Of a stretch of 64,000 bases of DNA, positions 1 to 64,000 are shown piece by piece. Each line of letters begins with the position of its first letter. Position 1 is the stretch's first letter. Source of the DNA: a virus; IMG/VR virus record IMGVR_UViG_3300041583_000385, positions 22,323 to 86,322 of that record. One strand, written 5' to 3'. Both the position numbers and the translations under genes were made by a program. The notes below the pieces were generated by a model. That model was not told where the DNA came from. It worked only from the letters and a program-made list of their open reading frames with translations, and did not search any database.

Positions 1-350
1 ATACCCTTCTCTATATCAAATAATATATACTCCATATCTTCAATAGATGGGTTCATATCACTACAATATTTTTCTTTAACAGAATCTCTTATCAATACAA
101 CAGATTTACAATTATATGTTGTTACATACATACTACCATTTGGTAATGTTTTATTTCTAATCCATATAGATGGTGATTTTTCTATCTCCCATTTATTATC
201 TGATAATGTATATTTTACTTCCATTTCATACTCAGTGGAATCTTCTCCATGTGCGGTTAATGATCTCTTATGAGTTCGATATTTAGAAGATGGTGATTTC
301 TCACGCCATACCAATGCACCAGAATTGGTGACACCACATAGTGACTCCAT
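1..350 (-). CDS. Hypothetical protein, C-terminus beyond window edge
   Basis: An open minus-strand frame starts with ATG at 350 (protein begins MESLCGVTNSGALVWREK) and runs off the left edge without a stop, giving at least 116 residues. The visible part is mixed, with alternating charged and aromatic residues (for example KWEIEKSPSIWIRNK). I do not recognise a family. The next gene on the same strand ends at 364, so the two are probably co-transcribed. Confidence 0.6.
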   Translation of the reverse strand, partial: MESLCGVTNSGALVWREKSPSSKYRTHKRSLTAHGEDSTEYEMEVKYTLSDNKWEIEKSPSIWIRNKTLPNGSMYVTTYNCKSVVLIRDSVKEKYCSDMNPSIEDMEYILFDIEKG

Positions 351-363
351 TACCCCATTTAAC

Positions 364-576
364 CTATCTTCCACCATATTTGAAATTTTTATTAACCCAA
401 CCTACTGAGAAATTATTATATTCATTTGCATATAATATGTGATTTAAACAAACCATAACCTCTACATCCTCATTATCTACATAAAGTACTTCATAAGTTT
501 TACCCTTCTCGAAGAGTGGCATATTCATTATGTTCGTTATTTCATTTATACAAATTAATTTGTCTCCTTTTCTCAT
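364..576 (-). CDS. Small hypothetical protein (MRKGD family)
   Basis: 70-residue protein starting MRKGDKLICINEITN. An AAAAGGAGA-like tract lies just inside the start. The fold looks like a small beta-rich domain (KGKTYEVLYVDNEDVEVMV). A short relic with a matching start (MRKGEVYKLV) lies at 53213-53269 on the same strand, so this is a small paralogous family. Function unknown. Confidence 0.6.
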   Translation of the reverse strand: MRKGDKLICINEITNIMNMPLFEKGKTYEVLYVDNEDVEVMVCLNHILYANEYNNFSVGWVNKNFKYGGR

Positions 577-591
577 ATATTTTTTATTAAA

Positions 592-841
592 AAATTAGTA
601 TAAGTTGAGCTTACCCAACATTTTGCTTTATGCTATCATCTATCTATTGCCACAAACCCGACCATCAAAGGGGAACCGATACCCTAGGTCTGTACGTGTC
701 GCTACTTCCGTGGTGCTAACGACTATCCGAAGACCGCCTCCCACGTTAGGTTCAGTAGTGTCGAGGTTTCTCCAGTATCTCTATAAATGAGATTTACACC
801 CTTACGGGACCGGCGATAGCTTCTCTGACTTATACTAATTT
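592..841 (-). ncRNA. Candidate structured RNA closed by a 14-bp terminal stem
   Basis: A roughly 220-nt stretch far richer in G+C than its surroundings is bounded by a perfect 14-bp inverted repeat (592-605 and 828-841, AAATTAGTATAAGT/ACTTATACTAATTT). Inside lie further pairings visible on the minus strand: GCTATC/GATAGC, CCC-GTAA-GGG with a GNRA loop, ATCTC/GAGAT, CTAACG/CGTTAG, and a UUCG loop. The GNRA and UUCG loops favour minus-strand transcription. The short plus-strand ORF across it (605-790) has no protein-like character. I cannot assign an RNA class. Confidence 0.6.
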
Positions 842-1311
842 ATTATTAATGCTAAATTATATTCTCTTTTTAATTTCATTGTCCAAGTTTCCACCTTCTG
901 TTTAACTAGGCGATGTAAACAATTATATTCTCTTTTATTAATTTCTTCTAAGTTACCAATATGTTTAGTAAATAATGACATTAAATCTTCTGGTGTCATT
1001 ATATCATTAAATCTACCACTAGGATCCAATAGGTTAATTTCGTTTATGAAATTAATTATAGGTAATACTTCATACCAGTTTTCACCCTTTTTATCCCATG
1101 TATTAAACCATTTACGTATAACTAAATGAAAATATGATTTATTTTCTAAAAAAAACTCATATGTCATATTTACCTCTTTTGGTTTAATACCAATATATTT
1201 ATCCCATTTTTCAATTAGATAATCTTTATCACAGTCTAATACTTTAATATCCATCGTTTGATGGAAATTAAATGTGAAATTAATAAGGTTATCTAATTGT
1301 CCCTTTGTCAT
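835..1311 (-). CDS. Hypothetical protein
   Basis: 158 residues, start MTKGQLDNLINF, alpha-helical and charged, with no membrane segment or recognised motif. A TATATTTG promoter-like box ends only about 5 nt before the ATG. The stop codon lies inside the 3' arm of the structured-RNA stem, so the RNA may be processed from, or read through from, this transcript. Confidence 0.65.
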   Translation of the reverse strand: MTKGQLDNLINFTFNFHQTMDIKVLDCDKDYLIEKWDKYIGIKPKEVNMTYEFFLENKSYFHLVIRKWFNTWDKKGENWYEVLPIINFINEINLLDPSGRFNDIMTPEDLMSLFTKHIGNLEEINKREYNCLHRLVKQKVETWTMKLKREYNLALIIN

Positions 1312-1316
1312 AATTA

Positions 1317-1324
1317 CAAATATA
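1317..1324 (-). promoter_or_regulatory. Bacteroidota-type -7 element (TATATTTG)
   Basis: TATATTTG on the minus strand, followed by TAATT and then the ATG at 1311. It matches the Bacteroidota TAnnTTTG -7 consensus. The spacing predicts a transcript start at or next to the start codon. Confidence 0.6.
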
Positions 1325-1384
1325 CGTAAAATTGAAAGAAAAACAAGGGTTTTTTATATATAATTAAAATTTGAAAAATTTATT

Positions 1385-2272
1385 ATGAAAATAAAACATA
1401 AAGTTATAAAAGAGTTTCAATATCTTAGTCCAGATAAGAAAATCTTCATATTAAAACTTGGTACTATACTAAACAACTATAATTATAAAATTAAAGATGA
1501 ATTGATATTAGTTGATAAAGATATAATTGATAATAATCCACAATATTTTCAAGTAGTTGATTGGAAAGAAGAGATTCACTCATTTATAAAAACAAATAAA
1601 TTACCATCACCAAAAACATTAGCTAATAAGCTAATACCGTTTATGGAGGATATGATATTATCATCTATGGCTAAAAGTACTGATACTGGTGCACAAGTAG
1701 ATGAAGATAGATTAAAAGAAATCGAAAGTAAAGAATCTGATTTAAATAATAGAGAGAAGAGAATTAAAAGTAAAGAAGAAGAACTTGAAATTAGATCAAA
1801 CAGAGTTGAGAAGAGAGAGGAAGATTATAGAGAATGTCTTAAAGATTTAGATAGTAAAGAAGATTCACTCAGAGAAAAATCTAAAGATTTAAAAGAAAGA
1901 GAATTGGATGTGCAAGATAAGTTACAAGATATTAACGAAAAGGAAAGAAACCTTGATAGAACTATATTAGAATCATCTAAAGATATCGATATTAAATATA
2001 CTGAGTTACAATCAAAAATTGATAAAGATTTAAAAACTGTTACTGAGAAAGAGAAAGGATTAGAAATAACCGCAAAGGATATTAAAAAGAGAGAAGATAA
2101 ACTCTTAGATAGGGAAGATGAAATAGATGATTTATTAAGAGATATAGAAAGAAAGAAAGAAGAATTTCAAGATTGGGGTGAAGAGGTAGTTAAATTAGAC
2201 CAAGAAATAAAAGATTGGGAAAAACTACATTGGAAGTTCAAAAGATTGAAGAAGCCGCCTTCTGCTATTTAA
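1385..2272 (+). CDS. Long coiled-coil protein
   Basis: 295 residues. The first ~100 are a compact domain (YLSPDKKIFILKLGTILNNY). Residues ~105-285 are almost uninterrupted heptad-rich Lys/Glu coiled coil (KEEELEIRSNRVEKREEDY and similar). There is no signal peptide or membrane segment. A TTTTTTATATATAA tract precedes the start. A structural rod or scaffold role is possible, but the sequence shows only the coiled coil. Confidence 0.75.
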   Translation: MKIKHKVIKEFQYLSPDKKIFILKLGTILNNYNYKIKDELILVDKDIIDNNPQYFQVVDWKEEIHSFIKTNKLPSPKTLANKLIPFMEDMILSSMAKSTDTGAQVDEDRLKEIESKESDLNNREKRIKSKEEELEIRSNRVEKREEDYRECLKDLDSKEDSLREKSKDLKERELDVQDKLQDINEKERNLDRTILESSKDIDIKYTELQSKIDKDLKTVTEKEKGLEITAKDIKKREDKLLDREDEIDDLLRDIERKKEEFQDWGEEVVKLDQEIKDWEKLHWKFKRLKKPPSAI

Positions 2273-2353
2273 CTATAAAAAATCCATATATCAAAGTAAC
2301 ATAAAAAACCGACCAGATAGTATAGTTTAAGGTATCATGATGTTACATGAAGT

Positions 2354-2608
2354 TTAAATAGAAAATAAAAAAAGGTCTATATCATCACCAATTGTGCTTT
2401 TGATTTTACTAATATCGGATTTATCGATAACATTGAATGATTGATATACATTAATTATATCATCATCACTTTGTTTATTTTGAATGAATTTAGAAATAGA
2501 GTCGCAAAACTTATTGAATTTGCTGATACCATCATATTTCTCAAGTACTGACCATAATATTTCTCTCTTTCCCATACTACAAGATAAGGAAAAGTATTGA
2601 ATTACCAA
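2354..2608 (-). CDS. Small hypothetical protein
   Basis: Up to 84 residues if a TTG at 2608 is used. An ATG at 2575 gives a 73-residue form (MGKREILWSVLEKYDG). The longer form overlaps the end of the upstream gene by 7 nt, typical of these operons. Contains the helical segment FNKFCDSISKFIQNKQSDDD. Unknown function. Confidence 0.55.
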   Translation of the reverse strand: MVIQYFSLSCSMGKREILWSVLEKYDGISKFNKFCDSISKFIQNKQSDDDIINVYQSFNVIDKSDISKIKSTIGDDIDLFLFSI

Positions 2609-3306
2609 AGCATTTTAGCTACGGATTTATGTTGTTTATCTGTTAAATATCCTCTTTTCTCATAAAAATCAAGAACACTACTTAAAAATGAATTTGAATC
2701 TTTATTTAATTTGAATCTCAATTGTCTTATTAAATTAACCGACTTATCTGTGTCTTCATTAAGAATTTGGTTTAATTTAATATTTCTTAGCTCAGATGTT
2801 CCAATTTTTTTATTTAAGTACTCCATAAACTCATTCCATTGTACTTCTTCAATTGAATAATAATTTTTAGTAAATGGACTTATTATAATTTTTAAACCAT
2901 TACCCTCTTGTAGTAAGTATAGAGAATTAACGGGGCAATTTTGATACCTAACACTTATCCTAGTGTCTCTTTTTGATATATCAACAAATACAGTATCTAA
3001 GTCATAAAAGTTATCAGGATCAAATGTAAACACATCTGAATCAAATTCAAATTTACCAAATTCTGATAATAATTTTTCAATATCTTGTAATGTTAAATCA
3101 TTTATTAGAACACCATTATTTATAATAGCTTCAATTGGTTTGAAAAAGTCTTTTTTATTAAATATACTAGGATCCACACGAGCGAAATCAGCGGTCATAG
3201 ATGAAATACCATCTGGTATATAAGGAGTTGTTACCCCACCCCAAGCATTGTATTGGGGCACACCAAAATCATCATCTATTTGTAAACTTATGAAAAAATC
3301 TAACAT
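2602..3306 (-). CDS. Hypothetical protein with C-terminal FYEKRGYLTDKQ motif
   Basis: 234 residues. The last ~35 residues (FLSSVLDFYEKRGYLTDKQ followed by HKSVAKML) form a helix-turn-helix-like motif of the type seen at the ends of several phage replication or recombination proteins, but I cannot name the family. Overlaps its upstream (3300) and downstream (2608) neighbours by 4-7 nt, indicating one operon. Confidence 0.65.
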   Translation of the reverse strand: MLDFFISLQIDDDFGVPQYNAWGGVTTPYIPDGISSMTADFARVDPSIFNKKDFFKPIEAIINNGVLINDLTLQDIEKLLSEFGKFEFDSDVFTFDPDNFYDLDTVFVDISKRDTRISVRYQNCPVNSLYLLQEGNGLKIIISPFTKNYYSIEEVQWNEFMEYLNKKIGTSELRNIKLNQILNEDTDKSVNLIRQLRFKLNKDSNSFLSSVLDFYEKRGYLTDKQHKSVAKMLW

Positions 3307-3647
3307 GATAACTTTTGTTCAGTTAATTTATCTTTTAATTTAATAAGTCCAAACATCTTAGTTCTTTGGAACGTTGGGAATTTATCACCATTCTTAACAA
3401 TCCATTCCATATCATGTAATCTTTTTATGGAATACATAACATAATAAGTAGTATATCTTTTTTTGAATTTTATTTGCATCCAGTTATTGAATAAATAACG
3501 TTTGCTTATTCTAACAAACCCTTCTCTTTTCTTAAACCTCTCTATGCTTTCTTTTAGATTCTCAATAACAACAGAGTATGAGTGACCATCCTCCAATAAT
3601 GCTTGAATTTTTTTGTCAATATGTTCTTCTATTCTACTTGGTTTCAT
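3300..3647 (-). CDS. Small basic hypothetical protein
   Basis: 115 residues, Lys/Arg/Tyr-rich (KFKKRYTTYYVMYSIKRLHD), so possibly nucleic-acid binding. First gene of the three-gene unit 3647-2354, with a TATATTTG box directly upstream. No recognised domain. Confidence 0.6.
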   Translation of the reverse strand: MKPSRIEEHIDKKIQALLEDGHSYSVVIENLKESIERFKKREGFVRISKRYLFNNWMQIKFKKRYTTYYVMYSIKRLHDMEWIVKNGDKFPTFQRTKMFGLIKLKDKLTEQKLSC

Positions 3648-3652
3648 AGAGA

Positions 3653-3660
3653 CAAATATA
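3653..3660 (-). promoter_or_regulatory. TATATTTG promoter element for 3647-2354 operon
   Basis: TATATTTG on the minus strand followed by TCTCT and the ATG at 3647. Same arrangement as at 1317 and 5120. Confidence 0.6.
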
Positions 3661-3676
3661 AGGAAATAATATTAAT

Positions 3677-3997
3677 TTACCTAATTAGAGATACTGTCCC
3701 ATAGAATATTTTAGAACATTCTGACCCATAAGCAACAACCTCATAAAGGTAAACACCTCTTTCACACAAATTCCCATTATATAATCCATTCCACTTATCA
3801 CCAACAAAAACTAACATACCCCATCGATTATAAATTGAAAGTTTATAACTTGTATAAGAGTTTATATATGTTGGGTAAAACTCACTATTCGTGCTCATTG
3901 TTGGTGTGAAAGCATTTGGTGAAATTATAGTATCATTACATTGTGAAAATGTAAATATTGATAATAGTAATAGAATTGATGTTAATAATATTTTCAT
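3677..3997 (-). CDS. Secreted stand-alone T9SS/CHU_C C-terminal domain protein
   Basis: The ATG at 3997 is chosen because it starts a clean signal peptide (MKILLTSILLLLSIFTFS, then Q, a usual Bacteroidota cleavage context). A longer frame would run back into the HAD gene. The mature ~87 residues are essentially one gliding-motility-associated C-terminal (CHU_C, TIGR04131-like) domain: PNAFTP near its start, YKLSIYNRWGMLVF in the middle, GVYLYEV and the final GTVSLIR. In hosts this domain ends large exported adhesins and directs them through type IX secretion. Here no cargo domain is attached. It follows the HAD gene by 4 nt in an operon. Whether it is cargo, anchor or decoy is inference. Confidence 0.85.
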   Translation of the reverse strand: MKILLTSILLLLSIFTFSQCNDTIISPNAFTPTMSTNSEFYPTYINSYTSYKLSIYNRWGMLVFVGDKWNGLYNGNLCERGVYLYEVVAYGSECSKIFYGTVSLIR

Positions 3998-4001
3998 AAG
4001 T

Positions 4002-4574
4002 TTATTTATTATTAGACCAGCCTCTTTTTTCAATTTTTCTAAAATTAGGCTCATCTTTTATTTTATCTAAGTATTTTATTAATTTAAATAGGTATGTATC
4101 ATCAGTATCTCCGTAAAAAGGAGGCATCTTAATAACATTACCATATGAATCAATATGCTCTGGTTTATCATCAACCATCAATACTCTCTCCATATCATAT
4201 CCCCTTTTACTCAATTTGGAAATGTTTTTCTTATACACATAGTGTCCCATTCCACATCCCTCACCATGGTCATATTGTGGTGTGCAATTTTTCTCACTAT
4301 AAAAGAATTTCAATTTAGTAACATCAATATTCATTTTATCAACTAAAAATTCAGCATAGTCTTTACCAGCCGCTGTCCAAATAGCAACATCATAATTTTC
4401 AAATGCGAACTCAATAAATTCTTTTAGACCTGGTCGAAACATAGTTCTATACATACCATCTAAAACATCAAATGAGTTCTTTATAAAATCATAACTCTGT
4501 TTACTTATTTCACTCTCATAAACTGAGTGAAATAAACATTCATCTAAGTCTAATATTAATAATCTGTTTTTCAT
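4002..4574 (-). CDS. HAD-family FCP1/NIF-like phosphatase
   Basis: 190 residues with the NLI-interacting-factor/FCP1 signature: DLDECLFHS at residues ~9-17 (nucleophile Asp), RPGLKEFIEFA, AIWTAA (motif II Thr), and VDDKPEH (motif III acidic pair). The size fits the SCP/FCP1 catalytic domain alone. The substrate cannot be read from sequence; phosphoprotein or nucleic-acid ends are both possible. Its ATG overlaps the stop of the upstream rhomboid remnant (ATGA). Confidence 0.85.
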   Translation of the reverse strand: MKNRLLILDLDECLFHSVYESEISKQSYDFIKNSFDVLDGMYRTMFRPGLKEFIEFAFENYDVAIWTAAGKDYAEFLVDKMNIDVTKLKFFYSEKNCTPQYDHGEGCGMGHYVYKKNISKLSKRGYDMERVLMVDDKPEHIDSYGNVIKMPPFYGDTDDTYLFKLIKYLDKIKDEPNFRKIEKRGWSNNK

Positions 4575-4702
4575 TTTTTGATAAGTTTATTAGCAAAATA
4601 GAATAGTGTTCCTGTTAGATCTCCACCGATATGTGCAAAGTGTGCTATATTATCACCAGGATACATAAACCCACAAAACAATTCAATTGCTATGATTAAT
4701 GG
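4571..4702 (-). pseudogene. C-terminal remnant of a rhomboid protease
   Basis: Directly after the TGA at 4703-4705, and in the same frame, 43 residues remain that match the last transmembrane segment of rhomboid proteases: GDNIAHFAHIGGDLTGTLF, with the H..H..G spacing and hydrophobic flanks, ending KLIKK. There is no start codon or catalytic Ser region. It ends in an ATGA overlap with the HAD gene, so a full rhomboid gene once preceded that gene. Confidence 0.6.
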
Positions 4703-4951
4703 TCATTCACGCTCTACTTTAAAAAATTCGTCATTTTTATAATAACCATCTATATAAGTGTAAATTGTATTACTTGTTTTAGGTTTAAACCATCTTACTC
4801 TAATAACTTCATCACCATCTAACTCTAATGTATCAGTTAATCCATCATCATCAAATCTACCTCTAAAAAGTGGTATATTAAAACTATTTATAACAGCGTA
4901 GTAATTTGTTACAACAAGATTTGATGGTATTATACCTTGTATAAAATCCAT
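4703..4951 (-). CDS. Small hypothetical protein
   Basis: 82 residues, start MDFIQGIIPSNLVV, beta-rich, acidic middle (FDDDGLTDTLELDGDEV). The TGA stop is followed in frame by the rhomboid relic, so this may itself lie at a deletion junction. Start overlaps the stop of the zinc-ribbon gene (TAATG). Confidence 0.6.
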   Translation of the reverse strand: MDFIQGIIPSNLVVTNYYAVINSFNIPLFRGRFDDDGLTDTLELDGDEVIRVRWFKPKTSNTIYTYIDGYYKNDEFFKVERE

Positions 4952-5115
4952 TAGTCTCTGTTATCAATAACAGTTCTTTTACACCAATTACAAACAATAA
5001 CAATTCCTGTTTTGTCTCTAATTACTTCTGTTTCACAACTACCTTGACAAAGTGCCTCACCAACAGGTGTGTATTGTGATAACTTATCTTCAATTCTTTC
5101 TTTTAAATTATCCAT
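4951..5115 (-). CDS. Mini zinc-ribbon protein
   Basis: 54 residues, start MDNLKERIEDKLSQY, with two Cys pairs (CQGSC and CNWC) spaced about 20 residues apart, as in a single zinc ribbon. A TATATTTG promoter lies 5 nt before the ATG. The stop overlaps the next start. Probably a small nucleic-acid- or protein-binding adaptor. Confidence 0.7.
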   Translation of the reverse strand: MDNLKERIEDKLSQYTPVGEALCQGSCETEVIRDKTGIVIVCNWCKRTVIDNRD

Positions 5116-5119
5116 GATA

Positions 5120-5127
5120 CAAATATA
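5120..5127 (-). promoter_or_regulatory. TATATTTG promoter element
   Basis: TATATTTG on the minus strand, then TATC and ATG at 5115. It lies back to back with the plus-strand TTAATATATATA motif at 5138, making a divergent promoter with one box of each type. Confidence 0.6.
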
Positions 5128-5137
5128 CGAAATTTTA

Positions 5138-5149
5138 TTAATATATATA
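5138..5149 (+). promoter_or_regulatory. Phage-type AT promoter motif (TTAATATATATA)
   Basis: Ends 4 nt before the ATG of the leader gene at 5154. The same motif precedes many genes of this window at similar spacing. By analogy with the T4 late box (TATAAATA) it may be recognised by a phage sigma factor. Confidence 0.5.
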
Positions 5150-5153
5150 CACT

Positions 5154-5621
5154 ATGAAGTATATTAAACTATTTGAGAACTTTGACTTCCCACCAAATAT
5201 GAATATTGATGATATTGAGGAAATTTTCTTATCAGTATCAGATCTTGGATTTATATTTCATGACGTACACCTTTGTGATATAGCTTCAATGGGTGATAAA
5301 GATATCATTGGAGATCACAATGAATTAGATATGAATAACCCTCAACGTGCGGTGTCAATTAGATTGGTTATGGATAGAGAGCCTCATAAAAATACAGAAT
5401 TTCATCTCAGTGATGATTTTTATGAGGAATTTAAATTAACCATTGATCATTTTGAAAGTAGGTATGATTGTGAATTATCTAATATCTATATACGTAAAAA
5501 TAAACCAGTTTGGGTAAAAGATATCGATTCTATGAGAAAGTATATTAAATCTTTAACATCTATCAGTTGGATATCATCATTCGATTTAGCATTCACATTA
5601 AATGATACCATTGATAATTAA
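5154..5621 (+). CDS. Leader-bearing protein (MKYIKLFE|N)
   Basis: 155 residues. The N-terminus MKYIKLFE is one of the recurrent capsid-targeting-like leaders, with L-x-E as the predicted cut. The body contains IEEIFLSVSDLGFIF, a version of the 'DI..L.D.G(F/L).(F)' helix also present in the genes at 10111, 29308 and 59154, so it belongs to one paralogous family. The 3' end overlaps the convergent gene at 5598. Confidence 0.7.
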   Translation: MKYIKLFENFDFPPNMNIDDIEEIFLSVSDLGFIFHDVHLCDIASMGDKDIIGDHNELDMNNPQRAVSIRLVMDREPHKNTEFHLSDDFYEEFKLTIDHFESRYDCELSNIYIRKNKPVWVKDIDSMRKYIKSLTSISWISSFDLAFTLNDTIDN

Positions 5622-5951
5622 ATCCCTACGTATTGATATCAATTGTGTTAAAGATTCATCATCTTTTGGATCATAAGGTCTTCTATTCTCTAGAATCTTT
5701 TCCAAATTCTTTATTTGAGTATTAATAATAGGTATTGAAATTTCTTTCTTATTATAATTTAACCAATCCTCTTTTATGTATCTTGGCATGTTAGAAACGT
5801 CTTTTATATTTTCAATATCATCTTTTAGATAAAAATAGTTATCATTAACTTCTGTTATTATGGTAACAAAGCAAATTAAAGTATGATGTTCATATTCGGT
5901 AATTTGTGATATAATAACCCAAGGATCAATGTTTATTTCCCTATCATCCAT
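5598..5951 (-). CDS. Hypothetical protein
   Basis: 117 residues with a strand-rich N-terminal half (ITEYEHHTLICFVTIITEVNDN) and a helical charged C-terminus. Overlaps the stop of the upstream membrane protein by 8 nt. Not recognised. Confidence 0.6.
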   Translation of the reverse strand: MDDREINIDPWVIISQITEYEHHTLICFVTIITEVNDNYFYLKDDIENIKDVSNMPRYIKEDWLNYNKKEISIPIINTQIKNLEKILENRRPYDPKDDESLTQLISIRRDLIINGII

Positions 5952-6558
5952 TATTTTTACTATAATCTTCTAGAAATACCTTTTCTTCATTTGATAGACT
6001 ATCCATTCCTTTTTTACCAATTTTATCCAAAATATCATCAATATCGAATCTGGAATCATTTTCTTGTTGAATCACTTCAATATCAGATGGTTGATTCATA
6101 CCCTTCATCTGATCTGGATTTATATTAAATGTTTTTTCAAAATCTGGTCTATAAAACTTGAACCCCAATACTTCAACAATATCATTTATTTGCTTTTTAT
6201 ATCTTTTCTCAATAGTAAATACGATATCATCAGTAACATTACTTTCTATTGATGATGATGTATAAATACACTTTTCTTTTTGAAATATAGCTATATCCTT
6301 ACTATCCATCATATAAACAATATCAACTTCTCCATGATCCTTTAACTCAGATTTAATAAAAACCGTATTATTAACACGGTTTTTAAATTCAGATTTCCCT
6401 CTTGATATATTTGATAAAATTTGTTTGAATTGTTCAGTTATGCCTTTTAACATAACATCCTTCTTAATTTTATTATACCACTCTGATATAACTTTATATA
6501 CCATACCACCGATAGCTAAACCAGCAAAAAATACAATTAGAATTTGTAAAATATTCAT
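5944..6558 (-). CDS. Membrane-anchored protein with rhomboid-associated C-terminal motif
   Basis: 204 residues. One N-terminal transmembrane helix (ILIVFFAGLAIGGMVY) is followed by a cytoplasmic basic segment and a middle alpha/beta domain. The last ~32 residues (IDDILDKIGKKGMDSLSNEE...FLEDYSK) match the motif found at the C-termini of many Bacteroidota rhomboid proteins (DUF6576-like). A rhomboid relic lies 1.4 kb away. Function unknown. Confidence 0.65.
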   Translation of the reverse strand: MNILQILIVFFAGLAIGGMVYKVISEWYNKIKKDVMLKGITEQFKQILSNISRGKSEFKNRVNNTVFIKSELKDHGEVDIVYMMDSKDIAIFQKEKCIYTSSSIESNVTDDIVFTIEKRYKKQINDIVEVLGFKFYRPDFEKTFNINPDQMKGMNQPSDIEVIQQENDSRFDIDDILDKIGKKGMDSLSNEEKVFLEDYSKNNG

Positions 6559-6565
6559 ATATTAT

Positions 6566-7699
6566 TTATTTAATTTTGTAAACTTCTTTTCTTATTTTAA
6601 TGATTAAATCATTAACCATTTCACCATCAACTTTTGTTGGTAAATTGGACTCTTTGTAAATTTCATCAATCTGTTTAATTTCAGATTCAACATCATCAAT
6701 TAAAGTTTGTAGATCAACTTCACCTCTTCTAATAGAGATAAGTTCTTTAGCATTATCACGTCTTGTAATAATACCCTTTCCTTCTCCTATTTCACGAGCC
6801 ATACCCATTAGACGAACACAGTGCATCATATTCTTACCATCAATTTTCTGACCGTGAGATTTAACATCGACCCATCTAGCCTCATTTCTTTCTTCTAACC
6901 AAGTTTGGTAAGAGTTATAATCTTTACAGTGTTGTGAATATCCATCCTTGTTATAAGATATATGACCAATGAAGTAATCACTAGGACAGTTTATTGGAAT
7001 TGAACTTAATCTAAGTTCATTAGATTCCTCAAATGCGATTCCTCTAAACCCTTGATTCTTATCTGAAACTATTTCAGGGAAAGGAAGTTTAGATAATTTG
7101 AAATCATAAAATAAAGCGTATGTATCTCTACTATGTGGTACGTTTGATAATCCACAAAACTTTTGATCCATTTTTTTATCTTCGAGTACTTGTGTGAGTG
7201 GTATAGACTTTTCACCAGAAAGTAGATAACAAAAATCTAATGGTGTCTTACGAGTTACTTTGTCTTTTTCCCAGTTTTGTTTTTTATTCTGACCCTTAGC
7301 CTTACCAATTTGTTGACGTGCATATCCACCAAATGAACTAGCACATCCTTTAGTGATAAATTCATCACGTTTTTCTAATATTTGGTCAAAAATAGGGTCT
7401 TTGTAGATAATACAATCCTCTGGTGTATTAAGTAATTCTAAAACAGTTGGGTTATTACTAGCAAGTAGACCAAGAAATCTACGAACTTCATAGATTACAG
7501 TATCTTGAGTATCATCATTGATTTGTTCTTTATAATTCACACCAAGAATATCATTCATTGGTTGAATAAATACACCAGCATAATCAGTATCAGAACTTTC
7601 AATATTAGTACCGTAAGCGTGAGACCCACGTATGACAAGGTAAAGAGGTTTTGCCCCTGGTGATTTCTCTTGTATTAATTTTAATAGTTCATCTTTCAT
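6566..7699 (-). CDS. Nucleotidyltransferase, YcgL/COG3541 family
   Basis: 377 residues. The pol-beta-type nucleotidyltransferase signature is at residues ~24-45: RGSHAYGTNIESSDTDYAGV, where G-S is followed by the D-x-D metal-binding pair. ASNNPTVLELLNTP and SFGGYARQQ follow, as in phage and bacterial YcgL-like proteins. The substrate is unknown; transfer to RNA ends or proteins is possible. It has its own TATATTTG promoter at 7704. Confidence 0.85.
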   Translation of the reverse strand: MKDELLKLIQEKSPGAKPLYLVIRGSHAYGTNIESSDTDYAGVFIQPMNDILGVNYKEQINDDTQDTVIYEVRRFLGLLASNNPTVLELLNTPEDCIIYKDPIFDQILEKRDEFITKGCASSFGGYARQQIGKAKGQNKKQNWEKDKVTRKTPLDFCYLLSGEKSIPLTQVLEDKKMDQKFCGLSNVPHSRDTYALFYDFKLSKLPFPEIVSDKNQGFRGIAFEESNELRLSSIPINCPSDYFIGHISYNKDGYSQHCKDYNSYQTWLEERNEARWVDVKSHGQKIDGKNMMHCVRLMGMAREIGEGKGIITRRDNAKELISIRRGEVDLQTLIDDVESEIKQIDEIYKESNLPTKVDGEMVNDLIIKIRKEVYKIK

Positions 7700-7703
7700 T
7701 CTA

Positions 7704-7711
7704 CAAATATA
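7704..7711 (-). promoter_or_regulatory. TATATTTG promoter element
   Basis: TATATTTG on the minus strand followed by TAGA and the ATG at 7699, a predicted leaderless start. Confidence 0.6.
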
Positions 7712-7737
7712 AGAAGATTATTGGTATTTTATGTGAT

Positions 7738-9081
7738 TTATTTGAATTTCTTTTTCAAATCATCTAAGTCTGTTCTATACATATCTTTCGGATCAGTATT
7801 TTCCAAAATCTTAATTTCTTCTTTTTTATTAGAGAAGTCATTCTTTAATTTATCAAATAACTCTTTTGTTAATGAATATAATGGCATTCTTAAAAGATAA
7901 TCATACGAGTCATCAATCTCTTCTAAGCCCATATCTACAATTTGTGAAATTATTTGTGCTTTAGCGACATTGTTTATTTTTAATTTATCATCAAGTATAG
8001 CTTTTATAAACCTACCTCTATTACTTAATATCTTTAATTCTCTGTTTAACTTCTCAAGTTGATATTCTTTTCTTTTGTGATAATAAGTTAATCTAAAATT
8101 AACAAAATATTCAACAATCTCTTCACAAGTTTCAAATATTTTTAACTTACCAAACTCATCAAGAGTTGAGAATATTTCAGTAGAAGATTCTTCTAATTTT
8201 AATAACTTCCTAAGTTTGGTATCATCCAAATCTCCTAATATACTTCTATTAAACTTTATAGTATAATCTATATTATCTTTACAGTTATCATCATAAGAAA
8301 CAATATCCTTATTATCAGATAGTTTATCTAAATGTTCTTCATACTTTTCATAAGTCATCGAAGGTGGTAGTTCAGTTATTCTAACTGTTGATGTATTTAC
8401 TCTTTCAAAAGTTCCTCTTATTATCCACCTCTTATTATTTTCCTCATCTTGTATAAATTCACCTGTGAACTCAGCATATGATGGTTTAATAGACTTTATC
8501 TTTTTACCATCCAATACTTTAACACAAGAAGCTATTAGTTGTTCTACATTTCTATTTAATACATTCGATGCAAATCCAACAGCAATACCTGATGACCCAT
8601 TTAATAAAACAGTTGGTATTATTGGTAGGAAGAATTCCGGTTCGATTGACTCACCCTCTTCTTCCTTATAGTTTAATAATTCAAAATCTTTATAAATTAA
8701 TCTAAAATTCTCATTTAATTTAGTACCGATATATCTAGGTGCTCCTGGTTGTGGGGATCTAAGTGATCCATATTGACCATCCTCTTCTAATAAAGCAGCA
8801 TTGTTCTTGAACTTTTGAGCCATTGTTACAATGGAGTTTTCAAGTGATGTGTTACCGTGGTGATAAAAAGCATCAGATGCTACTTTACCAGCTAATTGAA
8901 AAACTTTTAATGTTTTTTCATTACCAGTTTTCCATATTTGGTTAGAAATATGTATAACTTTTCTTTGAGTAGGTTTAAACCCATCAATCACAGAAGGCAT
9001 TGCTCTACCTTCAATAGAATACATCGCAAACTCTTTGTATTCATCAGATAAAAAATCTGAAATCGTTTTTTCTGTCATCAT
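7738..9081 (-). CDS. DNA topoisomerase II medium (GyrA/ParC-like) subunit
   Basis: 447 residues, close in size to T4 gp52. The DNA-cleavage domain is clear: DGFKPTQRKVIH, HHGNTSLENSIVTMAQ, and SPQPGAPRYIG with the catalytic Tyr at about residue 117. A GyrA-type C-terminal pinwheel is absent, as in T4. Two ATGs in tandem open the frame (9081 and 9078). Its partner, the ATPase/Toprim subunit, is on the opposite strand at 11003. Together they would relax DNA for replication. Confidence 0.95.
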   Translation of the reverse strand: MMTEKTISDFLSDEYKEFAMYSIEGRAMPSVIDGFKPTQRKVIHISNQIWKTGNEKTLKVFQLAGKVASDAFYHHGNTSLENSIVTMAQKFKNNAALLEEDGQYGSLRSPQPGAPRYIGTKLNENFRLIYKDFELLNYKEEEGESIEPEFFLPIIPTVLLNGSSGIAVGFASNVLNRNVEQLIASCVKVLDGKKIKSIKPSYAEFTGEFIQDEENNKRWIIRGTFERVNTSTVRITELPPSMTYEKYEEHLDKLSDNKDIVSYDDNCKDNIDYTIKFNRSILGDLDDTKLRKLLKLEESSTEIFSTLDEFGKLKIFETCEEIVEYFVNFRLTYYHKRKEYQLEKLNRELKILSNRGRFIKAILDDKLKINNVAKAQIISQIVDMGLEEIDDSYDYLLRMPLYSLTKELFDKLKNDFSNKKEEIKILENTDPKDMYRTDLDDLKKKFK

Positions 9082-9083
9082 AG

Positions 9084-9094
9084 TTTTATATATA
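9084..9094. promoter_or_regulatory. AT-rich motif between divergent genes
   Basis: TTTTATATATA lies 3 nt from the topoisomerase start (minus) and about 25 nt from the gene at 9120 (plus). Its near-palindromic core could serve both directions. Confidence 0.4.
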
Positions 9095-9119
9095 GTAAAA
9101 AGTATAGTTTGTTTTTTGT

Positions 9120-9785
9120 ATGAATCCTATTAAAAAATATGATGAGTTTTTAATTCAAGAGAAATATGATAAAAATATTAAAGCTGAATTAAAGAGACTG
9201 GGTGTTACTAAGAAGGATATTAAAACACACTTATATCATGCACATAGAGGTAATCTTGGTAAATATTTAAATGAAAATGGTACAGTTTTCACATTTGGTA
9301 TGTTAAATGCCCTATTCAAAGATGCTCAAACAGCTAAGAAAAGATCAGCACTAAAAGTTGGTGTTGTTAAGATGATACATAGGGTTACCCCAATGGCCTT
9401 ATCTCCTTTCTTTCCAATAATAGCAATAGCTGGATTCTTATTCGGATCAACTAGAGCATTTAATAAGATTATGAAGCCAATATTAGAAGATCCTGGTAAT
9501 AACTATAATACTTTCTTAAATAAGGTTATAAAAAGTTCAATGAAGATAGCAGAGGGTGAGATAAATACTAAAGATAGATTTACTAGAGCATTTGTTGTTT
9601 CTGATAGATTAGTACAGGCTATACGTCCTGATGTATTACATCAGTTTTCAATAGAATTATCTGATAGGATGTCTAAAATGGATCCATCTATGGAAGTTCC
9701 AGAACATTATATAGAGAATGAATTAAAAATGTATCTAAATGATAAATTTGAAGTAAGTCCTAAGATACCATTAATGAAAGATTAA
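9120..9785 (+). CDS. Leader-bearing membrane-segment protein (MNPIKKYDEFLIQE|K)
   Basis: 221 residues. The leader ends I-Q-E. The body is basic and helical, with one hydrophobic segment around residues 92-112 (MALSPFFPIIAIAGFLFGST). A virion protein with a membrane-active segment could act at genome entry, but that is inference. No known family recognised. Confidence 0.65.
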   Translation: MNPIKKYDEFLIQEKYDKNIKAELKRLGVTKKDIKTHLYHAHRGNLGKYLNENGTVFTFGMLNALFKDAQTAKKRSALKVGVVKMIHRVTPMALSPFFPIIAIAGFLFGSTRAFNKIMKPILEDPGNNYNTFLNKVIKSSMKIAEGEINTKDRFTRAFVVSDRLVQAIRPDVLHQFSIELSDRMSKMDPSMEVPEHYIENELKMYLNDKFEVSPKIPLMKD

Positions 9786-9865
9786 AGGATATGAGAACAA
9801 TAATATTTTATTCTTGGCATATTATGTTATATAATATATCTGATATCCAAATTAAAAACTAAGTT

Positions 9866-10114
9866 ATGAAAAAATTTACAGATAAAATAAACGAGTCTAA
9901 AGAGGAATTTGATCCTAAGGAATTAGAAATGGGTATTAAGATAGAATCTGAACATGGTGATGTTTTTGATGATTTAAGAAAATGGGTGGATGATAACTTT
10001 ATCGAAGTTGGAATGCCCTGGTCGGAAAGAACATTTTATGAAAAAATAGCAAAAGCTCATCTTAGAGAAATTCCGGATTACTATACTAGACTTAATAAAA
10101 TGGAAAATGAATGA
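9866..10114 (+). CDS. DUF5661-like small leader protein (MKKFTDKINE|S)
   Basis: 82 residues. The leader ends I-N-E. The body carries the DUF5661 pattern: ELEMGIKIESEH, then KIAKAHLREIPDYYTRL and a final KM. Overlaps the next leader gene by 4 nt (ATGA). Confidence 0.7.
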   Translation: MKKFTDKINESKEEFDPKELEMGIKIESEHGDVFDDLRKWVDDNFIEVGMPWSERTFYEKIAKAHLREIPDYYTRLNKMENE

Positions 10115-10908
10115 AGTATCTAAAATCATATAAAATTTTCGAATCAAATAAAGAAATTATTGTTTCTACTCTAAGAGATATATGCTTAGAATTAGAGGAT
10201 AATGGATTTCTATTTAATTTTAATAGTGAGTCTGATGATAATAAAATAGAATACGTTATACATAGATTAGACTATGAGAGGTTCAGATTTACAGATGATG
10301 TATCAGAAGTTTTAGATAGGATATACCAATATATGAGAGAATTGGGTTGGTATTCACATTTATATTATAATCTTGGTGGTGGTCTAGAAAAGAAATTCTA
10401 TATACGACCAGATGGTAGAATGAGAGATCAAAGTTTATCTTGGATTGATAAAAACTGGCCATCTGTTTTGAGTATATCATTTCATTGGTATAAAATTTAT
10501 GATGATAAAATAAAAGAATCAAATAACTGGGATATTAGTATTGAAGAATTTTATGGTGATGATGTTATAAATACTATGAAAAGTGATATTTCATTTATTA
10601 ATGATAAATTAATAGAGATTAACGATATGGGTTATCACACAAATTCTGATTTCACATCAATGACACATGCTAAAGCTTCTAAAACACCAGTTATATACAT
10701 ATATATTGAAAATAATGATTTTGAGGAATTCTACAAAGATAATGATAAAGAATTAATCGATTCTAATTTAGATGATATAACTAATTATATGAAGTCAAAT
10801 GGATATGAGGTTAAAGCAATTCATGATAATAGAGAAGTAAAACCAATACATCTTAGTTTTATTAAATCAAAAACATCTTACCAAATAAGTTTTATTAAAA
10901 TCTCCTAG
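10111..10908 (+). CDS. Leader-bearing protein (MKYLKSYKIFE|S)
   Basis: 265 residues. The canonical leader is followed by TLRDICLELEDNGFLFNF, the shared helix of the paralogous family. The arrangement suggests two repeats of a small alpha/beta domain (a second DINDKL...IEINDMGYHTN-like copy begins near residue 163). Function unknown. Confidence 0.7.
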   Translation: MKYLKSYKIFESNKEIIVSTLRDICLELEDNGFLFNFNSESDDNKIEYVIHRLDYERFRFTDDVSEVLDRIYQYMRELGWYSHLYYNLGGGLEKKFYIRPDGRMRDQSLSWIDKNWPSVLSISFHWYKIYDDKIKESNNWDISIEEFYGDDVINTMKSDISFINDKLIEINDMGYHTNSDFTSMTHAKASKTPVIYIYIENNDFEEFYKDNDKELIDSNLDDITNYMKSNGYEVKAIHDNREVKPIHLSFIKSKTSYQISFIKIS

Positions 10909-11002
10909 TTGTATATTAACGAGATCGAAAGATATCAGAACTCCATTTTAAATAAACAAAGTTTTTATTTTACTATATATAAACTAAATTCAAAGAAATT
11001 AA

Positions 11003-12847
11003 ATGTCAATAGATAAGAAATTTAGAAAATTAGATGATATAGACCACGTTATATTAAGACCTGGGATGTATATCGGTTCTATAAAACCACACACAGCTAG
11101 TAAGTGGTTAATTGAAGATGATAAAGCAATTCAAAAAGAAATAACATATAATCCTGGTTTCCTCAAAATATTTGATGAGATAATAACTAACTCTGTTGAT
11201 GAGAGTAAACGAAAAGGATCTAAGCTTAATATAATTAAAGTAACAATAGATAGAAGTAAGAATTTAATATCTATTTGGGATAATGGTGGTATACCAGTTG
11301 TTAAACACGAAGAACATAAAGAATGGATACCAGAAATGGTTTTCTCAAATCTTAAAGCCGGTGCCAACTTCAATGATGAGGAAGAAAGATCTTGGGCAGG
11401 GACTAATGGTGTTGGATCGACACTAACAAACATATACTCAAATAAATTTACTGTGGAAACTTGTGATGGTAAAAACCAATTTACACAAACATTCAGTAAT
11501 AATATGAGAGATAGAACAACTGCTAAAGTTAAAAAGGCAACTAGAAGTCATACTACAATAACATTCGAACCTGATTTTGAAAAATTTGGAATGGATGGTT
11601 TAGATGAATCTCATTATAAAATGATTGAGAAAAGAGTATATGATTTAGCCGCTTGTAATACTGGTATAAAGATTTACTTTAATGGGTCTGTTATTAATTT
11701 CAAATCATTTGAAGATTATATAAAATTGTATGTTGAAGACTTCTTCTTTGAGACTAAGAAAGGTAATAGTTGGTCTGTTGGTGTTGCTTTATCAGAAAAT
11801 GGATTTCAACAAGTTAGTTTTGCTAACTCAACTGAGACCTATGACGGTGGAACACACGTTGATTATATAATGAATCAGATAATAGTAGATCTTCGAGAAT
11901 ACTTCTTAAAAAAACACAAAACAGATGTTAAACCATCTGAGTTAAGAAACCATATGTTCCTATTCTTAGACTCTACTGTTATTAACCCATCATTTTCATC
12001 ACAAACAAAGGAGAAATTAATTACAGAAATTAAGGATTTTGGTACTTCTTTTGAAATTAGCAAGAAGATGGTACAATCTATATTAAAATCTGAGATAGTT
12101 AACTCTATACTAGATTGGATTGAGCAAAAGAAAAATGCTGATGAGAATAAATTACAAAGAAATCTAAATAAAAAGTTATCTAAAATAAAGGTTGAAAAAC
12201 TTATTGATGCTAAGGGTAAAGATAGGTGGAAATACTCACTAGGATTATTTGAGGGTGATTCTGCGGCTGGTGCATTTAGAAAATATAGAGATTCTCAATC
12301 AATGGGAGCATTTGCTCTTAAAGGTAAGTTTATAAATGTTTCAGATATATCAAGTAGTAAACTTGTACAAAACACAGAAGCAGTTAACTTAATGGCCTCT
12401 ATTGGGTTGAAGTTGGGACATGATATTGAACTTAAATCACTTAGATATGGTAGAGTTCTTCTATATGTTGATGCTGATGTTGATGGTAACGCAATTGCCG
12501 CACTTTTAATAAACTTCTTTTATAAATATTGGCCAGATATGTTCGAAAGACGAATGTTATATAAGGTTGAAACACCAATTGTGGTTGCTATACCAAGATT
12601 GAAGTCACAAAAAAAGATATTATTCTATAATCAAACTGAGTATAATGAATGGGAATCTAAAAACGACCTAAAGAAATATGAGATAAAGTATAAGAAGGGT
12701 TTAGCCGCTCTTGTTGATGATGAATATGAGGATATTATCAATAATCCTAGACTAACACTCATAACCAAAGATGATGTTTCGGGAGATTCTCTTAATATTT
12801 GGTTTGGTAAAAGTTCCGCATTAAGAAAAACTGAGTTATTAAAGTAA
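11003..12847 (+). CDS. DNA topoisomerase II large (GyrB/ParE-like) subunit
   Basis: 614 residues. GHKL ATPase domain: DEIITNSVDES (Mg/ATP Asn), DNGGIPV, and GTNGVGSTLTN (lid). Toprim domain: LFEGDSAAG at ~415 and YVDADVDGN at ~489 with the metal-binding acidic residues. T4 splits this enzyme into gp39 and gp60; here it is one chain. Works with the gp52-like subunit at 7738. An ACTATATATAAAC motif lies upstream. Confidence 0.95.
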   Translation: MSIDKKFRKLDDIDHVILRPGMYIGSIKPHTASKWLIEDDKAIQKEITYNPGFLKIFDEIITNSVDESKRKGSKLNIIKVTIDRSKNLISIWDNGGIPVVKHEEHKEWIPEMVFSNLKAGANFNDEEERSWAGTNGVGSTLTNIYSNKFTVETCDGKNQFTQTFSNNMRDRTTAKVKKATRSHTTITFEPDFEKFGMDGLDESHYKMIEKRVYDLAACNTGIKIYFNGSVINFKSFEDYIKLYVEDFFFETKKGNSWSVGVALSENGFQQVSFANSTETYDGGTHVDYIMNQIIVDLREYFLKKHKTDVKPSELRNHMFLFLDSTVINPSFSSQTKEKLITEIKDFGTSFEISKKMVQSILKSEIVNSILDWIEQKKNADENKLQRNLNKKLSKIKVEKLIDAKGKDRWKYSLGLFEGDSAAGAFRKYRDSQSMGAFALKGKFINVSDISSSKLVQNTEAVNLMASIGLKLGHDIELKSLRYGRVLLYVDADVDGNAIAALLINFFYKYWPDMFERRMLYKVETPIVVAIPRLKSQKKILFYNQTEYNEWESKNDLKKYEIKYKKGLAALVDDEYEDIINNPRLTLITKDDVSGDSLNIWFGKSSALRKTELLK

Positions 12848-12854
12848 TTTTCCG

Positions 12855-12862
12855 TATATTTG
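12855..12862 (+). promoter_or_regulatory. TATATTTG promoter element
   Basis: CCGTATATTTG followed by CCAC and the ATG at 12867. Identical CCGTATATTTG cores occur at 59895 and 59991. Confidence 0.6.
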
Positions 12863-12866
12863 CCAC

Positions 12867-13193
12867 ATGAGAACACGTGCCTGGCGCCGATATAAAGAGG
12901 AAACTATTGTTATTCGTAGGATAAAACGAATGGTTTCTTATGAGCTATCCTGGTGGGGTTTTCATGATGTTAATGATATTAAACATAAATACCCAACATT
13001 AACTGACTATATCGGAACAAAAACACACTTTCAATTTAAAAGTCACACAACTGATAGATATGATACAAGACACAAGGTTAAGTATTCAACTAACAAAGGT
13101 AAGTGTTATTGGAGAGATAATAATAAAAAAGGTACAAGGGAAAGAGCTAAGAAAGAATTTCTTAAAATGTTAAAAGAATATGGAATTAAATGA
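12867..13193 (+). CDS. Small basic hypothetical protein
   Basis: 108 residues, very basic, with Trp/Tyr/His-rich segments (YELSWWGFHDVNDIKH) and a C-terminal helix (TRERAKKEFLKMLKEYGIK). Probably nucleic-acid binding. Start set by the promoter 4 nt upstream. Overlaps the next gene by 14 nt. Confidence 0.65.
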   Translation: MRTRAWRRYKEETIVIRRIKRMVSYELSWWGFHDVNDIKHKYPTLTDYIGTKTHFQFKSHTTDRYDTRHKVKYSTNKGKCYWRDNNKKGTRERAKKEFLKMLKEYGIK

Positions 13194-13725
13194 TATAATA
13201 CCACTAAAATTTATACCAACCATTGGTTGTGAATGGGTGGTTAAGAATAAATTCTTAATGTATAAACATTACGATCATATACCAGTTGCTTTTATAGAAA
13301 ATGATATTGTTTATGTGTTTCTTGATAATAAAATATCCAGACAAATATTAAAATTAACTAAATGGTTGATAAAAGGTGGTATTGAATTCTATTTTACAAG
13401 CCCACTTTTATCCAATCCAAAAGGTATATTTGAAGAAGATATACACAGTACCGTAATAAAACATTACTTATATTCCTATATACAAAAACCATTTTTCGAA
13501 GGATTTAAAAAAATAGAATTTGATATAATTGATAATATGGTTAAGTGGTGTATCAAAGAGAAGTGTATTGAGTTAATAAAAGATTGTTATGATCAAATAT
13601 TGATAAAGGTTAATAGATCTGAATATGATTACTGGTCTAATAAATCATCCTTTGAATATAAAGGTGAAATAAGAGAAGATTATAAGACACTTTATAGAGA
13701 TATACAAATTAATATTATTCTGTAA
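13180..13725 (+). CDS. Hypothetical protein
   Basis: 181 residues, aromatic-rich, with no signal peptide. Short strand-forming segments (HIPVAFIENDIVYVFLDN) precede a helical C-terminal half. Not recognised. Confidence 0.6.
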   Translation: MELNDIIPLKFIPTIGCEWVVKNKFLMYKHYDHIPVAFIENDIVYVFLDNKISRQILKLTKWLIKGGIEFYFTSPLLSNPKGIFEEDIHSTVIKHYLYSYIQKPFFEGFKKIEFDIIDNMVKWCIKEKCIELIKDCYDQILIKVNRSEYDYWSNKSSFEYKGEIREDYKTLYRDIQINIIL

Positions 13726-13740
13726 TTCGACTTCATAATA

Positions 13741-13750
13741 TTAATATATA
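13741..13750 (+). promoter_or_regulatory. Phage-type AT promoter motif overlapping the start codon
   Basis: TTAATATATA runs directly into the ATG at 13750. If it is a -10 element, the real start would have to be a downstream ATG (the third codon is also ATG), or transcription starts upstream. Confidence 0.4.
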
Positions 13751-15330
13751 TGAAGATGAATAATGTTTACAACTACAATCAGTTTCTAACTGAAGCAACC
13801 CTTGATGATTCTAAGACATCAGTTGATTACCAACTATCGAGAAATGGTAGATCAAAGGTTATGAAATTTTCCACATCACCAAATATTGATTCAACTACTA
13901 TAAAGTTTGAGTTTTCTGATGAAACTCCTGGTGATGATGAAGAAATACTTTGGATTAAATCATCATCATTTAGTAAAATGAAATTATCAGAGTTGAAGAC
14001 TAAGTTAAGTATTTCAACAAGAGACCAATTAATGGTTTATAAAGTAGTATCAGATGATTTTGATTTTAATTGGGCCGTTGCTAAAAAGGGTATTAATAGT
14101 AATATGGTAAGGCAAATGAATAGAAGTGGTGGTTCCAAAAGAGGTGATTATTTCAGAGAAACAGCATTTATAATTATGTTATCAATTCAAACTTGGAAAG
14201 AAAAACAAATAGAATTAGATATACATTCCAATAGGGGTAAGATACTTATGGATTATAGTGGTGAAGATGCTACTATGTCAATTGATAACCCAAGTGATTT
14301 TAATAAAATGTATGAGGATTTTATTACTGACCCTACTAAGAAGTTGGTTATAGAGAACATGGAAAAACATTGTAAATTATTAATAAACTATTTGGGTGAA
14401 AATATTTCAAAAGTATCTTATGTTATTAAAAACCATAAAGATATGTTGATAAATATGATGGCTACTTCATATTTAAAGGATGAGATTTCTACTAGAAAAG
14501 GTATTGAAAAAGAAGGTGGTGCTGACTTATCAGAATATGGATTCTACAACATGCCGGAATTTACAAATATAGCTAAATGGAACCCAAGTGATATTTGGAT
14601 AGTATTTGATGAGGATACATTAGATGATAGTGGATTTTATGATAAAAATGAAATTGATTCAATAGATGATTTAAATGATTATTTATATAAGTCAATGGCT
14701 AATAGATATGGTATTGTTGGTGTTTCATTAAAGCAATCTAAAAATACACCTAGGTTATATGATATAAATTCAGATAATAGGAAAATTATAAACAAGTATA
14801 ACGATTTTGATGTTAAGGGATCATCACCAACAAACACAAACGGTAGAAAAACAGCCAAGATAGACTTCTCATTTAAAGGTAGTAAAGGATGGCAAAAAGG
14901 ATCTGGTATTGATATAAGAACTTTCGATTCTAGTAATAAATCATCTATTCAAATAGAAGTTAAAGGTACTCCTGGGTCTGGTTATGTTAGTGGTAAGGCT
15001 GGTTCTATGATAAATCATTTATTACCAGATGATCTTAGAGAAAAGAAAGAAATTATAAGGAAAGGTGTTGATAAGGAAGAAATAAGAAAATCTTTAGAAA
15101 AAGAAGGTGGTATAACTATAAATAATAAAAAGCTTAAACTAATATTTAATGAAGATATCTCAGGAGATGGTTTGTTATTAAACAATGAAAACTCAAGGTT
15201 ACAATCTATAATATTCATTGATTGGTTACTTTCATTATCTACTAATAATAGAAATTCTGCTATAAGTGAGATTGTTAAATTTGCTAAATCCGAATCTGTT
15301 TGGTCGGCTCCACACTTAGTTCTTAAATAA
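13750..15330 (+). CDS. Large leader-bearing nuclease-like protein (QFLTE|A)
   Basis: 526 residues. The leader MKMNNVYNYNQFLTE|A ends in L-T-E. Around residues 275-335 the segment WNPSDIWIVFDED ... LNDYLYKSMANRYGIVGVSLKQ has the D...(S)LK spacing of PD-(D/E)XK-type nucleases, and a second IQIEVKG motif lies near residue 400. If it is a packaged nuclease it could attack host DNA on entry. The family name is not certain. Confidence 0.55.
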   Translation: MKMNNVYNYNQFLTEATLDDSKTSVDYQLSRNGRSKVMKFSTSPNIDSTTIKFEFSDETPGDDEEILWIKSSSFSKMKLSELKTKLSISTRDQLMVYKVVSDDFDFNWAVAKKGINSNMVRQMNRSGGSKRGDYFRETAFIIMLSIQTWKEKQIELDIHSNRGKILMDYSGEDATMSIDNPSDFNKMYEDFITDPTKKLVIENMEKHCKLLINYLGENISKVSYVIKNHKDMLINMMATSYLKDEISTRKGIEKEGGADLSEYGFYNMPEFTNIAKWNPSDIWIVFDEDTLDDSGFYDKNEIDSIDDLNDYLYKSMANRYGIVGVSLKQSKNTPRLYDINSDNRKIINKYNDFDVKGSSPTNTNGRKTAKIDFSFKGSKGWQKGSGIDIRTFDSSNKSSIQIEVKGTPGSGYVSGKAGSMINHLLPDDLREKKEIIRKGVDKEEIRKSLEKEGGITINNKKLKLIFNEDISGDGLLLNNENSRLQSIIFIDWLLSLSTNNRNSAISEIVKFAKSESVWSAPHLVLK

Positions 15331-15361
15331 AACTTTTAATAAAGCAAGCCATATAATTCTT

Positions 15362-15730
15362 ATGGGATTTATAAATTTAAACGGTCAACAAGTACACACA
15401 TCTGTTATAAATAGTGGAACTTCCTCAACAATAACCAATTCAAGTGGTAGTCTATATACAACCACAACAACTAATAATACATTTATATATTCACAAAAAG
15501 CTAAATATTTTATTTTAGGTGAGGAATTTGAAATTGAGGGATATCAAGACCCAACAATTGCTATGATGATAGCATGTATCAATATAATGGGTAAGCCATT
15601 TTATGATGATTTAGTTAAACAACAAGTTAATATACCAGAGGAAATAGATGAATTCATAAAAAAGAAATTCATAATACTAGAGAGGGACAAGAAAATCGAA
15701 GAGATTATCACGACTAGAAATCAAACTTAA
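15362..15730 (+). CDS. Hypothetical protein with Ser/Thr-rich N-terminus
   Basis: 122 residues. Residues ~15-45 are Ser/Thr/Asn-rich (TTTTTNNTFIYSQKAKY), followed by a compact domain (EEFEIEGYQDPTIAMMIACIN). Unknown. Confidence 0.6.
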   Translation: MGFINLNGQQVHTSVINSGTSSTITNSSGSLYTTTTTNNTFIYSQKAKYFILGEEFEIEGYQDPTIAMMIACINIMGKPFYDDLVKQQVNIPEEIDEFIKKKFIILERDKKIEEIITTRNQT

Positions 15731-15769
15731 TTCACATTCTACTATATAAATTCTAAATAAAAGAATTTT

Positions 15770-16750
15770 ATGAATTGCGATTTAATAATTGATGGAAATT
15801 ACATTCTTAGTCGTTTGGTTTTTACTTTACACAAAAATAATTTACTTTACGGGGCGTTACACAAAGCATTAGAAAACTCTATGCTTAAATATAAAAAATG
15901 GTACCCATTTGCTAATATTTACTTAGTATCTGATTCCAAAGAGAAATCCTGGAGAAAGAAATATATAAATGAGTATAAAGGTACTCGAAAGAAAAATACT
16001 GATATTGATTGGAAGTTTGTTTATGAAGCTTATGGTGAGTTCAAGGAGTCTATGGTTGGTACTATGGAAGTGCTTGAAGCACCACATATAGAAGGTGATG
16101 ATTGGATAGCATATTTGTGTGAAAAGGCTAATGGTGAAGGAAGATCAACACTTATAGTATCAAATGATTATGATATTAAACAAATAGTTAAGCATAGCTT
16201 TGATCCACTTTGGATTAATATGATGACTAATGAAATGTATAATAAGGAAAAGTTATTTCTACCAAAGAACTATCAAAGCTTTATTAACAAAGTGCAAAAG
16301 ATACCAAATGATGATATCTTTAATATAAATGATAATACTGAATTTTTGAGATTCTTAAATGGGTTTATCAAAAAGTATGAAGTTATTGAGATAGATTATA
16401 TGGAATCATTAATGGTTAAGATTATATCTGGTGATAAGTCCGATAATATAGGATCTGTTTGGTCTGTTACTAAAAATGGTAGAAAAAGGGGTATTGGATC
16501 TAAAGGTGCTCAAACTATTTATGATGAATATTTGGTTGAATTTGGGGAAATGAGTTTTGATGATCCAGACTTAAATGAAAATATAGCTGATTTAATTTGT
16601 GAAAAAAAGAAATTAAGTAAAAGTAATATAGAAGTGATTGTGGAAAATATAGAATCTAACTTTAGGTTAATAGATCTGAGATTATCTAGTCTACCGGTAG
16701 AAGTGGTTAATAAAATGAAAACAACACATGGACAAAAACAAAGCAATTAA
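15770..16750 (+). CDS. RNase H / 5'-3' exonuclease (FEN family)
   Basis: 326 residues, T4 Rnh-like. Conserved acidic motifs in order: IIDGNYIL (N-terminal Asp), HIEGDDWIAYL, SNDYDIKQ, and ISGDKSDNIGS followed by a helix-hairpin-helix-like KGAQTIYDEY. Role: removal of RNA primers and flaps at the replication fork. Overlaps the next gene by 23 nt. Confidence 0.9.
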   Translation: MNCDLIIDGNYILSRLVFTLHKNNLLYGALHKALENSMLKYKKWYPFANIYLVSDSKEKSWRKKYINEYKGTRKKNTDIDWKFVYEAYGEFKESMVGTMEVLEAPHIEGDDWIAYLCEKANGEGRSTLIVSNDYDIKQIVKHSFDPLWINMMTNEMYNKEKLFLPKNYQSFINKVQKIPNDDIFNINDNTEFLRFLNGFIKKYEVIEIDYMESLMVKIISGDKSDNIGSVWSVTKNGRKRGIGSKGAQTIYDEYLVEFGEMSFDDPDLNENIADLICEKKKLSKSNIEVIVENIESNFRLIDLRLSSLPVEVVNKMKTTHGQKQSN

Positions 16751-17117
16751 GAAGTGGACTCCTACTCCTATAATGGAGAACTTAGGTATTATGAATAAGC
16801 ATTTGTCAGATACAATGTGTTTGTTTTGTGAGGATTATATTAGTAATAATCCTGATAGTCAAGATTTACCAGAAAGGGTAAATCAACTCTTGCTTAAATT
16901 ACAAAATACTGAAAAGAGTGAGATTAAAAGAACATTATATAATCCAATAACTGGTGAAATTGAATATGAATTAGAGAATGGGTTTATTATAACAGAAAAG
17001 AATAAATTTAAAAGAGAACCAACAACTGATGAATTAATATACTTATTTGGGGTTGATTTTGTTAGAGAGTTAAATCCACAAATGTGGAGAGAATATTCAT
17101 TAAATAAAATATTATAA
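16728..17117 (+). CDS. Hypothetical protein in replication operon
   Basis: 129 residues. Contains a CLFCEDYISNN segment and a central DLPERVNQLLLKLQ helix. Directly abuts the next gene and overlaps the RNase H gene, so it is probably a replication accessory protein. Family not recognised. Confidence 0.6.
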   Translation: MDKNKAIKKWTPTPIMENLGIMNKHLSDTMCLFCEDYISNNPDSQDLPERVNQLLLKLQNTEKSEIKRTLYNPITGEIEYELENGFIITEKNKFKREPTTDELIYLFGVDFVRELNPQMWREYSLNKIL

Positions 17118-17507
17118 ATGGCAGAATTAATTGATGTTGCTAATGCAATGTTTAGAAATAAAAGTGAGTGGGTGAAGATAAGTGATGAGGATAAAGAGAA
17201 AAACTTCTTTATATTCAATCGATACTTTTCTAAAAAGTTTCCAGATAAATCACAACTTCTTAACTCTAAGTTAATAGATAAAGTATCTTCTATGGACTTA
17301 TGGTATTATTTTATGTTAAATAAATCATACCCTAATTGGTTTTGGTCTAAAAGTGCTAAAGAGAAGCCAATTATACCAAATAAAGATTTTAAATTACTTT
17401 TGACGAAGTTAAAGGTTAAAGATTTAGACTTACATTACTTAATTGAAAATCATTTTGATTTTATAAAAGAAGAGCTTTTATATTATAAAAAACTTATGAA
17501 GTTATAA
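17118..17507 (+). CDS. Possible clamp-loader small subunit (gp62-like), tentative
   Basis: 129 residues, helical (NFFIFNRYFSKKFPDKSQLL, MDLWYYFML, PNWFWSK). The pattern of a short helical protein with 'N..LS..FPD...N' and a W-rich end recalls the small clamp-loader subunit of T4-like phages, and the replication-gene context agrees. Similarity is weak. Confidence 0.4.
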   Translation: MAELIDVANAMFRNKSEWVKISDEDKEKNFFIFNRYFSKKFPDKSQLLNSKLIDKVSSMDLWYYFMLNKSYPNWFWSKSAKEKPIIPNKDFKLLLTKLKVKDLDLHYLIENHFDFIKEELLYYKKLMKL

Positions 17508-17553
17508 TTTATAAAAGAGGAGTTTAATTTTAATATATAAAATAAAATTCTTC

Positions 17554-18289
17554 ATGGTAGTTTGTGTAAAATGTCTTTTTGATAAAGAAGAATCGGAATT
17601 TAGTAAAAAATCTAATATTTGTAAAAAATGTAAAAGAAAAGAAGCTTATGATAGATTTAGGATAAATAATCCGGACAAGATGAAAAAATATCATAAGAAA
17701 TATTATGAAAATAACAAAGAAGATATTATAAAAATTAATACCAATTACTATCAAAATAACAAAGAAGAAAGATTATTAAAGAAGAAAGATTACTATCAAA
17801 ATAACAAAGAAGTGATTTTATCAAAGAAGAAAGATTACTATCAAGTAAGTAAAGAAAGTAAGAAATTATATAATAGTAAGTATTATGAAAATAACAAAGA
17901 AGATATTATAAAATCTAATGTTAAATATAAAAGAATGAGATTGGAAAATGATGAAATGTATAAATTAACTCATTATATGAGGGGTTTGATTATGTCTGGG
18001 TTCACAAGAAAGAATATTAAAAAGGATATTAAAACAGAAAACATTTTATGTTGTTCATTTGAAGAATTTAAATTGTATCTGGAATATAAATTTGAAGAAT
18101 GGATGAATTGGGATAATAGGGGGGTTATATAATGGTGAGTTAAACCATGGATGGGATGTTGATCACATAATCCCTCTATCAACAGCAAAGACAGAGGAAG
18201 ATATAATAAGGTTAAATCACTATACAAACTTACAACCTTTATGTAGTAAAGTTAATAGGTATATTAAGAAGAATAAATTAATAAATTAA
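17554..18289 (+). pseudogene. HNH homing endonuclease with +1 frameshift in a G-run
   Basis: N-terminal zinc-ribbon (CVKCLFDKEESEFSKKS, CKKCKRK), then Tyr/Asn/Lys repeats (YYENNKED, DYYQNNKE), then KFEEWMNWDNRG. A run of six G (18119-18124) ends the frame at 18132. One base fewer would continue into GLYNGELNHGWDVDHIIPLS and TNLQPLCSKVNRYIKKNK, the HNH core (D-H...H...N). Total length 736 nt fits one inserted base. Either inactivated or a homopolymer error. Confidence 0.8.
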
Positions 18290-18291
18290 TT

Positions 18292-18843
18292 ATGAAAATG
18301 AAAACAAGAGAAATACAAGACACAACAACAATGAAATGGTATACTATTAGAACACAATCTAATAGAGAGAAAAGCGTTTCTGAGAAAATAAAAAAAGAAC
18401 CTGAATTGAAAAGTTCAGTTGGTGAAGTAATTGTTCCATTAGAACAAGTTTACAATCTTAAAAATGGTAAAAAGGTAGTAAGAGACAAAATAATGTTCCC
18501 TGGTTATATCTTTGTAGAGGCTAGTTCTATTGGTGAGTTGAAATATTTCCTAAGAGGGTGTGATGGAGCTACTGGATTCTTAACAGAGAGAGATGGTAGT
18601 ATTAAACCTATGAAAGAAAAGGAAATTAATAGAATTATAGGTCAGCAAGAAGAACAAAAGGACCTTGATATCAGTGATTTGTTTATTGTTGGGGAAGATA
18701 TAACTATAACTGATGGTCCATTTGATACAATGGTTGGTACTATTGAGAGTATTAATGGTGATAAAGTTAAAGTTAACGTTTCTATTTTTGGTAGAAAAAC
18801 TCCATTAGACCTTAGTATAATGCAAATAAATAAAAAGAACTAA
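18292..18843 (+). CDS. NusG-like transcription factor (NGN + KOW)
   Basis: 183 residues. NGN domain: KWYTIRTQSNREKSVSEKI, FPGYIFVEA, CDGATGFLT. KOW motif: EDITITDGPFDTMVGTI with IFGRKTPLDL. An internal ATG at 18331 would give the usual NusG start (MKWYTIR). A phage NusG could replace or compete with host NusG, for example as a processive antiterminator like RfaH/LoaP/UpxY. No other RNA polymerase-related gene is seen nearby. Confidence 0.9.
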   Translation: MKMKTREIQDTTTMKWYTIRTQSNREKSVSEKIKKEPELKSSVGEVIVPLEQVYNLKNGKKVVRDKIMFPGYIFVEASSIGELKYFLRGCDGATGFLTERDGSIKPMKEKEINRIIGQQEEQKDLDISDLFIVGEDITITDGPFDTMVGTIESINGDKVKVNVSIFGRKTPLDLSIMQINKKN

Positions 18844-18849
18844 AACTTT

Positions 18850-19347
18850 TTGAATAAGGATTTAATAGATAAAATATTAGATGCTTCTAATAAAATACAC
18901 AAAGCATCATTAAGAAGTCAGTCTAATTATATCATAACTAGTCAGGTTTTTAATGATGCTTTGAATAATATATTTAATAAGAAATCTGATAGGATAAATA
19001 AAATCAATTACGATAGAATCATTTATCATAGATGTTAAATCAAGAGTACCATATACACAACAATTACAAATGGAATCCATCATAAGAGATAATATAACTA
19101 ACATTCGATCAAAGAATGATTTTATCCCTGACTCTATTAACGATAAACTAAATTCACTATGAAGAATGACTAGAGATATAACCAAAGATCTATATAATAC
19201 AATGATGGCTATGAATAGAATGAGAAAAATTAAAAATATATTTAATGAGAGCTAAGTGGGAATTAATGAAGGAATTAATGAAGACTGGTGAACAGTATAT
19301 TAGTACAGATTGGGCTATAAAAAATATATTAAATATATCAAAGTAAG
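18850..19347 (+). pseudogene. Decayed gene(s), several short frames
   Basis: After NusG the sequence breaks into short readable peptides: LIDKILDASNKIHKASLRSQ with SNYIITSQVFNDALNNIF (TTG start at 18850), then in the +1 frame VKSRVPYTQQLQMESIIRDN (to 19162), then MTRDITKDLYNTMMAMNRM and MRAKWELMKELMKTGEQYIS. The first two can be joined by one shift near 19015. 'SNYIITS' is reminiscent of major-capsid-type proteins, but this is weak. No intact gene remains. Confidence 0.45.
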
Positions 19348-19380
19348 AATTCAGAAAAGAGAAAATTAAAAGAATATTTG

Positions 19381-19800
19381 ATGGAGAGTAAAGAAGAAAG
19401 ATACGAGAAAACATATTTAAGAATGGCTAGAGAATGGGCAAACCTCTCACATTGTACAAGGAAACAGGTAGGAGCTCTTATAGTTAAGAATGGTATGATT
19501 ATATCAGATGGTTATAATGGAACACCCACAGGCTTCGATAATGCTTGTGAGATAGAAGATGGCACAACAAGTTGGAGTGTTATACATGGAGAAGCAAACG
19601 CTATCTTGAAATGTGCTAGACATGGACATTCTTGTGATGGTGCTACTTTATATCAAACACATTCACCTTGTAGAGAATGTTCTAAATTAATATTACAATC
19701 AGGTATAAAAAAGGTAGTTTATATTGTGGAATATAAAGACACATCTGGTTTAGACTTTTTAATAGAAGCTGGAATAGAAATTAAGAGATATGATGTTTGA
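19381..19800 (+). CDS. Deoxycytidylate (dCMP) deaminase
   Basis: 139 residues from ATG 19381. Zinc site: HGEANA (His69, catalytic Glu71) and PCREC (Cys97, Cys100). GALIVKNGMIISDGYNG is typical of phage dCMP deaminases. Makes dUMP for dTTP synthesis. No thymidylate synthase is visible in the window. Confidence 0.93.
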   Translation: MESKEERYEKTYLRMAREWANLSHCTRKQVGALIVKNGMIISDGYNGTPTGFDNACEIEDGTTSWSVIHGEANAILKCARHGHSCDGATLYQTHSPCRECSKLILQSGIKKVVYIVEYKDTSGLDFLIEAGIEIKRYDV

Positions 19801-20287
19801 TGTATTTGTAAATGAAATTAAAGCTGTAAGTCCTAAGAGAGAACTATCCGTATTCCCAATATCTGAATATAATTTAGAAGCTATCAAATATTTAGTTGAA
19901 AATTGTGAAATGGGTAATAACGGACCAAATATTAATGTTAGGTTAGCAACCTTTAATACATCACTTTGGTTAGGTGACTTTCTTGATAAATATTGGGATA
20001 AGATATCATATGTGTCAAAGTTACCAGCTTTTAATATCATTAAAGTTGAGGATGGTTCTATTGTTGTGAAGACTTATGAAACAAAATCTGATACATTTGA
20101 TAATGAAGAAGAGTTAGATAAATTCTTTGAAGATGGTAAATGGAAGAAGTTTGTAATATACAAAGTGTCTAAGTTCGCAGATATATCTAAAATGACTAGT
20201 TTTTATACTATTAGGTATGCTGATATAACTGAAAAGTATGAAGTTAGAGATAAAAAAATAGAACATATCTTGGGTGATATTAAATAA
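19790..20287 (+). CDS. Hypothetical protein
   Basis: 165 residues. Overlaps dCMP deaminase by 11 nt. Contains GGMG-free alpha/beta pattern (PISEYNLEAIKYLVENCEMG, NTSLWLGDFLDKYWD). Not recognised. Converges with the UV endonuclease gene. Confidence 0.6.
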   Translation: MMFDVFVNEIKAVSPKRELSVFPISEYNLEAIKYLVENCEMGNNGPNINVRLATFNTSLWLGDFLDKYWDKISYVSKLPAFNIIKVEDGSIVVKTYETKSDTFDNEEELDKFFEDGKWKKFVIYKVSKFADISKMTSFYTIRYADITEKYEVRDKKIEHILGDIK

Positions 20288-21191
20288 ATTCCTTTCTATA
20301 TTTAATAACAGCTAAATCTTTAGCCTTTGCCTCAATCTCCGTATCAAAATCAAGACCATAAGTTTTAATTTCCTCATAGATATAATCAGCATGCGCTGTT
20401 TTTCTACTAGTTTTATCTTCTAATGTTTTTGATGAACTCATATGTGTTAATACTCTTGTTTTCCAAGTAGAGTGTGCTAGTTTTATAGATTCTTCCATAC
20501 TTTGATCCTGTGGACCAAATAGGAAGTGATGTTGGTCAAAAACAATTGGAATACCTATTTTGTCATATAACCACTCATGTAACATCTTAACAGAGTATTG
20601 GTTCGGTGAATCATCATTCTCAATAGTTAATCTCTTTTTACAAGATTCACTCAATTCACTAAATCTATCTACAAATCTTTGAGCAGCTTCTTCTCTAGTT
20701 GGTTTTGTTGTATTGATATGTATATTTATCGGATAAAATGTCGATTGATCTAATCCCATTAAATCCATTATCTCAGCGTGTTTATTTAATTCTTTTATAG
20801 TTTTCAAAACCACTGATTCGTTCTCAGATGCTAATACATTAAAGGGGCCTGGGTGGTATGAAACTCTAATATTATTAGATTTAACCTTATCACCAATTTC
20901 TAATAATAAGGATTGTATTTTGTTAAAATTTGGTAGATCTTCAAATTCATATTCAGACATCCATGGAAATGAATCACTAGACATTCTATAAATATAGATA
21001 TCTTGGCTTAGATTATAATCTAAAACTTTCAAAGTATCTTTTAGATTATCTATTACCAACTCAGAGACATATGTTATACCTTTTGATATAAAGGTTTTCT
21101 TTATCATTCCCCTATTAACCTTAATATGGTCTTTTGGTCTTTTATTTATATTACACCCCATTGAGATGCAGCAATATCCTATATTATTCAT
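20280..21191 (-). CDS. uvsE: UV-damage endonuclease UvsE/UVDE
   Basis: 303 residues from ATG 21191 (promoter 5 nt upstream; an upstream TTG frame is rejected). TIM-barrel UVDE motifs: GYCCISMG at the start, RMSSDSFPW, VSYHPGPFNVLAS, NIHINTTK, LTIENDD, VFDQHHF, and THMSSSKT with HADYI. These supply the metal-binding His/Glu/Asp set. Nicks DNA 5' to UV lesions for alternative excision repair of phage or host DNA. Confidence 0.92.
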   Translation of the reverse strand: MNNIGYCCISMGCNINKRPKDHIKVNRGMIKKTFISKGITYVSELVIDNLKDTLKVLDYNLSQDIYIYRMSSDSFPWMSEYEFEDLPNFNKIQSLLLEIGDKVKSNNIRVSYHPGPFNVLASENESVVLKTIKELNKHAEIMDLMGLDQSTFYPINIHINTTKPTREEAAQRFVDRFSELSESCKKRLTIENDDSPNQYSVKMLHEWLYDKIGIPIVFDQHHFLFGPQDQSMEESIKLAHSTWKTRVLTHMSSSKTLEDKTSRKTAHADYIYEEIKTYGLDFDTEIEAKAKDLAVIKYRKEFI

Positions 21192-21195
21192 TATA

Positions 21196-21203
21196 CAAAT
21201 ATA
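21196..21203 (-). promoter_or_regulatory. TATATTTG promoter element
   Basis: TATATTTG on the minus strand then TATA and the ATG at 21191. Confidence 0.6.
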
Positions 21204-21247
21204 CAAATTTAATATTTATATCACAAATTATAAAAGGTTATGATATT

Positions 21248-21257
21248 TTAATATATA
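21248..21257 (+). promoter_or_regulatory. Phage-type AT promoter motif
   Basis: TTAATATATA just before two close ATGs (21257, 21263). The overlap with the first ATG favours the second as the start. Confidence 0.45.
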
Positions 21258-21262
21258 TGTTT

Positions 21263-21829
21263 ATGATAGTTAGAAAATATTTAGATTTTATAAAAGAAGA
21301 GTTTCAAGAAACTCCAGAGAGTTATATATCAACCGCATTAACAGCAATCAAACAAAAGATTGATAAAATGTTTGATTTCCAAGAAGGTGATTTAGATAAT
21401 CCACCAGAAGCAGAAGAAGACCCAACAAAGATTAAAAAACTATCAACAAAGGATAGTAATAAAATGAGCTTTGAAGATTTGGGTGTTACTTTAGAGAGTT
21501 CTGAGATTTCAAAATATTCTAAAATGTATGACTCATTAACTGTAAAATATACGGATGATGAAAATACATATACTTTAATTCTTATGATAGATATTAAAGA
21601 AGCTATTCCTAAAGATCCAGAAGAAAATTTCGACAGTGATGATATAGAAAAGTGTTATATTAAATTCAAAAAATATAGCTTAGATAATCTTACTGAAATA
21701 ATTGGACAAATTAGTAAAAATATCGATATAAAAGATATCGATGAAGAATTCCTAATCGATCTAAAAATAGAACTTGATGATAAATTTGGTGGTGATAACG
21801 ATGAATTCGAAATCGAAACCAACAAATAA
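21263..21829 (+). CDS. Leader-bearing acidic protein (YLDFIKE|E)
   Basis: 188 residues. The leader MIVRKYLDFIKE|E is close to the T4 internal-protein leader pattern. The body is acidic with a PEAEEDPTK linker and a compact domain (SLTVKYTDDENTYTLILMID). Start taken downstream of the promoter motif; a longer frame back to 21134 is rejected. Confidence 0.65.
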   Translation: MIVRKYLDFIKEEFQETPESYISTALTAIKQKIDKMFDFQEGDLDNPPEAEEDPTKIKKLSTKDSNKMSFEDLGVTLESSEISKYSKMYDSLTVKYTDDENTYTLILMIDIKEAIPKDPEENFDSDDIEKCYIKFKKYSLDNLTEIIGQISKNIDIKDIDEEFLIDLKIELDDKFGGDNDEFEIETNK

Positions 21830-21838
21830 TTAATCATC

Positions 21839-22714
21839 TTGAAATACTTAAAGAAATATAAAATATTTGAATCTAGTGGTTATTTGGATCACTACCTAAG
21901 TAAGTTGGGTGCTACTAAAGATGATATAAGAGATATATTTTCAGAAGTTATTGATCAGGGTTATGAATTAAAATTAAAAGTACTTTATCAAGATTCCAAT
22001 GGGAGAATAAGAATTAAAAAATCAACAGCAAGTGAGAATCCCATACTTAAAATCTCTTTATCATCTGATAAAGTATCATATGTTGGTGGAAGTGTCAAAT
22101 TTGATAGCATAACATATATAGAAACAATATACCACTCATTATCCAGGTTTATAAACACATATGGGTCTAATATTAAAAAGATAACTTATGAGTTAGATAA
22201 TAAAGCTGAAATAACTGTAAATTGTATTTTTGAAACTGAAACTGATGAGTCTAAATTAAAAATATCAAAGAATGATATTTTTAATTGTGTTAGAAAGGCT
22301 TTGTCTAATAAATTACCGGATGGTTATAATGATTCTATATCTTTTAAAGATTTTCAAGGCACTCACGGGATTATTAAAATGTCAGATTTATATAAACTAG
22401 AGAAATACAAGGAATTAAGAGAAATTCTGAGAAATTCTGAGGAGAAATACATAAATAATTATAAAGAGATAGAATCATTATGTTCTGTATTAAGGGATGA
22501 AATAGCTATTGAACTATCATTAAAAAGTGGTGGTGATATTAGATTTATTAAAAAGGATAGAACAGAAGGAGCCCTTTATGTATTTATTGATAATGTTGAA
22601 TCATATAGACTTGGTAATTTATCATGTTATGATAATGATTCTAGGAGATATTCTGAGAGAATTAAAACAGGATTTTTATCAAAAAAGAATATAGAGGTTG
22701 AATTATTCTATTAG
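21839..22714 (+). CDS. Leader-bearing protein with TTG start (MKYLKKYKIFE|S)
   Basis: 291 residues. The TTG at 21839 is required because the canonical leader follows it directly. The body has DIFSEVIDQGYELKLKVLY (family helix/strand) and a second half that resembles a second copy (NYKEIESLCSVLRDEIAIEL). Function unknown. Stop is TAG. Confidence 0.7.
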   Translation: MKYLKKYKIFESSGYLDHYLSKLGATKDDIRDIFSEVIDQGYELKLKVLYQDSNGRIRIKKSTASENPILKISLSSDKVSYVGGSVKFDSITYIETIYHSLSRFINTYGSNIKKITYELDNKAEITVNCIFETETDESKLKISKNDIFNCVRKALSNKLPDGYNDSISFKDFQGTHGIIKMSDLYKLEKYKELREILRNSEEKYINNYKEIESLCSVLRDEIAIELSLKSGGDIRFIKKDRTEGALYVFIDNVESYRLGNLSCYDNDSRRYSERIKTGFLSKKNIEVELFY

Positions 22715-22766
22715 AATATCCGTAACACTAGATTAAAGGAAGCACATTCTATTTAATAAATAATCT

Positions 22767-23285
22767 ATGGGATTAAATATTGTTGCATCATATCAAACTA
22801 TTACAGAATTTAAAAGATCTAGGTATTTTAAGATAAATCTTGGATTAGTTGCTACTGTTGAGAAAAATGGTAAAAGAACTTTTAATCCTGATGATAAATT
22901 CAGTTACTATTATTATAGCCAATATAAAGCAACTATATATGGACAGGGTAATGTTGGTGATATAAAATTTTACGCAGATCACTTCATAAAAGATAATACA
23001 TTCGCTGTTTATTATGGTGATACATTCGAAGAATTTCTATTTAATTTTGATAGGGTAATGGTTAGTAAAAATAATATAGATTTTTATTTAGGTCACATAT
23101 TAAAGAGTGTTGAGGAACAATATGAAGAAAGGGTTAAAAATAAAGAACTTAAAAAACTTGAAGTTCAACCGGAAGGTAATGCTGAGAATATTCTTAAAAA
23201 CCCAGGTAATGTTAATTACGCTGATTTGAAGGCATATTTAAAAACAAAACAAAATAGTAGATACAAAAATAATAACAGTTTATGA
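22767..23285 (+). CDS. Hypothetical protein before endolysin
   Basis: 172 residues, aromatic-rich N-terminal half (FSYYYYSQYKATIYGQGNVG), helical C-terminal tail (LGHILKSVEEQYEERVKNKEL). Overlaps the endolysin start by 4 nt. Possibly a virion protein. Confidence 0.6.
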   Translation: MGLNIVASYQTITEFKRSRYFKINLGLVATVEKNGKRTFNPDDKFSYYYYSQYKATIYGQGNVGDIKFYADHFIKDNTFAVYYGDTFEEFLFNFDRVMVSKNNIDFYLGHILKSVEEQYEERVKNKELKKLEVQPEGNAENILKNPGNVNYADLKAYLKTKQNSRYKNNNSL

Positions 23286-24313
23286 AACTTAAAAGAATTA
23301 TAATGCTTAGAATGTCTGGTGATGATGTTCGTTGGATGCAAACTAAGTTAAAGGAATATGGATACCATAAAGGTAAGATTGATGGATTTTTTGGACAAAA
23401 TACATTAATCTCTGTTACTAATTATCAAAGATCTATTGGTATTAAAGCTGATGGTGTTGTTGGTCCACAAACTTGGAGTCAGATAACAAACCATTTAGAA
23501 AACAAAAAGCAAAAAGAGTCGGATGGTATTGAAGTTGATGTTGTGTTAACACCAATCCCTAGAAATGAAGATATCCCATTTAAGATATCATATATCGGTG
23601 ATGATTCATTAAAAATATATGATTGTTTTTTAGAAGATGATGAATATTATAAAACAGAGACACAAAAAGATACTATTTGGTTACATCATACTGCTGGTGG
23701 TTCTAGACCAGATTGGACAATTGGTGGATGGGAAAGAGATTATCAAAAAGATAAAAAAGGAAACCCAGTTTTAGATAAAGATGGTAACCAAAAATCATTA
23801 AGGGTTGGTACTCAATTTGTAATAGGTAGAAGTTCTTCGTCTAAGAAAGATGTATTGTGGGATGGAAAGGTTCTAAGAGCTTTTGATGATAGATATTGGG
23901 CTTATCACTTAGGTATATCAGGAAGTAAAAGTAAAGCGTTAAACTCAAAGTCTATTGGTATAGAGATATGTAATTATGGGCCATTGACATTAGGTAGAGA
24001 CGGTAGATATTATAACTATGTTAACCGCCCTGTTAATGATGAAGATGTTGTTGAACTAGATAAGCCATTTAGAGGATACAAACACTATGAAAGATATACA
24101 GACACTCAGATAGAAACTGTAAGAAAGCTTATACTATATTTGAAGAATAGATGGGATATACAGATAGAAAGTGGTATTTATGATGAAGAATGGTTTGAGT
24201 ATAATGATAAATGGTTCTCAAATGGTGGAATAAGAAGTCATACACAAGTAAGAACAGGTAAGTTTGATATATTCCCACAGAAGGAGATGATAGAAATGTT
24301 AAATAGTTTATGA
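23282..24313 (+). CDS. Endolysin: peptidoglycan-binding domain + N-acetylmuramoyl-L-alanine amidase
   Basis: 343 residues. N-terminal PG-binding-1 domain (residues ~10-70): GDDVRWMQTKLKEYGYH, GKIDGFFG, GVVGPQTWSQI. Amidase_2 domain: IWLHHTAGG (first zinc His), YWAYHLGISG, SIGIEICNYG, and IRSHTQVRTGKFDIFP (His and Lys of the active site). No signal peptide, so a holin elsewhere is expected. ATG of the following leader relic overlaps its stop. Confidence 0.93.
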   Translation: MKLKRIIMLRMSGDDVRWMQTKLKEYGYHKGKIDGFFGQNTLISVTNYQRSIGIKADGVVGPQTWSQITNHLENKKQKESDGIEVDVVLTPIPRNEDIPFKISYIGDDSLKIYDCFLEDDEYYKTETQKDTIWLHHTAGGSRPDWTIGGWERDYQKDKKGNPVLDKDGNQKSLRVGTQFVIGRSSSSKKDVLWDGKVLRAFDDRYWAYHLGISGSKSKALNSKSIGIEICNYGPLTLGRDGRYYNYVNRPVNDEDVVELDKPFRGYKHYERYTDTQIETVRKLILYLKNRWDIQIESGIYDEEWFEYNDKWFSNGGIRSHTQVRTGKFDIFPQKEMIEMLNSL

Positions 24314-24526
24314 AATATATAAAATTATACGAAAGTTACGATCACAAAGAAACAAAATATGGTTATATGACCTTATAAATATGATGATAGGTCAAATTTC
24401 ATTGAAATTGAATCTATGGGTAATGAGTGGATAGATAAGATATATACTATTGTATCAGAAAATGATGGTTCTTATAAAGGGTGGGATGATAAAATGACGA
24501 TGATGCTTTATCTATATCACCAATGA
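24310..24526 (+). pseudogene. Decayed leader gene (MKYIKLYE|S)
   Basis: Starts MKYIKLYESYDHKETKYGYM then stops at 24379. Beyond, in another frame, NFIEIESMGNEWIDKIYTIV is readable to a TGA at 24526. A leader protein that has lost its frame. Confidence 0.6.
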
Positions 24527-24533
24527 AATTTTA

Positions 24534-24791
24534 TTAATTATAAATTATAGCTAGTATCTTATATAATTGTAATTGACTTTCTTCATCTATTTCGTCAAAA
24601 TCAACAACGATATCTAAATCATCTTGGAAAATATGCAAGAAAACCTTATTAGATTCGACATCCCATTCAACTGAATTAAACTCACCCATTGGTAGACTTA
24701 TATCCATCAAAAGTTCATTTAGTCCAAATCCCAATAGTTTAATTAAGTTAATTATTTTATTCCTCATCACCTTACATAAAATTTTCTTCAC
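24534..24791 (-). CDS. Small acidic hypothetical protein
   Basis: 85 residues; start may instead be the ATG at the ninth codon (MRNKIINLIKLLGFGLNELL). C-terminal half acidic (FQDDLDIVVDFDEIDEES). Unknown. Confidence 0.5.
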   Translation of the reverse strand: MKKILCKVMRNKIINLIKLLGFGLNELLMDISLPMGEFNSVEWDVESNKVFLHIFQDDLDIVVDFDEIDEESQLQLYKILAIIYN

Positions 24792-24838
24792 TATCTATAT
24801 ATTAAATTTCAATATATTAAGTTTTGAATTTTATTTTT

Positions 24839-24848
24839 TAATATATAA
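24839..24848 (+). promoter_or_regulatory. Phage-type AT promoter motif
   Basis: TTAATATATA 25 nt before the start of the gene at 24874. Confidence 0.45.
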
Positions 24849-24873
24849 TACCAACAAAATAAAGTATTAGAAA

Positions 24874-26151
24874 ATGGGTTTATTAAAATATAATGATTAT
24901 ATAACAGAAAAGGTAGCTTATAAGCTATTACTTGAATCTAAAGTTGTTTTTTCTAAGAAGTTTGTTAATTTATTAACTAAGATGAAGACAAATAAAGTAG
25001 CATCTAATTTGTTGGGTATTTATTCTAAGGATATTGATGTATCACATAATTACATTGACACTACTGATGCTAAAGACGCTGTATCATTTACACCAGATAG
25101 AAAAGCTCAAGAATTGTTAAAGGATAGACCACAATTATGGGAAGTTAGAGACACACAAAGATATTTAACACATGCAAATGGTAATAGTAAATTATTTGAC
25201 GCACTTGGTTATGAAAAACCAGATGGAGACCCTTGGGTGCCTGGTGAGGGAACAATTGGTTATATTTTAGGAGAAACTATTAGTGAGAAATCAGGTAAAA
25301 TATATGTTATTTTTGAAGAAGAAGGAGACTCAAGAAAAACAGTTCTTAATAAAGAAGCATTAGAAGCAAGTGAATCATCAGAAAATTCTAAAATTTGGTC
25401 AACATCAAGAAATAGTATTAAAGTAGGTAGATTAGTTAGAGCTATATTAAAAGCATCTAAATTAGAATTTACCGATAAAGATATAGAAGAATTCACAAAT
25501 ACATATAAAGCAACCTTTGATTTTGAACAAGACGTACTTAAACAATTTGATATAGTTTCTGGTAAAGATATATCACGTTGGTATGATAATAGTGATGAAG
25601 AAACTTATGTAGATGGTGGTGGTGTATTAAACAACTCTTGTATGTCACACTCACCTAGTGAGTACTTTGATATGTATTGTAACAACACTAAGGAAATTCA
25701 AATGGTTATTTTATATGGTGATGATGGTGAGATTAAAGATGGTAAATTTGTATCAGATCAGATAAAGGGTAGAGCGCTATTATGGAAAGCTAATATTGGT
25801 GGATCTGACGGTACATTTATGGATAGAATCTACACAACTAATGATAGTGATGTTGAATTATTCAAACAATATGCTGAGAAGAATAATTGGTGGTATAAGA
25901 AATCACAAACTATGGAACCTGGTGAAAATATCACAAATGGATCAGGATCCAAAAGTGCAACAATAACAGTTAAACTAACAGGTAGTGGTGGGACTTGGGA
26001 TAGATACCCATATATGGATACAATGTGTTACTTAAATCAAGATGGTGATATATTAACTAATAATGATGAAGGAGATTTAGAGATAAACAGAACATTCAGA
26101 GATACCGATGGAGGGTATATGGATTCTGATGGTGATTATCAATATGATTAA
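24874..26151 (+). CDS. Large leader-bearing protein (YNDYITE|K), conserved phage family
   Basis: 425 residues. The leader MGLLKYNDYITE ends I-T-E. The central and C-terminal part has a set of motifs I associate with a widespread but uncharacterised phage family: NNSCMSHSPSEYFDMYCNN, GRALLWKANI, FMDRIYTTNDSD, LFKQYAEKNNWWYK. Function unknown. A bidirectional terminator separates it from dnaK. Confidence 0.7.
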   Translation: MGLLKYNDYITEKVAYKLLLESKVVFSKKFVNLLTKMKTNKVASNLLGIYSKDIDVSHNYIDTTDAKDAVSFTPDRKAQELLKDRPQLWEVRDTQRYLTHANGNSKLFDALGYEKPDGDPWVPGEGTIGYILGETISEKSGKIYVIFEEEGDSRKTVLNKEALEASESSENSKIWSTSRNSIKVGRLVRAILKASKLEFTDKDIEEFTNTYKATFDFEQDVLKQFDIVSGKDISRWYDNSDEETYVDGGGVLNNSCMSHSPSEYFDMYCNNTKEIQMVILYGDDGEIKDGKFVSDQIKGRALLWKANIGGSDGTFMDRIYTTNDSDVELFKQYAEKNNWWYKKSQTMEPGENITNGSGSKSATITVKLTGSGGTWDRYPYMDTMCYLNQDGDILTNNDEGDLEINRTFRDTDGGYMDSDGDYQYD

Positions 26152-26160
26152 TATAAATAA

Positions 26161-26192
26161 AAAAACCCAGTCAAAATTGACTGGGTTTTTTT
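26161..26192. terminator. Bidirectional intrinsic terminator
   Basis: 8-bp stem CCCAGTCA-AAAT-TGACTGGG flanked by A5 on the left and T7 on the right. Serves the convergent genes at 24874 and dnaK. Confidence 0.85.
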
Positions 26193-26195
26193 ATT

Positions 26196-28076
26196 TTAAT
26201 CTACTTCTTCAAATGGAGTATCCTCTACTTCACCCTCATCAGTTGATTCACCTGATTCCTCAGATTCTTGTGTTTGTTGATATAGTCTAGTGCTAATTGC
26301 TGACCAAGTTTCATTCAATTTCTCAGATGATTCATCTATCTTTTCAATGTCTTGTTCAGAATGTGCAGTTCTCAACTCACCAAGGTCAGAATTAAGAGAA
26401 GACATATCATCTTCTGTTAATTTCTCAGAAAACTCTTTAATTTGTTTCTCTGTTTGGAAGATTAAATTATCCGCCATATTAACCTTATCAACTTTTTCTC
26501 TTTCAAGTTTATCTGATTCAGCATTAACCTCAGCCTCAGATTTCATTCTTTCAATTTCCTCCTTAGATAATTGTGAACCACCTTCAATTCGAATTTTATT
26601 CTCTTTACCAGTAGCTTTATCTTTAGCAGAAACAGAAAGTATACCATTAGCATCAATGTCTAATGTAACTTCAACTTGAGGAATACCTCTTGGAGATGGC
26701 ATGATACCATCTAAATGGAATCTACCTAAGTCACGATTATCCTTTGCCATTGGTCTCTCACCTTGTAAAACATGTATCTCAACTGATGGTTGGTTATCTG
26801 ATGCTGTTGAAAACGTTTCCGACTTTCTTGTAGGAATTGTTGTATTAGCTTCAATTAACTTAGTCATTACTGAACCCATTGTTTCGATACCAAGTGAAAG
26901 TGGTGTAACATCAAGAAGTAATACATCAGTAATACCTCCTGATAAAACAGCTCCTTGAATAGCCGCCCCAAGAGCAACAACTTCATCTGGATTAACAGAT
27001 TTGTTAGGTGCTTTACCAATAAAAGCTTCAATAGCTTTTTGAATAGCCGGGATTCTTGTAGAACCACCAACTAAAATAACTTCATCAATATCAACCGGTT
27101 TAAGACCAGCATTTTTAAGAGCACTTTTCGCACAAGTGATAGTTCTATCTACTAACTTAGAAGTCATTTGCTCAAACTTAGCACTTGATAATTTCTTAAC
27201 AAAGTGTAAAGGAGTTCCATCTTTAGCTGTAATATAAGGTAAGTTAATTTCAGTTTGTGTTGATGTTGATAATTCAATTTTTGCTTTCTCTGCTGCTTCT
27301 TTTAATCTTTGAAGAGCCATAGGATCTTTTGATAAATCCATACCACTATCTGATTTGAATTCATCTATCATCCAATCAATAATCGTATTATCAAAATCAT
27401 CACCACCTAAGTGTGTATCACCATCAGTAGATTTAACTTCAAAAACACCATCACCAATTTCTAAAACTGAAACATCATGTGTACCACCACCACAATCAAA
27501 TACAAGTATTTTAGAATCTGTATTCTTCTTATCTAACCCGTAAGCTAAAGCCGCGGCAGTTGGTTCATTTATAATTCTTTCAACTTTTAGTCCAGCAATT
27601 TCACCAGCTTCAATAGTTGCTGTTCTTTCAGCATCACCGAAATAAGCTGGTACAGTTATAACTGCTCTTTCAACATCATGTCCTAAAAATTCCTCAGCCG
27701 TCTTCTTCATTTTTTGAAGAATCATTGCTGAAATTTCTTGTGGTGTATAGACTCTATCATCTATTTGGACACCAGGTACATTTTTACCAGTCTTCACTAA
27801 CTTATAAGGTACTTTTGATACTTCACCTTTACAAGCAGAAAAATCTTTACCTATGAAACGTTTAATTGAATAAATCGTTTTTTCTGGATTAGTAACCGCT
27901 TGTCTTTTGGCTGGATCTCCCACCTTTCTATCATTATCTGTAAATCCAACAACAGATGGTGTTGTTCTTTTTCCTTCCGAATTAGTAATTACAATAGGCT
28001 CTCCACCTTGAACGACTGCAACGCATGAATTTGTGGTTCCCAAATCAATCGCGATAATTGTATTTTCTTTACTCAT
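26196..28076 (-). CDS. dnaK: Molecular chaperone DnaK (Hsp70)
   Basis: 626 residues, full length. ATPase domain: [60 protein letters not shown]. Substrate domain: [15 protein letters not shown], then a helical lid and an acidic tail ending FEEVD. GrpE and DnaJ partners are encoded at 37134 and 38523. A host-like gene carried by a phage; likely helps fold virion or replication proteins. Confidence 0.97.
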
Positions 28077-28198
28077 ATATTATAATTTTAATTTTAATTT
28101 ATTTCTATTTTGTACAAATACCATACCAAAGTTATTTTTACCATATATGTCAATGTTGATAACCTAGTATTTGAAATTATATAAAAAATAGAATAAAA

Positions 28199-28240
28199 AG
28201 TTTATTTATTGGGATAGATTTAGGAACGACACTAAATTTT
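28199..28240 (+). other. Possible relic of a second Hsp70 N-terminus
   Basis: On the plus strand between dnaK and the GIY-YIG gene, the frame reads KSLFIGIDLGTTLNF. IGIDLGTT is the first phosphate-binding motif of Hsp70 proteins. No start or downstream Hsp70 sequence is present. It may be what is left of another copy. Confidence 0.3.
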
Positions 28241-28265
28241 ATATATAATAAAAACATCAAGAATA

Positions 28266-29099
28266 ATGAGATATATTTATACACTTAGTGATCCCGTTAC
28301 AAAAGAAATAAGATATGTTGGCCAAACCAATGATATAAAAAGAAGATTTAATAGTCACATATCATCATCCATGAACAAGAATTCTGATTGTTATGATACA
28401 TATAAGTCAAGGTGGGTAAGAAAATTAATAGGAAATAACCTATTACCCATTATCGACATAATAGATAAGTGTGAGACATTGAAGGAATCCAATAAAATGG
28501 AAAGTTTACATATTGGAAAATTAACAGAGGAAGGAGTTAAGTTGACAAATTCATATGTTGGTGATGTTACTGAGTTTTCAATAGAGACAAGGAAAAAAAT
28601 GTCAGATGCTAAGAAAGGTAAAACATTGGAAGAAATAGTTGGTAAGGAAAAATCAATAGAATTAAGAGAATATTATTCAGAAAGACTAAAAATTAATAAC
28701 CCAAATAAAAGTGATGATACATTAGTTCGTGAAAAGATAAGTAATACACTTAAAGAATACTTCTCTGATAAGGAAAACCATTGGGCATATGGTTTAAAAA
28801 TGAGTGATGATCACAATGAGAAGTTAAGACAGTCAAAATTAGGCAATCCAAAAAACGTTGGTAATAGGAAGCCGAGAACAGAAGAACAAAAAGAAAAAAT
28901 AAGAAATGGTATAAAGGGTACTAAAATAAAAAGATTTTTAATTTTACAATATGATTTAGAAATGAATTTCATAAAAGAGTGGAAGAGTTTAAGGGAGATA
29001 CAGAGATATGATAACACTTTTAATAGGAAAGGAATTGCTGATAACTGCAAGGGTCTTAAAGGTAGTTACGCTAATTTCATATGGGTATATAAAGATTAA
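28266..29099 (+). CDS. GIY-YIG homing endonuclease with NUMOD motifs
   Basis: 277 residues. GIY-YIG core: RYIYTLSDP...IRYVGQTNDIKRRFNSH. Then NUMOD3-like repeats (SIETRKKMSDAKKGKT, MSDDHNEKLRQSKLGNP, RTEEQKEKIRNGIKG) and a NUMOD1-like C-terminus (QYDLEMNFIKEWKSLREIQR). Preceded by an AT promoter motif (TTTTATATATAA). Sits beside dnaK as a free-standing element. Confidence 0.9.
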   Translation: MRYIYTLSDPVTKEIRYVGQTNDIKRRFNSHISSSMNKNSDCYDTYKSRWVRKLIGNNLLPIIDIIDKCETLKESNKMESLHIGKLTEEGVKLTNSYVGDVTEFSIETRKKMSDAKKGKTLEEIVGKEKSIELREYYSERLKINNPNKSDDTLVREKISNTLKEYFSDKENHWAYGLKMSDDHNEKLRQSKLGNPKNVGNRKPRTEEQKEKIRNGIKGTKIKRFLILQYDLEMNFIKEWKSLREIQRYDNTFNRKGIADNCKGLKGSYANFIWVYKD

Positions 29100-29308
29100 T
29101 TTGATGTGTTTGATACGATATCGATAGGTGATGTACCACTACCAACTGACATAGGGCCAGGAATTGGTGAACTAGCAATAGACATAAACTTAGTTGGTTT
29201 ATTATTAGACTTTCTAAAATCTAAGAATTTTTTAACCCTTCTACGTTTCTTTTTCTTTCTATCCTCTAATTTCTTTAGATATTTTTCTTTATTAAGAATT
29301 CTAGACAT
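29096..29308 (-). CDS. Small basic protein
   Basis: 70 residues: strongly basic N-terminal half (KLEDRKKKKRRRVKKFLD) and a Ser/Pro/Gly-rich tail. Chosen over the overlapping plus-strand frame because its ATG overlaps the stop of the upstream leader gene (TAATG), the usual operon junction here. Possibly DNA-binding. Confidence 0.6.
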   Translation of the reverse strand: MSRILNKEKYLKKLEDRKKKKRRRVKKFLDFRKSNNKPTKFMSIASSPIPGPMSVGSGTSPIDIVSNTSN

Positions 29309-30384
29309 TATTTCTTTTTGTTCTTTTTGTTCTCTTCCCTACGTAGTCTAGAAATTTCTTTAACAAATTCCTTTACTTCTGCTTCATCACCAGCAGGTGG
29401 TAAGAAACCATATCCACGTAATCTACTATACCACTTAACTTGACCTATTGTAGTGCCGTTCTTAACTACGTTATAAATATCAGTCTTAGCACCTTTCTTC
29501 CTAGGTTGTTTGTTAAATTTTAATTTAGGTGTAGTTTTAGATTCTGAAATATTAAAACTCCTTTTTAATAGTGGAATAGACTTAAAATTATCCAAATTCT
29601 CACCTTTTAGATAGATTTTAATCTCAATACCAAGAACAAGATTATTACTATCTAATATATCAACGCTTACATCCCTTTCCCAGATACCAGTATTTTTACC
29701 AAAATATACAGTTTCATCCTTTTTACAATAACCTATTGAGAAATCATTATCATAACTATCTATTAATCTTAATGTATAATCACTTATACTACTTGGTTTG
29801 AATTCTGAATCAGGTGGATATTTACTCTGATTAGCATTTTGTTTACTCTTAATAACTATATTTATATAATCACTTTTACTAGATGATAACCATCTCTCTG
29901 GAGTATAGTCTATATTAACTACCCATTTATCATCTATTAAATCAAGTAATATATCATTTATTTTATCAATTTCAGTTAGTATCAAATCTTGGTCAGTCTT
30001 AGATTCTCCTATTATATGATCAACCGATTTGTAAACGGTTAATTGAAAAGCTTCCGATTCACTGTTAATATCACCATTAAAACTACTTAAAGATAATTTA
30101 TTATCCTCATTATATAACATAAGTTTGTTTATATAACCAAGTGGTTTAGTATAATCTACTATTCTATCAAATATATCTTTTATACCAGCACTTTTATCAG
30201 AAAAGACAGATACCTTTATAACATCATCACACAACATATTATTAACTTTCGAACATTTAGTTATATTTATGTTAAACTTTAACCCATCATCCTTTAATTC
30301 TTGACAAATATCATTTAACTCTATATAGATTTTATCAAGAGGAGAATCACTTTCAAATACTTTATATTTCTTTAGATATTTCAT
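29308..30384 (-). CDS. Leader-bearing protein (MKYLKKYKVFE|S)
   Basis: 358 residues from the ATG at 30384 (ATGA overlap with the upstream leader gene). Leader followed by LNDICQELKDDGLKFNI (family helix) and a second copy-like segment (LTEIDKINDILLDLIDDKW). The C-terminal ~60 residues are basic, with GQVKWYSRLRGYGFLPPAGD and a Lys/Arg-rich end. Function unknown. Confidence 0.7.
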   Translation of the reverse strand: MKYLKKYKVFESDSPLDKIYIELNDICQELKDDGLKFNINITKCSKVNNMLCDDVIKVSVFSDKSAGIKDIFDRIVDYTKPLGYINKLMLYNEDNKLSLSSFNGDINSESEAFQLTVYKSVDHIIGESKTDQDLILTEIDKINDILLDLIDDKWVVNIDYTPERWLSSSKSDYINIVIKSKQNANQSKYPPDSEFKPSSISDYTLRLIDSYDNDFSIGYCKKDETVYFGKNTGIWERDVSVDILDSNNLVLGIEIKIYLKGENLDNFKSIPLLKRSFNISESKTTPKLKFNKQPRKKGAKTDIYNVVKNGTTIGQVKWYSRLRGYGFLPPAGDEAEVKEFVKEISRLRREENKKNKKK

Positions 30385-30710
30385 TCCCATGTCCAATCAA
30401 TTTTATTATTAACTTTCAGATTTAAAAAGTTTATTGATTCATCAAATGTCAATTTTTGAACCTCTTCTCTAATATATCTACTTATTTCATTCATAACCCT
30501 ATCATCATACACATCTTCATGACCAGGTCGTCTAATAGATCCCCAATTCATAAGTTTATACTTTTTATCCTTTAAACCAAATCCTATTTTCATGTCACCA
30601 TAATTGGATGTGTGTATGTTTAAATAAATAGTAGGATCATAATCATCATAATCATCAAGCTCAACTTTTGGTGAACTTTCAAATATTTTGTATTTTCTTA
30701 GATATTTCAT
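30381..30710 (-). CDS. Leader-bearing small protein (MKYLRKYKIFE|S)
   Basis: 109 residues from ATG 30710 (a GTG one codon upstream is possible). Acidic linker (DDYDDYDP) and a single small domain (TIYLNIHTSNYGDMKIGFG). First gene of a minus-strand pair of leader genes; TTTTTATATATAG lies just upstream. Confidence 0.7.
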   Translation of the reverse strand: MKYLRKYKIFESSPKVELDDYDDYDPTIYLNIHTSNYGDMKIGFGLKDKKYKLMNWGSIRRPGHEDVYDDRVMNEISRYIREEVQKLTFDESINFLNLKVNNKIDWTWE

Positions 30711-30785
30711 CACTACTATATATAAAAAGAGAGATAATACTTTTCTGTAAATAATCCATGTTTTTTACAATACCACTTAAAAACC

Positions 30786-30795
30786 TTAATATATA
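30786..30795 (+). promoter_or_regulatory. Phage-type AT promoter motif
   Basis: TTAATATATA ends 4 nt before the ATG at 30800 of a GIY-YIG gene, so homing genes use the same signal as leader genes. Confidence 0.5.
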
Positions 30796-30799
30796 AGTT

Positions 30800-31666
30800 A
30801 TGATATTTTATGTATATGTATATTTGAATAGATTAAAACCGGGTTTTTATGATTATGGATCTGGTTTAGTTTTTAATTATGAACCATTCTATGTTGGTAA
30901 AGGAAAGCTAAATAGGTATCTATATCATCTAAATAAAGTTAGAAATAATTGCAAATACAATAAAAGTTTAAAATTTGATATAATAGAGGAAAATATAAAA
31001 AATAACCTAGATCCACTCATTATAATTATTCATGATAAATTAATTGAAATTGACTCCTTAACAATGGAAAAGGAAATAATAACTAAGATAGGTAGATTGG
31101 ATTTAAAACTTGGACCACTTACAAATAGAAATGATGGTGGTTTAAAACCACAAGATAACTATAAACATAATAAGGAGTCAAAATTGAAAATATCCGAAGG
31201 TGGTAAAAAAAGAGATCCTGAAAAAAGGTATAAATTAATATCACCATCCGGGGAAATATTTGATAATATAAAATTGTTAAATTTCTGTAATGAGAATAAT
31301 TTAGATTATCAAAAAATAAGAAAGTCCTCCAATAGGGGAATAATTAAAGAAATAAGGATAACATCTAAAAAACAATCAAAATTAAGTACACTAAATTGTG
31401 TTGGTTGGGAAGTTATAAATAAAAAATTAAGTAATTATAGTATTCGTGAAATAAAATATAAATTAATATCTCCTTTTGGTAAAGAGATATTAATTTATAA
31501 AGGAGATATTTTAAAGGATATATGTTTAGAATTAATATTAGATACTAGAACATTAAGATATTATAAAAATAAAGGTGTAATACATATTAAAAATAAAAAT
31601 CAATCTAATAATGAATCAATCAATTGTGAAGGTTGGGAATTTATTGATCCTCAACATCATCTTTAA
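30800..31666 (+). CDS. GIY-YIG endonuclease with C-terminal repeats
   Basis: 288 residues. GIY-YIG core: FYVYVYLNRLKPG ... EPFYVGKGKLNRYLYHL. The C-terminal half carries two copies of a ~75-residue DNA-recognition-type repeat, each starting YKLISP(S/F)G and ending NC(V/E)GWE. 3' end overlaps the convergent RNA ligase gene. Confidence 0.85.
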   Translation: MIFYVYVYLNRLKPGFYDYGSGLVFNYEPFYVGKGKLNRYLYHLNKVRNNCKYNKSLKFDIIEENIKNNLDPLIIIIHDKLIEIDSLTMEKEIITKIGRLDLKLGPLTNRNDGGLKPQDNYKHNKESKLKISEGGKKRDPEKRYKLISPSGEIFDNIKLLNFCNENNLDYQKIRKSSNRGIIKEIRITSKKQSKLSTLNCVGWEVINKKLSNYSIREIKYKLISPFGKEILIYKGDILKDICLELILDTRTLRYYKNKGVIHIKNKNQSNNESINCEGWEFIDPQHHL

Positions 31667-32900
31667 AAAAAAGAGATTTATCCTTTGACATTAACCAATC
31701 TCTAGCAATCATTAATTTCTTGGTTTTATCTAACAACCAACCTTTAGTGATATCATGAATATCTTTACCATTATCCAATGCCATCACATAACTAAAGTTA
31801 GGATCTGTTTTAAGATACCTAAGAGCATATTTCTTTCTATCACTACCCATATTCAAAAATATTTTATATGAGTCTTTTATCTCAGAAGATTTTTCATTTA
31901 ATGAATTCTTCACAATTGATATTATTTTATTAATTCTTTCATGTGTCTCAAACTCTTCCTCTGGTATTTGACCAAGTACATCATCTATTTTATCATCCAA
32001 TATTGTGGAGATAATAACATTTTCCTTATATATATCATCTGTTAGTAATCCATGAAGAGCTGTATACCAAGGAGTTTTTAGTTTGAAGAAGAAATCTCTA
32101 CCTTCACTATCCTCAGCTTGTACAATACAACCTTCTTTATCAATTTGAGTCGCAACTAATTCAACCAAACTATTCAAATCACCTTGGTGATCATCTTCAA
32201 ATGGTGCAATCTTAATTGAACCAATTTTATCTAAATGGTCTTGTATATCAATATGTTTACCAGTCTTATTATTTCTTAATCTAAGAAGTATTAAATCTTC
32301 ATCAGAATATCTTAATACAATTCTGTTATGAGTGGCAACATATTCAAATATTGGAATGATATCATTATCTAAACACCAGTTAACTAAAGCTTTTACCTCA
32401 GTGTTCTTAGAATATATTCTATTGATACCATTAGCTTGATCATTATCAAATCCCATTTTAGATTTACCAACAATTTTACCATTTGGTAATTTTACGAATG
32501 TAGCTATTGATCCATCTTCCTTATTATTAACATACTTTATTTTGTAATTCTTAATAACAGAATACATTGATTCTGGAACTTGGTTTATATTAAAGAACTT
32601 TTCAAGTAATACATATCTATTGAATAATGTTCCATCTTCATTAAATATGAAAGTTAATCCTCTCATTTCATAACCTTTTAATTCAGGTTTATGATCAAGT
32701 GGGTTAGCAAAATCTTTATATTGAGCAAGTCTGTAATTAAATACGGACACATTGAATCCATCAACTATCATCTTAGATTCATAAAAAGGATCATCATCTT
32801 TTGAGCATAACTCAACCGCTTCTTCATAAGAAGGTATTGAATAACCCTTATACTCTGAGCTTTCGTTTATAAATTCAAGATACTTAACTAATTTCTTCAT
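31641..32900 (-). CDS. rnlA: T4-type RNA ligase 1 with an added capsid-targeting-like leader
   Basis: 419 residues. Rnl1 motifs: NNKEDGSIATF (nucleotidyl-lysine about residue 127), GKSKMGF, EYVATHNRIVL, EGCIVQ, FFKLKTPWY. T4 Rnl1 has its lysine at residue 99; the ~28 extra residues are the leader MKKLVKYLEFINE|S plus a short linker. Joins 3'-OH and 5'-P RNA ends, in T4 to repair tRNAs cut by anticodon nucleases. The leader implies packaging and injection. AT promoter motif at 32905. Confidence 0.92.
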   Translation of the reverse strand: MKKLVKYLEFINESSEYKGYSIPSYEEAVELCSKDDDPFYESKMIVDGFNVSVFNYRLAQYKDFANPLDHKPELKGYEMRGLTFIFNEDGTLFNRYVLLEKFFNINQVPESMYSVIKNYKIKYVNNKEDGSIATFVKLPNGKIVGKSKMGFDNDQANGINRIYSKNTEVKALVNWCLDNDIIPIFEYVATHNRIVLRYSDEDLILLRLRNNKTGKHIDIQDHLDKIGSIKIAPFEDDHQGDLNSLVELVATQIDKEGCIVQAEDSEGRDFFFKLKTPWYTALHGLLTDDIYKENVIISTILDDKIDDVLGQIPEEEFETHERINKIISIVKNSLNEKSSEIKDSYKIFLNMGSDRKKYALRYLKTDPNFSYVMALDNGKDIHDITKGWLLDKTKKLMIARDWLMSKDKSLFFKDDVEDQ

Positions 32901-32904
32901 TTTT

Positions 32905-32914
32905 TATATATTAA
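32905..32914 (-). promoter_or_regulatory. Phage-type AT promoter motif
   Basis: TTAATATATA on the minus strand, 4 nt before the ATG of the RNA ligase gene. Confidence 0.5.
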
Positions 32915-32935
32915 AAAACCAGATAATTAATCTGG

Positions 32936-33163
32936 TTAATAATCTAATTTTAATTCTGGTAGAGGTACTTCACTTGTCAATATCTGACCCATTCCAAAAT
33001 TCTGTTTTAATAGAGCTCCTTTCTTGGTTATATTAACAATAAAGTATGTACTTCTATGTTCTTCTGACCAACACCACCTAACGATGTCTCCTATTTTATA
33101 ATCTATACTATCTTCTTCGATTTCTTCTTTATGACTTGTCACTTTCATTTCTAATACACCCAT
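32936..33163 (-). CDS. Small hypothetical protein
   Basis: 75 residues, beta-rich (IGDIVRWCWSEEHRSTYFIVN). Start may be the second ATG (MKVTSHKEE). Directly abuts adk. Unknown. Confidence 0.6.
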   Translation of the reverse strand: MGVLEMKVTSHKEEIEEDSIDYKIGDIVRWCWSEEHRSTYFIVNITKKGALLKQNFGMGQILTSEVPLPELKLDY

Positions 33164-33712
33164 TTATTTAATAATACTTTTTATTAATTCATGGTAAACT
33201 TCATCTACTGTACCTTCACCATCAATTTCAATTATTCTTTTTTTGTAGAAATTTTTCAATGGTGCAGAGTCTTCGTTATAATTTTTTATTCTTTTCTTTA
33301 TAACATCTACACTAGAATCATCAGGTCTATTTGATGTCTCACCTCTTTTTAAATTTCTTTTAATCGTTGTTTCTTCACTAACATTTATCCAAATGACTTT
33401 TTTGATATTTAACATTCTATCTAAACTAAGTCCTTGATTGTTTGTTCTTGGATAACCATCTATAAGATAAAATGTACCATGTTTAATTGGTTTCTTTAAT
33501 TCATTGAGAATAATTTTTGTTATCATTCCATCCGGAACTAAATTACCATCATCTATAATAGAAGCAATTTCTTTACCCAATTCACTACCAGATGCTTTCT
33601 CTTCTCTTAATAAGTCACCAGCACTAATTAATTTATAATTGTACTCATTTATAATCTTATTACAGATTGTTCCCTTTCCAGATCCAGGAGGTCCCACTAT
33701 CACTAAATTCAT
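33164..33712 (-). CDS. adk: Adenylate kinase family nucleotide kinase
   Basis: 182 residues, the short form without a zinc LID. P-loop GPPGSGKGT (residues ~7-15), SAGDLLREE, DGYPRT, and RPDDS with the LID-type arginine. Converts AMP (or another NMP) to the diphosphate, feeding NrdB. ATGA overlap with the broken gene upstream. Confidence 0.9.
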   Translation of the reverse strand: MNLVIVGPPGSGKGTICNKIINEYNYKLISAGDLLREEKASGSELGKEIASIIDDGNLVPDGMITKIILNELKKPIKHGTFYLIDGYPRTNNQGLSLDRMLNIKKVIWINVSEETTIKRNLKRGETSNRPDDSSVDVIKKRIKNYNEDSAPLKNFYKKRIIEIDGEGTVDEVYHELIKSIIK

Positions 33713-34076
33713 ATTCCTATATCATTTAATTTTTCATTCCTTCTTTTAGAAATATACATTGGATAAGTTTTGACTTTTTTAACAAAAGTTGGATAAAAAT
33801 CAGTTACGGTTAAAACTTCTTTGTTTTTGGAATCAGCAAAATACTCTGCTGATTCCCAATCTTCATCCCTCAATTTCCTAGATTTTGGCTTATAATATAT
33901 ATTATATTAAATAGGATCTAGGAAATTGAGTGAGCACATAGCCTATAAAATTTAGATGTTGGTTTTTGAACCATTATATAATCTACCATTTCACATAACA
34001 TTGGGTATAATTTTATCATACCCGCGGGTTTAAACCCATAACTATTTATAAAATCTTTTATCTCTTCCTCATTCAT
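33709..34076 (-). pseudogene. Broken hypothetical gene with an inverted repeat at the break
   Basis: The 5' part (ATG 34076: MNEEEIKDFINSYGFKPAG ... FYRLCAHSIS) ends at a TAG at 33920. The 3' part resumes in another frame near 33880 (KLRDEDWESAEYFADSKNKE ... NEKLNDIGI) and ends in an ATGA overlap with adk. Both original junctions with neighbours are kept, so one gene of about 120 codons was interrupted. Confidence 0.6.
33869..33932. repeat. 15-bp perfect inverted repeat
   Basis: CTCAATTTCCTAGAT (33869-33883) and ATCTAGGAAATTGAG (33918-33932) flank a 34-nt A/T tract inside the broken gene. It could be a snap-back duplication that caused the break, or a small palindromic insertion. Confidence 0.7.
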
Positions 34077-34486
34077 TAAACTAACTTTTCTAAATTAGCA
34101 TTTCTATTAACAATCTTATCACCACCCATTAGTCTTTTAACTACTTCAACAGTGAATTTATATGATTTACCTGCTTTGTTTTTAGCAATCACAGGATATT
34201 TTCTATTTCTTGTTTTAATCTCAGTTACTTCAAAAGTAATACCACCTTGGTCAAAAGACATACCAACGATATCTTGTGTAAATCCAATTCTTCTACAAAC
34301 TGATTCATATACACCTTTAACAACATCATTCTTCACATTGGTTGATACCTTTAATTTAGTTGTGTAATATGCACTATTGAATGAAGCACCACCCAAAGAT
34401 ATTGTAACATTTTCTTCTGCTTCAATTTCTTTTAATGCTTTTTGAATTTTTGCTTGTATTGATCTTACTCTTGCTCTATCTATCAT
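34076..34486 (-). CDS. Hypothetical protein
   Basis: 136 residues: an N-terminal helix (RSIQAKIQKALKEIEAEENV) followed by a beta-rich domain (ISLGGASFNSAYYTTKLKVS, GKSYKFTVEVV). Conserved look, no recognised family. TAATG overlap with the following broken gene. Confidence 0.65.
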   Translation of the reverse strand: MIDRARVRSIQAKIQKALKEIEAEENVTISLGGASFNSAYYTTKLKVSTNVKNDVVKGVYESVCRRIGFTQDIVGMSFDQGGITFEVTEIKTRNRKYPVIAKNKAGKSYKFTVEVVKRLMGGDKIVNRNANLEKLV

Positions 34487-34532
34487 CTTTGTCTTTTTAG
34501 TGGTTAATAATTATAAAATATAAGGAATTTAT

Positions 34533-34542
34533 TTAATATATA
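34533..34542 (+). promoter_or_regulatory. Phage-type AT promoter motif
   Basis: TTAATATATA 4 nt upstream of the ATG at 34547. Confidence 0.45.
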
Positions 34543-34546
34543 CCTT

Positions 34547-34723
34547 ATGTATCACTTAAAATCATTCAAAATATTTGAATCAAATGATAATTTAAATAAT
34601 AAAGTTAATAACGAATTAATTCAAAATTTAAAAGATATATCACTTGACTTATTGGATAATCATACAAACTTACTAAGTAGAATTAAACAAATGTATCCAA
34701 CTTATAAAATCAATTTAACATAA
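34547..34723 (+). CDS. Short leader protein (MYHLKSFKIFE|S)
   Basis: 58 residues: the leader and then only one helix pair of the family (LIQNLKDISLDLLDNHTN). Its own promoter motif is intact. Either a truncated member or a minimal packaged peptide. Overlaps the end of the convergent gene. Confidence 0.6.
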   Translation: MYHLKSFKIFESNDNLNNKVNNELIQNLKDISLDLLDNHTNLLSRIKQMYPTYKINLT

Positions 34724-34903
34724 CACAGTCTTTGCCGCTTGGTATTGTTTCTCACTCAAAACTTTAAGATTTTTCTTACCAACTAAAACCTTTTCTAAAG
34801 ATTTTGATGTTTTAAGACTTCTTTGTAAAGAAAGTATAAAAGAGTTTTCACCATCATACTTTCTTATAAGTTTATTCAATTCTAATTTTTCTTCTAATTC
34901 CAT
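34715..34903 (-). CDS. Small hypothetical protein
   Basis: 62 residues, helical and basic (NKLIRKYDGENSFILSLQRS, LKVLSEKQYQAAKTVL). The latter resembles the 'LS.KQ...A.K' helix seen at the end of several replication-associated proteins. Unknown. Confidence 0.6.
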   Translation of the reverse strand: MELEEKLELNKLIRKYDGENSFILSLQRSLKTSKSLEKVLVGKKNLKVLSEKQYQAAKTVLC

Positions 34904-34956
34904 TTGTTATATTTTTTTAAATTATCTTCTTTCCATAATGGTCTGAGGTTAAAGAA

Positions 34957-35598
34957 CTATTTAACACTAGCCTTTCGCCACCGTCTAGACCAATGTTCAT
35001 CTGTTTGAACATGATTTGCTCGTACCCATTTAGATACATTCTCAGCAAAATCATCGTTGTGAAACATACCAGCGCTTCTAACTACAATTCCTTCTCTCTC
35101 ACCACCTAATTCTGATTTCTCAGAAACTAAACTATCAACCAATTCTTTTAATTCTTTCTCTGAATTAACAATACCTTTGAATAAAACTGGTACTGTTGGT
35201 ATATCTAATAGATAAGAATATTCTTCCACTGATTTCCATGGTACCCAAATATTATTATCTCTAACACCAAATATATAAAAGTATGATTTTAGATTAGTAT
35301 ATTCAATTGAGTGTATTCCTTCTAAGTTTTCACCAAAAAGAAATTCATCTGGTGATAGATTTCCTCTTACTTTAACATCATGTAACTGTCTAACCTCTCT
35401 ACTCCAAGGTGATGTAGTGTATGTTGCATGACTTCTAGCATAAACACCATCATTAGTCATTCCAGTATTTTCACCATCTAACTTTTCAGTAATAACAATC
35501 TGCTTACCTATTAACAAGGTAATGTCATTAGATATCTTATCATCACTTGTTGTACCAGGTGACCAGGGTAAATGATATGTTCTTTGGTATTTTGACAT
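34957..35598 (-). CDS. Second RNA ligase (Rnl2-like RNA_ligase family)
   Basis: 213 residues from ATG 35598, chosen because both promoter motifs lie directly upstream and a longer frame (to 35640) would cross them. Motif I TEKLDGENTG (Lys39), motif III-like FGENLEGIHSIEY, motif IV REGIVVRS, motif V KWVRANHV. Seals nicks or ends in RNA. No leader, so probably made after infection, unlike the Rnl1. Confidence 0.9.
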   Translation of the reverse strand: MSKYQRTYHLPWSPGTTSDDKISNDITLLIGKQIVITEKLDGENTGMTNDGVYARSHATYTTSPWSREVRQLHDVKVRGNLSPDEFLFGENLEGIHSIEYTNLKSYFYIFGVRDNNIWVPWKSVEEYSYLLDIPTVPVLFKGIVNSEKELKELVDSLVSEKSELGGEREGIVVRSAGMFHNDDFAENVSKWVRANHVQTDEHWSRRWRKASVK

Positions 35599-35603
35599 AG
35601 ATT

Positions 35604-35624
35604 TATATATTAAGTACAAATATA
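35604..35624 (-). promoter_or_regulatory. Tandem promoter: TATATTTG plus TTAATATATA
   Basis: On the minus strand TATATTTG (35624-35617) is followed 3 nt later by TTAATATATA (35613-35604), then ATCT and the ATG at 35598. Both promoter types stacked on one gene suggest expression at two stages. Confidence 0.55.
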
Positions 35625-36596
35625 ACATGAAATTAACCATTCAACAAATTTATCAAAGGATTTTTTACCACCAAAGAATCTAATAGGTTTAAAATGTTGT
35701 ATTCCATCAAATTCTATGCAGATATTTTCATCAACCAAATAAAAATCAAATTTTAATTTATTTTTGAATTTACAATCATCAAATGTTTTTTGTGTTTGGT
35801 GATTTATATTATTTTTTATTAGTATATACTCAATGTAATTTTCAAATTTACTTTTATTACAAACACTACAACCACATCCGGAAAAATGATCACTTATTAC
35901 TTGTGTAAATATACGACCACACTTTTTGTGCTTTATTTCAATTTTTGAAAAAGCACCACTCAATTCTGATAATATAATATATTCATTGTTATGAATTTTA
36001 TCAGATTTTTCTTGAACCATTTCCTTTGTTAATGGTGCGTTACCAGCACATTTTGGACACCCATGTCCAATTAGATGAGATGATACCAATTGGATATACT
36101 CATACCCACACTTTTTGTGCTTTATAAATGACTTCTCTGTATATTTAATATTATTAGATAATATCTCATATTCACTATCCCAATATTCATTAGACCTATT
36201 TATTATATCAACACTTGATAACTTTTTATTACCATAACATTTAAAACACCTATCACCTCTTAAATGTCTATTTCCTATTTGTGTAAATATTTCACCACAA
36301 ACCTTATGCTCTATTTTAACTGGATAATTACCATTTTTAAATTCCAATATCACATATTCACTATTATGAATTTCATCAGACTTTTTTTGAAACATTTCTT
36401 TTGTTCTCCATACACCATCACAGATAGGACACCTATTTCTATTCAATAAGTGTGATAGTCTAGTTTCGAATATATGACCACATGAATGTTTAAATTTTGA
36501 TTTCTTATCTCCTTTTTTGAAATCTAATATTTTGAAATCTAATCCTGAGTTATCTATTCTATTTTGGTAGTCTTTTAATGTTAATGTATTACCCAT
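35610..36596 (-). CDS. Homing endonuclease with zinc-ribbon repeats, truncated nuclease domain
   Basis: 328 residues. About four repeats of a zinc-ribbon unit (H..CG..F ... CP.C), then ENYIEYILIKNNINHQTQ, FDFYLVDENICIEFDGIQHF and FFGGKKSF, the core of EDxHD (I-Bth0305I/Vsr-like) homing nucleases. The usual C-terminal 'K..YC..N...LLRI.Y' block is missing; the frame instead reads through the promoter of the RNA ligase gene. Probably inactive or at the end of decay. Confidence 0.75.
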   Translation of the reverse strand: MGNTLTLKDYQNRIDNSGLDFKILDFKKGDKKSKFKHSCGHIFETRLSHLLNRNRCPICDGVWRTKEMFQKKSDEIHNSEYVILEFKNGNYPVKIEHKVCGEIFTQIGNRHLRGDRCFKCYGNKKLSSVDIINRSNEYWDSEYEILSNNIKYTEKSFIKHKKCGYEYIQLVSSHLIGHGCPKCAGNAPLTKEMVQEKSDKIHNNEYIILSELSGAFSKIEIKHKKCGRIFTQVISDHFSGCGCSVCNKSKFENYIEYILIKNNINHQTQKTFDDCKFKNKLKFDFYLVDENICIEFDGIQHFKPIRFFGGKKSFDKFVEWLISCYICT

Positions 36597-36644
36597 AAAC
36601 TTTATTTTATTTTTTACCTATAAACAATAAATTATATATTAAAT

Positions 36645-37130
36645 ATGAAAATTACTTTATGCGCAGAAGACCTAATACGTAGGTGTGTATGGGACTCATA
36701 TGTTTATTACATATTAGGATCAGACAAGGAAGGTCAAAAAATCTTAGCAGAAAACGAAGAGATGGAAATATCTGAACGTGATGCTTTAGTCATTGGTTTG
36801 TTAAAAGTTATCGAAACTGATAACCTTATACACAAATTCAATACTCATGTAGCTGAGTTTTTAGCAAACAAAACAAAAAAGGAAGGTACTTTACTATTAA
36901 CTAGTAGAAGGGCTTTTGATAATACTGTTGATAAGTTCTTAGATAAATTTCCTGATTATTGGGAACCATCTGCTAACTGGACAAGTTCGTTAAAAGATTT
37001 AGTTGACTATATAGAAATATTCAAAACAAAATTAGAAGGATTGGAAATACATAAGATAGTTGATAAGAATATAACTTATGAATTATATAATTCTAATCAT
37101 ATTAGAAAAATGCTTAAATTTAATTACTAA
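36645..37130 (+). CDS. Hypothetical protein upstream of grpE
   Basis: 161 residues, helical (RCVWDSYVYYILGSDKEGQK, ERDALVIGLLKVIE). First gene of the grpE-dnaJ cluster, 3 nt before grpE. Not recognised. Confidence 0.65.
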   Translation: MKITLCAEDLIRRCVWDSYVYYILGSDKEGQKILAENEEMEISERDALVIGLLKVIETDNLIHKFNTHVAEFLANKTKKEGTLLLTSRRAFDNTVDKFLDKFPDYWEPSANWTSSLKDLVDYIEIFKTKLEGLEIHKIVDKNITYELYNSNHIRKMLKFNY

Positions 37131-37133
37131 AAA

Positions 37134-37670
37134 ATGAAAGAAACAATTTCAAAGACTGTTGAATTTTTAAGAGACAAGAAATTATTAGATGTTGATAAAG
37201 ATTCATTCAAAATAATTCATGATGAAGCTGGAGAGGTATCACTAAATGAACTATTAGAAGAATTTGCTGGTATGTGTGGTCAAAACGGAGCTGACTCACA
37301 CATGAGATTAGCCGCTGAATTCGATAACTATAAAAAGAGAACTTCAAAAGAGAAACAAGACTTAGTAAACTCTACAAAGGTTAAAATGCTTAGTTCCATA
37401 CTTGATATGGATAGTGATATATCACTTGCATTAAAATCTATAACAAATGAGGAAGCTAAAGAAGGAGTTTCACTTATAGCCTCTAAGGTAGATAGTTTTT
37501 TAAAATCACAAGGTATTGAATCAATACAAACAGATACTTATGATAGTGAAATTCATGAACCAATAAGTGTTGTTGACATAGGTGAGTCTAAGATAGTTGA
37601 TGTTATTAGTAAAGGATATACATTAAACGGTAAACCATTTAGATATCCTAAAATTATTTTAGGAAAATAA
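37134..37670 (+). CDS. grpE: GrpE nucleotide-exchange factor
   Basis: 178 residues. GrpE pattern: RLAAEFDNYKKRTSKEKQ (end of the long helix), GIESIQTDTYDSEIHEPIS and VISKGYTLNGKPFRYPKI (beta domain). The N-terminal ~50 residues are atypical for GrpE. Drives ADP release from DnaK. Abuts the next gene by overlapping TAATG. Confidence 0.92.
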   Translation: MKETISKTVEFLRDKKLLDVDKDSFKIIHDEAGEVSLNELLEEFAGMCGQNGADSHMRLAAEFDNYKKRTSKEKQDLVNSTKVKMLSSILDMDSDISLALKSITNEEAKEGVSLIASKVDSFLKSQGIESIQTDTYDSEIHEPISVVDIGESKIVDVISKGYTLNGKPFRYPKIILGK

Positions 37671-38209
37671 TGTCTGATAATAAAGTTACATTATTTGATA
37701 TTAAATCTAACCTACAATATAGACAATATATAGTTTCAGAACTATCTAGTCGAGTTGATGATAAGTTGAAAACAGAATTTATTAAGGTCATCAATCATGT
37801 TATTGATGACCCTAGTATATTTGATAGAGAAGATTTAGAAGGTAGTTTTTATGAGGGTGAAGATGATACACATGATTTAGTTTTACCAGCGGTTGCTAGG
37901 GTTTTGAACCAAGTATTTATAAAACCACCACCAATCTTCCAGGGGAAATATGATGAAGGTACTCGATTAGAATTATTTCAAACTATGTTTGATATTGATG
38001 AATTTAATGAATACTTAGTTAATATGTTGATAGAATCAAAGGGATCTTTGAGTAAATTCACAAATATTGATAGAACTGCTGAAACTTTATCACTAATAGT
38101 TGATAACTATATTGCTAAGTTAGTCACTGCTGTTTTGGAATCATATGATATAGATAATGACTTAATAAGACTTAAAAGAGAAAGAAAACTTAAATATTTA
38201 ACAAAATGA
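37670..38209 (+). CDS. Hypothetical protein between grpE and dnaJ
   Basis: 179 residues, helical, acidic middle (FYEGEDDTHDLVLPAVARV). Overlaps the next gene by 4 nt. No recognised family. Its position suggests a link with the chaperones or their client. Confidence 0.65.
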   Translation: MSDNKVTLFDIKSNLQYRQYIVSELSSRVDDKLKTEFIKVINHVIDDPSIFDREDLEGSFYEGEDDTHDLVLPAVARVLNQVFIKPPPIFQGKYDEGTRLELFQTMFDIDEFNEYLVNMLIESKGSLSKFTNIDRTAETLSLIVDNYIAKLVTAVLESYDIDNDLIRLKRERKLKYLTK

Positions 38210-38520
38210 GGGTAGATTGGTATATTGATATTTCTGAACACATGAAAACAAAAAAAATGGCAGATCAAGTTATAAAGACAGTGACTCCGTTGATGGATTA
38301 TTTTTGTGAAAGGTTATCAGATCAAATAATGACTATTGAGAACATAGAAAAAACTTTTTCTGAGATTATAGAAGAAATGCCTGTGATGAACCATAGGATA
38401 GTAGAAGTTAATGGTGAGAGGGAGTTTGTAATATATTATAATAGATGGGTTCGTATAAAATTGACGGACAGCACCAAACAAATATATAGAGAAATAAAAT
38501 TAACAAAGATATTATCATAG
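38206..38520 (+). CDS. Hypothetical protein before dnaJ
   Basis: 104 residues ([33 protein letters not shown]). Ends 2 nt before dnaJ. Not recognised. Confidence 0.65.
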
Positions 38521-38522
38521 TT

Positions 38523-39593
38523 ATGGCAAAAGATTATTACGAGATATTAGGAGTAGATAAAGGAGCATCAGAGGATAAAATCAAGAAAGCTTATCGTAAA
38601 ATGGCGATGAAGTATCACCCTGATAAGAATCCAGATAATGAAGCGGCTGAGTCTAAATTCAAAGAAGCGGCTGAGGCATATGATACACTTTCATCGAAAG
38701 AAAAGAAAGAAAGTTATGATAGATTCGGTCCGGGTGGTAGTCCATTTGGACAGGGTAACCCATTTGCTAACTCCGGTGGAGGTGGTGGATACGGATTTAA
38801 TATGGAAGATATATTTAGTCAATTCGGTGATATTTTTGGTGGTCAATTTGGTGGTCAACAAAAAAGAACTAAAAAAGGATCTGATTTAAGAATAAAAGTT
38901 TCTTTAACTATTGAAGATGTATTAAACGGTACTAGTAAGAAGATAAAATATAAAAGACAAGATTCTTGTAATAGTTGCTCGGGTAAAGGAGGAACTGATG
39001 TTAAAAATTGTATTCCTTGTGGTGGGAGAGGTAGTAGAATAATTCTACAACAAACACCATTTGGTCAAGTTAGGCAACAAGCACCCTGTCCTGATTGTCA
39101 AGGTTCTGGTAAACAAGTGACTAATAAATGTGGTGTTTGTCACGGAGCTGGTACTAATGTTAAAGATGAAATTGTAGAGGTTGATATCCCAGCTGGTGTT
39201 TCAAATGGAATGCAACTTAATATGAGAAGTTATGGTAACCATATAAGAGATGGTGTACCTGGTGATTTACATATAATGATTGATGAAGTTAGAGAATTCT
39301 ATTTCAAAAGAGATGGTAATAACTTAATCGTTGAGAAAGAAATATCTGTTATAGATGCTATCTTAGGAGCACATCTTAAAGTTAAAACACCACACGGTGA
39401 TTTACCATTGACAATAGATGAGGGGACTCAACATGGTAAAACTATTAGAGTTTCGGGTAAAGGAGTTCCTGATGTTAATTTGGGACTTGGGGATTTATTT
39501 GTAGTTGTTAATGTTAGAATACCACAAAATATTTCTATGGATGAGAAGTATATACTTGAGAAGTTAAAGAAATCTAAGAATTTCGAAGCATGA
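38523..39593 (+). CDS. dnaJ: Chaperone DnaJ
   Basis: 356 residues, type I. J-domain: [28 protein letters not shown] (HPD). Gly/Phe-rich linker (GGGGGYGFN). Four zinc repeats: [32 protein letters not shown]. Then C-terminal substrate domains. Completes a full DnaK system together with grpE and dnaK. Confidence 0.97.
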
Positions 39594-39802
39594 TGAAACA
39601 TCCAAAATTAAATAGTGTTGTGTATCATACTACTATGCCAAAAAAACCAATTGAGGGTAATATTTATTATAATTCGATAGAATCAACTAATTATATTTAC
39701 CAAGAAGATGGTAAATGGAAATCATTAACCTTTCATTCTGATATTTGGTATGGTATAAATGTTGATAGAAAGAAAAAAATCAAGAATATTTATGAGCAAT
39801 AG
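39590..39802 (+). CDS. Small hypothetical protein
   Basis: 70 residues with [20 protein letters not shown] and KWKSL, resembling the short beta modules found in phage fibre or glycan-binding parts. Overlaps dnaJ by 4 nt. Weak support. Confidence 0.5.
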
Positions 39803-39926
39803 TTATGTTGATTATATCACTACACACTTAGATAAAAGTATTACTTATTCCGAATATTTAGCTGAGAATTTAAATAAAAATATTGCTGCCGAATATTTAA
39901 GAAAGGAATCGAGAATGAATAATTGA
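39792..39926 (+). CDS. 44-residue protein with YSEYLAENLN motif
   Basis: [20 protein letters not shown] followed by EYLAENLNKNIAAEYLRKE. The 'YSEY(L/I)AENL..NI' unit occurs repeatedly in virion proteins of large phages. Overlaps the preceding gene by 11 nt. Confidence 0.5.
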   Translation: MSNSYVDYITTHLDKSITYSEYLAENLNKNIAAEYLRKESRMNN

Positions 39927-39972
39927 TTCCCCGTAATGGAATCAAAATGAATAAAATAAAATCAATATTCAA

Positions 39973-40281
39973 ATGAATTATGTTTATATAATATCTTGTC
40001 AACGTGGACAAGCACTACCAGAAATATACTCTATGTGGATCACATATGAAAAAGCAATAACCGCTTATTATGATTGTTGTGTTAGTGATGGTAATAGAAC
40101 AAGTTTTAAGAGATTGTATAAATTTCCATTAGATGAACTATACTGTGATATAAACAAATGGAGTGATATTAAGATGGGTAAAACTTGTAAATACCTACTT
40201 AAATTCGATTTCAAAGATTTAAAATCAGAACATCTATCAGTGAGTCGTGATAATAAGATAAGTGAATTGGGTATTGATTAA
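39973..40281 (+). CDS. Hypothetical protein
   Basis: 102 residues (MNYVYIISCQRGQALPEIYS). The start looks like the first strand of a GIY-YIG fold, but no YIG or catalytic residues follow. Unknown. Confidence 0.6.
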   Translation: MNYVYIISCQRGQALPEIYSMWITYEKAITAYYDCCVSDGNRTSFKRLYKFPLDELYCDINKWSDIKMGKTCKYLLKFDFKDLKSEHLSVSRDNKISELGID

Positions 40282-40457
40282 TCAATACTTTTTTTATGCT
40301 TTGGTTTTCTTGTATAAGTCTTTTTTGATGTATGAACTTTATGCGTAGCAGTCCACCCAATTGAATTTTCCAATTCAATTTCCCTAGAGATTTTCTTGTT
40401 TTGTGTAAGAATTTGCTCTTGTGTTATTTTCCCTATCTTGATTACTTTAGTGTTCAT
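40278..40457 (-). CDS. Small basic protein
   Basis: 59 residues from ATG 40457 (promoter box TAGATTTG at 40463-40470 upstream). Helix KIGKITQEQILTQNKKISRE then a basic tail (TSKKTYTRKPKHKKS). Possibly nucleic-acid binding. Confidence 0.6.
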   Translation of the reverse strand: MNTKVIKIGKITQEQILTQNKKISREIELENSIGWTATHKVHTSKKTYTRKPKHKKSID

Positions 40458-40462
40458 AATAA

Positions 40463-40470
40463 CAAATCTA
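40463..40470 (-). promoter_or_regulatory. TAGATTTG promoter element
   Basis: TAnnTTTG match on the minus strand, 5 nt before ATG 40457. Confidence 0.5.
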
Positions 40471-40526
40471 CGAAAAATAACCGGAATCACCAAATTTATA
40501 TATAGAGATAAATATAAATACATTTT

Positions 40527-41315
40527 ATGTCTAATAACAATAATTACGTACCATACCAAGGAGGTTATACAATAGATGAACTAATTGATATGGTTCAATT
40601 TGAATTAAACGTTGCTTGTGCATTACCTAAAACACTACCAGATGCTGCTATTAGACAAATAATTGAAGTAAGAGCATTACCTTGGTTTTATCGTAATTAC
40701 CAATACGCTGTTCAAAAAATGTATTTCTTTATAAATAAAGAAGCATTTACTTGTGAAGAATTTACAAAATATAATTTTGTTCAAGTTCCTTGTGAAATAC
40801 AATCTGTTATTTATTTATATGAAGTTAGAGGTGATTCTTTATTTCAATTGGGTCTAAACACTCCTAATATGTCGGTTAACTTAGGTGTTACAAACCAACC
40901 ATATCTATCATCATATGTTACTACAATAGGTGAATTGGGTGTTTATAAGACTATATTAGATTCGATGTCTGATATGATGAATCAATTAAATAAATATACA
41001 TTAAAATACCACTTTAATCAATTAAATCATAGACTTAATATATTGACTGATGTTCAACATCACGTTATTATGGAAGCTTATGCTGATATACCTAAAGAGA
41101 ATTTATATAAAGATGATTTGTTCTTTAAATACATTACTGGGTATGCTAAGCAACAACTGGGTAACTTGGTTGGAAGGTACGATTTCGTTTTGCCCGGTGG
41201 TATTAAGATACAAGCATCTGACCTTATCTCACAAGGTAAAGAAGAGGTTAAAGAAGTTGAAGAGGAAATTAAAGGACAGAGTAATAGTTCGTGGTTTTAC
41301 ATGGTCAAGAAGTGA
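40527..41315 (+). CDS. Probable virion structural protein (neck/tail-completion type)
   Basis: 262 residues. Repeated aromatic segments (ALPWFYRNYQYAVQKMYFF), NHRLNILTDVQHHVIMEAY, then GYAKQQLGNLVGRYDFVLPG and a Glu/Lys-rich C-terminus. The composition and the 'LG.ivGry..lPGg' end recall neck or connector proteins of T4-like phages. Assignment is by feel, not by a firm signature. Confidence 0.4.
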   Translation: MSNNNNYVPYQGGYTIDELIDMVQFELNVACALPKTLPDAAIRQIIEVRALPWFYRNYQYAVQKMYFFINKEAFTCEEFTKYNFVQVPCEIQSVIYLYEVRGDSLFQLGLNTPNMSVNLGVTNQPYLSSYVTTIGELGVYKTILDSMSDMMNQLNKYTLKYHFNQLNHRLNILTDVQHHVIMEAYADIPKENLYKDDLFFKYITGYAKQQLGNLVGRYDFVLPGGIKIQASDLISQGKEEVKEVEEEIKGQSNSSWFYMVKK

Positions 41316-41395
41316 TACCTACACACTCACTTGATTCCAGAGGTATTCATTAGGAGAAGCTTACAATATAATATATAATAAAACTAAGTTATATT

Positions 41396-42541
41396 ATGAG
41401 TGAGTTAAACAAAACGGACTTAATCAAAACCACATTTATTTATACATTATCCGATGATAGTGGAATAAGGTATGTTGGTAAAAGTAATTTTCCAAATAAG
41501 AGATATTATAATCATATAAAAACTTGTAATAGAACAAATACATATAAAAATAATTGGATAAAGTCACTTCTAAATGAGTGTAAAAAACCAATACTGAATA
41601 TTATAGATGAGGTACCAATCACAGAATGGCAATTTTGGGAAAAATACTGGATATCAAAACTTAGATCAGATGGTAATAATTTAACAAATATATCTATTGG
41701 TGGTAATGGATTAGGTAGTCATGGTTATAATACCAAAGAAAGAATGAAAATCAGACATAAAGAATTTCCAAATTATAATAGATCAGGTGGTAATTTAAAA
41801 AATGTTATAGATAAAGATTTATTATACCAACTTTATATAATTGAGAATTTATCAATAAATAAAATATCAAAAAAGTTAAAATTCGGGAAAAAGAAAATAT
41901 GGGATTCTCTACAAGAGTATAATATATCAAAATCAAAATCTGATTGGAAACATCAATTATCAACACAACCTAAGAAGATTGTTTTACAATATGATAAATC
42001 TGGTAACTTCATAAAAGAATGGATAGGTTTAAGTATAATACAAGATGAGATTGGTGTTAATAAGTCTAATATTTCTAGTTGTTGTAGAGGTATTGTAGTA
42101 AGTGCTGGTGATTTCACATGGAGGTATAAAGATGAATTTATAGAAATTGATACAGATAGGTTAAATTATCAAAAGAGAAAGGTTAAACAGTATGATAAAT
42201 CTGGTAATCTAATAAAAGAATATGACTCAATAAAAGAAACAATCTCAGATGGGTTTAATGATAGTAATGTTCAACTATGTTGCTCAGGTAGACAAAAGTC
42301 ACACAAAGGTTCTATTTGGAGATATTCAGAAGATAGTGCACCTAATAAATATAAAAACAAAACTATAAAATCTGTTATTCAATATGATAAGAATATGAAC
42401 AAAATAAAAGTATGGGATTCCATATCATCAGTGACAAAAGAATTGGACATAGGTAGTAATTCAATAACAACTTGTTGTAAAGGTAAATATAAATCAGCGG
42501 GTGGTTTCATTTGGAGATATAAATACGAATCAACTAATTAA
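41396..42541 (+). CDS. GIY-YIG homing endonuclease with NUMOD1 repeats
   Basis: 381 residues. Core: FIYTLSDDSGIRYVGKSNFP ... NKRYYNHI, WEKYWISKL. Three C-terminal modules of the NUMOD1 type (VLQYDKSGNFIKEWIGLSII, VKQYDKSGNLIKEYDSIKE, VIQYDKNMNKIKVWDSISS), each ending with C(C).G.......W(R)Y. Inserted between the structural-type gene and a leader gene. Confidence 0.9.
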   Translation: MSELNKTDLIKTTFIYTLSDDSGIRYVGKSNFPNKRYYNHIKTCNRTNTYKNNWIKSLLNECKKPILNIIDEVPITEWQFWEKYWISKLRSDGNNLTNISIGGNGLGSHGYNTKERMKIRHKEFPNYNRSGGNLKNVIDKDLLYQLYIIENLSINKISKKLKFGKKKIWDSLQEYNISKSKSDWKHQLSTQPKKIVLQYDKSGNFIKEWIGLSIIQDEIGVNKSNISSCCRGIVVSAGDFTWRYKDEFIEIDTDRLNYQKRKVKQYDKSGNLIKEYDSIKETISDGFNDSNVQLCCSGRQKSHKGSIWRYSEDSAPNKYKNKTIKSVIQYDKNMNKIKVWDSISSVTKELDIGSNSITTCCKGKYKSAGGFIWRYKYESTN

Positions 42542-42547
42542 TATATA
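42538..42547 (+). promoter_or_regulatory. Phage-type AT promoter motif deciding a GTG start
   Basis: TTAATATATA, then CTTA and GTG at 42552, which begins the leader MRHLKHFE. It overlaps the stop of the homing gene. Confidence 0.5.
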
Positions 42548-42551
42548 CTTA

Positions 42552-42989
42552 GTGAGACATTTAAAACATTTCGAGAAATTAGATACTATAAAATATAAGG
42601 ATATGACATCTTGGGGATCTACTGAACCACAAAAAGAATTTAAACCATTGGATGAGAATTATATTAAGATGATATTTTCTGATTTCTTTGATAATGAATC
42701 TGCTGGTATAAAACATTCTGATCATGATAACTTCAAAGGGGTTAAATACGAATATATTACAGTTACAATAAATGATATTAAATTCTCACATGGTAATGAA
42801 ATAGATGGATTGATAGAATATCACAATAGATGTATTGAATTTCTAAAAGAAATAAAAGTTTGTATAAATAGAGTAAAAGATACGTATAAAGATGTTAGTG
42901 TACAAATTCACTTAGGTGGTGGATATGACCCAATTGGTGGTACTACTCACCCAACTGAATATGAAGTAATAATAATTAATAAGAAATGA
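42552..42989 (+). CDS. Leader-bearing protein with GTG start (MRHLKHFE|K)
   Basis: 145 residues. GTG 42552 preferred over upstream ATG 42501, because the leader follows it and the promoter precedes it. Body: ENYIKMIFSDFFDNESAGI and EFLKEIKVCINRVKDTYKDV, shared with the genes at 43287 and 44380 (paralogous trio). Unknown function. Confidence 0.7.
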   Translation: MRHLKHFEKLDTIKYKDMTSWGSTEPQKEFKPLDENYIKMIFSDFFDNESAGIKHSDHDNFKGVKYEYITVTINDIKFSHGNEIDGLIEYHNRCIEFLKEIKVCINRVKDTYKDVSVQIHLGGGYDPIGGTTHPTEYEVIIINKK

Positions 42990-43075
42990 GATATTTAAAG
43001 TTATTTGAAAAATTCACACAAGATGAGACAATAAGGCAGAATCTAGGAAGAGGTATCTACAAAATCCTGACTTAA
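42986..43075 (+). CDS. 29-residue truncated leader gene (MRYLKLFE|K)
   Basis: Begins in an ATGA overlap with the preceding leader gene, reads MRYLKLFEKFTQDETIRQNL and stops after nine more residues. Probably a remnant of a longer member. Confidence 0.5.
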   Translation: MRYLKLFEKFTQDETIRQNLGRGIYKILT

Positions 43076-43081
43076 TATATA
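43072..43081 (+). promoter_or_regulatory. Phage-type AT promoter motif
   Basis: TTAATATATA (overlapping the TAA of the truncated leader gene), 8 nt before ATG 43090. Confidence 0.45.
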
Positions 43082-43089
43082 AAAAGACT

Positions 43090-43290
43090 ATGTTTAAGGA
43101 AAGAATAAAAGATGGTGAGGTATTGGTTGACTTTGATTTTGAAGGTAGACATTATAATGGTATTGTACAGAAATATACAGGTACTTCTATTAGAATAGAG
43201 GGTGAGTCATTTAAACATACAAGGTTTGATAAAATCAAAAACTTAAAACTATCTGATAAAGATGGTAATAAAATTGAAGATATATTATGA
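43090..43290 (+). CDS. Small hypothetical protein
   Basis: 66 residues, Sm-like beta pattern (VLVDFDFEGRHYNGIVQKYT). ATGA overlap with the following leader gene. Unknown. Confidence 0.6.
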   Translation: MFKERIKDGEVLVDFDFEGRHYNGIVQKYTGTSIRIEGESFKHTRFDKIKNLKLSDKDGNKIEDIL

Positions 43291-44378
43291 AGTATATAAA
43301 GAGATATAATGAATCAAATGTTGAGAGAAATGACTTAGATAAGGAATTCTTCAATAATGTTTTTATTGATTTAATTGAAAGTAAAGTTATTTTAGATATA
43401 AAAGATAATTTCAACTTTTTTAAAAAATTCTATTTAGATAGATCTGGTAGTGAAGGTGGTGTTTTAATATTATTAAAGATAACACCAGATTCAAATCACA
43501 TAGATAGTTACCTAAAGGAGTTTGATGAGTGTAAAGAAAATATGTTAGAGATTAAGACTTGTATTAAAAGAGTTGAAGATGAGTTCCCAGGTATAGAACA
43601 TTATATAGTTACTAAGAGAAATAATGTTAATGTGGAATTTGATTCAGACGCATTTGGTATGAGAGATGATATGAGAAAGACTGATACATTTCTTTATTTT
43701 TGGTACCCAAAAAGAATCAAAGAGTCAAAAATATTTGAGTCAAAAATATCAACACTTGACTCCTTAACAGATGATGAATTAAGAGAGAGGTTGAAATGGT
43801 TAGCTATTGAGAGAGATGAATTACTAGAAGAGATTGGTAATATCAATAAGTTATTGAGAAGTAGAAAAGAGAATAAGGAATCTATATATAGTAAAGATTT
43901 ACCAGAAAGTATTTTTGATTTTAACCAAGAACAATGTGAGTGGATATTTGAACACCACCATGGAACAACATCTAAACATTATGAAATTGCTCAAAAATAT
44001 TTCAGCGAACTTGGTATATATAATTCGGGATTTAACCCAGATACAAAACAATTTTACTTTACAATAAGTAGTAGCTCTTGTTTTAATGAAGCAGAAGACG
44101 GATTTAAATTAAATGAAAAAGTAGCTAAGTCAATTAAATTCCTAGGTAATAACCTTAAAAAGAGTGATGGTGGGTTTGTTAAATTTGGAGTATCATATTA
44201 TTATGATGAAGGTGAAAGAAATGATTTAGTTAAATATTTTAACGAGGGTAATTTATTTTATGGCATTGGATACTTGGTTGGTAGAGGAAAGGAATATACT
44301 AGTGTTGAAAAATTATTAGAAGACGTTGTTGCTAATGATTTAGAAGAACAAATAGATAGAGATAGAAATGCGTGGTAA
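43287..44378 (+). CDS. Two-domain leader protein with an internal second leader-like motif
   Basis: 363 residues. Leader MKYIKRYNE|S, then the trio domain (FFNNVFIDLIESKVI, EIKTCIKRVEDEFPGI). Around residues 145-153 KESKIFESKIS repeats the core of a canonical leader; the DNA there is a tandem repeat of GAGTCAAAAATAT. The C-terminal part has a coiled stretch (LERDELLEE-like) and a separate domain (EWIFEHHHGTTSKHYEIAQK). Looks like a fusion of two leader genes. Confidence 0.65.
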   Translation: MKYIKRYNESNVERNDLDKEFFNNVFIDLIESKVILDIKDNFNFFKKFYLDRSGSEGGVLILLKITPDSNHIDSYLKEFDECKENMLEIKTCIKRVEDEFPGIEHYIVTKRNNVNVEFDSDAFGMRDDMRKTDTFLYFWYPKRIKESKIFESKISTLDSLTDDELRERLKWLAIERDELLEEIGNINKLLRSRKENKESIYSKDLPESIFDFNQEQCEWIFEHHHGTTSKHYEIAQKYFSELGIYNSGFNPDTKQFYFTISSSSCFNEAEDGFKLNEKVAKSIKFLGNNLKKSDGGFVKFGVSYYYDEGERNDLVKYFNEGNLFYGIGYLVGRGKEYTSVEKLLEDVVANDLEEQIDRDRNAW

Positions 44379-44379
44379 T

Positions 44380-44829
44380 ATGAAACATTTAAAAAAATAT
44401 AACGAGTCTGTTGATGGATTTGAGGTTAATAAATCTATTACTGATTATATAAAATTAGTATTCGCTGATTTAATTGGTGAAGTTGAGGATGAATTTGAAT
44501 TTTAAGATGGTGTTTCAATGGAAAGTAATAAACCATTTGTAGAGTGTTATTTTTCTATAACTCTACCTACTTTACATAAACCAAATCAAAAACTAATAGG
44601 GTATAGTATTGGTACCGCTAAGGGATCTATATCAGAGTTTGTTAAAAACAATGAAAATATATCTGATATATTAAAAGATATAGAAACTGGTATTAAAAGA
44701 ATTAAGGATGAATACCCTATCATAAGACATGAAATCGAAAAGGAGTGTGATGAAATTCACAGGGATAATATATTATCTTATTTAACAGTTCATATTGAGT
44801 GGGGTGAACACACAACAATATTAAATTAA
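44380..44829 (+). pseudogene. Leader gene split by an in-frame TAA (MKHLKKYNE|S)
   Basis: ATG 44380 encodes the leader and SITDYIKLVFADLIGEVED, then a TAA at 44503-44505. The same frame continues through an ATG at 44518 to 44829 (DILKDIETGIKRIKDEYPII), matching the rest of the paralogous trio. One nonsense codon explains the split. The downstream part could still be made from ATG 44518, without leader. Confidence 0.65.
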
Positions 44830-45225
44830 TATTTGTTGTAACTTAATATCCCTTTCCCATTCTAAATATAGAACTCTAAATGCTTCATCTGAATAAGTAA
44901 ACCCAAATATCCAAGTTTTACCACCATACCAACTAGACCAAACTTCTGTATATAAATTGGAATTTTTAAATTCTAATTCTAACCTTTCAGCTTCTTCTCT
45001 TGTTGTGTGGTGGGAAAATCCAGTATCAGATAAATAAAAATCTAATACATCTATTTCTATTTTACCACTATTCTTCCAGTTATTCAAATACCATTCACCT
45101 TGAAGTGATTCAACACTATTTATAAAATCATTTCTATCACAATAACCCCTTGTTACTATATCAAATAAATCAATTGGTTTTAATGATTTAATGATTCTAT
45201 ATCTTTTAAAGATTTTGACTCTCAT
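44821..45225 (-). CDS. Hypothetical protein
   Basis: 134 residues, starting MRVKIFKRYRIIKSLKP (basic, but no x-x-E cut, so not counted as a leader). Contains SHHTTREEAERLELEFKNS and YGGKTWIFGFTYS. Follows the GMP reductase-like gene with a 4-nt overlap. Confidence 0.6.
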   Translation of the reverse strand: MRVKIFKRYRIIKSLKPIDLFDIVTRGYCDRNDFINSVESLQGEWYLNNWKNSGKIEIDVLDFYLSDTGFSHHTTREEAERLELEFKNSNLYTEVWSSWYGGKTWIFGFTYSDEAFRVLYLEWERDIKLQQILI

Positions 45226-46241
45226 TTATTGAACCTATTGAAAGCCATTGGGCTTATTTGTACAAAGTCAGGACCACCTATAAATTCATCTAATGTTCTA
45301 CAACCAGTATAAGACATAGCAGATTTTAGATAGTCAGTGAAATTCTCACACCAACCATCAATTGTATATTCAACTAAGTTATATTTAGTTATACCTTCTC
45401 CGGTTTTTAACTCAACTCTGTTCCAAGACTTCTGAACTTCTTTAGTTGACATACCTCTATAATATTTATAAACAGACTCACCCTCATTAAAGTATTCAAG
45501 TGCTTCTTCCGTAGAGATTTCTTTATAATCTCTGTTAGAAATTATATAATTATTGGAACAAGATTCTATACATTTATTAAAAATACCACCAATCATACAA
45601 GCGTGTCCACCCAAGGCTAGTGCTTTTATTATTTCAGAAGTATTTCTAAATCCACCATCTACTATTATTTTAGTAGGATTATTAAATTTTTTAGATATTT
45701 CATGACACTCATTTACTAATGATGCAGATGGATAAAAAATCCCAACATTTGCGGCTGTTGTACATGCGCTACCGGATCCTATATTACATCTTATATAATC
45801 AACACCTATTTCACAGTATTTTTCATAGGTTTTAGGATTTGAAATATTACCAATCATTAGTTCGATATTATCACCAAACATATCTTTTATTTTTTTAGAT
45901 ATATCATATAACTTCTGCATATGACCATTTGCAATATCAATTAGTATTCTTTTAGGAAGAGATACATTATTTTCAATAATACCAATTATCTCATCTAACC
46001 CATATGAGTAGAAATAATTATCACTTTTACTAGGATCATATTTTATATGTCTAGGTAGACATATATTTATTTTATTATTATCAAAGTATTTAATGTTATT
46101 TTCATCTATAACCATGTCCATTGGTGCTGTAAAAATAGGCAAATTGCCATTGTCAAGATATGGATTTACCTCATATCTAGAAGAGATTGAACTTAAAACA
46201 TTTGGTACTATTGTGATATCATTCCAGTCAAATTTATACAT
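45222..46241 (-). CDS. GMP reductase / IMP dehydrogenase family enzyme
   Basis: 339 residues, (beta/alpha)8 barrel without CBS domains. FDWNDITIVPN near the start, IGSGSACTT with the catalytic Cys at about 159, DGGFRN phosphate loop, KYYRGMSTKEVQ flap, and LKSAMSYTG at the end. Size and lack of CBS favour GMP reductase, but the RGM flap is shared with IMPDH. Would shift the purine pool during infection. Rare in phages. Confidence 0.85.
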   Translation of the reverse strand: MYKFDWNDITIVPNVLSSISSRYEVNPYLDNGNLPIFTAPMDMVIDENNIKYFDNNKINICLPRHIKYDPSKSDNYFYSYGLDEIIGIIENNVSLPKRILIDIANGHMQKLYDISKKIKDMFGDNIELMIGNISNPKTYEKYCEIGVDYIRCNIGSGSACTTAANVGIFYPSASLVNECHEISKKFNNPTKIIVDGGFRNTSEIIKALALGGHACMIGGIFNKCIESCSNNYIISNRDYKEISTEEALEYFNEGESVYKYYRGMSTKEVQKSWNRVELKTGEGITKYNLVEYTIDGWCENFTDYLKSAMSYTGCRTLDEFIGGPDFVQISPMAFNRFNK

Positions 46242-46283
46242 TTTTTATATTTTATTTTTAATATATATTAAAAATATAAAGTA

Positions 46284-46505
46284 ATGTTGACATCATTACT
46301 TAATAAAGTTATGCCAAAATTAGTAAATAATGAATATTTTATAGAAAAGTCAAAAATTAAACATTTTGATAATTATGATTACTCTAAAGTAAATTATATA
46401 AATAATTCAACAGATATTATTATAATTTGTAAAAAGCATGGTGAATTCCTACAAAAACCAGCTGTTCATTTAAGAGGTAGTGGATGTAACCAAATATTGT
46501 ATTGA
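46284..46505 (+). pseudogene. Fragment of an EDxHD-type homing endonuclease
   Basis: 73 residues: FIEKSKIKHFDNYDYSKVNY and IIICKKHGEFLQKPAVHLRG (plus SGC), one recognition repeat of the zinc-ribbon homing family. No nuclease domain. It has an AT promoter motif upstream (TTAATATATATTAA, a palindrome shared with the gene at 46241). Confidence 0.65.
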
Positions 46506-46506
46506 T

Positions 46507-46551
46507 AATAATATTATCCTAATAAGAATTTCCTATTTAGATAATATTATT
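46507..46551. repeat. 12-bp inverted repeat, A/T-rich
   Basis: AATAATATTATC (46507-46518) and GATAATATTATT (46540-46551), 21-nt loop. Lies just after the homing-gene fragment. May be a weak terminator or scar. Confidence 0.6.
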
Positions 46552-46570
46552 GATAGTTTAAATTTCTCAT

Positions 46571-46879
46571 TTAATAGAAAGAATACTTATTATCTATTTT
46601 AATACAATAGATAGAGATTGGATAAAGTCTAATTCCTTTATCAGATTCATCTATTAAAAATCTCATAGCACCATCTATTAATTCATCATTCATTATCTTA
46701 ACCGTGGCATTATGTAGACCACTAAAGATGGAAACATTTACATCATCAGTAATTGGTATAAAGTTTTTCTTAGAATCTGTTATCTTACCACCAAATCCTT
46801 CTTTGAAATAAGACTTATCTATAATTTTAGATAAATCTTCGGTATTTGTTAATTCTACTCTAATTTCGTGCTTTATCAT
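46571..46879 (-). CDS. Hypothetical protein
   Basis: 102 residues, ferredoxin-like alternation (KHEIRVELTNTEDLSKIID, ATVKIMNDELIDGAMRFLID). Unknown. Confidence 0.6.
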   Translation of the reverse strand: MIKHEIRVELTNTEDLSKIIDKSYFKEGFGGKITDSKKNFIPITDDVNVSIFSGLHNATVKIMNDELIDGAMRFLIDESDKGIRLYPISIYCIKIDNKYSFY

Positions 46880-46964
46880 ATATTTTCGTTTAATTTACTC
46901 TAATCTTATTATTAATTATAATAAAAGTTTGAAAACAAGTGTTTAAAAAATTTATATATATTGT

Positions 46965-47264
46965 ATGATTTGTAAAAAATGCAATATTGATAAAGAATGT
47001 TCTGATTTTCATAAAAAAAGTAAATCAAAAACAAGGTACCAAATATATTGTAAACTTTGTAATAGAGGAGTACAGAAATCTTTTTATGAAAAAAATACAA
47101 ATAGTATCTTAGAAAGAAAAAGTAATTGACTAGTCTAAATTATACCACATAAAAAACCAATAACAAAATTTGATAAAAATAGTGATATAAAAATAATAAA
47201 TGCTTTGAGTAATTTACAACCACTCTGGGCTAAAGATAATTTATCTAAAGGTAATAAATTTTAA
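46965..47264 (+). pseudogene. Internally deleted HNH homing endonuclease
   Basis: 5' part (MICKKCNIDKECSDFHKKSK, YCKLCNRG) is the zinc-ribbon start of the HNH family also seen at 17554; it stops at 47129. The last codons of the family (ALSNLQPLWAKDNLSKGNKF) remain before the TAA at 47264. The HNH centre is gone. Confidence 0.75.
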
Positions 47265-47310
47265 CGGCTTAGGACCCGTTGTAGTTTCGCCCCAACTGGG
47301 TAGGACTAAA

Positions 47311-47348
47311 GAAGAGGTTGAATTCGCTACTCAACCTCTTCACTTTTT
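47311..47348. terminator. Strong hairpin terminator
   Basis: 11-bp stem GAAGAGGTTGA/TCAACCTCTTC with a 9-nt loop, followed by ACTTTTT on the plus strand. Just upstream (47273-47297) a second small hairpin (CCCGTTG...CAACTGGG) is present in a locally GC-rich stretch. Confidence 0.75.
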
Positions 47349-47726
47349 AAATAAGTCATTCATAATGAACTCTCTAAGTTCACTCTTAGGTGTTAGTTCC
47401 CTTTCATAGATATGTAATTTGAAAATAACTTTAACAACACCTTTACTAAAACTTGATGTTATTGTAGATCTCTCAAATTGAGAATCCACCATCCATAAAC
47501 CCTGATTAAATTCTTCACTAAAGTTTTTAACACTATCATTCTTATCAACAAGTAACCTAAAGTGTAGGTTATTATCAGAATCCTTTATATCAGTTCTCAT
47601 TTTGAAATAATTAGTAAGTGGAATAGTTACCGTTATCTTAACAGGCTCCATAGAATACCACATATCATCCTTCATTTCACTTTTTAGTACACAAGGGTAC
47701 TTTTCATCTTTATAGATAAATTTCAT
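47340..47726 (-). CDS. Hypothetical protein
   Basis: 128 residues, beta-rich (EPVKITVTIPLTNYFKM, GVVKVIFKLHIYEREL). ATGA overlap with the preceding frameshifted gene. Unknown. Confidence 0.6.
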   Translation of the reverse strand: MKFIYKDEKYPCVLKSEMKDDMWYSMEPVKITVTIPLTNYFKMRTDIKDSDNNLHFRLLVDKNDSVKNFSEEFNQGLWMVDSQFERSTITSSFSKGVVKVIFKLHIYERELTPKSELREFIMNDLFKK

Positions 47727-47999
47727 ATTCCTAATTCTTTTAGTTTATCATTTCTATCATCTTCCAATCCTTCCCAAACCCCATCCTTTACAATTACCAT
47801 CTTCCTCACCACTCCAAATATCTAAATCTAATTTACAACCTGGGATGTGCTCACCACCTAAACCAGCTTCATATTCGAATTTACAAGTCCAGCACTTTTT
47901 ATTTACCTTGTTGAAAGAGCAATCAGGTTCGTGTGATTTTATTTTACTTGAATCAATATCTGTTTTTGAACAAAAGTCACACTTCCATACCTGTTTCAT
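47723..47999 (-). pseudogene. Zinc-finger-like small protein with a frameshifted tail
   Basis: The frame from ATG 47999 has two Cys/His clusters (CDFCSKTDID...H...C and CWTCKFEYE...H...C), then reads to a TGA at 47757. In the +1 frame the tail GVWEGLEDDRNDKLKELGI continues to 47723 and ends in the normal ATGA overlap. A one-base insertion near 47780 is the simplest reading; otherwise an 80-residue protein is made. Confidence 0.55.
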
Positions 48000-48565
48000 A
48001 TTCCTAATTCTTTTAGTTTAATATCCCTTAATAAGGATATAAGAGCACTCCATTTTTCTGGTTTGATTTTAAAATTCTCATCAATTACTTCCTTTATATC
48101 TTTTGTGTTGAAAAATTTATTATCCATTATGTAATCAACACGTCCTGGATTAGCACTTATTTTAACTGGATCTAATATTCTTTTTATTAAATACTTCTTA
48201 TCAATATTTAATTTACTGAATGGTCTTGAACCAGAAGCTGATGTGAAATTTTCCGGGTATTCATCAACCAACTCTTGTAGAAGTTCACATACAATATGTA
48301 TTCTAGCGTATTTACATTCTAGTGGTATAAAGCATGGATTAGTAATATCACCCTTTTCTATTAAGAATAAAGCACAATCTTTAGAAGCATTTTTAAGAGA
48401 TAATTGTAATAGATTACCTTTACATTTATCAAATTCATCATTTCTTAATAATTTAAAGTTCTCTTTTAGATTATCGATTTGGTTATCATGTACATTACTT
48501 TCTAGAGCATCTTTTAGACGCTTTCGATGTTTTAACCATTTTTCATTTTTGTTATTACTGAACAT
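47996..48565 (-). CDS. Hypothetical protein
   Basis: 189 residues, helical, with ankyrin-like spacing (LLQLSLKNASKDCALFLIEK). C-terminus DIKLKELGI is nearly the same as the shifted tail of the next gene; the DNA (about 23 nt) is repeated exactly at 47724 and 47997. Confidence 0.6.
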   Translation of the reverse strand: MFSNNKNEKWLKHRKRLKDALESNVHDNQIDNLKENFKLLRNDEFDKCKGNLLQLSLKNASKDCALFLIEKGDITNPCFIPLECKYARIHIVCELLQELVDEYPENFTSASGSRPFSKLNIDKKYLIKRILDPVKISANPGRVDYIMDNKFFNTKDIKEVIDENFKIKPEKWSALISLLRDIKLKELGI

Positions 48566-48589
48566 TAAACTTTTTTATTATTTCACCTA

Positions 48590-48597
48590 CAAATATA
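48590..48597 (-). promoter_or_regulatory. TATATTTG promoter element
   Basis: Minus-strand TATATTTG 24 nt before ATG 48565, a rare case here with a real 5' leader. Confidence 0.55.
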
Positions 48598-48670
48598 GAT
48601 AAAAATTCCCGATAAACATAAACAATCGGGTATATAATTAATATACTAACTACATAAATAAAATATTTAA

Positions 48671-49636
48671 ATGGCAGAACAAGAACACATATTAAAAGAC
48701 AACCCAGGTAGGTTTGTTGTATTCCCAATCAAACACAATGATATATGGGAAATGTATAAAACAGCGGAACATTCATTCTGGACAGCAGAAGAAATTGATT
48801 TAGCTCAAGACATGACGGATTGGGAGGAAAAATTAAATGATGATGAAAGACATTATATAAAGAATGTTTTAGCATTTTTCGCGGCATCTGATGGTATTGT
48901 AAATGAAAATCTAGCTGAGAATTTTGTAAAAGAAGTTCAATATCCAGAAGCTAAATTCTTTTATGGATTTCAAATAGCTATGGAGAATGTACATTCAGAG
49001 ACATACTCATTGTTAATTGATACCTATATTAAGGATAATACTGAAAAAGACCATTTGTTCAATGCTATTGATACTATACCATCAGTTAAGAAAAAAGCTG
49101 ATTGGGCTATTAAGTGGATAGATTCTGAATCATTTGCTGAAAGACTTATAGCATTTGCGGCAGTTGAAGGTATTTTCTTCTCTGGTTCATTTTGTTCTTT
49201 GTTCTGGTTGAAAAAAAGAGGATTAATGCCAGGATTAACATTCTCAAATGAATTAATCTCAAGAGATGAAGGATTACATTGTTTATTCGCTTGTTTATTA
49301 CACAACAACCATATACAAAACAAAGTTTCTCAAGACCGTATTAAAGAAATCATCTGTGAAGCAGTTGAGATTGAGAAAGAATTTGTAACAGATTCTTTAC
49401 CAGTTGCTTTAATTGGTATGAACGAGGTGTTGATGCAACAATACATTGAATATGTTGCTGACTATTGGTTGATTGAGTTGGGATGTTCTAAAGTTTATAA
49501 TGCTGAAAACCCATTTGACTTTATGGATATGTTATCTTTACAGAATAAAAGTAACTTCTTTGAAAAAAGAGTATCTGAATACCAAAAAGCTTCTGATACA
49601 AATATCGATTACGATAATTTATCAGATGATTTTTAA
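48671..49636 (+). CDS. nrdB: Ribonucleotide reductase small subunit (class Ia NrdB)
   Basis: 321 residues. Di-iron site: [23 protein letters not shown] (Glu105, His108, radical Tyr112), [20 protein letters not shown]. The C-terminal YDNLSDDF is the acidic tail that docks to NrdA, which is not in the window. Provides dNDPs. Followed by a double terminator. Confidence 0.96.
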
Positions 49637-49663
49637 TATATAATTTGTCCGACAAGGCAAAAC

Positions 49664-49715
49664 CCTTATCTTATGATAAGGTGAAGCCCTTATCTTAATC
49701 GATAAGGGTTTTTTT
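49664..49715 (+). terminator. Tandem hairpin terminator after nrdB
   Basis: Two near-identical hairpins: CCTTATC-TTAT-GATAAGG and CCCTTATC...GATAAGGG followed by T7. The shared arm means alternative pairings (first arm with last) are also possible, so an attenuator-like switch cannot be excluded. Confidence 0.8.
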
Positions 49716-49726
49716 GTTGCCAAAAT

Positions 49727-49736
49727 TTAATATATA
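49727..49736 (+). promoter_or_regulatory. Phage-type AT promoter motif
   Basis: TTAATATATA 23 nt before ATG 49760; opens the leader-gene run 49760-52163. Confidence 0.45.
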
Positions 49737-49759
49737 AATCAAAAAAGAAATATATTATT

Positions 49760-50071
49760 ATGAAATATTATGCTTATTTAAAACAAAGTGGTGAAGGTTG
49801 TGATTATACAATTGGATGTGCTCAAACATTGATTACTATTGAAGCTAGTAATGATGATGAGGCTAGAGAGAAATTATCAGAAGAGATTTCTGAAAATTAT
49901 TATGATGAAAGGGAATTATCAGAAGTTCAATTATTCAAAGAACCAATTGAATTTGATTTGAATAAGACTTATGATAAGATGAAATCTTCAAAGGAAGAGT
50001 CTAATAATAAGATGCAACACCTTAAAGATAGGGAAGAGTATGAGCGTCTAAGAAAAAAATTCGGAGAATAA
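49760..50071 (+). CDS. Hypothetical acidic protein
   Basis: 103 residues (MKYYAYLKQSGEGCDYTIGC) with a helical, charged C-terminus. Start resembles leaders in K/Y content but has no x-x-E cut within 15 residues. Overlaps the next gene by one base (TAATG). Confidence 0.6.
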   Translation: MKYYAYLKQSGEGCDYTIGCAQTLITIEASNDDEAREKLSEEISENYYDERELSEVQLFKEPIEFDLNKTYDKMKSSKEESNNKMQHLKDREEYERLRKKFGE

Positions 50072-50727
50072 TGAAACACTTAAAGAAATTAAAAAGGATT
50101 GATGAGATTCAAGATTCAAGATTAGATATACATGGATTAAAGTGTGATAACACAGAATGTGATTGGAATGATATGTCTATTCAATTTGACGATTATCCAA
50201 ATCATGTAGATGCTGGTTGTCCAGAGTGTGGTGAGAATATTCTTAAAGATGCTGATTATCAAGAATTATTACAGATGAAAAATGCTGTTGAGGCTTTGAA
50301 TAAACTATCAGAAGAACAAATACAGGCTATGTTAGCTAATCTATCACCTGAACAAATGGATGCATCTCTTGATCAAATGAATCATATGAAAAAGATGTTT
50401 GATGTTAGAACTGATAATGGTGATGGTACAGAAACTTTATCTTCAAGTGATAATATAAATGAATCTTTACCAAGACAACAAAGTGTTGATCAATTAAAGA
50501 AATTGAGAAAATTATGTAAAGGTACTGATATCGGTGATAGGATATCCGATATGAATAAAGAGGGAGCTAATATACAATATATTCAAAACCCTATTGATAG
50601 TGGTATTGAATCATATGAAGATTATCAAAAGGCTAATAAGAAATTTATTCCTTCTTGGAATCTAAAACACTCCCATTTGGTGGTAAAAAAAGTAAAAAGA
50701 AATAATGAAACACTTAAAGAAATTTAA
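50071..50727 (+). CDS. Leader-like zinc-ribbon protein (KRIDE|I)
   Basis: 218 residues. MKHLKKLKRIDE|I fits the leader pattern. A zinc ribbon follows (CDNTECDWNDM ... CPECGEN), then a helix with EEQIQAMLANLSPEQMDASL. The annotated end (KRNNETLKEI) runs into the next leader in another frame; the alternative frame reads LPFGGKKSKKK and stops in a usual TAATG junction, so a small frameshift near 50660 is likely. Confidence 0.6.
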   Translation: MKHLKKLKRIDEIQDSRLDIHGLKCDNTECDWNDMSIQFDDYPNHVDAGCPECGENILKDADYQELLQMKNAVEALNKLSEEQIQAMLANLSPEQMDASLDQMNHMKKMFDVRTDNGDGTETLSSSDNINESLPRQQSVDQLKKLRKLCKGTDIGDRISDMNKEGANIQYIQNPIDSGIESYEDYQKANKKFIPSWNLKHSHLVVKKVKRNNETLKEI

Positions 50728-51238
50728 TACTGGTATAGTTGCATATAGAAAATTTAACGAATCAGTTGACCACAATAAAGTTAACTCATTTATACAAAAA
50801 GCTAATTCACTTATAAACTATGATGAATCAGAATTCGAACAAGGTGATGAACCTATGAATGTTGATTTATTATCAGAATTAGGTGAATTATATAATGATA
50901 TGGATATGACACCAGAAGATTTATCAATGGTTGTTACTTCCGGTAGATTGAATGATGATAATAATCTTGTTAAGATAATATTAGATGAAGTACAAAGTGA
51001 ATCAACAACCGATACTAATGTCAGAACAGATAATACACCATTAGAAAAAGTGGATGTTTATTACGCTTGTATGAATGGTGGTGATGGATCTGTTAGTGTT
51101 CGTTGGTATTTAACTTACGAAGAAGCTGTATCGGCTGAGGAAAACCAATCAGAAGGATGGGGAGAACCTTGTGATGGTCACGCAGAAACATTTGTTGGGT
51201 CAAATATACATAAATTAGCAAAAAGAAATAGTAAATAA
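50705..51238 (+). CDS. Leader-bearing acidic protein (YRKFNE|S)
   Basis: 177 residues. Extended leader MKHLKKFNTGIVAYRKFNE|S. Body acidic with a compact C-terminal domain (VYYACMNGGDGSVSVRWYLT). The first 24 nt are the same as those of the next leader gene. Function unknown. Confidence 0.65.
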   Translation: MKHLKKFNTGIVAYRKFNESVDHNKVNSFIQKANSLINYDESEFEQGDEPMNVDLLSELGELYNDMDMTPEDLSMVVTSGRLNDDNNLVKIILDEVQSESTTDTNVRTDNTPLEKVDVYYACMNGGDGSVSVRWYLTYEEAVSAEENQSEGWGEPCDGHAETFVGSNIHKLAKRNSK

Positions 51239-51732
51239 TGAAACACTTAAAGAAATTTAACGAAGAAATTAGAATTGTTAAATCAGAAGGTTCTGAACCT
51301 GATGTTGATGTTAAGAAATCATCATATAACACACCAGGTACTAAAATAATAAAAATTGAAGCGTTTGATGAAGTTGCATCTAAAATATTACAAAAACAAA
51401 TGTCATTAGGATTAAAACCCTTTTATTTAAATAAAGATAATGAATTTGTTGAAATATTAATTGATGATAAAGGATTTCCTTATGAAAGTATAGAATCTGA
51501 AAGAGCTAATAGATATGGTAGACCTATCTCATCAAGAAAGAATTCTTTTAAATGGAAAGCGAATCATTATGGTGAAGTTTATTTATTAACAGATGAAGAT
51601 TTAAAAAGCATACAACCTTTATTGGGTAAAGTAAGGGGATTGATAAATAAATTAGAAGAACAAAAACAATTATTAGTAAAACTAATTGGATCAAAATTAA
51701 CACATAAGGATGAAAATATTGAAGAATTATAA
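51238..51732 (+). CDS. Leader-bearing protein (MKHLKKFNE|E)
   Basis: 164 residues. Body: FDEVASKILQKQMSLGLKPF and a helical end (VRGLINKLEEQKQLLVKLIG). TAATG junction upstream; overlaps the next leader gene by 23 nt. Confidence 0.65.
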   Translation: MKHLKKFNEEIRIVKSEGSEPDVDVKKSSYNTPGTKIIKIEAFDEVASKILQKQMSLGLKPFYLNKDNEFVEILIDDKGFPYESIESERANRYGRPISSRKNSFKWKANHYGEVYLLTDEDLKSIQPLLGKVRGLINKLEEQKQLLVKLIGSKLTHKDENIEEL

Positions 51733-51868
51733 GAAATTTAATGAAATGGCTGGTTATAACGAAACTATGACCATAGAAGATTTAATTTATGTATTGGAGC
51801 AAAAACCAAAAGATAATTTTATTGTTGCTCATAATCAGAAATTAATGAATACGAGGGTTTTTATCTAG
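51710..51868 (+). CDS. Short leader protein (KKFNE|M)
   Basis: 52 residues: MKILKNYKKFNEMAGYNETM then IEDLIYVLEQKPKDNFIVAH. Probably truncated relative to a longer ancestor. Confidence 0.55.
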   Translation: MKILKNYKKFNEMAGYNETMTIEDLIYVLEQKPKDNFIVAHNQKLMNTRVFI

Positions 51869-51887
51869 AAAATGAAATAATAGGAAA

Positions 51888-52163
51888 ATGAAATATTTAA
51901 AGACATTTGAATCACATGGAACACATTTAGCAGAAGATATTGCTAAAGACTTATTACCTAGATTAAAAGAGATAAAATCTGAGAAGGGTTTCTTTACAAC
52001 AAGTATGTTTGATAACTATATGGAGGAAAGAAAAGGTAACCTTAAATTAACTGATGAAGTTATGGGTTATTTGGTAAACATGGGTTTTGACTTCGATACT
52101 GATGAAGATGATGAAGATGATGGATTTGATGATATATCAATGTTTGATTATAACTTAAATTAA
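51888..52163 (+). CDS. Leader-bearing acidic protein (MKYLKTFE|S)
   Basis: 91 residues. Leader, then a helical middle (AEDIAKDLLPRLKEIKSEKG) and a very acidic end (DTDEDDEDDGFDD). Acidic internal proteins often balance DNA or basic cores, but no function is shown. 52164-52322 downstream contains nothing recognisable. Confidence 0.65.
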   Translation: MKYLKTFESHGTHLAEDIAKDLLPRLKEIKSEKGFFTTSMFDNYMEERKGNLKLTDEVMGYLVNMGFDFDTDEDDEDDGFDDISMFDYNLN

Positions 52164-52322
52164 TAACCGGTAATAATAACCATCTAGAAGATAAAAAGAA
52201 AAAACCCCAAATTGGATTGAACCATTCAATAAACCCGTATTTAAAATACCAATCGGTGCACTGATTATATAATCATAACATTGGTTTACTCAAACAATCT
52301 GTGGAATTTTACATCAAGTTTT

Positions 52323-52332
52323 TTAATATATA
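52323..52332 (+). promoter_or_regulatory. Phage-type AT promoter motif
   Basis: TTAATATATA 9 nt before ATG 52342. Confidence 0.5.
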
Positions 52333-52341
52333 AACATAGTC

Positions 52342-53031
52342 ATGAAATATATTAAGAAATATAAAATATTCGAAAGTTCAAGTAATATAGATGAAATCTG
52401 TAATAAATATGGTATAGAAAATTATACCATAAATGAGGATGGATCTATTGATGTTGAGGGTAATGTTAATTTAAATGATAGAGTAGTATTATCTGAATTG
52501 CCAATTAAATTTGGTAATGTAGGTGGTAATTTTAATTGTAGTGGAAATAAATTAACGAGTCTAGAAGGAAGTCCTAAAAGTGTAGGTGGTAATTTTAATT
52601 GTAGTGGAAATAAATTAACGAGTCTAGAAGGAAGTCCTAAAAGTGTAGGTGGTAATTTTAATTGTAGTAGAAATAAATTAACGAGTCTAGAAGGAAGTCC
52701 TAAAAGTGTAGGTGGTGGTTTCTATTGTAGTGGAAATAAATTAACGAGTCTAGAAGGAAGTCCTAAAAGTGTAGGTGGTGGTTTCTATTGTGATGATAAT
52801 CAATTGGTTAGTCTAGAGGGAAGTCCTAAAAGTGTAGGTGGTGGTTTCTATTGTGATGGTAATCCAGTTTATGAATTGTGGAAATTATTTAAGGATTATT
52901 CAAAAGTTGAATTATTCAATGATTATGATATGATAATTAATGACCAAATAATAATTATTAGATTAAATGACTTTTTAGAATCTATTAATAAAGAACCTAT
53001 TAATAAAGTTAAAGGATATAAAAGTATTTAA
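52342..53031 (+). CDS. Leader protein with leucine-rich-repeat-like array
   Basis: 229 residues. Leader MKYIKKYKIFE|S, short linker, then five to six 21-residue repeats of the form GGNFNCSGNKLTSLEGSPKS(V), an LRR-like ladder found in phage and mollicute-type proteins, and a C-terminal capping region. Repeats are almost identical in DNA, so the array is young. Likely a protein-binding surface; with the leader it may be a packaged effector. Confidence 0.75.
   Translation: MKYIKKYKIFESSSNIDEICNKYGIENYTINEDGSIDVEGNVNLNDRVVLSELPIKFGNVGGNFNCSGNKLTSLEGSPKSVGGNFNCSGNKLTSLEGSPKSVGGNFNCSRNKLTSLEGSPKSVGGGFYCSGNKLTSLEGSPKSVGGGFYCDDNQLVSLEGSPKSVGGGFYCDGNPVYELWKLFKDYSKVELFNDYDMIINDQIIIIRLNDFLESINKEPINKVKGYKSI
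52522..52866 (+). repeat. 63-bp tandem repeat (coding)
   Basis: Units start at 52522, 52585, 52648, 52711, 52774 and 52837 (last partial). The first three differ by only one or two bases; later units replace NFNCS by GFYC(S/D). Confidence 0.9.
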
Positions 53032-53036
53032 AAGTC

Positions 53037-53220
53037 ATGAAATATATTAAGAAATATAAAATATTCGAAAGTTCAAGTAATATGGATCAAATAAATGAAG
53101 GTGGATCATTGATGTTGATGGTAATGTTGGTTTAAGTGATAAAGGTTTATCTGAATTGGTAATGTTGGTGGTGATTTCAATTGTTATGATAATCAATTAA
53201 CAATTAACGAGTCTAGAAAC
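53037..53220 (+). pseudogene. Decayed duplicate of the LRR leader gene
   Basis: The first 47 nt of the ORF are identical to those of the gene at 52342. The frame ends at 53135; beyond, pieces of the same protein appear in other frames (GNVGGDFNCYDNQLT). A tandem duplicate with several small deletions. Confidence 0.8.
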
Positions 53221-53269
53221 TTTTTACTTGCATATCGATCACTAATTTGTAAACTTCTCCTTTTCTCAT
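53213..53269 (-). pseudogene. Remnant of MRKGD-family gene
   Basis: 18 codons, MRKGEVYKLVIDMQVKSF, matching the start of the gene at 364-576. The fusion point with the plus-strand LRR relic is at about 53213. Confidence 0.45.
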
Positions 53270-53273
53270 ATAT

Positions 53274-53549
53274 TTATTTTATTATTTTATCTATTTTATT
53301 ATTTCTCTCAATTGATGATACATATAATATAACATCTTTATAATAAGTCTCTGTTACTGTAAATGGTATAAATTTACCCGTAATTGGTTGAATATTTATA
53401 GTGTTTTCATCATTGTGTGTTCTACCATCAACAACCTCAAAATCATTTATGGTTAGTATATCTGATCCAGAAATACCCATATTTGGACTTCTTCTATAAT
53501 TCAAATATACTAAAATATAACCTTTATTTATACTATTTTTTGTAAACAT
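53274..53549 (-). CDS. Small hypothetical protein
   Basis: 91 residues, beta-rich (FIPFTVTETYYKDVILYVSS). Not recognised. Confidence 0.55.
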   Translation of the reverse strand: MFTKNSINKGYILVYLNYRRSPNMGISGSDILTINDFEVVDGRTHNDENTINIQPITGKFIPFTVTETYYKDVILYVSSIERNNKIDKIIK

Positions 53550-53913
53550 TTAACTTAAAATTGTATTAATTTTCTTATCCCTCTTTTTTGCTAAGTGTTC
53601 ATTAACTATTTCTTGTTCTTCCTTTTGGTAAATCGAATTCCATATGCTTGTTTTTTAGTATTGAGTATTGGTATAAAGTATTGATTATGACGAATTAAAA
53701 ATTTAGCAACTCCATTAACACGTCATTTTTTAGTCTTCTCCTTTTATCTATAACCGTACCCACCTTATTTACTAATTGTTTTTTATTTTTAGTACTGCGT
53801 ATTGAATAAATCAGTGCTGAAATTTCAACTTCGGCACTAAACTGGTATGACGCTAAGATCCGCTGCCCTGAGCATAGATGTAGTGATTGAGCAGGTTGTG
53901 TAGAAACTTCCCA
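53550..53913. other. Gene-poor interval with decayed frames and a hairpin-rich patch
   Basis: No intact gene. On the minus strand short pieces remain (MEFDLPKGRTRNS and, one frame away, EEQEIVNEHLAKKRDKKINT). At 53818-53905 the base composition rises in G+C and a hairpin AGTGCTGAAATTTCAACTTC/GGCACT is visible, so a second small structured RNA is possible. Confidence 0.4.
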
Positions 53914-54090
53914 TTATCTTAATACCATATATTTAACACCATCAACTACTTTAGTTATGTACTTACTATTAGACTTAGATTTAGAAGCTTTCTTAGTAGC
54001 TCTTTTCTTAGCCATTGCGGTTTTGGTGTTCTTTTCAGCTTCACCAAATTTATTCTTCATAACCTCTCTCATTGAATATCTTTCTTCCAT
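53914..54090 (-). CDS. Small basic (histone-H1-like tail) protein
   Basis: 58 residues: MEERYSMREVMKNKFGEAEK, then a Lys/Ala/Ser-rich stretch (AKKRATKKASKSKSNSK) and YITKVVDGVKYMVLR. Preceded by AAAAAAGGAGA (a good ribosome-binding site, unusual here) and a TATATTTG box. Probably DNA- or RNA-binding. Confidence 0.7.
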   Translation of the reverse strand: MEERYSMREVMKNKFGEAEKNTKTAMAKKRATKKASKSKSNSKYITKVVDGVKYMVLR

Positions 54091-54118
54091 AATTTCTCCT
54101 TTTTTGTTTGACTTCTAA

Positions 54119-54126
54119 CAAATATA
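54119..54126 (-). promoter_or_regulatory. TATATTTG promoter element
   Basis: Minus-strand box about 28 nt before ATG 54090; a 5' leader with a Shine-Dalgarno follows. Confidence 0.55.
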
Positions 54127-54173
54127 AGGAATCTTTTTTGTTTTTTCATCATAGAAAAGAAATATATATAACT

Positions 54174-54710
54174 ATGTTAAAGAAATATAAAGAATTTATA
54201 AAGGAGTCAATTAATGGATATAAATACGGATGTGTTATGATTGATGTACCAGTTAATAACTGGGAAGAGATAACATCTTGGATTGATCCAGAGGATGTAT
54301 ATGAGGGAGATGGTGATTCAACGTATGGTGTTCAACACAGACCACACCTTACACTTTTATATGGTTTACATAAGGAAGTATCAAATGAAGAAGTTAAGTC
54401 TGTATTTGACTCCTTTGATGATGAAATATCAGTTGAGGTTAATGGTTTTAATGTATTTGAAAATGATAAATTTGATGTTGTTAAATTTAATGTAAACCCT
54501 AAGGGTTCACTACAACATCTATTTGATAAACTATCAGAATTACCAAACTCTAATGAATTTCCTGATTATAAACCACATTTAACAATTGCTTATGTTAAAA
54601 AAGGTATGGGTAAAAAATACATTAAAAAAGACTATAAATATACAGTTAAGAACATAAATAAAATAACTTACTCTAATTCTGTTGGTAAAGAATTCAAATT
54701 TGATTTATAG
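54174..54710 (+). CDS. Leader-bearing 2H phosphoesterase (KKYKEFIKE|S)
   Basis: 178 residues from ATG 54174; an upstream frame to 54108 is rejected because the leader MLKKYKEFIKE starts here, just after an ATATATATAA motif. Two HxT motifs of the 2H superfamily: RPHLTLLYG (His58, Thr60) and KPHLTIAYVKKG (His135, Thr137). The superfamily includes 2'-5' RNA ligase-like and cyclic phosphodiesterases, and phage Acb1 that degrades CBASS signals. Substrate not determined. The leader is the closest here to the T4 internal-protein sequence. Confidence 0.88.
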   Translation: MLKKYKEFIKESINGYKYGCVMIDVPVNNWEEITSWIDPEDVYEGDGDSTYGVQHRPHLTLLYGLHKEVSNEEVKSVFDSFDDEISVEVNGFNVFENDKFDVVKFNVNPKGSLQHLFDKLSELPNSNEFPDYKPHLTIAYVKKGMGKKYIKKDYKYTVKNINKITYSNSVGKEFKFDL

Positions 54711-55453
54711 TCTAATATTTTAATTTTATAATCATCAGTTAGATAATCAATATACTTTTCATATACATCAACACAATCATAATCAATTGATGTATATTTT
54801 TTAATATTTTCAAATGGATACATTGGTCTAAGGTTATCTAAAGCACTTACTATTTTTAATGGTGTGTTATCAACAAAAGCAACTATTGGTATAATATGAT
54901 CAATCTCAAATGATTTTCTATTTTCCCAGGACATATCACCAATAAATTGCATTTCAATATATAACTTGAATTCTAAATCACTATATCCCAATAAATTATT
55001 AGTATAATCATTCTTATTCCTATTAAGTCTTCTGATAACAGATTTTAATGAGTCTCTGTATCTTTGTTTATGAGCATTTTTTATTTTATATTCATTTAAC
55101 CACTTTTTACCCTCTTCTGTTTTTCTATACTCTTTCTTTTTCTTATTTATTTCCTCTTTGTTATCTTTATAATAATTTGATAATCTTTCTTTATCTACAT
55201 CTTCATATCTTGTTCTATTATACTCTTTTTCTTTTTCTTTATTATCATCTCTCCACTTTTTACGTATTGGTTTCAACCTATCTTTATTTACTAAATAATG
55301 TTCTTTAGCATACTCTTTCTTTTTGGATTTAATATCTTTTTTATTTCTGTATTTTTTATAAGACTCCTTGATAGCTAATTTAGAACAACCTTCGCAATAT
55401 TTGCACCTTTTTGATAAAAATGATATATCAACATCACATTTTCCACAATTCAT
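54668..55453 (-). CDS. HNH homing endonuclease with zinc-ribbon start
   Basis: 261 residues. Cys-rich start (CGKCDVDISFLSKRCKYCEG), long Lys/Tyr/Glu helix repeats, then the HNH core SFEIDHIIPIVAF ... ALDNLRPMYPFENIKK. Unlike the copies at 17554 and 46965 it is intact. Overlaps the end of the 2H gene on the opposite strand. Confidence 0.88.
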   Translation of the reverse strand: MNCGKCDVDISFLSKRCKYCEGCSKLAIKESYKKYRNKKDIKSKKKEYAKEHYLVNKDRLKPIRKKWRDDNKEKEKEYNRTRYEDVDKERLSNYYKDNKEEINKKKKEYRKTEEGKKWLNEYKIKNAHKQRYRDSLKSVIRRLNRNKNDYTNNLLGYSDLEFKLYIEMQFIGDMSWENRKSFEIDHIIPIVAFVDNTPLKIVSALDNLRPMYPFENIKKYTSIDYDCVDVYEKYIDYLTDDYKIKILDYKSNLNSLPTELE

Positions 55454-55524
55454 AAAACTTTTTTATCTATATATAAATAAAGTGTCTTTCTGTTTCTGAC
55501 CAAAATAAAAAGAACTTTTTTTAT

Positions 55525-55534
55525 TTAATATATA
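55525..55534 (+). promoter_or_regulatory. Phage-type AT promoter motif
   Basis: TTAATATATA 6 nt before ATG 55541. Confidence 0.5.
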
Positions 55535-55540
55535 CATAAT

Positions 55541-56235
55541 ATGAAACATATAATAGGATATAATCAATTAAACGAGAATAAAATGTGGTATAAAACAATA
55601 CCAGAAATGTTAAGTTGGTTGAAATCCAAGATTACCAAACCATTTATATTTTTGGATACGGAAACTACTGGTTTAAATGGCCCAAAGAAAGAACAATTGA
55701 CACAAGTTTCTTGTTTAGTAACAGAGTGTGACTTTGGTAATAACACCTTTAAAGAATTAGCACAGTTTGATGAGAAAATAAAATTAACATCAGATACTAA
55801 ATCCAAATATAATGATGAGGGGGATAAAACTAAGTGGGTTTTAGGCTTTAACCACTATGGTAGTGGTGGGTATAAATATAAAGATGAGGAAATGGTTGTA
55901 AATGATTTTTTCGAATTTATATCTGATTACGAACCTTGTTTATTAATTGCACAAAATGCAGCATTTGATATGGCTATGTTGAGTGGTAGATATGGTAATA
56001 AAATAGAGAATGAAGTATTTGATACTAAAATGTTGATACAATTATATTTCTTACCACTACTACAAAAGTTAGCTGAGACCGCCGCATTATTTCCGTGATG
56101 TAAGTTTTCAAGAAAAAATAGATTTTATTGGTGTGTCACCTAGAGATGGTGGTTTAATATCATCTTCTATGTCAAAAATAGGACCTGTACTTGGAATTAA
56201 TATGACTGGGTATCACGATGCTATCATCTTAAAAT
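55541..56235 (+). pseudogene. DnaQ-like 3'-5' exonuclease with leader, frameshifted and cut by a homing gene
   Basis: Leader MKHIIGYNQLNE|N, then DEDDh motifs: FLDTETTG (Asp39, Glu41), QNAAFDMAML. The frame ends at 56098; in the +1 frame HYFRDVSFQEKIDFIGVSP ... GINMTGYHDAIIL continues to motif III (His-Asp), where the GIY-YIG gene begins. The last catalytic Asp and the rest are absent. Not functional as it stands. Confidence 0.75.
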
Positions 56236-57000
56236 TCTACATTTATATATTCTTTATCATGTCCAATATCGGGAGATGTTATGTATGTTGGTAAATCAAA
56301 TAACCCAAAGACTAGATTTTCAAAACATATACAAATGGCTGGTAACAACCATGATAAGAATAAATGGATAAATGATCTTAAATTCATAAAATTAAAACCA
56401 ATATTATCAATAATTGATGAGGTATTAATGTGTGATTGGAAAGATAAAGAAAAATTCTACATATCCAAATTCAGAAAATTAGGATGTAATTTGTTTAATA
56501 CGTCAATGGGTGGAGAGGGTTCTGATTCTGGTAATCAAACAAGTTTTAAACCAGGTAATGGGTCTAAAAGAATCGTTTGTCTAATGTGTGATGGTTCCTA
56601 TCACAAAACATTCGAATCAACTATAAAAGCTGCTGGGTATATAGGAAAGCATAATATAAGTAGTGTTTTAAAGGGTGTTACGAAAAAAGCGGGTGGGTAT
56701 ATTTGGATATATGAAGATAGGTATAGAATAATGTCAATTGTGGATATTCGTAAATTTGTTGAAAATTCAAATGATAATAGATCTAGGTTAAATGGTGAGG
56801 AAAGTAGATTTAAGAAGGGTAATGATGCTTGGAATAAAAAAAGTGTTAATCAATATACAAGAGATGATGTTTTTATAAAAACATGGGAAAGTGTTAAAAT
56901 ATCAACACTCTCACTGGGTAAGAAAGTAAATTCTAGTGGGATTTCGAGATGTGCTCGAGGTGATAGAAAAACAGCATTTGGGTATAAATGGAAATATTAA
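56233..57000 (+). CDS. GIY-YIG homing endonuclease lacking a start codon for its full domain
   Basis: The GIY-YIG motif (FIYSLSCPISGDVMYVGKS) lies upstream of the first ATG (56281), in an open frame from 56233 without ATG, GTG or TTG. From ATG 56281 the first catalytic Tyr would be lost. Downstream: KNKWINDLKF, KFYISKFRKLG, then NUMOD-like modules (TRDDVFIKTWESVKISTLSL, SRCARGDRKTAFGYKWKY). Inserted in the exonuclease gene. Confidence 0.75.
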   Translation, partial: NSTFIYSLSCPISGDVMYVGKSNNPKTRFSKHIQMAGNNHDKNKWINDLKFIKLKPILSIIDEVLMCDWKDKEKFYISKFRKLGCNLFNTSMGGEGSDSGNQTSFKPGNGSKRIVCLMCDGSYHKTFESTIKAAGYIGKHNISSVLKGVTKKAGGYIWIYEDRYRIMSIVDIRKFVENSNDNRSRLNGEESRFKKGNDAWNKKSVNQYTRDDVFIKTWESVKISTLSLGKKVNSSGISRCARGDRKTAFGYKWKY

Positions 57001-57001
57001 A

Positions 57002-57596
57002 ATGATAAAAATGATAAAAATAGGATTGACAGGGCCAATGGGAAGTGGAAAGACATTTTGTTCAAAACTATTTGGACAATTGGGTGTTCCTATTTTTTAT
57101 ACCGATGATGTTGCTAGATCAATAATAAACACTGATGAAGATTTAAAATCTGATATTAGAAAGGAGTTTGGGGGAGGTATACGATTCTAATGGTATTATG
57201 ATAACTTCCTTGATTAGAAGTATAGTATTTGTTAGTGGTTCTGAACATAAACTTAAAAAGTTGAATGAATTGGTACACCCATATGTATTTGAAAAGTACA
57301 ATAAATTCTGTTTAGAAAATTCTAATAAACCATATACACTGATTGAATCAGCTATACTTTATGAGACCGATTTAGATAAACTTGTGGATAAAGTTATTTA
57401 TGTTCATACTGATGAAGATTTGAGGATGAAGAGAACTTTTGATAGGAGTGGGTTTGGTAAAGATGAATATAGACAAAGAATGAAAGACCAGATTCCAAAT
57501 AAAGAAAGTATATCTGATTATGTTATTAGTAATAATGAGGGTGATGATGTTCATAAACAAATAATCGAGTTGGATAAACTAATATATAGTATATGA
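57002..57596 (+). pseudogene. CoaE-like (dephospho-CoA/dNMP kinase) P-loop kinase, +1 frameshift
   Basis: P-loop GLTGPMGSGKTFCSKLF, then GVPIFYTDDVARSI. A run of five G at 57170-57174 closes the frame at 57190. With four G it would read FGEVYDSNGIM and continue to LVHPYVFEKYNKF, LYETDLDKLVDKVIYV, RMKDQIPNKESI, ending 57596. Length 595 nt fits one extra base. Overlap of T4 gp1-type dNMP kinase with CoaE fold means the substrate is open. Confidence 0.8.
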
Positions 57597-57961
57597 AAAA
57601 ATTCACAGATATAACAGATAAAGAAGCTTCGATAGAATTCAATAAAGATAAAGAGAGTGATTTATCAAATGATATAACCGAGTTGAACGATCAAGTATCT
57701 GATGAGGTTAAAAATACTATATTAGATGGTGAGTGGGAGATTTGTAATATAATTGATGTATCTGCTAACAAACCAACAAATGAAGCTATCATAATCAATG
57801 CTGAATTGGGTGATAAGCAAGTTAAGAGAGGTGAATTTCTTTATGTAACTGCTCTTATTAATAAAAAAGGTAGACCATACCACCAAAGTCAAATGGGTGT
57901 CTTAAAAGTTAGAGTAGTAGAAATATACAATACACTACTAGTACTTAATAGCTTAAGATGA
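57593..57961 (+). CDS. Hypothetical protein, possible leader (MKKFTDITDKE|A)
   Basis: 122 residues. The start resembles MKKFTDKINE|S of the gene at 9866, but the cut site is less clear. Body beta-rich (EAIIINAELGDKQVKRGEFL, VLKVRVVEIYNTLLVL). ATGA overlaps on both sides. Confidence 0.6.
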   Translation: MKKFTDITDKEASIEFNKDKESDLSNDITELNDQVSDEVKNTILDGEWEICNIIDVSANKPTNEAIIINAELGDKQVKRGEFLYVTALINKKGRPYHQSQMGVLKVRVVEIYNTLLVLNSLR

Positions 57962-58672
57962 GACATTTAAAAAATTATAAAATTTTCGAGACACAAACTG
58001 ATGAGCATCATAATTTGGAAGATATTTCCAAGAATTTTTCGATGAGTATGGTTTTGTGAAATTTGATAGAGTTAAACACTTATTAATGCTTTCATCACAA
58101 AAACTTGGTTTGGGTATAGAAATATCCGACTCTTGGTGTTTTGGAGTTAAGTGTATTAAAATTAGAATGACTGATAGTAGTAGTGGTCGGTCAAATATTA
58201 AGAGAGGTGTTTATAAAGGATTTGATGGATTTATAGACCAAGAAATGGCTACTGTTATAAAAGAATGTCATGAGAGAATTGTTCAATATCTAAACCCGGT
58301 TCATGTTGAAATTGGATATTTGGGTGTACACACACGAGATTTTGATTTGTTGTACTTTAAGGAAGCTCCAGATATGAGTAGGTTTGGTGATGTTGAAATA
58401 TATGGATCGAATGTGGCTATACATTTAGATAAATTAAACCATTGGTTATCATTCGAAACGAAACACAACAATGGATTTGATGTTTTTTCTGAAAGTTGGG
58501 GTATAGAAGCTGTGCCATATCTAAAGGGTTATAGCGATCCAGGTTGGTTCTACTTTAATATGTATAGAGATAGAGATATAGATAATTTTAATTTATGGAT
58601 AAGTCCATCTATATTCATGATGGTAATTATTATTATTTTGATGATGGTGAAAAAGTATCCATAGATTTATAA
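57958..58672 (+). pseudogene. Leader gene with two frameshifts (MRHLKNYKIFE|T)
   Basis: The leader frame ends at 58059. The -1 frame restores YFQEFFDEYGFVKFDRVKHL and runs as a 202-codon frame to 58664. Its end (SIFMMVIIIILMM) looks unnatural; the neighbouring frame reads SIYIHDGNYYYFDDGEKVSI and stops at 58672. Without both shifts this would be a ~235-residue leader protein. Confidence 0.6.
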
Positions 58673-58680
58673 TTTTTTAC

Positions 58681-58688
58681 TATATTTG
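58681..58688 (+). promoter_or_regulatory. TATATTTG promoter element
   Basis: ACTATATTTG 12 nt before the proposed ATT start of the HAD gene. Confidence 0.55.
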
Positions 58689-58700
58689 TAAAAACAAGAA

Positions 58701-59165
58701 ATTTTCAGTATAATATTCCTAGATATCGATGGTGTTTTAAGAACACTAAAAAGTGATTTAGAATGGTCAAGTATTCTAAAAGAACCTGTGCCTACAAAAT
58801 ATACTGATAGGAGACTTAGTAGTGAAGCTATTAGAAATCTAAATGAAATAGTATCATATACTAGATCAAAAGTGGTAATAACATCCAATTGGAGATTGGG
58901 TCTTACTCTAACTCAATTAAAAATAATTCTTAGAAGTGAAGGTTTTCACGGTGATGTTGTTGGTAAGACTGATATCGGTGTTAGTAGAGGTGAAGAGATA
59001 TTAGAGTGGATAGAATTAAAGGGAGTTACTGATTATGTGGTAATTGACGATCAAGTAGGAGATATAATATCTGTTTTAGGTGATAAACGTGTTATTGAGG
59101 TTGATCATAAAAAAGGACTAGATAGAAATGTTGTTGATAAAGCAATAGATATATTATTTCAATAA
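58701..59165 (+). CDS. HAD-SAK-type phosphatase with a probable non-ATG start
   Basis: 154 residues if ATT 58701 is the start. Motif I IIFLDIDGVLRT, motif II VVITSNWRLG, GKTDIGVSRGEEILEWIE, motif III DYVVIDDQVG: the pattern of HAD domains of 'Swiss-army-knife' RNA-repair proteins (HAD_SAK). The frame has an upstream stop at 58690 and no ATG/GTG/TTG before motif I; the first GTG (58779) would delete the nucleophile. Likely acts on RNA or nucleotide phosphate ends. Confidence 0.8.
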   Translation: MFSIIFLDIDGVLRTLKSDLEWSSILKEPVPTKYTDRRLSSEAIRNLNEIVSYTRSKVVITSNWRLGLTLTQLKIILRSEGFHGDVVGKTDIGVSRGEEILEWIELKGVTDYVVIDDQVGDIISVLGDKRVIEVDHKKGLDRNVVDKAIDILFQ

Positions 59166-59510
59166 AGGAGATTTTGTCATTTTAGACCACTTATCAAATT
59201 CATACCAAATTTTATCACCACCACCTTTTTTACTTCGGTAATTCATACCATAAGATTTTAATGTTTCATCAAATTCTGATATTTCTTCCCTATTATAAAG
59301 GTTATCATCATCCTCATAATAATTACCCTCATAATTATCATCTACTAAAACATCATCTTTATCCTCTATTAATAGGTGTATCATTTTACCTTCTTTCCAT
59401 ATCTCTATTACCAATCCTAAATCTTGTAGATCTATTGTAAGGTCTTTAAGTATTTGTATTTTTTGATCAACCAAACTTTCAAATAATTTATATGGTATTA
59501 TTTTATCCAT
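59154..59510 (-). CDS. Leader-bearing protein (IPYKLFE|S)
   Basis: 118 residues. Leader MDKIIPYKLFE|S, then the family helix ILKDLTIDLQDLGLVIEIW and an acidic linker (DDNYEGNYYEDDDN). A single-domain member of the family seen at 10111 and 29308. Starts one base before the stop of the upstream leader gene. Confidence 0.7.
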   Translation of the reverse strand: MDKIIPYKLFESLVDQKIQILKDLTIDLQDLGLVIEIWKEGKMIHLLIEDKDDVLVDDNYEGNYYEDDDNLYNREEISEFDETLKSYGMNYRSKKGGGDKIWYEFDKWSKMTKSPLLK

Positions 59511-59713
59511 TATTTAGAAACCTTTATATCTATATCAACACCATCAAGTTCGTGTAATTCTTGTAAATATCCTGTTATTGCTGATTCTGGACTATTACAA
59601 TCATAGTATCCTTCTAGATTATCAGCAGTTTTCTTAGACATTTTAAGAACTATTGTTATTTCAATATCCTTTGTATCATCTGATGATTCGTTTATTTTAC
59701 TAAATTTTTTCAT
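59510..59713 (-). CDS. Short leader-bearing protein (MKKFSKINE|S)
   Basis: 67 residues: leader with I-N-E, then a small alpha/beta domain (IEITIVLKMSKKTADNLEGY). Same leader subtype as the gene at 9866. Confidence 0.65.
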   Translation of the reverse strand: MKKFSKINESSDDTKDIEITIVLKMSKKTADNLEGYYDCNSPESAITGYLQELHELDGVDIDIKVSK

Positions 59714-59752
59714 AAAAATTATTTTATTTTGTATAAAGTATATATTAATCCA

Positions 59753-59760
59753 TATATTTG
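59753..59760 (+). promoter_or_regulatory. TATATTTG promoter element
   Basis: CATATATTTG 6 nt before ATG 59767. Confidence 0.5.
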
Positions 59761-59766
59761 TGATTA

Positions 59767-59883
59767 ATGAAAATAGACGAAAAATTAATACAAGAAGGAT
59801 TTAATGAATCCATATTGAAATTCTATCACAATAGAACAAAGCAATCTGGTAGGTTAATGAAAAGTGCATTTCTTTTTGGTTAG
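59767..59883 (+). CDS. 38-residue peptide, possibly a truncated gene
   Basis: MKIDEKLIQEGFNESILKFY then HNRTKQSGRLMKSAFLFG. Its own promoter is intact. Followed by two strong promoter copies, so it may be a relic between transcription units. Confidence 0.4.
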   Translation: MKIDEKLIQEGFNESILKFYHNRTKQSGRLMKSAFLFG

Positions 59884-59894
59884 AAATGAATCCG

Positions 59895-59902
59895 TATATT
59901 TG
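59895..59902 (+). promoter_or_regulatory. First of two duplicated promoters
   Basis: CCGTATATTTGTAAGACAAG, repeated almost exactly 96 nt downstream. A TTTTTGG tract lies at about -33 distance. Confidence 0.6.
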
Positions 59903-59990
59903 TAAGACAAGTAAGGGTAAAAACATCACGAAAAATAAAAATAAAAATAAAAAACTTTCGAAAATGTTTGGTAAAAGAGATAATGTTCCG

Positions 59991-59998
59991 TATATTTG
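59991..59998 (+). promoter_or_regulatory. Second duplicated promoter, best Bacteroidota match
   Basis: TGTTTG (59965-59970), about 20 nt, then TATATTTG; agrees with the Bacteroidota -33/-7 consensus (TTTG...TAnnTTTG). Drives the gene at 60052, with a ~50-nt 5' leader. Confidence 0.65.
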
Positions 59999-60051
59999 TA
60001 AGACAAGAAAGAAATTAAATTATTAATCACTACATAAAAACAAAAAGAACT

Positions 60052-60672
60052 ATGGCAAATTTATTCGCAAAAGCAAAGAAAATGGCACCTAAAACAACTA
60101 AGGCTAAAGATGAGAAAGTAAGAATCTCTATTGAGGATAAAACTTTCTTTGATAAAGTTACAAAACTTGAACAACTTCAAGATACTATGAAATCATCTAA
60201 GGCGAAAGCAGATATGATTTCTGATGAACTTAAAGACCTTGGTAAAGAAAAATGGGCTGAACTTTACGCTGAGACTGGTAAGAATCCAGGATCTGTTATG
60301 TTAGAACAAATCAATGATGTTGATGATGTAGCACAATTGATGTTCGTTCCTACTGATAAGTATATTACTATCAATGAAGAAAGATCAGAAGAATTACAAG
60401 AAATTTATGGAGAAGATATCGTTACAGAAGATACTACTTTCTCTTTCGATTCAGTAATGATTGAGAAATATGGAGAAGTACTTTCAAGATTAATCCAAGA
60501 GTCTGAGGAAATTGCAGAAAAAGATAAAGAAAAAATTATCAAAGCAACTACTAAATTCTCTGTGGCTAAGGGAACTATCGATAACTTCAAAACTTATGGA
60601 GACGTTAGTGAAGTAATGGAGAGTGTTAGACCAGTAATCGCTTTGAAAAACGTAGAAATTATTAAAGGATAA
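60052..60672 (+). CDS. Abundantly expressed-looking helical protein paired with MoxR ATPase
   Basis: 206 residues, start MANLFAKAKKMAPKTTKAKD (basic tail), then mostly helical with an acidic bias (TDKYITINEERSEELQEIYG). More C-ending codons than its neighbours, two promoters and a strong terminator point to high expression. Family not recognised; the pairing with the AAA ATPase at 60934 suggests a substrate or cofactor. Confidence 0.65.
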   Translation: MANLFAKAKKMAPKTTKAKDEKVRISIEDKTFFDKVTKLEQLQDTMKSSKAKADMISDELKDLGKEKWAELYAETGKNPGSVMLEQINDVDDVAQLMFVPTDKYITINEERSEELQEIYGEDIVTEDTTFSFDSVMIEKYGEVLSRLIQESEEIAEKDKEKIIKATTKFSVAKGTIDNFKTYGDVSEVMESVRPVIALKNVEIIKG

Positions 60673-60683
60673 TAAAAAACAAT

Positions 60684-60716
60684 GAGAGAGTGTTAGTATA
60701 TAACACTCTCTTTATA
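60684..60716 (+). terminator. Intrinsic terminator
   Basis: 10-bp stem GAGAGTGTTA/TAACACTCTC with a 5-nt loop, then TTTAT. Follows the gene at 60052. Confidence 0.8.
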
Positions 60717-60731
60717 AATAAAAAGAGAAAA

Positions 60732-60805
60732 GCTCTCTTAGCTCAGTTGGTTAGAGCGGCGCGCTCATAACGCGTAGGTCAATGGTTCGAATCCATTAGG
60801 GAGCA
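60732..60805 (+). tRNA. tRNA with CAU anticodon (Met or Ile2)
   Basis: Acceptor GCTCTCT/AGGGAGC, D-arm GCTC...GAGC, anticodon stem GCGCG/CGCGT with loop CTCATAA (anticodon 60766-60768), variable AGGTC, T-arm AATGG-TTCGAAT-CCATT, discriminator A. CCA is not encoded. The CAU anticodon could read AUG, or AUA after lysidine modification; I cannot tell which from sequence. Low G:C in the acceptor apart, the fold is regular. Confidence 0.95.
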
Positions 60806-60892
60806 CAATTTTGAAATGCCTAACGATACAGACTTAGGTAAGTTTTTAAGAAATAATTCAAAATAAATTTGGTAAAGTAAATTAATAATCAT

Positions 60893-60900
60893 TATATTTG
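60893..60900 (+). promoter_or_regulatory. TATATTTG promoter of the MoxR gene
   Basis: TTTG (60869-60872), about 20 nt, then TATATTTG; 33-nt 5' leader before ATG 60934. Confidence 0.6.
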
Positions 60901-60933
60901 TAAAACAAAATAATTAAACAAAAAGTAAAAAAT

Positions 60934-62067
60934 ATGTCAGAAAAAGTATCAAAACAGGTAAGTCCTGAATTACAAGAGAAACTATCTCTTTTAACACCAA
61001 AAGAAAGAAAGTATTTCTCTGTTATGTGGGCGAAGTATGGTGTTCTTAACATCACTTCTAAACCAGGAGTTGCTAAGTCTGCAATTGGTCGTTCGATTTG
61101 TGATAAACTTGGTTTCCGTTATATGGATATCAGATTATCAATGGTTGATGAAACTGATGTAGGACTTTATCCAGATGTCTCAGAGATTGAGGTTGATGGT
61201 AAAAAAGTAAAATGTTTGGATTTCGTTGTTCCACGTTGGGCTCTTGAGGCGAACAAACAACCAACAATCATTCACTTTGAAGAGTTGAACAGAGCATCTC
61301 AACAAGTTAGAAATGCGGCTTTACAAATCTTACTTGAACGTCAGATTGGTACTGAGTTCAATTTCAATGATAATGTTCTTATGATGTCTTCCGGTAACCT
61401 TGGAGACGAAGATGGGACTGATGTTGAAGAGTTCGATGCGGCACTTAACAACCGTTTAGTACACATTAATCACGTACTTGGTGTTGACGAGTGGATTGAG
61501 AACTTTGCTGACGAGAATGTTCACCGTTTAATTACGTCATTCATCAAAGCACACCCTGAGCAAATGTATAAAACTAGCGACAACGCTAAAGCATACGCTA
61601 CCCCACGTTCTTGGACGATGTTGTCTGAGTTCATCATCACCAACTTTGGTGAAGATGCTTCTCCTAGAGACTTCCTTCCATTAGTGAAAGAAGTGGCAAC
61701 TGGTTACCTTGGTAACTCTTCTATGAAGTTTGTACAGTACTGTGAAGATATGTTAAATATCTCCATTCAAGATGTTCTTAACAACTATGATGGTATTAAG
61801 AAAGACTTGGCTAAGTACAACCGTGATAAAAACTCTGAATTGATTCAAGCATTGAAAGAGATTGAAATCACTAAGTTAAGTCCTAAACAACTTAAAAACA
61901 TTGTTAAGTTCCTTGAGAATGTTGGTGATGATGAAAAGACGGCTTACTTACTTTACATTTTGGATAATGTAGCTGATGTTACAAATCCGAAATTAAAGAA
62001 CTTCCTTTTAGAGTTCGAAGAATTGTTGAGAACCATTAAGAAAATCAACAAACCGGGTAGTAAGTAA
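60934..62067 (+). CDS. MoxR-type AAA+ ATPase
   Basis: 377 residues. Walker A SKPGVAKSAIGR (~42-53), Walker B IIHFEELNRASQQ, sensor-1-like MMSSGNLGDED, then ALNNRLVH (arginine finger). C-terminal helical domain without a known fold. MoxR ATPases usually work with VWA-domain partners to activate or remodel complexes; none is visible. Codon use differs sharply from other genes: CGT for Arg, many C-ending codons, indicating strong expression. Ends with a strong terminator. Confidence 0.88.
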   Translation: MSEKVSKQVSPELQEKLSLLTPKERKYFSVMWAKYGVLNITSKPGVAKSAIGRSICDKLGFRYMDIRLSMVDETDVGLYPDVSEIEVDGKKVKCLDFVVPRWALEANKQPTIIHFEELNRASQQVRNAALQILLERQIGTEFNFNDNVLMMSSGNLGDEDGTDVEEFDAALNNRLVHINHVLGVDEWIENFADENVHRLITSFIKAHPEQMYKTSDNAKAYATPRSWTMLSEFIITNFGEDASPRDFLPLVKEVATGYLGNSSMKFVQYCEDMLNISIQDVLNNYDGIKKDLAKYNRDKNSELIQALKEIEITKLSPKQLKNIVKFLENVGDDEKTAYLLYILDNVADVTNPKLKNFLLEFEELLRTIKKINKPGSK

Positions 62068-62090
62068 TCTTAGAAATAAGATTCAGAACA

Positions 62091-62118
62091 GGGGGTATCT
62101 TAGATATCCCCTTTTTTT
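62091..62118 (+). terminator. Intrinsic terminator
   Basis: Stem GGGGGTATC/GATATCCCC with loop TTA, followed by T7. Confidence 0.85.
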
Positions 62119-62141
62119 GTTTAAAACAAACGAAAAATAAA

Positions 62142-62402
62142 ATGATATATAATGGTATGAGTGATGAAGAAAAAGTCGAAGTACAAATAGTTTTAAAGAA
62201 CCACTTTGGTGAGTTTGTTGGTAAGAAATCAACACTTAACGAAGAGCAATACAAAAACTTATTACAGATGTCCAAAAGTTTTTATGTTGGAACTGGGTTT
62301 GAGTTAACGTGTGAAGATGGGACATTTGTTGTTTTTCCTCCAGAGATAGTTCGACAGTCAATACTACAAGTAAAAAAAATTAAAAATGAAGAAAATGTTT
62401 AA
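62142..62402 (+). CDS. Small hypothetical protein
   Basis: 86 residues; start may be the sixth codon (MSDEEKVEVQIVLKNH). Compact alpha/beta (LTCEDGTFVVFPPEIVRQSI). Overlaps the next gene by 17 nt. Unknown. Confidence 0.6.
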   Translation: MIYNGMSDEEKVEVQIVLKNHFGEFVGKKSTLNEEQYKNLLQMSKSFYVGTGFELTCEDGTFVVFPPEIVRQSILQVKKIKNEENV

Positions 62403-63045
62403 AAACAGATTTAAGAAATTCGGAGGAGACCATATTCCAGATATAATTGAATATATCAAGGAATTTATTGAAAATGATCCAACAGCAACTATAACAGTTG
62501 GGTGTGATTCTATACAAAAGCGTAGAAAGACTGTCTATGCTAATACTATAATGCTTTATAACTCAGATATTAAAAAGGGAGCACATGTTGTTTTCTTTAG
62601 AGAATCTTGTACTAAGATTAGAGATAATCAAGATAGACTATACAGAGAAGCTCAGTGGTTACATGATGTTGGTACTTACCTTGATAAGGAATTATCAGAA
62701 TTCTACGTTAGGAAAGATTTAACAGATAATGAGATAAAGAGATATAAGTATCACTTGTTAAAATGTTCTGGTGAATATACTAATGTTGAGACGCATCAAG
62801 AGGATGCGGTTATGAGAAATCTTATACTAACACCACTTGATAAGTTAGAACCTAGGTTAGTTGATTTACATGTTGACTTCAATCCATTTGAAGGTAATAT
62901 AGATGAAAAGGGTGTTCGTAAGAATAAATCATATGCTGCTTATAAAGCATATAGCCCTTGGTTGAGAGGTTTAGGTTTCAGAACTTGGGCTAAACCGCAA
63001 GCATTCGCCGCAACTTCGGCCGCCGATCTTTTATTAAAAGATTAA
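62386..63045 (+). CDS. YkuK-like RNase H-fold protein
   Basis: 219 residues. Core ITVGCDSIQKRRKTVYANTI with the first RNase H-like Asp, acidic LHVDFNPFEG near the C-terminus, and KSYAAYKAYSPWLRGLGFRT with AKPQAFAA, as in the YkuK/DUF458 family. Probably a nuclease or RNA-binding relative; activity unproven. Confidence 0.75.
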   Translation: MKKMFKNRFKKFGGDHIPDIIEYIKEFIENDPTATITVGCDSIQKRRKTVYANTIMLYNSDIKKGAHVVFFRESCTKIRDNQDRLYREAQWLHDVGTYLDKELSEFYVRKDLTDNEIKRYKYHLLKCSGEYTNVETHQEDAVMRNLILTPLDKLEPRLVDLHVDFNPFEGNIDEKGVRKNKSYAAYKAYSPWLRGLGFRTWAKPQAFAATSAADLLLKD

Positions 63046-63422
63046 TGAGATTTGAAATAAATAAATATCTATTAATGAAGTTGGGTTGGCTTGAATACTA
63101 CTACATCTTTGGTCAATGCTACTCAAATGGAATCGGACTAAAACATGGTTTAAATTTATTTGAATCTGATGATTTAGTCCGATTCTTTATTGATATTAAA
63201 GAAAGAAAAATATGCTATTTAGTAAAAGAACTTTCTGATTTTGAAAAACAAAAATCAAAAAATACATATAAATTTATAATTGCAGATTATACATCTGATG
63301 TACCTGATATTAGCTTTACTGAGTTTAACTCAAATGATTATCTATTTAAGAGTATAATCAAACATGAAGCTTGTAGTAGTGAATATGAAAGACATTTTAA
63401 AATAAATAAACTATTAAAATAG
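63045..63422 (+). CDS. Hypothetical protein
   Basis: 125 residues (MRFEINKYLLMKLGWLEYYY). TAATG junction with the preceding gene. No recognised domain. Confidence 0.6.
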   Translation: MRFEINKYLLMKLGWLEYYYIFGQCYSNGIGLKHGLNLFESDDLVRFFIDIKERKICYLVKELSDFEKQKSKNTYKFIIADYTSDVPDISFTEFNSNDYLFKSIIKHEACSSEYERHFKINKLLK

Positions 63423-64000
63423 ATGAAAAGAAGAGAATTAAAAATATTAGGATTATCATATAGTCAAAGTCAAGTTGGGTCTTATGTTTTGGTACTTTCT
63501 GATAAAAATGGTAGTAAGAAATTACCGTTGATAATTAAACCACTTGAAGCACAAAGAATAGCTCTTGAGTTAGAGGGTATTAAATCACCAAGACCATTAA
63601 CACATGACCTGATTAAATCACTAAGTGATTCATTCGGTATCGATATACAAGAAGTTTATATACATTCTTTATTAGAGGGTGTGTTCTATACAAAACTTGT
63701 TACATCAAATGGTATTGATGATGTTGAAATTGAGTGTACTGCTGGTGATGCTATGGCTTTATCAGTTATTTATAAATGTCCTATTTTTGTAAAGGGTGAG
63801 ATAATGGACACCGCTGGTATAGTTATATCAAGTGAAGAAGGTGCTGATGGGGAAGAGTATGATTTTGAGGATGTTGATGAGGAAGATGAATTTGAATCTA
63901 AACCAGAAAGATTTGTATCTGTTGAGGATCTTGAGAAGATGATGGAAGAAGCTATCAAGAATGAGGAATATGAGATAGCCGCTGAGATACGAGATAGGAT
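63423..64000 (+). CDS. Bifunctional nuclease (BFN/DUF151) + UVR motif, 3' end beyond window
   Basis: At least 192 residues. BFN domain: KILGLSYSQSQVGSYVLVLS, LPLIIKPLEAQRIALELE, RPLTHDLIKSL, AGDAMALSVIYKCPI. Acidic linker, then the UvrB/UvrC-type motif EDLEKMMEEAIKNEEYEIAA with RDRI, cut by the window edge. The domain order matches chromosomal Bacteroidota proteins, so a host origin is likely. Confidence 0.88.
   Translation, partial: MKRRELKILGLSYSQSQVGSYVLVLSDKNGSKKLPLIIKPLEAQRIALELEGIKSPRPLTHDLIKSLSDSFGIDIQEVYIHSLLEGVFYTKLVTSNGIDDVEIECTAGDAMALSVIYKCPIFVKGEIMDTAGIVISSEEGADGEEYDFEDVDEEDEFESKPERFVSVEDLEKMMEEAIKNEEYEIAAEIRDR

Follow-up and report, generated by a model that had tools for sequence, protein, structure and literature searches.

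What might a phage gain from a secretion tag that carries no cargo? No phages are known to be larger than the megaphages, yet a role has been tested for only a few of their genes. The CHU_C tag is used by host bacteria for sending adhesins to the cell surface, and the window that we analysed (a stretch of 64,000 nucleotides, positions 22323-86322 of the 86,322-base virus record IMGVR_UViG_3300041583_000385) holds on its minus strand a gene (3677..3997; ATG at 3997, stop at 3677) for a 106-aa protein that consists of this tag and a predicted signal peptide. Coordinates, strand and content are those of the initial annotation of this DNA, which had described the product as phage-encoded and nothing but a CHU_C domain after the signal peptide; this description is confirmed here, and the domain is of the T9SS type B class.

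The protein and its sorting domain

The 106-aa protein reads MKILLTSILLLLSIFTFSQ-CNDTIISPNAFTP...SIYNRWGMLVF...KWNGLYNG...GVYLYEV...GTVSLIR. Its N-terminal Sec signal peptide, recognised by inspection and a simple pattern (MKILLTSILLLLSIFTFS; residues 1-18, 3944..3997 on the minus strand; inferred cleavage S18|Q19, with Gln at +1), stands directly before a sorting domain of about residues 25-106, with nothing between the two. A Gln after the cleavage site (the Q-rule) is typical of Bacteroidetes (PMC5837995), and the SQ boundary is common to the lone proteins of the window, of the phage genomes LR745206 and LR756502, and of G001 (a 476-kb IMG/VR record). Within the 86-kb record, the protein is the sole CHU_C match and, by the simple pattern, the sole ORF with a Bacteroidota-style signal peptide. 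A start farther upstream, at 4054, would lengthen the protein to 125 aa, but it is at 3997 that the signal peptide begins, and the layout is shared by the LR745206 copy. A lipoprotein with Cys at residue 20 was rejected, as Gln occupies the lipobox position that needs a small residue and the Cys of the LR745206 copy lies three residues after the Gln.

The domain matches the Pfam CHU_C model with E 4.3e-9 and 36.8 bits over residues 25-89 (cut-off 27 bits), and the NCBIfam model of the T9SS type B sorting domain (TIGR04131) with E 2.2e-7 and 30.9 bits, slightly below its cut-off of 35 bits, in an alignment of residues 26-106 that reaches the last model position. The invariant CHU_C positions P27, F30, P32, G60, W69 and G71 are kept, as are the further positions N28, A29, T31, N37, Y83 and G100, and the motif-like blocks PNAFTP, YNRWG, WNG, GVYLYEV and G.VSLIR are present as candidates for the five conserved motifs A-E of SprB. 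Both the window copy and that of LR745206 lack the GDG.ND stretch of the first motif, as do some host CHU_C domains. Like F. johnsoniae SprB and P. gingivalis PG1035, the protein combines a signal peptide with CHU_C (PF13585; TIGR04131); unlike them, it is phage-encoded and has no cargo, no adjoining PorP/SprF gene and no GDG.ND. They differ from it in size too, with PG1035 migrating at about 50 kDa and SprB being a protein of 669 kDa (PMC9143113).

An AlphaFold2 model from a 78-row alignment gave a beta fold with a mean pLDDT of 80 and a block at 88-96 from residue 51 onward (the domain core). The best PDB fold matches, all of them T9SS proteins, were PorZ, the NucA substrate in the T9SS translocon complex, and PorU, each matched weakly (E 0.003-0.008), and the best viral match was a 108-aa uncultured marine phage protein, aligned end to end with a poor overall rmsd. 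Ig-like folds are widely used, and the weak match to solved T9SS CTDs would also suit a Sec-exported Ig-like domain whose role is unrelated to T9SS, but this is hardly probable at all, as the sequence similarity points specifically to CHU_C and the same slot in relatives holds other T9SS type B proteins (see below). We identify the 106-aa protein, with high confidence, as a lone phage-encoded T9SS type B (CHU_C) domain. PHROGs has no family for it, a close-relative scan of IMG/VR with the protein yielded no confirmed relative, and a promoter and terminator scan found no more than in shuffled sequence.

The slot upstream of ORF115

A stretch of about 100 kb of LR745206.1 (634,780 bp) is matched, in collinear blocks, by 124 of the 185 ORFs of 60 aa or more in the 86-kb record, a count that takes in spurious overlapping frames, and the core proteins of the record are 80-91% identical to their LR745206 counterparts. 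Gene content and order are shared with a genome of the 634-642 kb class, as would suit a Mahaphage-type megaphage. Because the collinear blocks and gene content are common to LR745206, the window most probably comes from the genome of a related megaphage. Among complete huge-phage genomes, Al-Shayeb et al. reported sizes of 634, 636, 642 and 735 kb, and Bacteroidetes hosts were predicted for the Mahaphage-clade genomes above 634 kb (PMC7162821); LR745206 and LR756502 (642,428 bp) are taken here, by size, as members of that set.

The lone gene lies between ORF115 downstream (3300..3647, minus strand) and, upstream, a gene for a 190-aa HAD phosphatase of the NIF/FCP type (4002..4574, minus strand; Pfam NIF, E 8.5e-31), which ends 4 bases short of the start of CHU_C. 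The best-known members of the NIF/FCP family are the phosphatases of the eukaryotic RNA polymerase CTD. A HAD phosphatase gene also precedes the lone CHU_C gene in LR745206 and a 1670-aa cargo protein in LR756502, and an IMG/VR scan with the HAD neighbour found nothing. Beyond it lies a rhomboid protease remnant of which only the C-terminal 43 codons are present (4573..4703, minus strand); this gene is intact in LR745206 (L002:6810-7370), just upstream of the HAD gene, and is found near the cargo slot in several relatives (e.g., L053:5054-5617). Farther upstream, the minus-strand product of 5944-6558 has a membrane-like segment at its N-terminus and a DUF6576 domain at its C-terminus; it adjoins an RlaP-type nucleotidyltransferase and is kept in relatives.

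The LR745206 orthologue, of 107 aa, has the same neighbours in the same place, in the order HAD phosphatase, lone CHU_C, ORF115/116, ORF234/232 and ORF84/85. The two lone proteins are 56% identical over the domain (overall range 54-56%), and Nei-Gojobori estimates were dN 0.36 and dS 1.82 (near saturation), giving a dN/dS of about 0.2; the neighbours, at 65-78% identity, are slower-changing. Judged from these sequences, the lone gene is evolving faster than its neighbours yet under constraint. A fresh truncation was rejected as the whole story, as LR745206 keeps the lone form.

Relatives of the slot were found via the topoisomerase large subunit and then searched for the neighbours present in the window. 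ORF115 consistently borders the cargo slot on its downstream side, and the site just upstream of it varies between relatives: it holds the lone CHU_C gene in the window and LR745206, a form absent from most relatives, and a type B (CHU_C) protein of 734-1670 aa, some with SprB/PKD repeats, in five others. The LR756502 slot runs from HAD through a small secreted-looking protein to a 1670-aa protein with 13 SprB repeats, PKD and CHU_C (L033:2379-7391; LR756502.1 at about 514.4-519.4 kb), and those of L054, L055, L056 and L067 hold CHU_C proteins of 734-740 aa, with SprB and PKD matches in the L054 protein. The 1670-aa protein is, as a side observation, a SprB-like gliding adhesin in a phage, with no SprF gene found. 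A 318-aa protein with a signal peptide fills the slot of L057, and its C-terminus looks by eye, without database support, like a type A tag; no tagged protein was found in the slot of six relatives (L053, L060, L063, L064, L072 and L080). The presence of whole tagged adhesin-like proteins at this site suggests that these megaphages probably rework the surface of the infected cell.

The initial annotation had allowed that the domain might be fused to a cargo in relatives and truncated here. Cargo-fused CHU_C proteins do occur at the same locus; the lone form in LR745206, and its place in the tree apart from the cargos, speak against the truncation. A related scenario is that an ancestor of the window phage and LR745206 lost its cargo, leaving a signal peptide and tag that are tolerated and do little, which would agree with the 734-1670 aa proteins in the slot of five relatives, with the faster change of the lone protein (54-56% identity against 65-78% for its neighbours), and with an AU test that did not reject a grouping of the lone pair with the phage cargo clade (p 0.31). 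Such a remnant is nevertheless unlikely in our judgement, as frame, start and domain are intact in two diverged phages at the dN/dS given above, lone forms occur at other loci in other phages, and the best tree sets the lone pair beside host domains rather than with the slot cargos. In this tree, the window and LR745206 domains pair (100/84) and then group weakly with host domains (93/85), with most phage cargos in a separate group away from them; it rests on 90 columns, an alignment too short to settle the placement of the lone domain. Nor did the AU test reject a single shared origin for the four lone forms (p 0.21), and both in-place reduction of a slot cargo and its replacement remain as candidate origins.

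Lone and cargo-bearing domains in other genomes

CHU_C-only proteins, which had been envisaged in other phages, occur in LR745206, LR756502 and G001. LR756502 encodes a 116-aa protein of signal peptide and CHU_C beside a tRNA nucleotidyltransferase-like gene, and G001 a lone CHU_C protein of 111 aa; both genes lie at loci other than the slot of the window, and both copies keep the GDG/NDG (GDG.ND-type) loop and pass both model cut-offs. Several phages encode a form of 166-206 aa with a signal peptide, one Ig/PKD-like stretch and CHU_C, which is close in length to the 150-235 aa type B signal (PMC12618676), whereas the bare form is shorter. Frames of at most 140 aa numbered 1 among the approximately 150 best of more than 1,000 host matches versus 4 of 12 in the phage records compared (Fisher p about 9e-5), a contrast that is indicative only, with the host list made up of best-scoring matches and the phage records picked after the fact.

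The initial annotation placed the host domain at the end of large proteins, but hosts have small CHU_C proteins too: three Flavobacteriales MAGs (L187, L192 and L208) share a lone CHU_C family of 126-166 aa, flanked by the same genes in each. Like the window protein, members of this family have a signal peptide and CHU_C only; unlike it, they are chromosomal and keep their place next to an AsmA-like gene and genes of metabolism. The CHU_C protein of MT839536.1 (L004, 'Bacteriophage sp.'), which lies beside lytic transglycosylase-like and uvrA-like genes, was set aside by eye as probably a bacterial fragment.

Cargo-bearing CHU_C proteins include further ones of 832, 732 and 1205 aa in LR745206 and one of 898 aa in LR756502, and several of the large megaphage CHU_C proteins have SprB, PKD, Ig or reelin-type repeats. 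These large proteins (in LR745206, LR756502, G001 and others) share with the window protein the tag, the host route and, in five relatives, the slot; they differ from it in their length (734-1670 aa) and in that several bear repeats, of which the window protein has none.

Carriers and possible roles

Type B substrates bind dedicated PorP/SprF carriers and stay anchored (PMC9143113, PMC12635249), and it has been suggested that PG1035 itself caps PorP (PMC9143113). SprF and Fjoh_3951 are carriers in short supply, and type B CTD fusions made in excess are secreted only with an extra carrier; efficient type B secretion reportedly takes more than the conserved domain, with CTDs of 150-235 aa, and each of the five type B motifs of SprB is required for it (PMC12618676). 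A neighbouring carrier gene is usual, not universal, and F. johnsoniae has orphan type B substrates (PMC12618676). PorP/SprF (PF11751) had no match in G000, LR745206 or LR756502, and a host carrier would therefore be needed. In F. columnare, phage resistance accompanies loss of gliding, and the gliding machinery probably includes the phage receptors (PMC7345892).

We tentatively infer that the protein is a megaphage minimal type B substrate, encoded in a variable slot, that uses up host carriers, a reading whose chance we put somewhat below even. Sec would export the protein to the periplasm, and its domain would be taken up by a host PorP/SprF-type carrier at the SprA/Sov translocon; staying carrier-bound, as type B substrates do, the cargo-less protein would act as a cap consuming scarce carriers, with fewer host adhesins of the SprB kind on the surface and, in turn, less gliding and less adsorption of competing phages. 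Alternatively, carriers might be freed from host cargo during infection. A tag without cargo would be suited to titrating a carrier because carriers are scarce and substrates stay bound. The mode put forward in the initial annotation, in which the domain occupies the machinery and blocks adhesins, fits the literature on carriers, because type B substrates stay on scarce PorP/SprF (PMC9143113, PMC12618676, PMC12635249). High carrier specificity counts against capping, since one domain may meet one carrier only, as do the TIGR04131 score slightly below the cut-off and the missing GDG.ND part. For the phage family at large, it is possible, if doubtful, that cargo-less type B tags are competitive inhibitors of dedicated host adhesin carriers, act thereby on the type IX secretion and gliding apparatus, and are encoded in a locus from which sister phages deliver SprB-like replacement adhesins instead.

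The mature protein, of about 88 aa, is shorter than 150-235 aa and may therefore bind carriers without good export. This shortness relative to the minimal efficient type B signal, together with the missing GDG part where all five SprB motifs are needed (PMC12618676), would also be consistent with a protein that binds carrier or translocon in the periplasm, goes unexported, and blocks type B or even all T9SS traffic; we rate such a jam as quite unlikely, as in LR756502 and G001 the lone copies retain a complete GDG/NDG motif and score above the TIGR04131 cut-off. The protein might instead be an ordinary small surface protein, T9SS-exported and carrier-anchored as a protective cap or coat, that leaves host secretion unblocked. 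Related phages encode several cargo-bearing T9SS proteins, which would make surface proteins a general habit, and type A cargo is already present in Cryophage (PMC7468147), but the window protein has no effector part outside the tag, and a bare domain of this length may not be exported efficiently by the type B route (PMC12618676), so that this role also seems improbable.

If the capping reading holds, the scarcity of type B carriers means that gliding adhesins, themselves tied to phage sensitivity, could be turned off by a small tag on its own, and the bare tag would be a natural tool for probing carrier specificity. More broadly, a recurrent T9SS-tagged set of SprB-like cargo or bare tags suggests that the surface of the infected Bacteroidota cell is rebuilt. 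Cryophage proteins are also predicted to use the host T9SS, and superinfection exclusion was proposed for them; however, that phage (reported in 2020) has three type A T9SS proteins, enzymes and a PA14 protein whose tag is that of the PorV route (PMC7468147), whereas the window protein is type B (PorP/SprF route), has no cargo and comes from a megaphage. A partial literature search turned up no report of megaphages with type B cargo, SprB-like proteins or lone domains. Phage T9SS type A cargo is known (PMC7468147); what appears to be new is type B cargo in megaphages, together with the lone domains. The megaphages have type A proteins too, namely one of 199 aa (Por_Secre_tail) and one weaker in LR745206, and one of 186 aa in LR756502 (W01, LR745206.1, 298450-298626; W02, LR756502.1, 325937-326134), and in both genomes the 186-199 aa proteins lie downstream of a DnaJ-like gene.
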